From NCBI GenBank assembly GCA_012035135.1, contig JAAUPI010000030.1, positions 1-34,648 on the forward strand: a stretch of 34,648 nt of DNA. Direction: 5' to 3'. The notes under the pieces are model-generated. The model was not told the DNA's origin, did not search any database, and saw nothing but the letters and a program-made list of their open reading frames with translations. Source of the DNA: Microcoleus sp. CSU_2_2 (lineage in GTDB: Bacteria > Cyanobacteriota > Cyanobacteriia > Cyanobacteriales > Microcoleaceae). The translations under genes were made by a program, and so were the position numbers. Shown one piece after another: positions 1-34,648 of this stretch. Every line of letters begins with the position of its first letter. The stretch's first letter is position 1.

Positions 1-98
1 TAATGGGTAATTGGTAATGGGTAATTGGTAATGGGTAATTGGTAATGGGTAATTGGTAATGGGTAATTGGTAATGGGTAATTGGTAATGGGTAATTGG
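1..98. repeat. Heptamer tandem array (STRR type), 14 units
   Basis: Seven perfect copies of the 14-mer TAATGGGTAATTGG, which is itself two related heptamers (TAATGGG + TAATTGG). The array begins at the window edge and may extend further. Heptanucleotide short tandemly repeated repetitive (STRR) sequences are a known feature of filamentous cyanobacterial genomes. No coding potential is seen. Confidence 0.9.
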
Positions 99-150
99 GA
101 ATAACAGCACGACACGAATCGACACGGATACATGGATTAATGTTTTTTAC

Positions 151-192
151 TAATGACTAATGGCTAATGACTAATGACTAATGACTAATGAC
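151..192. repeat. Heptamer tandem array TAATGAC, 6 units
   Basis: Six consecutive heptamers TAATGAC (the second is TAATGGC). The last unit touches the stop codon (192-194) of the permease gene on the minus strand, so the array abuts its coding end. The unit is related to the array at 1-98 by a few substitutions. Confidence 0.9.
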
Positions 193-1055
193 TATCCTTT
201 GACTGCACCTGCTGTTAAACCTTGAACTATGCGCCGCTGGAATACCAAAACCAGGAAAACTAAGGGCAAAGTTCCCAATACAGTAGCTGCGGCGATCGGA
301 CCATAGGGAATCTCAAATACCGACACACCGCTTAATTGAGCTGTTGCTACAGGAATAGTTTTTAGAGATTCGCGAGTCATAAATGTCAGTGCAAAAATAA
401 ACTCGTTCCAAGCCGAAATAAATGTCAAAATTCCTGTGGTCACTAAAGCGGGAAAAGTCATCGGTAGCACAATCTGCCACAGCATTTGAAAAGTGTTATA
501 TCCATCCACCTTAGCTGCATCTTCCAAATCTTTGGGTAACTGCTGAAAGAAACTCCGCATCACCAAAATAGTCAATGGCAAATTGATCGCGGTGTAAGGA
601 ATAATTAACGCTAAATAATTATTGCCTAAATTTAACGCTTTCACAATTTCCAACAGTCCCAAGAATAGCAACACCGCTGGAAAGAGAGTCACAATAGTCA
701 TAGTTGCCAGGATAATTCTCTCGCCCCACAACCGTAACCTGGCTAAAGCGTAAGCTGCGGGAGCACCTACAGCCAAACACAATAGTGTCGAAGTAATCGA
801 AACAAAAGCGCTATTTAAAATGTAGAGGGCAAAGGGGCGACGGCTGAACAAAGACAGGTAGTGGTCGAAAGTAATCCGCTTGGGAATGTAGACATTGGGA
901 ACAGCAGAAATATCTGCATTTACTTTGAAAGAAGTTAGTACCTGCCAGATAATCGGTGCGAGAAAATATGCGACAGTTAACAGCGCCGATATTGGTAAGA
1001 TTAATTGCCGGATGTCAAAGGTTTTTTGAGTAGATTGTTCGCTGGTTGGGGACAT
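192..1055 (-). CDS. CUT1-type carbohydrate ABC transporter permease (MalG-like)
   Basis: Inner-membrane permease of a binding-protein-dependent sugar importer, 287 aa, the usual length for MalG-type subunits. About six membrane segments are visible (near residues 17-40, 78-104, 115-137, 147-167, 203-225, 256-273). The cytoplasmic EAA loop that docks the ATPase lies near residues 178-199 (EDAAKVDG...LPM). It is the last gene of a minus-strand operon and starts 3 bp after the upstream permease stops. A strong Shine-Dalgarno GGAGG (1066-1070) is embedded in the end of that gene, suggesting translational coupling. The substrate cannot be read from sequence; cyanobacterial relatives include glucosylglycerol/sucrose (Ggt) and Gls-type transporters. 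Confidence 0.9.
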   Translation of the reverse strand: MSPTSEQSTQKTFDIRQLILPISALLTVAYFLAPIIWQVLTSFKVNADISAVPNVYIPKRITFDHYLSLFSRRPFALYILNSAFVSITSTLLCLAVGAPAAYALARLRLWGERIILATMTIVTLFPAVLLFLGLLEIVKALNLGNNYLALIIPYTAINLPLTILVMRSFFQQLPKDLEDAAKVDGYNTFQMLWQIVLPMTFPALVTTGILTFISAWNEFIFALTFMTRESLKTIPVATAQLSGVSVFEIPYGPIAAATVLGTLPLVFLVLVFQRRIVQGLTAGAVKG

Positions 1056-1058
1056 AAT

Positions 1059-1967
1059 TTAATTTCCTCCGGCTGCATTGACACGGGCGATCGACAACAA
1101 GTAAGCTGCGATCGCAACTGCTGCTATTAACAACAAAAAAGTACACACCACTAACGCCGCCCCGTAACCAAAGTCTAAATATCTCATTACCGTGCTGTAA
1201 ATGTAGATAGAAACCGTCTCCGTCCCCCCTGCCGGCCCCCCTCCTGTCATCACCTGAATCAAGTCAAAAATGCCGAAAGATTGAGCGAATCGAAACAGCA
1301 AAGCAATCACAATTTGTGGCATGAGCAGCGGCACGGTAACTTGACTAAAACTCTGCCATTTACTAGCACCGTCGATCGCATGAGCTTCATACAAATCAGC
1401 CGGAATTGATTGCAAGCCAGCTAATAAAAGTAAGCTGACAAACGGCGTAGTTTTCCACACATCGGCTGTAATCACTGCCATCATTGCCAACGTCGGATCT
1501 CCCAACCAACTAATACTTTTTTGAATTAATCCCAAACGCATCAAAATGTCGTTAATTATGCCGTATTGGTCGTTAAAAATCCATGCCCAAGCTACTCCCA
1601 TCAATGCAGTTGGCAGTGCCCAGGGCAGCAGCGAAATTGTCCGCACAATCCCGCGCCCTGGGAAGGATTGATTCAATACTAAGGCAATCCCCATACCGAG
1701 AATTAATTCCACTACAACAGAAGCAACGGTAAATACGGTTGTGTTGCTCAAAGTTTGCCAGAAACGCCCGTCGCCTAACATTCGGCTGTAATTAGCAAAA
1801 CCGGAAAAAACCAGTTTGAGCTCAGTACCGAGGTTTTGGGTGAATAAACTTAACCAAAAAGCGCGCAATATTGGATAAGCAAATACTAGCAGCAAAATTA
1901 TTAAAGCTGGTGTTACTAATATCCATCCGGTTCTTTGTTCGCGCTGTCGCATTGTGTCTGATTTCAT
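1059..1967 (-). CDS. CUT1-type carbohydrate ABC transporter permease (MalF-like)
   Basis: Second permease of the importer, 302 aa. It has an N-terminal membrane helix at about residues 15-36, further helices near 75-98, 110-130, 161-184, 216-236 and 268-291, and an EAA loop at about 194-215 (EAHAIDG...VPLLMP) for contact with the ATP-binding subunit. The GGGPAGGTE stretch near 242-250 is typical of MalF/UgpA-like permeases. It lies between the binding-protein gene and the MalG-like permease on the same strand. It is separated from the binding-protein gene by 260 bp filled with palindromic repeats, so the operon may be punctuated by hairpins in the transcript. Confidence 0.9.
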   Translation of the reverse strand: MKSDTMRQREQRTGWILVTPALIILLLVFAYPILRAFWLSLFTQNLGTELKLVFSGFANYSRMLGDGRFWQTLSNTTVFTVASVVVELILGMGIALVLNQSFPGRGIVRTISLLPWALPTALMGVAWAWIFNDQYGIINDILMRLGLIQKSISWLGDPTLAMMAVITADVWKTTPFVSLLLLAGLQSIPADLYEAHAIDGASKWQSFSQVTVPLLMPQIVIALLFRFAQSFGIFDLIQVMTGGGPAGGTETVSIYIYSTVMRYLDFGYGAALVVCTFLLLIAAVAIAAYLLSIARVNAAGGN

Positions 1968-1980
1968 ATTTTTTACCTTG

Positions 1981-2205
1981 TACGGTATCTGGTATGGTGC
2001 GTCGCTGCTAGATTTTCGAGCTTGTTTGAGATTGTAGGAAGGCGACGCACCCTACGGTATTTGGTATGGTGCGTCGCTGCTAGATTTGCGAGTTTGTTGG
2101 AGATTGTCTGTGGTGACGCACCCTACGGTATCTGGTATGGTGCGTCGCTGCTAGATTTGCGAGTTTGTTGGAGATTGTAGGAAGGCGACGCACCCTACGG
2201 TATCT
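1981..2205. repeat. Triplicated palindromic repeat (GGTGCGTCGC arms)
   Basis: Three tandem copies with a period of 71-72 bp. Each has 10-bp inverted arms GGTGCGTCGC / GCGACGCACC: arms at 1996-2005/2042-2051, 2068-2077/2113-2122 (one mismatch) and 2139-2148/2185-2194. The right arm is followed by CTACGGTAT. Related single or paired copies occur at 23059-23186 and 29529-29587. The block lies between the binding protein and its first permease and would form stable hairpins in the operon mRNA. Confidence 0.9.
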
Positions 2206-2227
2206 GGTGCTGTCAACTGTCCACTGT

Positions 2228-3547
2228 TTATGAAACTTTGGCTTGTTTGAAACTGCCTAATAAATTGCGAGTTTCGCTAGCAGCTACTTTCATTGCTTTT
2301 TCTGAACTCATTCTTCCGGTAAAAGCAGCACTCAAATATCGTTGCAAAATATCAGAAGCTTGAGCGTATTGAGCGATCGCAGGCCGTAAAGCCGACTTTT
2401 CTACTACTTTGAGAAGTTGAGGATAGTGCGGATATTTGCTCACAATCTTTGGATCTAAAAACAGAGATTTGTAACTGGGAACTAACCCGGTTTCTAAAAT
2501 AAATTTGCGTTGGGTTTCCTCGCTAGTTAGGTATTGAATGGCTTTCCATGCTTCCTCTGGATGTTTTGAGGTTTTGGCAATTCCCCAGCCCCAGCCACCC
2601 AAACAGGAACCGCCTTGTTGACCGACACTGCTGAGCATTGGTGCGATCGCAATTTTGCCTTTAACTTTCGATCCTTCCATATTTGCTAGCCTCCAAACAT
2701 AGGGCCAGTTGCGCAAGAAAAGCGATTTGCCACTTTGAAACAATAGTCTGGTGTCTTCTTCACCGTAGGTACTGACACCAGCAGGAGAAATGCCAGAAGC
2801 GATCGTATTTTTCAGAAATTCTACTGCTTTAATTGCCTCCGGTTTATCTAGCCCAACTTCCAAGGTTTGAGGGTTGACCCAAAAGCCACCGAAGCCAGCC
2901 AGTACCTCGACAAACATCGCCGATACTCCCTCATATTGTCTGCCTTGCCAGACATAACCCCAAGTAGTTTTTCCCTGTTTTTGGAAGTTTTGAGAGATGT
3001 TTGCCATCTCTTCAAAAGTTTGGGGCGGTTTAATTCCAGCTTGTTCTAAAATGTCTTTGCGATAATAGAGCATTCCCGCATCAGAAGCGTGGGGTATGCG
3101 GTAAAGTTTGCCTCGATACCGCCCGCCTTCGATGTTACCTTTAACAAATTTTGACAGTTGTTCGGGGGGAATTTTGTTTGTCAAATCGAGCACCCACCCG
3201 GCGGCGGCAAATTTGGGAACCCAGACAATATCCATGTTGATGATGTCGTAGGGCGAATCGCCTAACAGAAAGGCAGATGTGTAAAGATTTTCTACGAGGT
3301 TGCTATCAAATGGCCCTTCGATCAGGTTGATGCGAATATCTGGATTTTTTTGTTCAAATTCTTTGACGAAGGGCTTCCAGTTCACAATGTCTTGCCCCTG
3401 CATTAACATTGTCAGTACGACTGGCTGCTTGGTGAGGGCTGGGAGAATAAATAGAAATAAGATGGCAGCTAGGGTGAGGGCGAATAACGCTAGAAAAGTG
3501 GGTCGCTTTTGCCACCGAAACACAGGCGGGGAGTTGATTTTTGGCAT
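2228..3547 (-). CDS. Extracellular sugar/solute-binding protein of ABC importer
   Basis: Periplasmic binding protein of the SBP_bac_1 (MalE-like) family, 439 aa. A hydrophobic N-terminal segment at about residues 18-40 acts as signal sequence or membrane anchor; there is no lipobox cysteine after it. The body opens with a strand and FVKEFEQKNPDI, the usual start of the first lobe, and contains family features such as YRIPHASDAGMLYYRKD and SSEKAMK near the C-terminus. It is the first gene of the importer operon. No ATP-binding (MsmK/GgtA-type) gene is in the window, as is common for CUT1 systems that share an ATPase encoded elsewhere. No ligand can be assigned. Confidence 0.88.
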   Translation of the reverse strand: MPKINSPPVFRWQKRPTFLALFALTLAAILFLFILPALTKQPVVLTMLMQGQDIVNWKPFVKEFEQKNPDIRINLIEGPFDSNLVENLYTSAFLLGDSPYDIINMDIVWVPKFAAAGWVLDLTNKIPPEQLSKFVKGNIEGGRYRGKLYRIPHASDAGMLYYRKDILEQAGIKPPQTFEEMANISQNFQKQGKTTWGYVWQGRQYEGVSAMFVEVLAGFGGFWVNPQTLEVGLDKPEAIKAVEFLKNTIASGISPAGVSTYGEEDTRLLFQSGKSLFLRNWPYVWRLANMEGSKVKGKIAIAPMLSSVGQQGGSCLGGWGWGIAKTSKHPEEAWKAIQYLTSEETQRKFILETGLVPSYKSLFLDPKIVSKYPHYPQLLKVVEKSALRPAIAQYAQASDILQRYLSAAFTGRMSSEKAMKVAASETRNLLGSFKQAKVS

Positions 3548-4110
3548 GAGGTTTGGAGAAATAGAATTGGACGATCTCTACTTCTCTCATAACTTGCTTT
3601 CTGTTGTTTCGCGGGATTTAGCGAGTTTGTGCAATAAAAATTTAAGTTAACTTAAGCTTACTTAATAATGTAGGAGTGCAGAGTGCAAAATAGGATTTAG
3701 TTAGCTATTTTGGAAGTTAAATATACATCTATCTACAGACAGATATTGAGATATTCCACAGTCCTTCCGATCCCCCTAATATCAAATCTGGCTGCATCTG
3801 AATTAATATTACCCACGATCGGGAAACGGCACTGCCGTGTCCTCCGTTGCTTCGACTACAAGCGATATTTATGATGAATTTAAGCCTTAAGTTGACACAA
3901 ATAGGCACTGCCACTATCCCTACCTGTAGCTGGTTTCTCAACATAAAAAACACCGCTCCTCAAAATAGGAGAACGGTGTATAGGGGGTGTTATGGGTTGT
4001 TGTCTGAAAATAACCCTAACAAATCATCAGGTTGAGTGTCTAGGCCTTGTGATGGTTGAAAAATTGGCACAGACCTACGGGATCGCCCCCCGATCGATCG
4101 GCCATTGCTG
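3548..4110. other. Intergenic region, no supported gene
   Basis: About 560 bp between two minus-strand genes. It holds the upstream region of the solute-binding-protein gene and the terminator of the DUF4912 gene (3942-3979). Short reading frames here show no family resemblance or credible ribosome sites. Confidence 0.6.
3942..3979 (-). terminator. Intrinsic terminator downstream of the DUF4912 gene
   Basis: Inverted repeat ACACCG-CTCCT (3950-3960) / AGGAG-AA-CGGTGT (3967-3979), with a 2-nt bulge and a 6-nt loop. Read on the minus strand the stem is followed by a T-rich run (TTTTTT, the A-run at about 3945-3950 on plus). It lies about 130 nt after the stop of the minus-strand DUF4912 gene, the expected orientation. 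Confidence 0.7.
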
Positions 4111-5370
4111 TTAGCCCAACCATTCAACAACCGCATCTTCCTTAGTATTTGTGCGACGTTCAGGGGTTTCGCGGTTGAATTTCATGTGGATGGCGCGGTT
4201 TTGTTCGCCATCTGCGGCGACTGCAAAAATCGGATAGTCGATTAAGCCATCTTGGAAAGACATCTGGAAGCGGAAAGTGCCGTCAGCATTGAGTTTGATC
4301 GGCTGTCCGCCCACATAGACGGTAGCGTCGGGCTCAGTGGCGCCGTAGACGATCAGTTCGGCATCAGCAACTAACCAGAATTGGCGAGGGCGCATCGGGG
4401 CAGCGAAGCCAACTCCAGACATACCCACACCAGACATCGTGAGGCCGGACATGGTGGGAACTGCCCACATTCCAACGCCGGAGGGGAAGACGTAGGAGCT
4501 CAAAGCTTGTTCGTGGATGCCAACTTGTTGGACGGAACCGGCGACGTGCTGCATGGAACCGAAGATGGAACCAGCGACGCGCATGGCTTCGGCAGATTCT
4601 GCCATACCGAAGATTTGTTCGTAGATGGCGTTGCCGGTACCGTAAGCTGCACCTGCTGCTGCTTCTGCGATTTTCTTGCTGGGAGGAACCAGTTCGGCGA
4701 AGGTTTTGCCACGCAAGTCTTCTTCCCAGTCGAGGGTGATGAATTGGTCTTCGATCCAGTCGCTGGGATAAACGGGGGGGACGCGGACTTCGGCCGATCG
4801 CGCTAACACCAACCAGCGGCCATCGGCGCAGCGGTAGCCGATGTCGATCGCATAATCGCGATCGCTGACTGGGATTGGCACGTACCATTCGCGGGCGAGT
4901 TCGTCGCAGGGATATTCTTGGATGCTGTGCGGGCTTTGGGTGTCGAGGTTAACATCTGTAACGTCATAGATCCGCAGGGCGAGTTGCTGTCCACCTTGGC
5001 GGCGCATTTCTTGTTTGCGATCGTTCGGGATATCCCAGTAGGTGTAAGCCCATTCGGGGTCGCGGGGCATCAAAACCACGCGGCTTTCGCCGTAACCATT
5101 GGGCAAATCTGCTAAACCTTCATCGACAGACGCGAGAGAACCGCCTGTTTTATCTTCTTGACCTAGTTCAAATTTTGCTGCTTCCACTGCTTCCTGTGCC
5201 TCTAATTTACGAGATGGGGTGTATGTAAATTTGGTACGTTGAATTTCTTGAATTGATGCCAGGAGTTGCGACTTGCGCATCCGGCTATAGCGAGAGACTC
5301 CACATTCGCTAGCAACTCTGCGCAGTTGCCGCAAAGTCATCTCTTCTAATGGTGGGCGTTCTTTGACCAT
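4111..5370 (-). CDS. DUF4912 domain protein with N-terminal Rho-N/SAP-like domain
   Basis: 419-aa soluble protein. Residues about 9-45 (TLRQLRRVASECGVS...) resemble the Rho termination factor N-terminal/SAP-like helix-extended-loop-helix nucleic-acid-binding fold. Residues about 90-215 carry a DUF4912-type region with RDPEWAYTYWDIP and W-rich beta segments. A small Gly/Met-rich stretch follows at about 309-327 (TMSGLTMSGVGMSGVGF), then a second beta-rich domain to the end. DUF4912 proteins are widespread in cyanobacteria with unknown function. The start is supported by GAGGA (5381-5385 on plus as TCCTC) about 10 nt upstream. It is a single-gene unit with a terminator at 3942-3979. Confidence 0.82.
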   Translation of the reverse strand: MVKERPPLEEMTLRQLRRVASECGVSRYSRMRKSQLLASIQEIQRTKFTYTPSRKLEAQEAVEAAKFELGQEDKTGGSLASVDEGLADLPNGYGESRVVLMPRDPEWAYTYWDIPNDRKQEMRRQGGQQLALRIYDVTDVNLDTQSPHSIQEYPCDELAREWYVPIPVSDRDYAIDIGYRCADGRWLVLARSAEVRVPPVYPSDWIEDQFITLDWEEDLRGKTFAELVPPSKKIAEAAAGAAYGTGNAIYEQIFGMAESAEAMRVAGSIFGSMQHVAGSVQQVGIHEQALSSYVFPSGVGMWAVPTMSGLTMSGVGMSGVGFAAPMRPRQFWLVADAELIVYGATEPDATVYVGGQPIKLNADGTFRFQMSFQDGLIDYPIFAVAADGEQNRAIHMKFNRETPERRTNTKEDAVVEWLG

Positions 5371-6030
5371 GAGTTTGTTCTCCTCTAATTTTGGATGGCG
5401 GGTTAGATTTTTTTTAGTAACACTTAATCATGTTGACTTTTTGAGTAACGAAACTCTTTTAATTGCAAATATGCTGGAGCTTCGGCATCTCTCTAACCTT
5501 TGAAGCCTTGCTTGTTTTCACTTAGTTGAGTCCCCAATTCAGGGGCTATAACTTGTTGGCTTCGGTGCGCTACATCCGGTCTAACTAAAAGCTTTCCCCT
5601 CGATTCTTGATTGACAAGACCGATTTAGTGAGTGCGATTGATGCTACTACCAACGCTGTCGATCGCAGCTCGCACGCTCCTTGACTCGCAGAAATGTTTA
5701 ATCACAACATTTCTTTGGGATCGCTTTGTCATGACTCAATATTGCAGGCAATTTCCGGTCTGGTCAAGGGGTCTTTTGCCTCAATCGTGGGTACTTATAC
5801 GCATTTTAGTGTGTTTGGGGATCAATATGTCATGAAATATTGACATATTGCGAGTTTGGGGGATCGGTGTCGAGACTAATGTTATGGTTTGATGACATAT
5901 TGGGATAGAGGGTGCTGTTGATGGGTTTGGAGGGTGGGTGGATGGGGGCGATCTTTTAGAATATGTATGTCACACTCCGACTCAAGAAACCGGGTTTTTA
6001 CCGAATCTGCGATGCTCTAACGAATTGACC
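5371..6030. other. Intergenic region with operator-like palindromes
   Basis: About 660 bp without a supported gene. It contains the 5' region of the DUF4912 gene, a small CCCC-loop-GGGG hairpin near 5533-5546, the TGACATATTG palindrome cluster (5823-5902), and a single arm of the AAACCGGGTTTTT repeat family near 5985-6000. A 67-codon plus-strand frame at 5632-5835 has no recognisable features and was not called. Confidence 0.6.
5823..5902. repeat. Palindrome CAATATGTCA-N8-TGACATATTG plus third half-site
   Basis: Perfect 10-bp inverted repeat at 5823-5832 / 5841-5850 with an 8-nt spacer. A third direct copy of the half-site TGACATATTG lies at 5893-5902. The geometry resembles a dimeric regulator's operator with an auxiliary half-site, but there is no proven regulator. 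The nearest gene start is the DUF4912 gene about 450 bp away. Confidence 0.5.
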
Positions 6031-6699
6031 CTAGGGATGAATCTGACTCAAAATGACTCTCAACCGATCGTAATCATCCTTCAGTAAAACACTCAAACTT
6101 CTCCCCGCTTCCACCAACCACGATCGATCGCGCATCCGCAACTGATAAATCTCCCGAATCGCTGCCGCCGTCAGCGCATCCACTGGCGCATTAGCCACTC
6201 CCAGCAACGTTCTCAAAAAATCCAACTGCGCGCTAAAATCAATCACCTCATCGGGTTCGCAGTGATATACTGCCTGGTGAATTTGTGGTGGCCGCGGCGG
6301 GAGATACTGATAAATCTGACCTCTCGACTCCCCGTGTCCGTTCAACTTTTCTGGCGGCGTCTCAAACCCCACAATTGCTACTCGAAACTCTGTTTTTAGC
6401 ATCGCAAAAATCTGTGGCTGTTCTTCCCGCAACTCTGCTAGCGACAAACCCAAAGCCCGAGCTCTGTGTACCGAGTCGATCGGGCTAGTTGTCGCGTAAT
6501 AAACCACGCCATAAATTTGATTTTTTGACTCTTCATCCTCGGCTTTTACCCAACTGCCAAAAGGTGGCATCACCGGAAAACTCAAATCTTCCGGTTCCAA
6601 ACACTGAGCCAAAAACTCCGAAGTTGCCGTCTCGATTACCTCAGCAATGCGATCGGGATGACGTTCTTTTGTAGCAAATTGGGGTAAAGGTAAGCGCAT
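6031..6699 (-). CDS. Conserved cyanobacterial protein, probable HAS-barrel domain
   Basis: 222-aa soluble protein starting MRLPLPQFATKERHP. The N-terminal ~100 residues (FLAQCLEPED..., FGSWVKAED, YGVVYYATTSPIDS) match my recollection of cyanobacterial proteins annotated as HAS-barrel (HerA-ATP synthase barrel) proteins. The second half is predicted helical and has no catalytic motif that I recognise. It begins 30 bp after ndhS on the same strand, so the two genes probably form one transcription unit. The conserved-protein call is firm; the HAS-barrel label is from memory of the family and function is unknown. Confidence 0.65.
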   Translation of the reverse strand: MRLPLPQFATKERHPDRIAEVIETATSEFLAQCLEPEDLSFPVMPPFGSWVKAEDEESKNQIYGVVYYATTSPIDSVHRARALGLSLAELREEQPQIFAMLKTEFRVAIVGFETPPEKLNGHGESRGQIYQYLPPRPPQIHQAVYHCEPDEVIDFSAQLDFLRTLLGVANAPVDALTAAAIREIYQLRMRDRSWLVEAGRSLSVLLKDDYDRLRVILSQIHP

Positions 6700-6729
6700 A
6701 AGCTGCTACGCATCTAAAGTATCTGTTAA

Positions 6730-6921
6730 CTACTTAGCACGACCAGCCGTAGCATCCACCAGTTCTAACTGCGACAGCCGAAACGTAATCAACTTGTCCC
6801 AGTTGCCACCTTCAAACAGCACCGCCGCTTTCCCGTCGGTAACTCGCTGGACAAGTCCTTGAAATCCGTAGTAAATCTCGACCTTATCTTTAACTCGAAC
6901 TGCCGAACCTGGAAAAATCAT
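6730..6921 (-). CDS. ndhS: NAD(P)H dehydrogenase-like complex 1 subunit S
   Basis: 63-aa subunit of the cyanobacterial NDH-1 complex, peripheral on the thylakoid/cytoplasmic face. NdhS has an SH3-like fold and contributes to ferredoxin binding in cyclic electron flow and respiration. The sequence is diagnostic: [20 protein letters not shown] followed by [17 protein letters not shown] matches the compact family along its whole length, which is normally only about 60-70 aa. It is the first gene of a two-gene minus-strand unit with the HAS-barrel-like gene 30 bp downstream. Known family function; assignment by motif recognition. Confidence 0.93.
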
Positions 6922-7055
6922 AATTTTTTGAATTTGATGTTTGCTTTTTATAGCTTACCGTTTCTTTGCGATCGGGACTTGATGCTAAAACGCGAGGCAA
7001 AGTCTCTGGATATGGGTTCCCAGGCAGTGCCTAGGAACCAGACTGCGAGAATTTT

Positions 7056-8126
7056 TTAGGCTAAGGCTGCTACAGAAACTTTACCCGCAATTCGTCCCGC
7101 GATCGCCCGCAACTCCCTCGCCGAAGCTGAACCCGGTTGCCCCGCTACGATCGGCACCCCTGTATCGCCCCCTTCCCGCAAAGGAATTTCCAGCGGAATG
7201 CAGCCCAACAGTGGCACTCCCAACTCCGCCGCCGTCTTTTCCCCGCCACCGGAACCGAAAATATCGTACTGTTTGTCCGGCATATCCGGCGGCACGAAAT
7301 AACTCATATTTTCCACAATCCCCAGCACCGGCACTCCCAACTGCTGGAACATCTTTAACCCCTTGCGAGAGTCCAACAAAGCCACTGTTTGCGGCGTTGT
7401 CACAATTACCACACCCGCCATTGGTACTGCTTGGGCCATCGTCAATTGCGCGTCTCCAGTACCCGGAGGCATATCTACAATTAAATAGTCTAAATCGCCC
7501 CAATTCACTTGGTAGAGAAACTGCCGGATGATTCCGTTCAGCATCGGGCCGCGCCAAATTACTGGTTGGTCTTTGTCAATTAAAAACGCCATCGACACCA
7601 ATTTGACGCCGTAATTGAACGCCGGTTCCAGACTTTCCCCGTTTTTTCCCTCCTTAACCATGACTTTAGCCTCCCCCAAACCGAGCATCGTCGGGTCGTT
7701 GGGCCCATAAATATCTGCATCCAGCAAACCCACCTTAGCGCCAGTTTGCGCCAGCGCTACAGCCACATTTACCGCCACTGTGCTTTTGCCAACGCCACCC
7801 TTGCCGCTGGAAATTGCCACAATATTTTTAACGCCTTCAATGCCCTGGCGATCGACCACTCCCTTTTGCTGCGGTGTTTCGGCTGTCACCTCTACAGACA
7901 CTTTTTCGACTCCCGGCAATTGCTTCACCGCTTTTTGACAGTCTTCAACAATAAATTCTCGCAGCGGACAAGCAGGCGTTGTCAGCACTAAAGTAAAGCT
8001 GACGTTGCTGCCGTCAATTTTGACATTGCGGATCATGTTCAATTCCACCAAACTCTTTTGGAGTTCGGGGTCTTGCACCGGTCGGAGGATGTCTAAGACT
8101 GAACTAATATCGAGTGTGTTAGGCAT
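7056..8126 (-). CDS. mrp: Mrp/ApbC-family P-loop ATPase, iron-sulfur cluster carrier
   Basis: 356 aa from the MPNTLDISSVLDILRPVQDP start. The N-terminal ~95 residues form a MIP18 (DUF59)-like domain. A deviant Walker A SGKGGVGKS follows, then DADIYGPN (switch I) and VDMPPGTGD (Walker B/switch II), all typical of Mrp/NBP35 proteins that bind and transfer Fe-S clusters. A longer frame is open to 8297, but homologues begin at the MPNTLD methionine (8126) and the extra 57 residues look non-coding. No CxxC pair is obvious at the C-terminus, although Mrp proteins vary here. It is divergent from hemF, separated by 316 bp. Confidence 0.92.
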   Translation of the reverse strand: MPNTLDISSVLDILRPVQDPELQKSLVELNMIRNVKIDGSNVSFTLVLTTPACPLREFIVEDCQKAVKQLPGVEKVSVEVTAETPQQKGVVDRQGIEGVKNIVAISSGKGGVGKSTVAVNVAVALAQTGAKVGLLDADIYGPNDPTMLGLGEAKVMVKEGKNGESLEPAFNYGVKLVSMAFLIDKDQPVIWRGPMLNGIIRQFLYQVNWGDLDYLIVDMPPGTGDAQLTMAQAVPMAGVVIVTTPQTVALLDSRKGLKMFQQLGVPVLGIVENMSYFVPPDMPDKQYDIFGSGGGEKTAAELGVPLLGCIPLEIPLREGGDTGVPIVAGQPGSASARELRAIAGRIAGKVSVAALA

Positions 8127-8442
8127 TGTGTTCTGCTGCTCTATAAGATCTATCCATAACAGTCCATATATTACAATTGGTTTGGCTCGACTGATTTGCG
8201 ATCGCAGCCAGCGAGTACCCTTCAGTATATTTTTGTTGCTATTTTTTAATATATCTTCATGGCGCTCATTTGTAGACTTAGGGTGGCATAATGACATGAC
8301 GACTGGATTTGGGACTCACGGTCAATCTCAAACTCAAATCCGATCGGCAAAAATTTTTACGACCGAAAGAAATTTGGTCACAACCCCGAATTGATCCGCG
8401 GTCGCAATTCTTCAATTCTTCAATTCTTCAATCTAAAATCGG
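8127..8442. other. Divergent intergenic region between mrp and hemF
   Basis: 316 bp that must contain the promoters of both divergent genes. Just before hemF there are three direct copies of the octamer CAATTCTT (8405-8428), ending 14 nt before the hemF start where the ribosome site would be expected. No recognisable Fur or other operator was identified by eye. Confidence 0.55.
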
Positions 8443-9474
8443 ATGACAGTTTCTACAACAATTAAAACCGCCACTTCCCCGTTTTTGCCTCCGGCTGACT
8501 CTAGAGCTAGAGTTAGCCAATTTATGAAAAGCATACAAGACGAAATTTGTCAAGGGCTAGAAGAGCTTGACGGCAGCGGCAAGTTCAAAGAGGACTCTTG
8601 GGAACGATCGGAGGGCGGCGGAGGGCGTTCTCGCGTCATGCGAGAAGGCAATGTTTTTGAACAGGGTGGAGTCAATTTTTCCCAAGTTTGGGGCGAAACT
8701 TTACCTGCCTTGATTCTGACCAAGCACCCAGAAGCGGCCGGTCACGATTTTTATGCAACAGGAACTTCGATGGTGCTCCACCCCCGGAATCCATACTTGC
8801 CTACGGTTCACCTGAATTACCGCTATTTTGAGGCAGGCCCGATTTGGTGGTTTGGTGGCGGGATCGATTTGACTCCTTACTACCCGTTTGCTGAGGATGC
8901 AGCTCATTTTCACAAAACTCTGAAAGTAGCTTGCGACAAACACCACCCAGGGTATTACCCGACATTTAAACTGTGGTGCGACGAATATTTTTACCTCCCA
9001 CACCGCCAAGAAACCCGCGGCATTGGCGGTATTTTCTTTGACTACCAAAACGGTCAATGCCAGCTTTACCGCGACCACAATGTCAAAGGGAAGGCTGCTG
9101 AGTACAGCAATACGATCGGGAAGCCTGAAGATCGGAGCTGGGAATCGGTGTTTGCCTTCGTGCAGGACTGCGGTAGAGCATTTTTGCCGGCTTACACTCC
9201 AATTATTGAAAAGCGCCGATCGACAGAATACGGCGATCGCGAGCGCAATTTCCAACTTTACCGCCGCGGCCGCTACGTCGAATTTAACTTAGTTTACGAT
9301 CGCGGCACGACCTTCGGCTTGCAGACAAACGGACGCACCGAATCGATCTTGATGTCATTGCCACCTTTGGTACGCTGGGAATACTGTTACGAGCCAGAAG
9401 CCAACTCAAAAGAAGCCGAACTCTACGAAAAATTCTTAAAACCCCAAGATTGGGCGAATTGGATGCCTCTGTAG
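8443..9474 (+). CDS. hemF: Oxygen-dependent coproporphyrinogen III oxidase
   Basis: 343 aa, normal length for HemF. It catalyses the O2-dependent oxidative decarboxylation of two propionates of coproporphyrinogen III to protoporphyrinogen IX in haem and chlorophyll synthesis, as a soluble homodimer. Visible signatures include [23 protein letters not shown], the HLNYRYFE strand, [14 protein letters not shown], and the C-terminal [26 protein letters not shown] block. All the usual active-site segments appear present. It is divergent from mrp. Cyanobacteria usually also carry an anaerobic HemN, which is not in this window. Confidence 0.97.
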
Positions 9475-9543
9475 TCGCCTACCTGAGTTAAACTACTGGG
9501 AAAGTAACCACCGCGATAGACAATAATTCTGAGGGAAGGGTCA

Positions 9544-9906
9544 GTGATTCACATCGATCAAAAAACCCACACGCTTCAAGACGGTACAACAGTTATCGTC
9601 TTGGCGCCGACAGGACGGCTGGACATCACAACAGCTTGGCAATTCCGCCTCAAGTTGCAAGAGTGTATTTCCAAACTCAGCCGTCATGTTGTCGTGAATC
9701 TTGGTCAGGTTAACTTTATCGATAGCTCTGGCCTGACCTCATTGGTAGCAGGTATGCGCGATGCGGATAAAGTTAAGGGGAGTTTCCGGATTTGTAACGT
9801 TCATCCCGAAGCCAAACTGGTGTTTGAAGTCACCATGATGGATTCTGTGTTTGAAATTTTTGAAACGGAAGAAGAAGCTCTAGAGGGGGTGCCGCGCGCA
9901 AGTTGA
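9544..9906 (+). CDS. STAS-domain protein, anti-sigma-factor antagonist-like
   Basis: 120-aa single STAS domain. It begins at a GTG (9544) with a purine-rich GAGGGAAGGG immediately upstream. The core VNFIDSSGLTSLVAG at about residues 56-70 carries the conserved D60-S61-S62-G63; in the SpoIIAA/RsbV family one of these serines is phosphorylated by a partner kinase. Such proteins act in partner-switching control of sigma factors or other regulators. No anti-sigma kinase or PP2C phosphatase gene is nearby, so the partners must be encoded elsewhere. It lies 69 bp after hemF, possibly cotranscribed. Confidence 0.88.
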   Translation: MIHIDQKTHTLQDGTTVIVLAPTGRLDITTAWQFRLKLQECISKLSRHVVVNLGQVNFIDSSGLTSLVAGMRDADKVKGSFRICNVHPEAKLVFEVTMMDSVFEIFETEEEALEGVPRAS

Positions 9907-9987
9907 TGAAATCTTGCATAGGAGTGCGGTGTAGGGGCAGTTTAAGGTTGAAATCCAGAAGCCAACAGGAACGCAGCAGTAGAAGCA

Positions 9988-10152
9988 CAGGAAGAAAGTA
10001 AATTCTTCCCTTGTGCCTTCTGCCTTTTTTAAAAAGTTGAAAAGTTCACCAGAACAAAGCAGTTGAAGAACAGACTAAGGTAAATTCTTACCTTCTTTCA
10101 TTCTTCCTTCTTCCTTCTTTCATTCTTCCTTCCTTCTTCTTTCTTCCTTCCT
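9988..10152. repeat. Pyrimidine-rich tract with two small related hairpins
   Basis: Two small inverted repeats sharing the core GTAAATTCTT: GGAAGAA/TTCTTCC near 9990-10009 and AAGGTAA/TTACCTT near 10077-10095. They are followed by a CT-rich run of TTCTTCC-type units up to the stop of the minus-strand lyase gene. They may contribute to termination from either side, but no classical U-tract terminator is present. Confidence 0.5.
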
Positions 10153-10773
10153 TCACCCCAATACCTCTGAGGCGAAATCCTGACGCTTAACAAATCTAAA
10201 AGGTCCCATTAAAGCTCCCCAGATAGCCTTGCCTGTCGAGGGGTCTATTCCTTTGTCGTAGCTGAGAAATTCCTCGGCTGTGGCTTCAAATCCCAGGTCT
10301 ACTTGGTAATTTTGCCCGCCGTAGGCAAAGCCACAGCGAGTACCGACAGGCAAGGATGCCCGAAAGCGATAGCGATTTGGAGCTAATTTTTGAACTGCAA
10401 CGGAAAGGGTGCAACCGGAGAGGAGTTGGATTTGCTCGCTTGTTAGCTTTCTCAGCAAATCGGGGTTGCGACCTGCTCCTTTGAAGGCTTCGATGTCATT
10501 GAGCATATAATACTGAGCTTCTAGAAGTCCCGGCGCTGTCTGTGACTGCCTCAGTTGCAAGATGCGAGGACGATAGGGCTGGTCTAATTTCAGAATGTTG
10601 GCTTGTTCTGCAAACAGGGCAATACTGGGTTCGGAAAATAGCGGAACAGGCAGGGGTCTTTGCCACCAGCGGAGGTGGACGTACCAAGCGGGTTCTGCTA
10701 GTGCTTGTTCCCGGTTGTCAAATTCACCCGCCATGTACTCAGCTAAAGCTATTAATTCAGGAGAAAGTGTCAT
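10153..10773 (-). CDS. CpeT/CpcT-family phycobiliprotein chromophore lyase
   Basis: 206 aa from MTLSPELIALAEYMAGEFDN, the normal start and length of the family. A 20-residue upstream extension in the open frame is not conserved in what I know of the family. CpcT attaches phycocyanobilin to the beta-155-type cysteine of phycocyanin and CpeT does the equivalent for phycoerythrin. Visible hallmarks are EPAWYVHLRWWQRPLP, the RPRILQLRQ strand, and GPFRFVKRQDF at the C-terminus. Cyanobacteria often have two paralogues, and this sequence could be the second (CpcT2-like) form, so I do not assign a symbol. It is divergent from thf1. Confidence 0.88.
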   Translation of the reverse strand: MTLSPELIALAEYMAGEFDNREQALAEPAWYVHLRWWQRPLPVPLFSEPSIALFAEQANILKLDQPYRPRILQLRQSQTAPGLLEAQYYMLNDIEAFKGAGRNPDLLRKLTSEQIQLLSGCTLSVAVQKLAPNRYRFRASLPVGTRCGFAYGGQNYQVDLGFEATAEEFLSYDKGIDPSTGKAIWGALMGPFRFVKRQDFASEVLG

Positions 10774-11053
10774 GTTGATTTGTTGATATTTGAGCTGTTT
10801 GGCTTGACAATAAAAAGTTATTGTGTTAAACATTGCCAGATCTGGGCAAGCTAGTCAGACGATCCGATTTCTTAACGATCCCAGCTAAGGTAGGATGGTA
10901 CAAGTATCCTAATCAAATTAGGATTGCTATATTTGGATTTTCTGGGCTTGCCTGAGAAAGTCGGAATTAAAAGTATCAGCTACCGAAATTTTTGGGGTCA
11001 GAGCCTCGTCCTTTATCAAGCTGCGGCAAAATTATTTAGATACTAAGACTCAG

Positions 11054-11764
11054 GTGAACAATAACCGTACTGTTTCAGATACTAAGCGAACTTTCTATAC
11101 GATTCACACTCGACCAATTAACTCAATTTACCGTCGAGTAGTGGAAGAGTTGATGGTAGAAATGCACTTGCTTTCGGCGAATGTCGATTTTCACTACGAT
11201 CCCATTTATGCTTTGGGTGTAGTGACGGCTTTCGATCGATTCATGCTAGGGTACGCGCCAGAACAAGACCGGATTTCAATTTTTAATGGTCTATGCAAGG
11301 CTCTAGGCGACGATCCCGATCGATACAAGCAAGACGCTCAGCGATTAGAAAACTTGGCGCGCAGACTTTCTGGCCAAGACTTGCTGTCGTGCTTGGAACG
11401 ATCGACTAGCTTTGAAGATACTGTTGATTTGCAAGCGTCTTTAGGCGCAATCGCCAGTAACCCTCAATTTAAGTACAGTCGCTTATTTGCGATCGGGTTG
11501 TTCTCGCTGTTAGAGACAGCCGATCCCGAATTGGTAAAAGACCAAGAAGCCCGAACCGATGCCTTCAAAAAAGTCAGTGCAGCCTTAAACCTGCCTGAAG
11601 ACAAAGTTAGCAAAGACTTAGACCTGTACCGCAGCAATCTGGAAAAAATGGCCCAAGCACGAATAGTGCTTCAAGATGTCATCCAAGCGGAACGAAAAAA
11701 ACGCGAAAAGCGAGAGAATCAAGCCAGCGCTAGCTCTGTGGGAGACAGTGAAAACAACAATTAG
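11054..11764 (+). CDS. thf1: Thylakoid formation protein Thf1 / Psb29
   Basis: 236 aa. The family functions in thylakoid biogenesis, photosystem II repair and stability of FtsH protease complexes. The N-terminal [20 protein letters not shown] is diagnostic and fixes the start at a GTG codon (11054), because family members begin at this point. The middle is all-helical ([31 protein letters not shown]). The last ~50 residues form a charged coiled-coil-like tail ([12 protein letters not shown]). It is followed directly by a heptamer hairpin (11761-11823) that could serve as a 3' stability element. Confidence 0.96.
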
Positions 11765-11823
11765 TCATTAGTCAGAAGTCAGCGGTCAAATAAATGACTG
11801 CTGACTTCTGACTGCTGAGTATT
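11761..11823. repeat. Inverted heptamer arrays forming a hairpin
   Basis: Four heptamers ending in GTCA (TTAGTCA, TTAGTCA, GAAGTCA, GCGGTCA), a short spacer, then reverse-complement-type heptamers (GACTGCT, GACTTCT, GACTGCT). They create a perfect 13-bp inverted repeat at 11771-11783 / 11800-11812 with a 16-nt loop. It lies just after the thf1 stop and before the converging ComFB gene, so it may act as a bidirectional transcript 3'-end structure, though there is no U-tract. Confidence 0.75.
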
Positions 11824-11855
11824 AAAGTCGTCTAGAAAGAGCTGTTGGGAGTTTG

Positions 11856-12389
11856 CTACTGTGGCTCAAAATTAGTGGCGTTAGCTTGCAGCCAAGTGCT
11901 TAGCTGGTCGAGAACCTCGCCCCCAGTAGACTTGCCCAAAGTTTTGATATTTGGAGTAACGGGCCTATCTAAGTTGCGGGCGATAGCTGCGTTGACTTCT
12001 TTGGAAATCAAATCGTGAAGTTGCTCTTTAGCTCTAGCCCTTTGAAAGTGAGCTCCTTCTTCAGTCGTAGCGTACAGAGGTGGCAGCCTATTTAAAGCAT
12101 AGGCTGCAATATCTCCCACATCCAGACTCAGATCGCTGGTCGCCTCAATTTCTGCCACCCTGGCGATCGCATCGCTGAGAACCAACTCTTCCATCACGTT
12201 GATGAACTGTTTGCGCGGCAGAACCACAACTTCCCCGGTCAATAAAGCTCCCATCAGCCGATCGAGAGCCATATACTCTTCGATCGACAATTCCGAAGCC
12301 GTATTGCAGATCCGTCCCACCTCAGCTTCCATAGAGGGCGTTAAATAGCCATCCTGCAAAGCTTGTTCAACAATTTTTTCAATACTCAT
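11856..12389 (-). CDS. ComFB-family protein (late competence / cyclic-dinucleotide receptor type)
   Basis: 177 aa. The central part (about residues 61-150) fits the ComFB domain: NVMEELVLSDAI, DIAAYALNRLPPLYATTEEG, and the helix ERAKEQ-like RARAKEQLHDLISKEV. The N-terminal ~55 residues are an additional helical region. Recent work on cyanobacterial ComFB/CdgR proteins describes them as cyclic-dinucleotide receptors affecting cell size, competence or motility; that is knowledge of relatives, not shown here. The gene stands alone on the minus strand, converging with thf1 and downstream of the M23 peptidase. Confidence 0.8.
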   Translation of the reverse strand: MSIEKIVEQALQDGYLTPSMEAEVGRICNTASELSIEEYMALDRLMGALLTGEVVVLPRKQFINVMEELVLSDAIARVAEIEATSDLSLDVGDIAAYALNRLPPLYATTEEGAHFQRARAKEQLHDLISKEVNAAIARNLDRPVTPNIKTLGKSTGGEVLDQLSTWLQANATNFEPQ

Positions 12390-12431
12390 ATATGCTTCCC
12401 GCTCAACGGCATCATTAATAGAGTTTTTTTG

Positions 12432-12479
12432 AAGACGCGATTGCTTGCGTCTTGAGATTGGAGTTTTGAGGTTGGAGTT
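12432..12479. repeat. Short hairpin and degenerate 14-bp double repeat
   Basis: AAGACGC (12432-12438) / GCGTCTT (12447-12453) forms a 7-bp stem with an 8-nt loop. It runs into two imperfect 14-mers TTGAGATTGGAGTT / TTGAGGTTGGAGTT (12452-12479), again a multiple of 7. The T-run lies on the wrong side for a minus-strand terminator of the peptidase gene. Confidence 0.55.
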
Positions 12480-12597
12480 GAGAATTTTAATACCAATCCT
12501 AACTCAATACCGATAACCAATTTCAGTTATCTATACGCCCCAGCCACAAACTTACCCCATAATTGACGGCTTTATGCGTCAAAATCCGTAAAAATTC

Positions 12598-13539
12598 CTA
12601 CTCAACTCCCTGAAGTCGCCAAGGTACTGGATCGACCGCCTGCCCGTTTACGTAAAGTCCCCAGTGCAGGTGAGGGCCTGTCGCAGCCCCGGTTGACCCC
12701 AAAGCGCCAATTACTTGACCGGCTTGCACGAAATCGCCCTCCTTGACATCAATCCGGCTGAGGTGGAGCAAAATGCTAGCCACACCTTGACCGTGGTCAA
12801 TGCCAACGACATTGCCGTGGATTTTGAACCCTTGAGATTCGCGTCCGACTAGAGAGACCCGACCGGCTGCTGGTGCAACGACAGGGGAACCGTAAGCACC
12901 AGCATAATCGACGCCACGGTGGTAGTAGTCTTGAGCAAATACCCCATTATAGTATCGTCGCACGCCGTAAATTGTGGTGATTTCGCCAGAGTTTGGCCGC
13001 AATAATGGGCCATTCCAAAACTTTTGGGGTGTCACGAGTGCTTTAAAGGCGTCTACTCGATCGAACTCCGCATCTGTACCTTCACTATCTTTACCGGGAG
13101 GTAGCCAAATAGATTGGGTGGGAAAATTTCGCGATCGAACTTGTACGCTCAACTTCTGCACTTGTCCATCACCAGCCACTTGGATTTGGCGGGTACCGGG
13201 TTTTTCTAGTGGGGTTGTCGGTAGCAGGGCGCGAAAGCGATTGTTTCCCATTGGAAAAGCAGGGTAGTTTTTTTGATGTACGGAAACTGTGGGAGTTCCG
13301 CTACTGTTGTTTACTTGAATGATTACTGATAGCGTATCTCCTAATTCTGGATTTGTCGGTGTCACCTGCACCTGCAAAGCTTGTACGGGCGATACCACAC
13401 CTAGAATGCTGGCAATAATTCCCCCACTTACGATCGCCCTGTCCATGTTTGTTCTCAAAAGCCTACACTCCAAAATAGCACTCGCCACTATTTCCGCACT
13501 TTGCCGATAGTTGGCTTGATTCAAAGTCGTTGTCATCAC
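12598..13539 (-). CDS. M23-family (LytM-type) peptidoglycan endopeptidase, exported
   Basis: 313 aa from the first ATG. Zinc ligands of the LytM fold are all visible: H207 and D211 in HRGVD and H292 in GPHLHWG, with H259 in LLHLS as catalytic histidine, so it should be active. A signal-peptide-like segment runs from residue 32 (MDRAIVSGGIIASILG) to a VQA cleavage site near 54. An alternative start at that methionine (position 13446) would give a classical signal peptide and may be the true one. An Ig-like beta domain (about 57-135, TPTNPELGDTLSV) precedes the peptidase domain. It probably acts in the periplasm on peptide cross-bridges during wall turnover. Confidence 0.88.
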   Translation of the reverse strand: MMTTTLNQANYRQSAEIVASAILECRLLRTNMDRAIVSGGIIASILGVVSPVQALQVQVTPTNPELGDTLSVIIQVNNSSGTPTVSVHQKNYPAFPMGNNRFRALLPTTPLEKPGTRQIQVAGDGQVQKLSVQVRSRNFPTQSIWLPPGKDSEGTDAEFDRVDAFKALVTPQKFWNGPLLRPNSGEITTIYGVRRYYNGVFAQDYYHRGVDYAGAYGSPVVAPAAGRVSLVGRESQGFKIHGNVVGIDHGQGVASILLHLSRIDVKEGDFVQAGQVIGALGSTGAATGPHLHWGLYVNGQAVDPVPWRLQGVE

Positions 13540-13721
13540 CGATATCCTTAATTTTTCTACCTAATGTTACACAAAGTAGGTAAATCTAGCACGCTCTCGA
13601 CCGAAAGAATAAATAAATATATAGAATTCAAAAAAATAATAATCCAGTAATTACACTCGATCGAACATAAATACGAATGACTACAAACTTGCTATATAAG
13701 CATTTTTTTTGTTATTATCAA

Positions 13722-15053
13722 TTATGTTTTCCCCTCTTTTATAATTGCAGATTTACTTTCTAAAGCCTCAGAAACCAGTTGCAAATCCCGCAACAATTTT
13801 TCTCGATCGCCCGCAACTTTTACCGCAGTTTCCCAAGTAAAAGTAAAAGATTGAAAAGAATCAGAATCAATCCGATCTTCATCCAAATCCACAATCACCT
13901 GTTTAAAAATATCAAATAACTCTTCCTGCAACTGATCTATTTCATCCAAATTTTTTGCATGACGAATTTTTTCGATTAAACTTAAAATAGCCAAATTAAA
14001 CTGATCTGCTTGATTTTTTTGTTTCTGCAAAAAGCGCGATCGCAACTGCCAAAGCCAAGACACCAAAAGAGTTGCGAGCGACAAATACAAACCCATAAGA
14101 TCGGAATTTGCAGTCCAAAAATCCGGCTTTTCGCGATCGTAATAAGCTTGAGCGCCCTCATGTATGGGCAAAGCCAAACCCCCGCTTCCTCCCGGCTGAG
14201 TAATCATCGCCCCCAGCGAATTAGCAGCTACTAAATTGCGGCGGTACTCGAACAAAATCCGCGTAATTTCCTTCACGATTACCGGATCGACATCCTCCCG
14301 AACCAGCAAAGAAGCCTGCACCCCAACGCTGGGTAAATCCGCATCAGGAACAGCCGGATTTGCCTTGTAAGTACCCTTAGGAATCATATCAGCTTCCAGA
14401 TAAGGCAATTTAATTCTCATCGCAGCTCCTTGGTCGATCGGCACCAACTTTCCCCGCGTATTTTGTAGTAAATCGCGAACCAAATTGCTTCCCGGAGGCA
14501 GCACCCGAAAAATAGCATCAACTTCGCCATTAGCAAACAATTTAGTCGCCTCAGTCCAAGAGCCTGGAGTAGACTGAAAATCGCTTCCTGTTAAACCGTA
14601 ATGTTCGCTTACAAACCAAAAAGAACTATAAGAACCGCTGCCTTTAGCCATCAGCGCAATATGTTTTCCTTTTAAATCTGAAACATTTTGAATCCCCGAT
14701 TCTTCGGCAACAATTAAGTGAAAAACCTCTTTAAACAAAGCAGCAACTACTCTCGCCGAAGGCACTGCCGCCGTATCATTCTGTACGATCGCTAACTGTA
14801 CCTCATTTGCCTGAAGCCTGCGCATATTTTCCTCAGCACCTTGAGTCTCAACAACTTGAATGCGCAGCCGCGGATTTTGTTCAACAACTACCTCAGCAAT
14901 TGCCTGTCCGAAAGGATAATAATTCCCCGTTTTTGTTCCTGTCGCCAGCTTTAATTCATAGACTCGCTGCTTGTCTTGGTGCAGATTCCAGCCAAAAGCT
15001 CCAATCAGGACAAAACTTAATAGAGCAATGGGCAGCAGAAATTTATTTTGCAT
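13722..15053 (-). CDS. TAXI-type solute-binding protein with membrane anchor and C-terminal helical tail
   Basis: 443 aa from MQNKFLLPIAL (15053), where GGAG lies about 13 nt upstream. The frame is open to 15158, but those extra 35 codons come from an IS200/IS605 end and are not part of the family. An N-terminal hydrophobic segment (about 5-22) is followed by the TAXI core: LATGTKTGNYYPFG, VVETQGAEENMRRL, VQLAIVQND. A second membrane helix (LYLSLATLLVSWLWQL) at about 335-350 and roughly 95 residues of charged helix follow, so the C-terminus is probably cytoplasmic. No DctQ/DctM-like TRAP membrane genes are nearby, making it an orphan; it may serve as a sensor input rather than in transport. 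Confidence 0.85.
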   Translation of the reverse strand: MQNKFLLPIALLSFVLIGAFGWNLHQDKQRVYELKLATGTKTGNYYPFGQAIAEVVVEQNPRLRIQVVETQGAEENMRRLQANEVQLAIVQNDTAAVPSARVVAALFKEVFHLIVAEESGIQNVSDLKGKHIALMAKGSGSYSSFWFVSEHYGLTGSDFQSTPGSWTEATKLFANGEVDAIFRVLPPGSNLVRDLLQNTRGKLVPIDQGAAMRIKLPYLEADMIPKGTYKANPAVPDADLPSVGVQASLLVREDVDPVIVKEITRILFEYRRNLVAANSLGAMITQPGGSGGLALPIHEGAQAYYDREKPDFWTANSDLMGLYLSLATLLVSWLWQLRSRFLQKQKNQADQFNLAILSLIEKIRHAKNLDEIDQLQEELFDIFKQVIVDLDEDRIDSDSFQSFTFTWETAVKVAGDREKLLRDLQLVSEALESKSAIIKEGKT

Positions 15054-15072
15054 TGGCGTTGAGACTCCATCG

Positions 15073-15168
15073 GTGACCTCCTCCCAACACCAAGCCTCCT
15101 GTCGTCGGCTATGGTGTGGGCTTCCATACCTCACAATATGGCATTTCTGGATCGGCACTTATCTAGAT
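15073..15168 (-). mobile_element. Solo right end of an IS200/IS605-family element
   Basis: 96 bp identical to 17236-17331, where the same sequence forms the last codons of tnpB plus the right end. It contains an imperfect stem (CCCAACACCAAG / CTATGGTGTGGG) and ends at GGAGGAGGTCAC (minus-strand reading) before unrelated flank. No transposase or left end is seen beside it. It is 20 bp upstream of the TAXI gene start and may separate that gene from its original promoter. Confidence 0.85.
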
Positions 15169-15237
15169 AGGATGGAGATCTACACCGCAGCCTAAAAGTC
15201 GATCGCCAATTTTAGATTAAAATTACTAATCAATTTA

Positions 15238-15276
15238 AAATCTGAAATCTGAAATCTGAAATCTAAAATCTAAAAT
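15238..15276. repeat. Heptamer array AAATCTG/AAATCTA upstream of recN
   Basis: Five consecutive heptamers (three AAATCTG, two AAATCTA) plus a partial unit, ending 13 nt before the recN start codon. It is of the same STRR type as at 1-192 but with a different unit. It occupies the place where the recN leader and ribosome site should be. Confidence 0.85.
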
Positions 15277-15289
15277 TGCTCAATTCCCC

Positions 15290-17065
15290 ATGTTACTATC
15301 CCTCAGAATAGAAAACTTTGCCCTAATTGACTGCCTCGACCTAGAATTTGGCCCGAGTTTGAACGTATTTACAGGCGAAACAGGGGCTGGCAAATCAATT
15401 ATCCTAGATGCGATCGATGCAGTCTTGGGTGGCAAAGTTGATCGCCGAGTGATTCGCACAGGAGCAACGCGGGCAATATTAGAAGCTACCTTTGAATTGG
15501 ACAAAACTGCCGCAAGCTGGCTCAGCGAACAAGAAATCGAACCTATAGATGGAAATTTAGCAGTTTGCAGCCGGGAAATTACCACATCTAGCGGTGCTCT
15601 GCGCAGTCGATCGCGCTTAAACGGAATTTTAGTCAACCGCCCGTTAATGGAGCAACTGCGCGATCGACTTGTCGAAATTACTGCCCAAGGCCAAACCGTC
15701 CACCTCGGACAAGAAACCCTCCAGCGGGAATGGCTCGATTTATACGGTGGCAAAACTCTCACTGAAGCGCGATCGACCGTCAACTCCGCGTGGCTAGCAA
15801 CCAGCGAAGCCAAAACAGCCCTAAACCGCAGGCGCCAGTCAGAACAGCAACGCCTGCAAAGACTCGATTTGTTAGAATACCAAGTTCGAGAACTTGGCGA
15901 AGCACACATCGAAGACGCCGACGAATTGGAACACCTAGAACAAGAATCAATCAGGCTCAGTCACGTTGTCGAGTTGCAGCAACAGAGTTACCAAGTTTAC
16001 CAAGCCCTTTACCAAAACGACGCCGACAGCGCATCTGCCGCCGACTTGTTGAGTCAAGCCGAAGCAATTTTAAGCGATATGGCAGTTTACGATGTCAACT
16101 TGCAACCTATCCTAGAAATGGTTAGCGATGCCGTAGCTCAAGCCACAGAAGCCAGCAGGCAAATTAGCAGCTACGGCGAACAATTAGAAGCAGATCCGCA
16201 AAGACTTGAAGAAGTAGACGATCGAATTCGGGAACTCAAACAAATTTGCCGCAAATACGGCCCGCTCAAAGAAGCGATCGCCTACTACCAAAACATCCAA
16301 AACGAACTAAACGAACTTTTAGAAGGCGGCGAGTCAATGGAAGCCTTAGAACTCGCATATCAGGCAGCTTTAGAGCAATTAAAAGACGTTTGCAGCCACC
16401 TCACCACCCTGCGGCGCGAAGCGGCCCTCAAACTCGAAACCAGCTTAGTAGCAGAACTCAAGCCTTTAGCAATGGAAAAAGTGCAATTTCAAGTCGAAAT
16501 CGCAGCTTGTACCCCAACAGCCACAGGTGCAGACCAAATCGCCTTTTGTTTCAGCCCCAATCCAGGCGAACCCCTGCAACCCCTAGGAGCGATCGCCTCC
16601 GGGGGAGAAATGAGCCGCTTTTTGCTGGCCATCAAAGCCTGTTTTTCCCAAATAGAAAGCGCCGGCACTCTCGTATTCGACGAAATCGACGCCGGAGTCT
16701 CCGGGAAAGTCGCCAGCGCCATCGCCAAAAAACTCTACCAACTCTCTGACAAACACCAAGTTCTGTGCGTCACTCACCAGCCGCTAGTTGCTGCAATGGC
16801 AGACAGCCACTTTCGCGTGAACAAACAAACCATTGTCGCAGAACCAAATCTCAAAGAAAATGCAGACAATCCGGAACCTTCAGAACGCACAGTCGTGCGA
16901 GTTTCCACCCTCAACAGCCAGTTGTCTCGGCGCGAAGAACTTGCTCAACTTGCCAGCGGTCGATCGGAAACAGAAGCGATCGCCTTTGCCGAATCCCTAC
17001 TCGTTCAAGCTGCCTCCCTGCGCCAAACTCAGCCCTCTCAGCAGCTCGCCGATCCTCAAATCTGA
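15290..17065 (+). CDS. recN: DNA double-strand-break repair protein RecN
   Basis: 591-aa SMC-like ATPase of recombinational repair, a little longer than the usual ~555. Walker A GETGAGKS is at residues 29-36. A long coiled coil runs from about 155 to 390. The ABC signature ASGGEMSR is at 436-443, and Walker B TLVFDEIDAGVSG starts near 460. The extra length is in the region after about residue 510 (FRVNKQTIVAEPNLKENADN...) and in the C-terminal tail. It is divergent from the TAXI gene, and an STRR array sits in its leader. No LexA-type operator was recognised by eye. Confidence 0.97.
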   Translation: MLLSLRIENFALIDCLDLEFGPSLNVFTGETGAGKSIILDAIDAVLGGKVDRRVIRTGATRAILEATFELDKTAASWLSEQEIEPIDGNLAVCSREITTSSGALRSRSRLNGILVNRPLMEQLRDRLVEITAQGQTVHLGQETLQREWLDLYGGKTLTEARSTVNSAWLATSEAKTALNRRRQSEQQRLQRLDLLEYQVRELGEAHIEDADELEHLEQESIRLSHVVELQQQSYQVYQALYQNDADSASAADLLSQAEAILSDMAVYDVNLQPILEMVSDAVAQATEASRQISSYGEQLEADPQRLEEVDDRIRELKQICRKYGPLKEAIAYYQNIQNELNELLEGGESMEALELAYQAALEQLKDVCSHLTTLRREAALKLETSLVAELKPLAMEKVQFQVEIAACTPTATGADQIAFCFSPNPGEPLQPLGAIASGGEMSRFLLAIKACFSQIESAGTLVFDEIDAGVSGKVASAIAKKLYQLSDKHQVLCVTHQPLVAAMADSHFRVNKQTIVAEPNLKENADNPEPSERTVVRVSTLNSQLSRREELAQLASGRSETEAIAFAESLLVQAASLRQTQPSQQLADPQI

Positions 17066-17132
17066 CCGAAAGGTTGACCCCATTTTTCCGATAATTCGAT
17101 CGGGGGGTGAGATGCGGATTTTTGAGGATCGG
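17049..17132. repeat. 12-bp inverted repeat spanning the recN stop
   Basis: CCGATCCTCAAA (17049-17060) and TTTGAGGATCGG (17121-17132) are exact inverted copies, 60 nt apart, enclosing the recN stop codon (17063-17065). It could form a long-loop 3' structure. No U-tract follows. Confidence 0.6.
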
Positions 17133-17235
17133 AGGTTACACTAAAAATACTTGTATATCGCTGAGGAAATTGACAAACTGGTTCCGATCCGGCACACTGC
17201 CATCAAAGCCCTAACTTCTGCATTGATTGCATGAC

Positions 17236-18300
17236 GTGACCTCCTCCCAACACCAAGCCTCCTGTCGTCGGCTATGGTGTGGGCTTCCATACCTCACAAT
17301 ATGGCATTTCTGGATCGGCACTTATCTAGATCCGAAATCCCCGACAGTACGCCATTACCAGACAGTTTCCATTCCCCCAAGTCCTGGGGTACTACTGATT
17401 CCAATCCTCTCAACAAAACTACTCGAGCAGCAGCATGGTCGCGATGAGTTTGATATTGACATTCAGGACAAATATGCTCCCTCTCACTCAGAGGTTTAGC
17501 TACTGTTGCACCACATTCAGGACAAGTTTGGCTTGTCCCATAGGGATTGACCCGCTCAAAATACACTCCTCGCTTCCAACAAACCCACTCCAACAAAGAC
17601 AAAAATGCTCCAAAAGAAGCATCGACACATTCTTTTCTCAACATTCCTCGGTTGAGTCCCACTGTGTTGAGGTCTTCGGCAAAGATGGTTTGTGCTTGGT
17701 CGCAAAGGTTATGGGCAGTGCAAAGATGAAAATTTTTACGGGTATTACCAATATGGTGATGCAGTCTGGCTACTTTGATTTGGGCTTTCTCCCAGTTATT
17801 AGAACGTTTCTGTTTTCTCGCTGCTCTGCGTTGCAGCACTTTCAGCCGACTTTGCAGAGATTTCAGAAATTTAGGACGTTCAACTGTCGTGCCCTGAGAA
17901 GTCGTCAGGAATTTTTCGAGTCCGAGGTCTATCCCAATCGCTCGCCCATGCACAGGGGCATCAGGAATCGACACATCACAAGCAATGGTAACAATAACGT
18001 ACCATTTAGTATTTCTGCATCTTTAGGAATAATATACTCTCTACTCAGAGAACATCTATCTACCAAACACTTCCTAGACGCCAGCCAATCTTTCAACTCG
18101 CGCCAAGAGTGGTTGTAGACTTTGCGACAAGTTTCCAACCAATCGAGCATGAGTTGCTGTTGGGTAGAGTCAGGGTAGAGTCGGTAGGTGAAGTTCATCG
18201 TCAGCATATTTCTACTATAACATATGTTGACGGTAAATTTATTTTTGAAGGGCATCTAACCCTTCAAAAATACTTGGGGGATGTCCATGTATCCCGTCGC
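17236..18300 (-). mobile_element. Decayed IS200/IS605-family element with deleted tnpB
   Basis: The right boundary is set at 17236, where identity with the solo end at 15073 stops. The right-end hairpin is 17246-17257 / 17272-17283. A perfect 12-bp palindrome ATTTTTGAAGGG-N7-CCCTTCAAAAAT (18241-18271) lies upstream of tnpB and is a good candidate for the left-end transposase-binding hairpin; the exact left end (about 18280-18300) is a guess. There is no tnpA (Y1 transposase), so the copy could move only with help in trans, and its tnpB is broken. Confidence 0.8.
17294..18207 (-). pseudogene. tnpB: TnpB RNA-guided nuclease, internally deleted and out of frame
   Basis: Two parts in different frames. 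The N-terminal ~65 residues (18207 or 18198 down to about 18017: FTYRLYPDSTQQQLMLDWLE, CRKVYNHSWRELKDWL) match the TnpB start. The C-terminal part (about 18013-17294) restarts at WYVIVTIACDVSIPDAPVHG and runs to the end. About 120 residues normally present between them (REC/WED region) are missing and the join is out of frame. The catalytic half is intact: RuvC residues D in GIDLGLEKF, E in FAEDLN, D in HRDHAAAR, and both zinc-ribbon pairs CPEC. It is therefore unlikely to yield a working nuclease, although an internal ATG could express the RuvC half. The last 13 codons belong to the 96-bp repeat. Confidence 0.88.
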
Positions 18301-18358
18301 CAAATCGAAGATTATGGCGCGGGACTTATCGCCTCCCCCAAACCCCCACCATTAGGTT
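18262..18358 (+). other. Coding-like remnant between the two IS relics
   Basis: In one plus-strand frame this stretch reads YLGDVHVSRRQIEDYGAG followed by a proline-rich end before a stop near 18355-18360. It looks more protein-like than random sequence, but I do not recognise a family. It could be a piece of a gene disrupted by the insertions, or chance. Confidence 0.3.
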
Positions 18359-18628
18359 AAAGTTAATCATGCTTGCACCAGCCAGACTTACCGCAAGTGC
18401 AACCACATCCCTCCCAAAACAGGGAAGTCCTACCATCAGGTGAAGAATTTCACCTGCGGGCATTGTGGGTGGCAGGGTGATGCTGGCTCGAGCAGAGTGT
18501 TGAATATTCCTGCTTTTGGAGCCTCAGTAAATAGGCTCGGATGTTCGGAGTTGTCTTGCTCTTTGAGCGAACATCTCAGGGCTACTAAAAGCCCGCGCCA
18601 TAGCTTAATACAGCTATGCGTTGGGTAG
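18359..18628 (+). pseudogene. tnpB: C-terminal fragment of a second TnpB
   Basis: A plus-strand frame beginning after a stop at 18353-18355 reads KVNHACTSQTYRKCNHIPPK, then FTCGHCGWQGDA and ends ...LSEHLRATKSP, the typical zinc-ribbon and tail of a different TnpB subfamily from the minus-strand copy. The family normally reads TSQTCxKC here; the first zinc cysteine is changed to tyrosine (QTYRKC). The DADxN catalytic aspartate motif after the ribbon is altered (QGDAGSS). About 300 N-terminal residues are missing, so it is a dead fragment. Confidence 0.78.
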
Positions 18629-18635
18629 TTTACAG
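18590..18635 (+). mobile_element. Right end of the second IS200/IS605 relic
   Basis: Immediately after the TnpB tail there is a hairpin CATAGC (18599-18604) / GCTATG (18613-18618). It is preceded by AAAGCCCGCGC and followed by CGTTGGGTAGTTTAC, a layout typical of cyanobacterial IS200/IS605 right ends. The exact end, about 18632-18635, is inferred. Confidence 0.6.
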
Positions 18636-18669
18636 ACAAACCCTTACGCTTAAGCTTCTGTAAAGGTCT

Positions 18670-21600
18670 ATGAATTCTGCATCTCCCATTAATCTGTCAA
18701 CTCTGGACAACGGGAACGTGATAGATGTCCCTGTTGTAGGTGAAAACCGTCAGGAACAACACTATTCTCCGCCTTCCTCTCCCTCTAGCAGTACCAGCAG
18801 TAGTAGTGCACTTGCCAAAAGTCAAGGAAACTTCTCTGGCTTTCTCGAACTCCTAAATAAAAACAGTTTTACAGGAGTAGTCAAGGAAGTAGAAGAAAAA
18901 CTGAGGGTTGTCAATCAAACCCTGGGAATGCTGGATAATATCCTTGACAGCCAGGGATTTGACGCCATCCTCAACGAAATGTTGCAGTCAATTACCCTCA
19001 AAACAGGGGAATTGCTGAATGCCGATCGCAGCACGATATTTTTATTAGACGACGAAAAAAATGAACTCTGGGCAATAGTCGCTAAAGACGAAAATGGCAA
19101 AAGCCTAGAGATCAGAGTTCCTGCTCATGTGGGGATTGCTGGAGAAGTAGCCACTGAAAAAAAAGTGGTGAACATTCCTTACGATTTTTATAACGACGAG
19201 CGATCGACTAACGCCAAAAAAACTGACGAAAAAACAGGATATCGCACCTATACAATGCTGGCGATGCCTCTGGTTAATGAGGAAACAGACGAATTAGTAG
19301 CAGTCATTCAACTCATTAATAAACTCAAGCCTAACCACGAAAATTACGGCACTTTAGACCAACAAATTGACAAGGCAGGATTTACTCAAGAAGACGAACA
19401 AGTTTTTAAAGAATTTGCCCCGTCGATTCGCCTAATTCTAGAGTCGTCTAAATCTTTCTACGCAGCAACTCAGAGACAGCGGGCCGCTACTGCCCTGATG
19501 AATGCTGTCAACGCTCTTTCTCAAAGCAGTTTAGACTTAGAAGATACCCTCAAACGGGTGATGGATCAAGCCAAAGAACTGATGAATGCCGATCGCAGCA
19601 CCCTCTGGCTGATTGACGAAGATCGAAATCAACTGTGGACGAAAATCCCGATCTCAGGCAACCTTCAAGAAATTCGCATACCCAGAACAGCGGGTTTTGC
19701 AGGTATAGTTGCCCAATCCGGCGAACCGCTGCTGATTCCCTTTGACGTGTATCACGATTCCCGCGCCAAAACTTCCATAGAAACAGACAAAAAAACCGGC
19801 TACCGCACTTGCAGTATGCTGTGTATGCCAGTGTTTAACGCCGACCACAAATTGATTGGAGTGACGCAATTAGTCAACAAAAAACGACAGGGAGAATTCC
19901 CCGCCTACAACCCAGAAAACTGGCCAGACGCTCCCGAACAGTGGAAAGCGAGTTTCAATCGCAACGACATGGAATTTATGAAGGCGTTTAACATCCAAGC
20001 AGGAGTTGCCCTGCAAAACGCCAAACTGTTTGACGAAGTCAAGCAGCAAGAACAAAGACAAAAAGATATGCTGCACGCGCTAACTAACGGCGTGATTTCT
20101 ACCGATAAAAAAGGCAATATAGTAGCGACAAATCCTAGTGCTCAGAAATTGCTGGGAGTTAGCGATGCCGACTTAGCCGAAGGTCAATCTTTGCGCGAGT
20201 TAATTAAGTTAGAAAAAGGCGATTTTGCCAAATGGTTCGATCTGGCTTTGTCTCCCGAAGATGAGAAAGACCGTCAGCAGTATTATCCCGACCAAGTATT
20301 AGTCGCATCAGAAGGAGAATCGCAGAGTATCAACCTTTCAATTAACTCAATGACAGACGCTACCGACCCCAATAAAGTTAATGGGGCATTAGTTGTGATG
20401 GAAGATATCAGCAGCGCCAAGCAAGTCAAAAACTTGATGTACCGCTACATGACTCCAGAAGTAGCCGAAGCGCTTTTGGCTTCAGGAGATACAGGAATGG
20501 GAGGCAAGCGCAAACACGTTTCGGTGTTGTTCTCCGACATTCGTGGCTACACCACACTTACGGAAAAATTGAAAGCCGAAGAAGTGGTAGTCATGCTCAA
20601 CAAATACTTTGAAGAGATGGTAGACATCGTGTTCGAGTATGGAGGCACTCTCGACAAATACATTGGCGATGCTTTGATGGCTGTTTTTGGCTCTCCAGCG
20701 CCCCTAGAAGATCATGCCTGGTGCGCGATGCAAACCGCAGTCAAAATGCGGCAAAAACTTGCCGATTTTAATGACGCTCGTATTGCTAATGGCGAATTGC
20801 CGATTAGTATCGGCATGGGTATCCATTCCGATGAAGTTGTCAGCGGTAATATTGGCTCGAGCAAACGGATGGAATTGACTTCGATCGGAGATGGGGTGAA
20901 TCTCGCCTCTCGCTTAGAAGGTGCCAGCAAGCAGTACGGCACTGACTTAATCATCAGCGACAATACATACAGAGAATACAAAGAGTGGCTCTACGTGCGG
21001 GAACTCGACTTCATTACCGTCAAAGGCAAAAGCGAACCCGTAATCGTTTACGAACTCGTCGGTATCCATGAGGACAGCACATCACCCATTGGCGCTCCAC
21101 TGACCGAAAAACAGCAACAAATCATCGAACATTACACCTGTGCGCGCGAACATTACAAGACACCAGTTACCCAAAGACTCTCAGAGGAAGAGGTGAGAAA
21201 ATTATTAACTAATGTCGAGCAGATGGCGGAGGCAGAGCTGAAAAAACTTTCCTACAATGTCGATCAACAGTTAGAACACGAGCTGAAGCAGCTTTTGCAT
21301 CAAGTGAAAAAGCGATCAGAGTACGATCCCAACAACCTGTCCGAAGCCGAGAAACCCTTACAGGTGTTGAATCCAGAAATCCAACTGCTGAAACTCGAAG
21401 GCATCAAAAACCTCTCCGAAGATGAAGCAAAACTGCTCCTGCAAGCAAAAGTCAAGCAGCTATCAGCAGAGGACATTAAGGACTTGCAAGATGGCGAAGT
21501 CAAGAAGCTTTTGGAAGCAGACATTAACTCTCCTTCAAATCCCAAAATCAAGAGACTGAAAGCCTCAGAGATCAGGCAGCTATTGCAGGCAAAGATTAAA

Positions 21601-21876
21601 AGTAGAGCCTCCGAGACAGTTGCAGAAATGTTAGATGAGGAGTTTGAAAATCTGGGACTCGATCGAGTCAAAAAGCTGTTGAGCGAAGTTAAGAAAGCCT
21701 TAGAACCAAAAGCTAAGCAAGCTTTTAAAGACGCCGAACGCGAGTTTAACGCCGTTTTACAAATCGATCCCAAAAACAAGGCAGCTAAATTGCACGTCGA
21801 TCGCTGTATGTTATTTCAACATCGGTTTTCAGACGTACTCAACTGGGACGGCGTGTGGAACCTGACCGAAAAATAG
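18670..21876 (+). CDS. CyaB-type adenylate cyclase: GAF-GAF-PAS-class III cyclase with interrupted TPR
   Basis: 1068-aa cytosolic sensor that makes cAMP. A Ser-rich N-terminus is followed by GAF-A (about 88-255), GAF-B (about 272-455), PAS (about 460-580) and a class III cyclase domain (about 612-800). GAF-A has the full NKFDE cyclic-nucleotide motif (N217, K218, F238, D242, E243); GAF-B keeps N403, K404, F429, D433 but has M434 for E. Cyclase residues: metal ligands D623 and D667, adenine-selecting K663 and T737, transition-state N744 and R748, so cAMP production is expected. In Nostoc CyaB1/CyaB2 the GAFs bind cAMP and a C-terminal TPR ends the protein. Here the TPR is split: helix A at about 812-829, helix B at 1016-1043, with about 185 leucine/lysine-rich residues inserted. 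AAAGG precedes the start. Confidence 0.93.
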   Translation: MNSASPINLSTLDNGNVIDVPVVGENRQEQHYSPPSSPSSSTSSSSALAKSQGNFSGFLELLNKNSFTGVVKEVEEKLRVVNQTLGMLDNILDSQGFDAILNEMLQSITLKTGELLNADRSTIFLLDDEKNELWAIVAKDENGKSLEIRVPAHVGIAGEVATEKKVVNIPYDFYNDERSTNAKKTDEKTGYRTYTMLAMPLVNEETDELVAVIQLINKLKPNHENYGTLDQQIDKAGFTQEDEQVFKEFAPSIRLILESSKSFYAATQRQRAATALMNAVNALSQSSLDLEDTLKRVMDQAKELMNADRSTLWLIDEDRNQLWTKIPISGNLQEIRIPRTAGFAGIVAQSGEPLLIPFDVYHDSRAKTSIETDKKTGYRTCSMLCMPVFNADHKLIGVTQLVNKKRQGEFPAYNPENWPDAPEQWKASFNRNDMEFMKAFNIQAGVALQNAKLFDEVKQQEQRQKDMLHALTNGVISTDKKGNIVATNPSAQKLLGVSDADLAEGQSLRELIKLEKGDFAKWFDLALSPEDEKDRQQYYPDQVLVASEGESQSINLSINSMTDATDPNKVNGALVVMEDISSAKQVKNLMYRYMTPEVAEALLASGDTGMGGKRKHVSVLFSDIRGYTTLTEKLKAEEVVVMLNKYFEEMVDIVFEYGGTLDKYIGDALMAVFGSPAPLEDHAWCAMQTAVKMRQKLADFNDARIANGELPISIGMGIHSDEVVSGNIGSSKRMELTSIGDGVNLASRLEGASKQYGTDLIISDNTYREYKEWLYVRELDFITVKGKSEPVIVYELVGIHEDSTSPIGAPLTEKQQQIIEHYTCAREHYKTPVTQRLSEEEVRKLLTNVEQMAEAELKKLSYNVDQQLEHELKQLLHQVKKRSEYDPNNLSEAEKPLQVLNPEIQLLKLEGIKNLSEDEAKLLLQAKVKQLSAEDIKDLQDGEVKKLLEADINSPSNPKIKRLKASEIRQLLQAKIKSRASETVAEMLDEEFENLGLDRVKKLLSEVKKALEPKAKQAFKDAEREFNAVLQIDPKNKAAKLHVDRCMLFQHRFSDVLNWDGVWNLTEK

Positions 21877-22317
21877 CAAGCGTCGCAGCAACTGGTCCTA
21901 GAGGCAGGTGGCGGGTGGGTGCCGATCGAGGAGATACAGTTCCCTCGATCGCAATTAACCTTAATATCCTATGGAGGCAATTGCAAATAAGCTCTAACAG
22001 GTATGATGGTTAGATAACCGGATTAGACTTGCAGGCGAGATACCTGCGTTTCGCCCTACCTGTTTCGTTCGCGCTACCTACCGCAACAAACTGAGCACTT
22101 CTACTATTTGAAGCGCTGAAAAATAGTTACGAATTGCCGCAGCGTTACCCGGTTTCTGAGAACAATCTTGGATAAAGGCGATCGAACATCCGCTCAAAAT
22201 CCGGGTTTCTCACCCCGTCCGCGTAAGTCTTAATAGCGTTAGTGGCTCCTAAAAAAAGCTGCCTTCGCCGATAGTCAATGTTCCTGTCTTAGGTATAGAC
22301 AACTACTAGTATCAGTT
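21877..22317. other. Intergenic region with an AAACCGGGT-family hairpin
   Basis: 440 bp with no credible gene. It carries one inverted copy of the AAACCCGG repeat: ACCCGGTTTCTGAG near 22147-22160 and an AATCCGGGTTTCTCA arm near 22198-22212. The remainder should include the leader of the unknown gene at 22318. Nothing else was recognised. Confidence 0.55.
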
Positions 22318-22863
22318 ATGAATAATTGGAATTCGCAATCAGGAGATATTGAGTGGGTAGATCAGGTTTACCAACTATTACTTGAGATTGCTCGTAGCTC
22401 CCTGTCAGATATCCCCAGAATCCCGGAAAACATCACTGTAAAGGCTATCCCTCTGATCCAGAAGGTACAAAGTATTCAACAAAGACCTGACGGGCAAGTG
22501 TTCAAATCAGGTTCCTTTTCGGTAAACGATCGAGAATGGGTCGATCGAGTCTGCCAACTATTGGTAGAACTAACCAGCGCGTGTTTGTCCGATCGACCCA
22601 AAATGCCGGAAAACCTTGCAGGCAGAGCTTTAGCCCTCGCCGATAAGGCGCAAAAAATCAAAGAAGACATCGAAGAAAATGCAACCCAAACTCCAGCAGA
22701 TGAAGATGACAATCCCTTACAGTCTCCTGACGCGCTGCTGAACCTCTTGCACCATAGTTTAAAAATTCAGCGCGCTAAAAGCTACAATCCTGATGCTCCC
22801 GAATGGCAGCAAGTCTTGAGCCTGCTCGACGTAGTGCAGTCAGTTTACAAGCAAATCCGTTAA
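22318..22863 (+). CDS. Unknown protein with two internal repeats
   Basis: 181 aa; no family recognised. Residues about 10-55 and 71-116 are clear repeats of one another: DIEWVDQVYQLLLEIA / DREWVDRVCQLLVELT, then LSDIPRIPEN / LSDRPKMPEN and a shared helix ending QSIQ / QKIK, period 61 aa. A Glu/Asp-rich linker (about 115-135) and a third helical segment (about 136-181, LLNLLHHSLKI...LLDVVQSVYKQI) follow. No signal peptide or membrane segment is seen; a helical adaptor is likely. It lies between the adenylate cyclase and the kinase pair on the same strand, suggesting but not proving a signalling role. The start has no clear ribosome site. Confidence 0.7.
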   Translation: MNNWNSQSGDIEWVDQVYQLLLEIARSSLSDIPRIPENITVKAIPLIQKVQSIQQRPDGQVFKSGSFSVNDREWVDRVCQLLVELTSACLSDRPKMPENLAGRALALADKAQKIKEDIEENATQTPADEDDNPLQSPDALLNLLHHSLKIQRAKSYNPDAPEWQQVLSLLDVVQSVYKQIR

Positions 22864-23273
22864 TTCAAACTTCCATCAGGTGTGTCTTCATGGTGCGCGA
22901 TCTCTGACACTTAAAATCGGTTGCTCTTTAACAGAAAAAGTTTTTGCGGTAGCGAGAATATTTTAGACGAAAATTTTAGTAACATTAGAAAGCCAGCGCT
23001 CACCTTAAGTAGATCGGATCCAAAAAACAATCATATTCGATCGGGAAGTGTAGATACCGTAGGGTGCGTCGCGATCGATAATCTGCAACTAAAATCTGGT
23101 AGCGACGCACCATATCAGATACGGTAGGGTGCGGATCCATCGACAATCTGCAACTAACATCAAAAATCTAGCAGCGATGCACCCTACTCAAACAATAAAT
23201 CGTCTTAAACAAGCACAGACAATTGCAGTTTTGTCAACTAAACTAGGTTCAATCTCTTAAGTGGCAGGTGAAC
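22864..23273. other. Intergenic region with GGTGCGTCGC-type repeats
   Basis: 410 bp without a supported gene. It contains two copies of the palindromic repeat at 23059-23186 and the leader of the first kinase gene. The rest is unremarkable. Confidence 0.6.
23059..23186. repeat. Two copies of the GGTGCGTCGC palindromic repeat
   Basis: The first copy has arms GGTGCGTCGC (23063-23072) / GCGACGCACC (23102-23111). The second has a decayed left arm GGTGCGGAT (from 23129) and a right arm GCGATGCACC (23174-23183). Both contain AATCTGCAACTAA in the loop. Outer sequences GTAGGGTGCG / CACCCTAC match the copies at 1981-2205 and 29529-29587. Confidence 0.85.
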
Positions 23274-24569
23274 ATGAGCGGACAAAACATCGGGAATTTG
23301 TCATCAGAAATATTAGCAAATCGATACAAGTGCGATCGGCGGCTCGGCAAGCAAGCCGGACGGCAAACTTTACTCGCCCGCGACTTAAAAACCCAACAGC
23401 AAGTAGTAGTCAAACTCCTCTCATTCAGCAGCGATTTCAACTGGGAAGACTTGAAACTATTTGAGAGAGAAGTCGAAACCTTAAAATCCCTATCCCATCC
23501 GGCAATTCCCCAATATCTCGACTCCTTTGAAATCGACACTCCCAGCCGCAAAGGATTCGCCCTAGTTCAGACTTACATCGCAGCCAAATCCCTCCAAGAA
23601 TATCTTTCAGACGGCCGCACTTTCAGCGAAAGCGAAGTCAAACAATTAGCTACAGCATTATTAGACATCCTCGGATACCTGCACCAGCGACAGCCTCCGG
23701 TGATTCACCGCGACATTAAACCCAGCAATATTTTATTAAAGAATCGATCGGGCAACAGCGTCGGCGAAGTCTACCTAGTCGATTTCGGTGCAGTTCAAAC
23801 CCTAGCGACGCAACAGGGAAAAACAGTTACAGTTGTCGGAACTTACGGCTATATGCCGCCCGAACAATTTGGCGGAAGAGCAGTTCCCGCTTCCGATTTG
23901 TACGGTTTGGGAGCAACATTAATCGCCTTAATTACCAAGCAGCATCCAGCCGATTTGCCGCAGCAAGATTTGCAGATTGAATTCGAGCAATTTACAAAAT
24001 TAACTCCCGCTTTTACCAGTTGGTTGAAGTGGATGACAAATCCCAGTTTAGAGCGCCGTCCCGCCTCAGTCCAGATCGCAAAAGAAGTTCTCGAAAAACC
24101 ACGGACAATCAATAAATATTCCCTGCCACTAAGACAGGGAATAAGGGTGAGTAGCTTTAGGTTGTTCTGGAATGCGATTTGGCGCAACTTTTTGCCAGGA
24201 ACTGCAGGTGTGGTATTTTTTCAAATAGCTATTTGGATATTTATGTCTATTTTTGGTTCGATCCATCAGGTTTCAGTCAATGATATAACTATGTTTCTAA
24301 CCATATTTGTTTTTATCGCCTTGCTTGGGTTAGGGAGTGGCATCATTGTAGGAATCGTGACGCGCTTGTGGTTTTTTCCCCTAACTAATCCCAAACTTCA
24401 CCGACAAGTTTTAAATGCAATTAGTATCGCACTCTGTATTTCGATAAACATCTTCTTGGCGCAGTATAATATTTTATCGGGGCTTCTATCGTCGATAATT
24501 CTACTACTGTTAATGCAGGCAGCTAACAAGTATTTTGCCCGGTGGTATCAGCAAGAAAGTGAACTGTAA
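23274..24569 (+). CDS. Membrane-anchored Ser/Thr protein kinase (Hanks type)
   Basis: 431 aa from the ATG at 23274, which has AGGTG 5 nt upstream; a GTG two codons earlier is the alternative. Numbered from that GTG: beta3 lysine K49 (VVVKLL), catalytic HRDIKPSN with D149, DFG at 172-174, and GTYGYMPPEQF as activation/P+1 segment, so it should be catalytically competent. The nucleotide loop is the sparse LGKQAGRQTLLARD form. After about residue 290 the protein has four hydrophobic segments (about 311-330, 340-365, 382-398, 401-417). It would sit in the inner membrane with the kinase in the cytosol. A closely similar paralogue follows 92 bp downstream. Confidence 0.93.
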   Translation: MSGQNIGNLSSEILANRYKCDRRLGKQAGRQTLLARDLKTQQQVVVKLLSFSSDFNWEDLKLFEREVETLKSLSHPAIPQYLDSFEIDTPSRKGFALVQTYIAAKSLQEYLSDGRTFSESEVKQLATALLDILGYLHQRQPPVIHRDIKPSNILLKNRSGNSVGEVYLVDFGAVQTLATQQGKTVTVVGTYGYMPPEQFGGRAVPASDLYGLGATLIALITKQHPADLPQQDLQIEFEQFTKLTPAFTSWLKWMTNPSLERRPASVQIAKEVLEKPRTINKYSLPLRQGIRVSSFRLFWNAIWRNFLPGTAGVVFFQIAIWIFMSIFGSIHQVSVNDITMFLTIFVFIALLGLGSGIIVGIVTRLWFFPLTNPKLHRQVLNAISIALCISINIFLAQYNILSGLLSSIILLLLMQAANKYFARWYQQESEL

Positions 24570-24661
24570 TTTAAAATTCATATAAAGTAGGTTGGGCTGA
24601 GGTCACGAAACTAAACCTACATAACTTTGGATTTAACTCAAGTTAACATTAAGATAAAAAA

Positions 24662-26029
24662 ATGACGGCGAAAGTATTAGCAGAACGCTATGAAGTGCAG
24701 CGGCAACTTGGCAAACAAACAGGCCGCCAAACCCTGCTGGCTCGTGATTTGCAAACTCAAAAATTAGTTGTCATCAAACAGCTATTCCTCGGTAGCGATT
24801 TTGAATGGCAAGATCTTAAGCTATTTGAACGGGAAGCGGAAACTTTAAAAGTACTTTCTCACCCAGCAATTCCTCGCTACCTCGATTACCTGGAAATTGA
24901 TGAACCTAACAGCAAAGGATTTGCCTTGGTACAGACTTATGTAAAAGGAAAAACTTTGGAGGAGCATTTAAAAGCCGGACGTACTTTTAGTGAAACCGAG
25001 GTGAAAGAATTAGCTAAATCGCTGTTAGCAATTTTGAATTATTTGCACAAGCAAAATCCGCCTGTTATTCACCGCGATATCAAACCGAGCAATATTTTAC
25101 TGCACAGCAGATCCGGAAATACTGTCGGACAAATTTATTTAGTTGATTTCGGTTCTGTGCAGAACCAAGCTGCAAAATTTGGCGGTACAATTACAGTAGT
25201 GGGAACTTATGGATATATGGCACCGGAACAATTTGGCGGGCGATCGGTTCCGGCTTCCGATCTTTACGGGTTAGGTGCAACTTTAATTTATTTGGTAACG
25301 GGTTTGCATCCTACAGAAATGTCACAGCAGGATTTGAAAATTAAATTTGCCGATCGCGCATCCCACCTAAATCCTAATTTAATTGATTGGCTGGAGTGGA
25401 TGACAGAACCGAGTTTGTCCAAACGGTTATCTTCGGCTAAGGAAGCAGGGCGCGTCCTCAAAAATCCCCGCCCGATCGACAAAACTCCTATGTCAGTGCA
25501 GCAGCAAGGCAGCGATATTAAACTGACAAAAACTTCGGAGTTTATAGAAATTATAATTCCCCCACAGGGAGTCGGTTTTGGTTTGATTGCCCTCTTTGCA
25601 GGTTGGATTCCTGCGAATTTAGCATTATTGCTGCCGTTTATTGATAACGGGGCGGTATATCCGGTACTTAATATAATATCAATAATTTGGTTGGTTACGG
25701 TAGTAGTAATGTTTCTGTTTGCACTATTTCGGAAATTGCATTTCAGGATCGATCGCCAGCAAATCTCCTATACTAGCCATCTGCTGGGGTTCAGATGGAA
25801 TCATTCTAAGCCAGCCTCCAGACAGGACATTCGCCAGTTAGAAATTGAACAAATTCGATACAAAGTTTCTGAGATTACTATTGAAGTCGGCAACCAAAAA
25901 TATGGACTAGGAGGGAATCAAGGACTAACTGAATCAGAAATCGAGTGGTTATCAACAGAACTAATCCAGTGGTTGGGGTTGAAAATTAAAAGAACTTTGA
26001 CAGACCCTAAACAGAATATATCGATTTGA
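24662..26029 (+). CDS. Membrane-anchored Ser/Thr protein kinase, paralogue of the preceding gene
   Basis: 455 aa. Kinase domain residues about 10-270 align nearly gap-free with the upstream kinase, e.g. GRQTLLARDLQTQ, LKLFEREAETLK, FGGRSVPASDLYGLGATLI. Catalytic features: K39, HRDIKPSN with D139, and DFG at 162-164. The C-terminus is different: two membrane segments (about 302-327 and 333-356) followed by about 100 residues of beta-rich soluble sequence ending with a short helix (SEIEWLSTELIQWLGL), resembling a PH-like membrane protein tail. The pair looks like a tandem duplication followed by replacement of one tail. Substrates unknown. Confidence 0.93.
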   Translation: MTAKVLAERYEVQRQLGKQTGRQTLLARDLQTQKLVVIKQLFLGSDFEWQDLKLFEREAETLKVLSHPAIPRYLDYLEIDEPNSKGFALVQTYVKGKTLEEHLKAGRTFSETEVKELAKSLLAILNYLHKQNPPVIHRDIKPSNILLHSRSGNTVGQIYLVDFGSVQNQAAKFGGTITVVGTYGYMAPEQFGGRSVPASDLYGLGATLIYLVTGLHPTEMSQQDLKIKFADRASHLNPNLIDWLEWMTEPSLSKRLSSAKEAGRVLKNPRPIDKTPMSVQQQGSDIKLTKTSEFIEIIIPPQGVGFGLIALFAGWIPANLALLLPFIDNGAVYPVLNIISIIWLVTVVVMFLFALFRKLHFRIDRQQISYTSHLLGFRWNHSKPASRQDIRQLEIEQIRYKVSEITIEVGNQKYGLGGNQGLTESEIEWLSTELIQWLGLKIKRTLTDPKQNISI

Positions 26030-26070
26030 AAATATCTGCCGATCGCCCAAACAAAGCATTCCCCCTCAAC

Positions 26071-26160
26071 CTGTGGGATGGGCCTCCCGCCCGTCTGCTA
26101 TATCTGCTGTGGGATGGGCGTCCCGCCCGTCCGGTATTCGCAGAAAGCGGGACACCCCAC
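26071..26160. repeat. GTGGGATGGGCGTCCCGCCC repeats, two direct copies plus an inverted arm
   Basis: CTGTGGGATGGGCCTCCCGC (starting 26071) and CTGTGGGATGGGCGTCCCGC (starting 26107) are direct copies, 36 bp apart. A partial inverted arm GCGGGACACCCCAC follows (about 26147-26160). This G/C-rich element is a common small repeat type in Oscillatoriales genomes as far as I know. It sits in the 280-bp gap between the second kinase and ppa. Confidence 0.75.
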
Positions 26161-26309
26161 AAACATCATCCTCAAATTGTGCAGCGCCGATCGCCCCCGC
26201 TTTGTCTCAATCTCATGCAGCATCGATCCCGATCGCCCCTAAAATACTGTGAAAGGGGTTTGACAAATAGCACTCATCCCCGAAGATCTGTTAACTTGGA
26301 GATATTGTT

Positions 26310-26822
26310 GTGGACTTATCGCTAATTCCGGCACAGCCGAAACCAGGACTGCTCAACGTCCTCATCGAAATTACGGCCGGTAGCAAAAACAAGTACGAAT
26401 TTGATAAAGACTTGCAAGCCTTTGCTCTCGATCGCGTGCTCTCTTCCTCAGTGCAATATCCGTGCGACTACGGCTTCATACCCAACACCTTAGCCGATGA
26501 TGGCGACCCCCTCGACGGCATGGTGATGATGGATGAGCCCACATTTCCAGGGTGCATTATCGCGGCTCGTCCGATCGGAATGCTAGAAATGATTGATGGT
26601 GGCGATCGCGACGAGAAACTCTTGTGCGTTCCGGACAAAGACCCTCGTTACGCTCACTATAAGTCCCTCAAAGACGTAGCTCCCCACCGCTTGGATGAAA
26701 TAGCCGAATTTTTTAGAACCTACAAAAATTTGGAGAAAAAAGTCACGGAAATTTTGGGCTGGCAAGATGTCGAGCAAGTAATGCCGTTAGTGGAAAAGTG
26801 TATCGCAGCCGATCGCAAATAA
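26310..26822 (+). CDS. ppa: Inorganic pyrophosphatase
   Basis: 170 aa, the normal length of family I soluble pyrophosphatase. It hydrolyses PPi to two phosphates with Mg2+, driving biosynthetic reactions. The signature [15 protein letters not shown] (about residues 63-77) supplies the metal-binding aspartates. The upstream KYEFDK and [11 protein letters not shown] segments and the downstream DKDPRY are also family hallmarks. The start is GTG at 26310 with GGAG about 8 nt upstream; no in-frame ATG fits. Monocistronic as far as can be seen. Confidence 0.97.
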
Positions 26823-27321
26823 ACCCCTAACCAGCAATCCTCGACTGCAACCAGACAAAAAAATTCAGTTATGTCGAACTTAACGCGACCACTGTACGTC
26901 TAAGGAATCCAGTCGAGGAGTCGATCGCCGGGTGTCAAATCAGTCCTAAATCCTGAGTTACAGCCAGAAGTTAGAAAGCATTCCGATCGTCATCTTGAAA
27001 AAAATATTATTTTTTGAGTAAGATTGAGCGCAAATTCTGTTGGCTGACCGGAATTAATCGGATACAAGCCCCGTCCTTTTAGGACGGCTTTAACTCCCTC
27101 TAAATCTTCCTCATAAAAGCCTTCTACCTTTGAGGAAATTTTATCCGATCGCTTACTGCAATCGCCTCAAATTAACGCTATCTTAATCTAAACGGATCGA
27201 TCGGAACACAGAAAAAACTGAACCGCAAACAGGGTGGAGAGAATACTCTCTCAAGTCTAAAATCTAAACACTAAAAACTAAAATCTCAACTCCAAAGTTC
27301 CTGCGCGTATAGCTAAAAAAG
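26823..27321. other. Intergenic region with hairpin and STRR heptamers
   Basis: About 500 bp without a supported gene. It holds a hairpin AAGCCCCGTCCT-TTT-AGGACGGCTT (about 27066-27091; one bulge) and four heptamers CTAAAAT, CTAAACA, CTAAAAA, CTAAAAT (27257-27284) before the metallo-hydrolase pseudogene. A related CCCCGTCCTT...GACGGCTTT sequence recurs at 28881-28905. Confidence 0.6.
27257..27284. repeat. Heptamer array CTAAAAT, 4 units
   Basis: CTAAAAT, CTAAACA, CTAAAAA and CTAAAAT in register, 37 bp before the start of the metallo-hydrolase reading frame. Same STRR class as the arrays at 1-192 and 15238-15276. Confidence 0.75.
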
Positions 27322-28229
27322 ATGCCTGATTCCGAACAGTCCCCCGCCAGCCAACAGCCTTCTGATAGCAAAACCACTATGGAAAATAGCCCTTTGACCG
27401 AGTTTGTCGTTCAGTTTTGGGGCGTGCGGGGTAGCATCGCCACCCCCGGCACCAAAACAATTCGCTACGGAGGAAACACCTCTTGCGTAGAAATGCGCTT
27501 GGGCGGAAAACGCCTGATCTTTGACGGCGGCACAGGCCTGCGAGTTCTGGGCTTAAACTTGCTGCGCCAAATGCCAGTTGAAGCCCATATGTTTTCAGCC
27601 ACACCCACTGGGATCATATTCAAGGGTTCCCATTTTTTACTCCTGCCTTTATCCCAGGGAACTGCTTTCACATTTATGGGGCGATCGCACCCAACGGCAC
27701 TACAATTAAACATCGTCTTGCTGACCAAATGCTTCATCCCAATTTTCCCGTCCCCATTCAGGTGATGCAGTCTGCCCTGAAATTCAACGATCTGACTCCG
27801 GGTGATATTGTCGAACTCGACGATGTTAAAGTCGAAACTGCCTTGCTGAATCATCCTAATACTGCAATTGGATATCGAGTCACCTGGCAGGGACACACGG
27901 CTGTCTACTGCACCGATACAGAGCACTTTCCCGATCGCTTGGACGAAAATGTCGTTCACCTGGCTCGCAACGCTGACGTGCTGATTTACGACGCCAATTA
28001 CACCAACGAAGAATATTATGACTTCAAATCCCCGAAAGTCGGCTGGGGACACTCAACTTGGCAAGCAGGAGTAGAAGTAGCGAAAGCTGCTGGCGTCAAA
28101 AAGGTTGTGATGTTTCACCACGATCCCGGTCACGACGACAATTTTCTCGATCGCGTAGAAGCAGACGTACAGGCGGTTTTCGCCAATAGTTGCCTAGCCC
28201 GCGAAGGCATGAGCATACCAGTGATTTAG
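27322..28229 (+). pseudogene. Metallo-beta-lactamase-fold hydrolase, single-base frameshift
   Basis: Two overlapping frames together give a ~302-aa MBL-fold protein. The first (to about 27591) covers FWGVRGSIATPG, GGNTSCVEM and the FDGGTGLR strand. The second carries the rest, including CTDTEHFP, IYDANYT and MFHHDPGHDD. Between them, reading one base later at the T-run 27592-27595 restores MFFSHTHWDH, the HxHxDH zinc motif, so one T is missing from that run. The remaining ligands (H, D, H) are intact. Either a recent inactivating slip in a homopolymer or an assembly/sequencing error. Relatives are zinc hydrolases of RNase Z-like or PhnP-like type; substrate unknown. Confidence 0.88.
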
Positions 28230-28250
28230 CAAAAAATTGAATCAGGATTT

Positions 28251-28817
28251 ATGGAACAGGCAAAACCCCGCCAGCGTCGCAGAGTAGGCTGGCGGGGGCT
28301 TTACTCAACTTTGGTACTGCTGATTTTTATTTGCTGTACCTGTGGCGGATGGGTGGCAGCTCAGGCTGCCTACTCTCGCACCCCCGCGCGACTTGCTCAG
28401 GTATCTCCAATTGAGGATATCGGCACGGTCGATCGCATCCCCCCACGCTACGAACTCGGACAGCAACTATACTTAGAAAACTGCGCAACCTGTCACATTG
28501 GTTTACCGCCACAAGTTTTACCTACAGAAACTTGGCGCAGGTTGCTGCAAGATTCCCAGCACTACGGACAAACGCTCAAGCTTCTCGTAGACCCACCACG
28601 CCTGCTAGTGTGGAATTATTTACAAACTTTCTCTCGTCCCCAAGCAAAAGAGGAAGAGGTGCCTTACCGAATGAGCAATTCTCGCTATTTCAAAGCTCTG
28701 CACCCCAGAGTCAAACTGTCGCAACCGGCAAATATCAGCAGTTGCGTTACTTGTCATCCTGGTGTATCTCAATATAATTTCCGCAAGCTTACGGCTGAGT
28801 GGGAAAACTCTCCGTAG
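28251..28817 (+). CDS. Membrane-anchored dihaem cytochrome c
   Basis: 188 aa. An N-terminal basic stretch (RQRRR) and a hydrophobic segment (about 18-38) form an uncleaved anchor or signal. Two c-type haem motifs are present: CATCH at 78-82 and CVTCH at 165-169, fitting the dihaem cytochrome c family of cyanobacteria. Axial ligand partners cannot be told from sequence; several His and Met residues lie between. Likely exposed to the periplasm or thylakoid lumen, in electron transfer of unknown path. It starts 21 bp after the metallo-hydrolase stop, so the two may share a transcript. Confidence 0.87.
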   Translation: MEQAKPRQRRRVGWRGLYSTLVLLIFICCTCGGWVAAQAAYSRTPARLAQVSPIEDIGTVDRIPPRYELGQQLYLENCATCHIGLPPQVLPTETWRRLLQDSQHYGQTLKLLVDPPRLLVWNYLQTFSRPQAKEEEVPYRMSNSRYFKALHPRVKLSQPANISSCVTCHPGVSQYNFRKLTAEWENSP

Positions 28818-28882
28818 TCGATCGCAGGAATTATCTACAAACTATTGATTAGCGGGGTTATCAGAAAACTGGGTTTAAAACC

Positions 28883-28910
28883 CCGTCCTTCGCTTGACGG
28901 CTTTTCTTCT
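28883..28910 (+). terminator. Possible weak terminator after the cytochrome gene
   Basis: Short stem CCGTC (28883-28887) / GACGG (28896-28900) followed by CTTTTCTTCT, about 65 nt after the dihaem cytochrome stop. The stem is only 5 bp, so this is weak. It resembles the hairpin at 27066-27091 and may instead be a decayed repeat. Confidence 0.3.
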
Positions 28911-29011
28911 ATTGGGTTGAACGAAGTGAAGCCTATTTAAATATAGATATTTAAACGTAAATTAAATGTAAACTATCTAGTAAAATTAACTTTAGAACAT
29001 CCATAAAAAAT

Positions 29012-29494
29012 ATGAATGTTTTACATTTAACCGTAGTTTTGTCAACTTTGCTCCTCTCACCGATTGCGGTTCACCCTTTGCTAGCAGACTCTACAAATAC
29101 AATTGCTCAAAACTCACCAATTGACGAGCCATTTTGCTACATGACAACTCCTGACGGCAAAATAGTAGACTTAGGGAAATTGTGCGAGAAACGGCCAGCT
29201 TCTGGAACTTCCCAAACTTGCATTCCCGGTTCCAACATTGCTGCAAAAGTGTCAATTACTAACGTAAATTATGATGGTAATTTCTTAAGTGGTCAAGTTG
29301 TCAATCAAGGCTGTAAAATTGTCAAGAATATCAAAGTAAATTATGAAGTTTTAGACGAATCAGGCAATCTCATAGACAATGGATTTATTGATGCTCAACC
29401 AGTTGCTATTGAACCGGGAAAGTCGGCTGCTTTTCGGGGCGCAGTCGTCGCGGGCGCTCAGGTACGGGCAACTCATGCAGACGGGCAAGAATGA
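29012..29494 (+). CDS. Exported protein with FxLYD-like domain
   Basis: 160 aa. A signal peptide of about 25 residues (VLHLTVVLSTLLLSPIAV..LA) is followed by FCYMTTPDGKIVDLGKLC, a paired-cysteine motif seen in small exported cyanobacterial proteins. A beta-sandwich segment (SITNVNYDGNFLSGQVVNQG ... IKVNYEVLDESGNLID ... PVAIEPGKSAAF) has the pattern of FxLYD domains. No catalytic residues are apparent; a periplasmic or cell-surface accessory protein is likely. It is independent of neighbours, flanked by a decayed hairpin and a palindromic repeat. Confidence 0.75.
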   Translation: MNVLHLTVVLSTLLLSPIAVHPLLADSTNTIAQNSPIDEPFCYMTTPDGKIVDLGKLCEKRPASGTSQTCIPGSNIAAKVSITNVNYDGNFLSGQVVNQGCKIVKNIKVNYEVLDESGNLIDNGFIDAQPVAIEPGKSAAFRGAVVAGAQVRATHADGQE

Positions 29495-29528
29495 TTTTTG
29501 ACAGTTAATAGTTAGACTGTATTAGTAA

Positions 29529-29587
29529 GGTGCGTCGCTTTGAGATTGTCGATCGGCATTGAAGATTGTAAATGGCGACGCACCCTA
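29529..29587. repeat. Single copy of the GGTGCGTCGC palindromic repeat
   Basis: Arms GGTGCGTCGC (29529-29538) / GCGACGCACC (29575-29584) followed by CTAC, 56 nt from arm to arm, exactly as in the first copy at 1996-2051. It lies between the exported-protein gene and the ABC exporter. Confidence 0.88.
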
Positions 29588-29693
29588 CAACCACTATTGC
29601 ATGAGTTTTGAGAATTAGTATTATTTGCCGATCGCTGTTATCATATTCTGACTCAGATATATATATAAACAGAACTTGCGAGGGCAAAATATC

Positions 29694-31490
29694 TTGAAAA
29701 CGCGATCGACTTATTGGCAAATCCTACCCTACATCCAGCAGCAAAAACAAACCATCATTAAAGCATTAGTTTGTACCTTAGCATTTACGGTATTTTGGCC
29801 TGTCATAGCGTGGCTAATTGGCGAAACAGCTACCAAATTTGTAGGTAAAGGAGATTTAAAAGGATTCACTCAACTTGCTACTTTGAGTGCGGTTATATTT
29901 CTGGTGCGCGGTATAGTCCAGTACGGTCAAGATACGCTCATGGCAAAAGCTGCTTTGGCTATTGCTTTGGAAATCCGCAAAAAAGTTTACATCCACTTAC
30001 AAAAATTGAATCTTGGCTACTTTGAAACTGCCAAAACCGGAGATTTATCCTATCGCTTAACAGAAGATATTGACCGGATTGGCGAAGTCATAAATAAATT
30101 TTTTCATCAGTTTATTCCTGGTGTTTTACAGCTAATTGTGGTCATGGGATATATGATTTATCTCAACTGGCAATTAACTTTAGGTGCATTAATAATTGCA
30201 CCGCTGATGGCATTATTAATTAGCTGGTTTGGGCAGAAGTTGCTTGCTTACTCGCGAGAAAGTCAAAATCGCATCTCTGATTTATCTGCTTTGCTGACAG
30301 AAGTATTCAGTGGCATTCGTTTAATCAAAGCGTTTGTGGCTGAAGAATATGAAATTGCCCGCTTTGCAGAAGAAGCAGAAAAAAACCGCCGCGCTAAGTA
30401 TTTATCAGAACAAATAAAAGCTCTTCAGTTCATCGTCATTGGCTTTCCAGAAGCGATTAGTGTGATTTTACTATTTTTACTTGGAGCTTGGCAAATCGAT
30501 CGAGGTAATCTCACAGGCTCTCAATTTATCAGTTATATCGCAGGAGCAGCGCTGTTAATCGATCCGATCGCAATTACCACTGCTAATTACGGCGATTTCA
30601 AGCAGGGAGAGGCTTCTAGCGATCGCATTTTTGAACTATTAGCAATTCAACCAACAGTAGTCGAAAAGCCAGGGGCGATCGAACTTCCCCATGTTACCGG
30701 AAAAGTCGAATACCGCAACATTAATTTTGCCTACCCTTCTCAAACTTCCGTCGATAAAGGTGATAAGGAAGAACTTCAACCCTCCCTTAATAAGGTGGGG
30801 CTAGGGGGGGTTTCAGTTTTACAAAGTATGAGTTTACTAGCACTTCCCGGAGAAATGATTGCCCTTGTCGGCGCATCCGGTGCGGGAAAGACTACTTTAG
30901 TAAACTTGTTACCGAGATTTTACGATCCGCAAGCGGGACAGATTTTAATTGACGGTATTGATATTCAAGATGTGACATTAAATACGTTGCGTCGGCAAAT
31001 CGGGATTGTACCGCAGGAAACGATTTTATTTTCGGGCACGATTGCTCAAAATATAGCTTTCGGTCAATCTTATTATGAACTCAAAGATGTGCAGAAAGCT
31101 GCGGAAATTGCGAACGCTCATCAATTCATTAGTGAGTTTCCCGACGGTTATCAAACTTGGGTGGGGGAAAGGGGAGTAAACTTATCTGGCGGACAAAAAC
31201 AAAGAATTGCGATCGCCCGTGCAGTTCTGCTCGCTCCCAGAATTTTGATCCTCGATGAAGCGACATCGGCGCTAGATTCGGAATCGGAAGCTTTAGTGCA
31301 GGAAGCGTTGGAAAGATTGATGCGCGATCGCACTGTATTTATTATTGCACACCGCTTGGCTACTGTGCGGAAAGCTGACAGAATTTTGGTATTGGAAAAA
31401 GGTAGAGTGATGGAATCTGGAACTCATGAAGAGTTGCTAGAAAAGGGCGATCGATACGCTCGTTATTACGCTCAGCAATTTAGTCAGTAG
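29694..31490 (+). CDS. ABC exporter, fused membrane and ATPase domains (MsbA type)
   Basis: 598 aa from a TTG at 29694 with GAGGG 9 nt upstream; an earlier TTG at 29676 adds six codons without a ribosome site. Six membrane segments in the first ~310 residues. The nucleotide-binding domain contains Walker A GASGAGKT, Q-loop PQETILFSGT, signature LSGGQKQR, Walker B ILILDEATSALD and switch IIAHRLAT, all intact. It functions as a homo- or heterodimer exporting a lipid, peptide or drug; substrate unknown. Odd feature: about 22 residues inserted after FAYPSQTS, before VLQSMSLLALPGE, derived from a palindromic DNA repeat (see findings). Confidence 0.95.
   Translation: MKTRSTYWQILPYIQQQKQTIIKALVCTLAFTVFWPVIAWLIGETATKFVGKGDLKGFTQLATLSAVIFLVRGIVQYGQDTLMAKAALAIALEIRKKVYIHLQKLNLGYFETAKTGDLSYRLTEDIDRIGEVINKFFHQFIPGVLQLIVVMGYMIYLNWQLTLGALIIAPLMALLISWFGQKLLAYSRESQNRISDLSALLTEVFSGIRLIKAFVAEEYEIARFAEEAEKNRRAKYLSEQIKALQFIVIGFPEAISVILLFLLGAWQIDRGNLTGSQFISYIAGAALLIDPIAITTANYGDFKQGEASSDRIFELLAIQPTVVEKPGAIELPHVTGKVEYRNINFAYPSQTSVDKGDKEELQPSLNKVGLGGVSVLQSMSLLALPGEMIALVGASGAGKTTLVNLLPRFYDPQAGQILIDGIDIQDVTLNTLRRQIGIVPQETILFSGTIAQNIAFGQSYYELKDVQKAAEIANAHQFISEFPDGYQTWVGERGVNLSGGQKQRIAIARAVLLAPRILILDEATSALDSESEALVQEALERLMRDRTVFIIAHRLATVRKADRILVLEKGRVMESGTHEELLEKGDRYARYYAQQFSQ
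30779..30812. repeat. Palindromic-type repeat inside the exporter coding region
   Basis: The CCCTCCCTTAATAAGG / GGGGCTAGGGGGGG sequence is of a G/C-run type I know as an intergenic repeat in cyanobacteria. It is read in frame as about PSLNKVGLGG within the nucleotide-binding domain. The in-frame, non-disruptive position suggests tolerance in a surface loop. Confidence 0.5.
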
Positions 31491-31499
31491 GATATCCTA

Positions 31500-31653
31500 G
31501 AAACCGGGTTTTTGGCCTAATCTGCTGGACACAACGCGTCTTCTCAGAAAAAACCCGGTTTCTGACCACCCGTGCATACTAAAGCCCAAGAAACCGGGTT
31601 TTTGGCCGTTTTTACTGGTCTCAACGAAGTATTCTGAAAAAAACCCGGTTTCT
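31500..31653. repeat. Two tandem AAACCGGGTTTTT hairpin repeats
   Basis: Two copies about 90 bp apart: GAAACCGGGTTTTT (31500-31513) with AAAAAACCCGGTTTC (31548-31562), and the same arm at 31590-31603 with a mate at 31637-31652. Both have loops of about 33-34 nt. They begin immediately after the exporter stop, so as RNA hairpins they may protect or terminate that transcript. Related single copies are near 5985 and 22147-22212. Confidence 0.88.
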
Positions 31654-31743
31654 GACCGTGCGTAAGCCCTTTGAGGAATGGTACAATAAATTATTCAACT
31701 GAATATTTACTGATTCCAGTTAAAAAGAAGAGGCCGTGCCAAC

Positions 31744-32364
31744 ATGATTCAAACCACAGTCAAACTACTAACCTTCGAGGAATTTATAGAGTGGTATCCC
31801 GATGGCAAAGGACGTTTCGAGCTACGAAATGGAGTAATAGTTGAGATGAATCCAAACGGCGACCATGAGGAAGTTACAAGTTTTCTCATCCGCAAAATTA
31901 ACGTAGAAATCGATCGCCTCGATCTTTCTTACATAACACCATCAACCTATTTTGTCAAGCCTCTAGAAGCGACTACAGGATATCAGCCAGATATCATAGT
32001 ATTAGACAAGCCAGCCTTGATTTCGGAGCCACTTTGGAAAAAATCATCGATTATTACCCAAGGTAAATCTGTTAAACTTGCGATCGAGGTAGTTAGCACC
32101 AACTGGCAAGATGATTACTTGGTTAAAGTGGCTGATTATGAAAGATTGGGTATCCCGGAATATTGGGTTGTGGATTATGCTGCTTTGGGTGGCAGACGCT
32201 TCATTGGCAATCCGAAACAACCTACAATCTCGGTTTATCAGTTGGTTGAGGGGGAGTATCAGGCTAGCCAGTTCCGAGAGGGCGATCGAATTTTGTCGTC
32301 TGCTTTTCCAGAACTAAATCTGACTGTTGAACAGGTTTTCGGATCTATTCAAAGGGAAGAATAG
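31744..32364 (+). CDS. Uma2-family putative restriction-endonuclease-like protein
   Basis: 206 aa, the usual Uma2 (formerly DUF820) length, a family very expanded in cyanobacteria. The PD-(D/E)XK-like core is visible as YQPDIIVLD (D83) and KLAIEVVS (E115), followed by YERLGIPEYWVVD. The family starts with LTFEEFIEWYPDGKGRFELRNG, seen here. The function of Uma2 proteins is not established; many copies lie in repeat-rich accessory regions. First gene of a plus-strand group with XisI and a toxin-antitoxin pair; 32 bp separate it from XisI. The start is supported by homology. Confidence 0.9.
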   Translation: MIQTTVKLLTFEEFIEWYPDGKGRFELRNGVIVEMNPNGDHEEVTSFLIRKINVEIDRLDLSYITPSTYFVKPLEATTGYQPDIIVLDKPALISEPLWKKSSIITQGKSVKLAIEVVSTNWQDDYLVKVADYERLGIPEYWVVDYAALGGRRFIGNPKQPTISVYQLVEGEYQASQFREGDRILSSAFPELNLTVEQVFGSIQREE

Positions 32365-32396
32365 GATTGTTTTAGATATGGATATTTAGACGCACA

Positions 32397-32768
32397 ATGT
32401 CAAATGTAGACCTTTATCGGCAGCACATCCAAAATCTGCTTTCCCAACACGCTAGTCTGGTGTGGGATGAGCGAATTCAGGCTCAAACTATCTTTGATAT
32501 CAATCGCGATCATTATCAATTAGTATATGTGGGCTGGCGCAATCAGCAGCGAATTTATGGCCCGGTTTTGCACGTGGATATTATAGACACTAAAATCTGG
32601 ATTCAGCAGGATGGTACCGAGGTGGGTATTGCTAACGAACTGGTGGAATTAGGAGTTCCCAAAGAAGACATTGTACTTGGTTTTGACCCACAGACTCTAT
32701 CCGTTACAGGAAAATTGAGGACTTTGACACCAAAACTTGAGGGGGAAATTAGGTGCGAGTTGATATAA
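32397..32768 (+). CDS. xisI: XisI-family protein (fdxN-element excision controlling type), orphan
   Basis: 123 aa. The N-terminal ~100 residues match XisI: YRQHIQNLLSQHA, DINRDHYQLVYVGWRNQQRIYGP, LHVDIIDTKIWIQQDGTE and GVPKEDIVLGF. XisI was named for control of fdxN-element excision in Nostoc together with XisF and XisH; most genomic copies are not near such an element. Its usual partner xisH is absent here and an Uma2 gene stands in that place. The C-terminus after DPQTLSVTG is longer and different from the usual ending, with a ~16-residue basic tail. Role unknown. Confidence 0.88.
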   Translation: MSNVDLYRQHIQNLLSQHASLVWDERIQAQTIFDINRDHYQLVYVGWRNQQRIYGPVLHVDIIDTKIWIQQDGTEVGIANELVELGVPKEDIVLGFDPQTLSVTGKLRTLTPKLEGEIRCELI

Positions 32769-32799
32769 AATGGAAGGAGCTAGATTTAGAGGTCATCTG

Positions 32800-33048
32800 A
32801 TGTCACAAATTAAACAGCGCCTTCTAGAAGCGATCGAGCGGACTCCTGAACCGCTTTTAGAACAAATCTTAGCCTTCCTAGAATTTTTGACCAGTCGGAC
32901 ACAAACCGCGATCGTCCCAGACTTCGACTCAGATTTTGACTCAGACACCGACTCCAACGACCAAATTCTCGCCGATCTGAAAGCTTCTCTGCACCAAGCC
33001 TCATCGGGACAAACCTTCCCCATATCAGAACTCTGGGACGGCATCTAA
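32800..33048 (+). CDS. Putative antitoxin (DUF2281-like), partner of downstream RelE/ParE toxin
   Basis: 82 aa from the ATG at 32800, which has AGAGG 7 nt upstream; the longer frame from 32770 is probably not used. The N-terminal half is a two-helix segment (IKQRLLEAIERTPEPLLEQI, then FLEFL) of DUF2281-like antitoxins. The middle is strikingly acidic (DFDSDFDSDTDS), and the C-terminus reads LHQASSGQTFPISELWDGI, likely the toxin-binding tail. The stop overlaps the toxin start by 1 nt (TAATG at 33046-33050), typical of toxin-antitoxin operons. Confidence 0.78.
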   Translation: MSQIKQRLLEAIERTPEPLLEQILAFLEFLTSRTQTAIVPDFDSDFDSDTDSNDQILADLKASLHQASSGQTFPISELWDGI

Positions 33049-33404
33049 TGTCCGATATGCCAGTCCAACTCAAATTCACGGCATTATTCAAACATCGCCT
33101 CAAAGGACTCGCTAAAAAGTATCGCCAAATTCAAACCGATATTCAGCCGATCTTCGATGAGATTATCCAAGGTAACTTCATCGGAAACCAGATTACAGGC
33201 ACCCAATACATTGTTTACAAAGTCCGGGCTAAAAACACTGATGCCCAATCTGGCAAGAGTGGTGGTTATCGCTTGATTTATCAAGTTGAATCACCGAATC
33301 AAGTTGTTTTACACCTGATTTACTCTAAATCAGAACAAGCAAACGTTTCTGCCGAGGAAATCCAAACGGCGATCGCACAATACCAAGCAGACTCAGACGA
33401 ATAA
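33048..33404 (+). CDS. Type II toxin, RelE/ParE family
   Basis: 118 aa. The pattern KFTALFKHRLKGLAKKYRQI, DIQPIFDEIIQG, the YIVYKVRAKN strand, GYRLIYQV and VVLHLIYSK fits the cyanobacterial RelE/ParE superfamily toxins. The central loop DAQSGKSGG is a family feature. RelE members cleave mRNA on the ribosome and ParE members inhibit gyrase; sequence alone does not decide which. It overlaps its antitoxin by 1 nt and is cotranscribed. No degradation is evident. Confidence 0.87.
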   Translation: MSDMPVQLKFTALFKHRLKGLAKKYRQIQTDIQPIFDEIIQGNFIGNQITGTQYIVYKVRAKNTDAQSGKSGGYRLIYQVESPNQVVLHLIYSKSEQANVSAEEIQTAIAQYQADSDE

Positions 33405-33535
33405 ATTTTTCAAATCTCAACCCTTGTCCTTCTTGCTATTTAAAGCGATCGCGATACAATTAGCACTGGCTTAGAGTCACGATGGACAAACTTGCGCTAG
33501 TGGCAGTTCAGATGAATTTATCGGTAAATCCTATA

Positions 33536-33615
33536 ATTAATTTTCCACAGCCCCTAAAGCTTTGAGCGTGCATTTTTCAACTTTCGTTAAACCCGTAATT
33601 CCCTCCATATTCATC
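33536..33615. repeat. 80-bp direct repeat, left copy (WD40 C-terminal remnant)
   Basis: Matches 34318-34397 with 9 mismatches and no gaps. On the minus strand it encodes [20 protein letters not shown] then a stop, the same C-terminal peptide as the WD40-repeat gene at the window end. Only this tail is present here, so it is a remnant flanking the PIN toxin module. Confidence 0.88.
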
Positions 33616-33628
33616 CGATCGCCTATGA

Positions 33629-34072
33629 TTAGGATGCCAAAACATCACTCAGGATAACAACAGATAGATTTGGAACATTACGAAATCCATTGTCATTGGT
33701 TAGAAATAGGGTACAGCCTTCACTGATAGCTGTCGCAGCATGAATAGCATCAGGGGTTTTGAGATTGGTATTAGCCCTTAAATTAGCTGCTGTTCTCAGT
33801 ACAGATTGAGTTATGGGAACTAACTGTATCTCTGAGGATAATAAAAGTTGTTCGTAATCACGGACTAAGATAGTGTTAGAATTTTTTAGGGGGAAAACTA
33901 AGGTTTCCAGTAACGTCAATTCACTGGTCATAAGTTCAATTTCACCTGTTTGAAATTTCAACCACAAGGGTTGAAGAAGCGAATAGTAATTCTGGTTAGC
34001 TTCAACGGTGTAAATAATGACTTGTGTATCCAAGTAAATTGTAGCAGAGGATGGTAGGTTTAGCTGTCCCAT
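33629..34072 (-). CDS. PIN-domain toxin (VapC-like)
   Basis: 147 aa. PIN-domain acidic residues are visible: D15 in IYLDTQ, E51/E56 in the SELTLLET helix, D108 in KTPDAIHAA, and D127 in LTNDNGF. These nucleases cleave RNA (tRNA or rRNA) when free of the antitoxin. Its start overlaps the antitoxin end by 13 nt. The stop lies 14 bp from the left 80-bp repeat, so the toxin module is tightly framed by repeat copies. Confidence 0.9.
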   Translation of the reverse strand: MGQLNLPSSATIYLDTQVIIYTVEANQNYYSLLQPLWLKFQTGEIELMTSELTLLETLVFPLKNSNTILVRDYEQLLLSSEIQLVPITQSVLRTAANLRANTNLKTPDAIHAATAISEGCTLFLTNDNGFRNVPNLSVVILSDVLAS

Positions 34073-34299
34073 GAGTTTCTTTCTTCTTCTAGTTCCTGGT
34101 CAATTTCTTCAACAGTTCTGGATACATGACGGCTGCGGATTTCCGCAAGCAATTCCAACACTTTACGTCGCCCACGTTGAGGCTTTTCTGGTATAATTAC
34201 AAACACTTCAACTTCTTCACCCACAGAACCAGGCGGCACTTGAATTTCCAGCTTATCTCCTGCAAGAACTTTGGTGGTAATCCGTATTGCTGACTGCAT
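34060..34299 (-). CDS. Antitoxin partner of the PIN toxin
   Basis: 79 aa. The N-terminal ~38 residues (SAIRITTKVLAGDKLEIQVP, GSVGEEVEVFVII) look like a beta-rich DNA-binding antitoxin domain of a cyanobacterial type; I am not sure which superfamily. The C-terminal half is charged and helical (VEEIDQELEEERNSWDS), typical of the toxin-neutralising tail. AGGAGG lies 4 nt before the ATG (CCTCC at 34304-34308 on plus). The antitoxin-first order and overlap support the pairing; no annotated homologue was checked. Confidence 0.78.
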   Translation of the reverse strand: MQSAIRITTKVLAGDKLEIQVPPGSVGEEVEVFVIIPEKPQRGRRKVLELLAEIRSRHVSRTVEEIDQELEEERNSWDS

Positions 34300-34317
34300 A
34301 CTTCCTCCTTTGCGACT

Positions 34318-34397
34318 ATTAATTTTCCACAGCCCCTAAAGCTTTGAGGGTGGCTTTTTCAACTTCCGTTAAACCCGTAACACCCGTGATATTCATC
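34318..34397. repeat. 80-bp direct repeat, right copy (3' end of WD40 gene)
   Basis: The right member of the 80-bp pair (other copy 33536-33615). It covers the stop codon and last 25 or so codons of the WD40 gene on the minus strand, which encode [20 protein letters not shown]. Confidence 0.88.
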
Positions 34398-34648
34398 TCC
34401 TCATAATGTCGATCGCTTTTCAGTATCTTGAGGCACTCACCAGTCTCAAAATCCCAAAGTCTAATTGTGCCATCCCGACTGCAAGCAGCAATGATTTTTC
34501 CATTTGAACTGAAGGCAACATAGTTAATTCTACTGGTATGACCTTGCAAAATTTTGAGACATTCACCTGTACTGATATCCCATAATCTTACCGTTCCATC
34601 GACACTTCCACTAACAACTATTTCACTAGAAGAACTAAAGGCAACTGA
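34319..34648 (-). CDS. WD40-repeat protein, 3' part (continues beyond the window)
   Basis: Only the C-terminal ~109 codons are present and the frame is open to the right edge. Two WD40 repeats are visible: [32 protein letters not shown] then [40 protein letters not shown] linker and the peptide [20 protein letters not shown] end the protein; this tail is a recurrent C-terminal peptide of cyanobacterial WD40 proteins as far as I know. The start and any N-terminal domains (often NB-ARC, caspase-like or kinase) lie outside. Repeat-type scaffold, function unknown. Confidence 0.9.

Follow-up and report, generated by a model that had tools for sequence, protein, structure and literature searches.

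A short stretch of DNA stands, in identical form, on either side of recN in Microcoleus sp. CSU_2_2, and it raises the question of whether a solitary piece of an IS200/IS605 right end can act as a source of guide RNA or is the remainder of an insertion. The window analysed is a stretch of 34,648 nucleotides which represents one whole contig (C186) of a draft genome of 5.43 Mb in 357 contigs, 84% complete. The relevant part of the locus contains the following features:

13722 to 15053, minus strand: gene of a TAXI-type substrate-binding protein (Pfam NMT1_3), with its start codon 19 nt from copy 1
15073 to 15168, minus strand: copy 1, a 96-bp solo right-end piece that holds only the 3' part of an omega-RNA scaffold
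15290 to 17065, plus strand: recN, between copy 1 and copy 2
17236 to 17331, minus strand: the part of copy 2 that is repeated at 15073-15168 (sequence identity)

A sequence-only reading of the window described the two stretches as identical right ends with a common outer boundary and different flanks. Direct sequence comparison confirms the identity to the base (96/96 positions), and the adjoining bases differ on all four sides: G at 15072 and C at 17235, A at 15169 and C at 17332. A chance repeat is rejected by this identity. The 96-bp stretch has only two matches in the genome at E up to 0.001, which are copy 1 and copy 2 themselves. The absence of differences in 96 positions places the 95% upper bound of divergence at about 3% (rule of three) and therefore indicates a recent event. 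The gene order is also found in relatives: TAXI adjoins recN in 15/29 loci, and of the 17 relatives having a cyclase match, 13 have recN and the cyclase gene no more than about 3 kb apart on one contig, which makes the order of the contig credible. Two direct repeats of 96 bp could recombine with each other and would in that case remove recN.

Copy 2 and its omega-RNA scaffold

Copy 2 is a non-autonomous IS200/IS605 element with both ends, a TTAAC target, a complete omega-RNA scaffold and a broken tnpB. The element and its surroundings are composed of:

17236 to 18355, minus strand: copy 2, an IS200/IS605-type element of 1120 bp (right end 17236, left end 18355)
18356 to 18360, minus strand: TTAAC target, or TAM, at the left end of copy 2 (TTAAC in the left-end windows of relatives)
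17294 to 18255, minus strand: tnpB pseudogene of copy 2, with HTH_OrfB_IS605, OrfB_IS605 and Cas12f1-like_TNB recognisable
17236 to 17392, minus strand: complete omega-RNA scaffold of copy 2, 157 nt (33/34 pairs in the fitted alignment)
17216 to 17235, minus strand: guide position of copy 2, which recurs at two further genomic places with 3 mismatches and nowhere with fewer
18356 to 18628, plus strand: C-terminal remnant of a different tnpB, orientated opposite to copy 2 (weak match, E 0.002 over 18356-18541, plus frame reading)

The left end of copy 2 reads TTAAC followed by CTAATGG. The TTAAC is present in the matching left-end window of 22 of 27 relatives (29, less two that run off their contig), compared with 163 of 914 background windows. 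At the position matching 17236 the right ends of the family terminate in GTCAC or GTCAA, and copy 2 carries such a conserved end with a subterminal hairpin. The homology to the locus L099 of Microseira wollei (86% identical) extends over 18237-18025 and 18019-17236, ending at 17236, so that the common outer boundary is a true IS200/IS605 right end. Between 18025 and 18019, copy 2 has 5 nt in place of 333 nt of L099, and the frame is shifted; the TnpB domains (Pfam) are spread over two overlapping minus-strand frames. The overlap of the right end with tnpB, also noticed from the sequence, is genuine, as the stop codon of tnpB lies at 17294-17296. Copy 2 has no tnpA of its own on the contig: the ten Y1 transposase (Y1_Tnp) matches of the genome, three of them near full length, are all located away from C186. 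A clean empty site for copy 2 was not found.

The scaffold is defined by an alignment (A1) of copy 2 with 20 right ends, which were kept from 24 obtained by a motif search of 80 loci after two duplicates, one long-insert end and one near-copy had been dropped. The collection motif fixes 8 of the 21 invariant 5' positions as well as the 3' GTCA, and the invariance is thus partly built in. RNAalifold predicts 34 pairs in A1, 22 of which have changes on both sides. A pseudoknot of 3 bp connects GAC of the 5' hairpin loop with GUC next to the guide; when it is included, 96.4% of cells are paired, against 79.8% (sd 0.8) in shuffled alignments and 33-48% after a shift by 1-3 columns. Of the five covariation measures, four exceed all 500 shuffles, the structure being derived from the same alignment, and the fifth, which concerns further pair types, does not rise above them (85/500 as high). 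The covariance model R1, built without the window sequences, assigns 130 bits to copy 2 and 43.5 bits (E 3e-9) to copy 1. Copy 2 therefore contains the whole covarying scaffold with its pseudoknot. The proposal that the right end encodes an omega-RNA, with the guide taken from the flank, holds for the family and for the guide position. The 96 bp, however, represent only the 3' part of the scaffold, which measures about 157 nt.

What remains of the scaffold at copy 1

Copy 1 corresponds to columns 77-197 of A1. Within these columns 14 of the 34 pairs are whole, 16 retain the 3' partner only and 4 are absent, and 21 of the 41 invariant positions fall outside. The missing part is the 5' 61 nt of the scaffold, which include the 5' strand of the pseudoknot. 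Two further features become relevant at this point:

15169 to 15226, minus strand: flank from which the 5' half of the copy 1 scaffold would have to come; its fit is no better than that of shuffled DNA
15053 to 15072, minus strand: would-be guide of copy 1, overlapping the TAXI start codon (15051-15053)

When each 5' strand is allowed to shift freely, the flank of copy 1 yields 16 pairs compared with a shuffled mean of 14.8, and 601 of 2000 shuffles are as good; the same fit at copy 2 yields 19 pairs, and 5 of 2000 shuffles are as good. These controls are plain letter shuffles and only approximate the covariance model. Taken as a whole scaffold, copy 1 falls short in its pairs, in a flank at chance level and in the pseudoknot, of which one of three pairs can form. 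The suggestion of the sequence-only reading that copy 1 might be a solo RNA source is not supported, as these 61 nt include the 5' partners of 16 pairs as well as the pseudoknot's 5' strand.

The scores have to be read with care. The R1-fitted alignment allows 15 of 20 core pairs when copy 1 is taken together with its flank. Several scaffolds of other subfamilies that do bear TnpB form fewer (e.g., 6/20 at C355 and 11/20 at C148), and five of them in this genome reach 29.7-45.5 bits, four scoring below copy 1. Neither the score nor the pair count thus excludes a function of copy 1. On the other hand, the covariance score or the fitted pair count alone was rejected as proof of function after the shuffled-flank control. 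The invariant 5' positions behave similarly: copy 1 matches 7 of 21 (copy 2 all, by construction) and 5 of the 13 that the motif does not force, the latter count ranging from 3 to 13 in tnpB-bearing rows, so that the count alone does not separate copy 1.

Copy 1 is without tnpB and without a left end, as first noticed: tblastn of the 3.2-kb locus gives no tnpB remnant at copy 1 below E 0.04, and no left end is seen by eye after 15168. Its would-be guide has no second place in the genome within 3 mismatches, and a search of the minus strand over 14950-15400, which is a weak test, reveals no promoter-like site. The intact TnpB of the same subfamily that the initial interpretation called for did not appear either: no intact protein more than 50% identical to the copy 2 TnpB was found in the 84% complete genome, though the part not assembled may hold one. 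Apart from copy 2 itself, just C134, a C-terminal piece with 71% identity, exceeds 50%; C96 is cut by the contig end.

Scaffolds without tnpB in the genome and the genus

A genome-wide search for solo right ends had been suggested, and scaffolds without tnpB do occur in other elements, both in this genome and in the genus. In this genome R1 yields 13 matches with E no higher than 0.001 (150 of 830 first-look candidates scored). Ten of them are preceded by a TnpB, looked for over 1.5 kb as far as the contig reaches (five TnpB queries), and the three without it are copy 1, C72:27549-27692 and C228:4135-4289. With additional TnpB queries, C72 gives no more than a short match, which falls within the scaffold. 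The scaffolds of C278, C355, C126 and C152, which belong to other subfamilies, have open frames of 379-432 aa next to them. Among the matches listed for 59 genomes, all 20 genus-relative matches at 52.5-71.4 bits were considered: 14 have a TnpB upstream and six have none. Three of the TnpB-less ends, in G018, G011 and G002, which the TnpB search covered, correspond to one orthologous place that is present also in G012 and G024; the end reads GTTAC or ATTAC and its 5' part is eroded. The TnpB-less ends of G024 and G027 lie at different places and have in common 318 bp with 97% identity. The remaining one, G012:C57, is truncated, and for it an internal breakpoint resembling that of copy 1 was rejected by eye, as the homology seems to run further upstream. 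Rfam searches give only two chance matches in 14500-18700 of the window, two chance-type matches in L230, and none over the gathering score in L188, L234 and L099.

The pseudoknot was compared across these scaffolds by aligning R1 to 34 matches in 32 sources. After copy 2 and a second weak C96 match were left out, 23 rows with tnpB upstream and nine without it, none of them picked by the collection motif, were evaluated. All three pseudoknot pairs form in 19/23 rows with tnpB. In the rows without tnpB, all three form in three short elements (C72, L281 and L282), and they are incomplete in copy 1 (1 pair), C228 (1), L269 (1), L284 (0), L285 (0) and L286 (2). Retention of the predicted pseudoknot separates the short elements from the relics, though in few rows and in a fitted alignment. 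The presence of the whole scaffold, above all of the 5' strand of the pseudoknot, hence offers a way to judge a solo right end. Judged in this way, copy 1 is rejected and copy 2 accepted, and better candidates for nuclease-less guide RNAs emerge elsewhere in the genome and in the genus.

The C72 element, 377 bp long, is a clean insertion at TCATC: the sequences on its two sides directly adjoin each other in G011 and G015 (one left base unaligned), and 3 bp separate them in G013. Its fit to R1 is weak, at 34.5 bits and with 8 of 20 core pairs, fewer than copy 1. The pseudoknot letters are kept, and over 43 nt the 5' scaffold segment shares 84% identity with the corresponding segment of C278, a scaffold accompanied by a full-length TnpB frame. 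By comparison within its own subfamily, the C72 scaffold appears near-complete. A 241-bp query of the element and its flank matched at least 32 of 44 genomes, some in the flank only, and in at least 21 other genomes the best match spans some 100 or more bases of the element (L228-L248, with L235 starting at a contig end). TnpB matches are absent from 17 of these 21 loci, and the remaining four carry a C-terminal piece of up to 56 codons at the scaffold. The ends were examined at 20 places, comprising C72 and 19 of the 21 loci (L235 and L240 left out): TCATC is found at the left end in 14 of them, with lengths of 362-386 bp and a second possible site in two, and the sequence after the right end differs from place to place. 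In an alignment of 17 (L229, L243 and L248 also left out), five rows show by eye a TATAAT box near the left end. Changes on both sides affect 14 of the 62 predicted pairs, and consequently the structure of the leader is not proven. PATEs with omega-RNAs are discussed for other bacteria. Judged by their sequences, the C72-type elements look like PATE-like elements with a predicted guide-RNA gene, and the wider idea of scaffolds without tnpB fits these protein-less elements of about 375 bp, many of which occur in genus relatives, better than copy 1.

Origin of copy 1 and comparison with known systems

The TAXI side of the relatives aligns with the window through 15072 in 8 of 9 longer alignments (the query ended at 15072 by design). 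Beyond this position the relatives diverge from the window, as read by eye; they contain native sequence right behind the insertion point (ATAATGGC in several), which the window does not have. An edge that equals the element end to the base, together with the missing native flank, is explained by an insertion and a subsequent deletion. A transposase would have placed the right end of the same element at 15072/15073, between TAXI and recN. Then, a deletion would have taken away tnpB with the left end, along with the 5' scaffold half and some of the adjoining native sequence, and as a side effect the relic would now replace the native sequence upstream of TAXI. With a probability of roughly three in four, copy 1 is accordingly regarded as the relic of a second, recent insertion of the copy 2 type that was later mostly deleted. 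A similar relic exists in the relatives, where one orthologous right end without tnpB has not kept the pseudoknot. At the site of copy 1 the relatives lack an exact TTAAC (in G022 and G025 a CTAAC is present, offset by one base), and a standard insertion can therefore not be proven for copy 1.

Copy 1 could alternatively be a 96-bp templated copy of copy 2, produced by gene conversion, template switching or break repair, with no transposition. The perfect identity, the location on the same contig 2.2 kb away and the lack of a left end agree with such copying. However, the outer edge of copy 1 coincides with the element end to the base, which copying need not respect; as random copying would rarely start at the exact element end, the relic is favoured and a templated copy is considered unlikely. 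The fragmentation of the draft (357 contigs, 84% complete) leaves some room for an assembly artefact in which a full element at 15073 lost its interior because of the repeat. This is quite unlikely, given that neither a left end nor the native flank of the relatives follows 15168 and both would have to vanish with the interior.

Other explanations give copy 1 a role in the cell. It may have been kept as a new leader of TAXI, either as start region or as regulatory element, since it replaces at this position the sequence found in the relatives and the TAXI frame is open through copy 1 from a GTG; yet 0/11 matches outside this genome adjoin recN (98 genomes searched) and that strand shows no promoter-like site, which makes such a role very improbable. 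Still harder to sustain is a standalone omega-RNA gene acting in trans with the guide 15053-15072. Its 3' part matches copy 2 in every letter and has an intact end, the covariance match and the fitted core pairs are in its favour, and other TnpB-less scaffolds exist, but the 5' half and the pseudoknot strand are missing, the flank does not perform better than shuffled DNA, and promoter-like site, second guide place and intact TnpB all failed to appear in the searches described above. Least credible is a crRNA-like 3' half of a natural split omega-RNA, in which a resident TnpB would use the scaffold tail with its own guide once these had paired in trans to a 5' half supplied by copy 2 or by a relative. 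A split of the omega-RNA has been proposed as the origin of tracrRNA-crRNA pairs (PMC10097598). A guide function of copy 1 in cis is unlikely, and copy 1, most likely the relic of an insertion, is presumably debris without guide function.

Standalone, trans-acting omega-RNAs of IscB were reportedly described by Altae-Tran in 2021. The idea of a guide RNA without a nuclease gene is the same, whereas copy 1 is an incomplete TnpB scaffold. Compared with IS200/IS605 elements of the ISDra2 type, as described in PMC10097598, copy 2 has similar ends, a short target kept on the left and the tnpB domains. The pseudoknot of ISDra2 TnpB links the 3' end to a segment about 105 nt upstream, and Cas12 guides conserve it (PMC10097598); likewise, the 3' scaffold of copy 2 overlaps tnpB and its 3-bp pseudoknot joins the 3' end with a 5' segment. 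The target differs, being TTAAC in copy 2 and TTGAT in ISDra2, and in contrast to the type described there copy 2 is devoid of tnpA and its tnpB is broken, and copy 1 lacks the left end and the 5' scaffold. The PATE-like element reported for Halanaerobium hydrogeniformans comprises 28 nt of the left end, the last 58 nt of tnpB and the whole right end, about 271 nt in total (PMC7290912). Copy 1 resembles it in a right end kept after gene loss. A PATE has both ends and no genes; copy 1, at which no left end is seen by eye, is hence not a PATE, whereas the C72-type elements do resemble the PATEs described in that account (PMC7290912).

Short elements that carry a scaffold and no protein gene

C72:27549-27692 (L188, same genome): protein-less element with scaffold; relatives at L228-L248
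G024:C544 (L281) and G027:C514 (L282): short TnpB-less elements

The C72-type elements (L188 and its relatives) are about 362-386 bp long, lack a protein gene and are composed of a left end, a leader, an omega-RNA-type scaffold and a right end. Their insertion target is TCATC, and relatives were present in 21 other genomes examined, among the matches listed. These elements are candidate mobile guide RNAs acting in trans. L281 and L282 represent a second type of short element, also without TnpB and with a scaffold and pseudoknot; the two match at 97% identity over 318 bp and occupy different sites.

Eroded and weak scaffold matches

L284, L285, L286, L004 and L007: orthologous right end
C228:4135-4289 (L190, same genome): weak scaffold match, 33.6 bits

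The first five loci are a single orthologous place in five genus relatives, at which the right end has an eroded 5' part and TnpB was absent from all three relatives searched. By eye, the sequence upstream of this right end resembles the remnant of another transposase. The C228 match retains one of three pseudoknot pairs and has no TnpB nearby; a ribBA-like frame was noticed downstream by eye.

Surroundings of recN

15200-15262: dispersed short repeat of the TCTGAAATCTAAAATC type, upstream of recN
18356-18628 (+): remains of the C-terminal part of another tnpB (weak match)

The dispersed repeat has numerous matches across the genus, and the tnpB remnant adjoins the left end of copy 2. IS debris has accumulated in the gap between recN and the cyclase gene. 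The 96-bp direct repeats flanking recN (15073-15168 and 17236-17331) could recombine with each other, which would delete recN.
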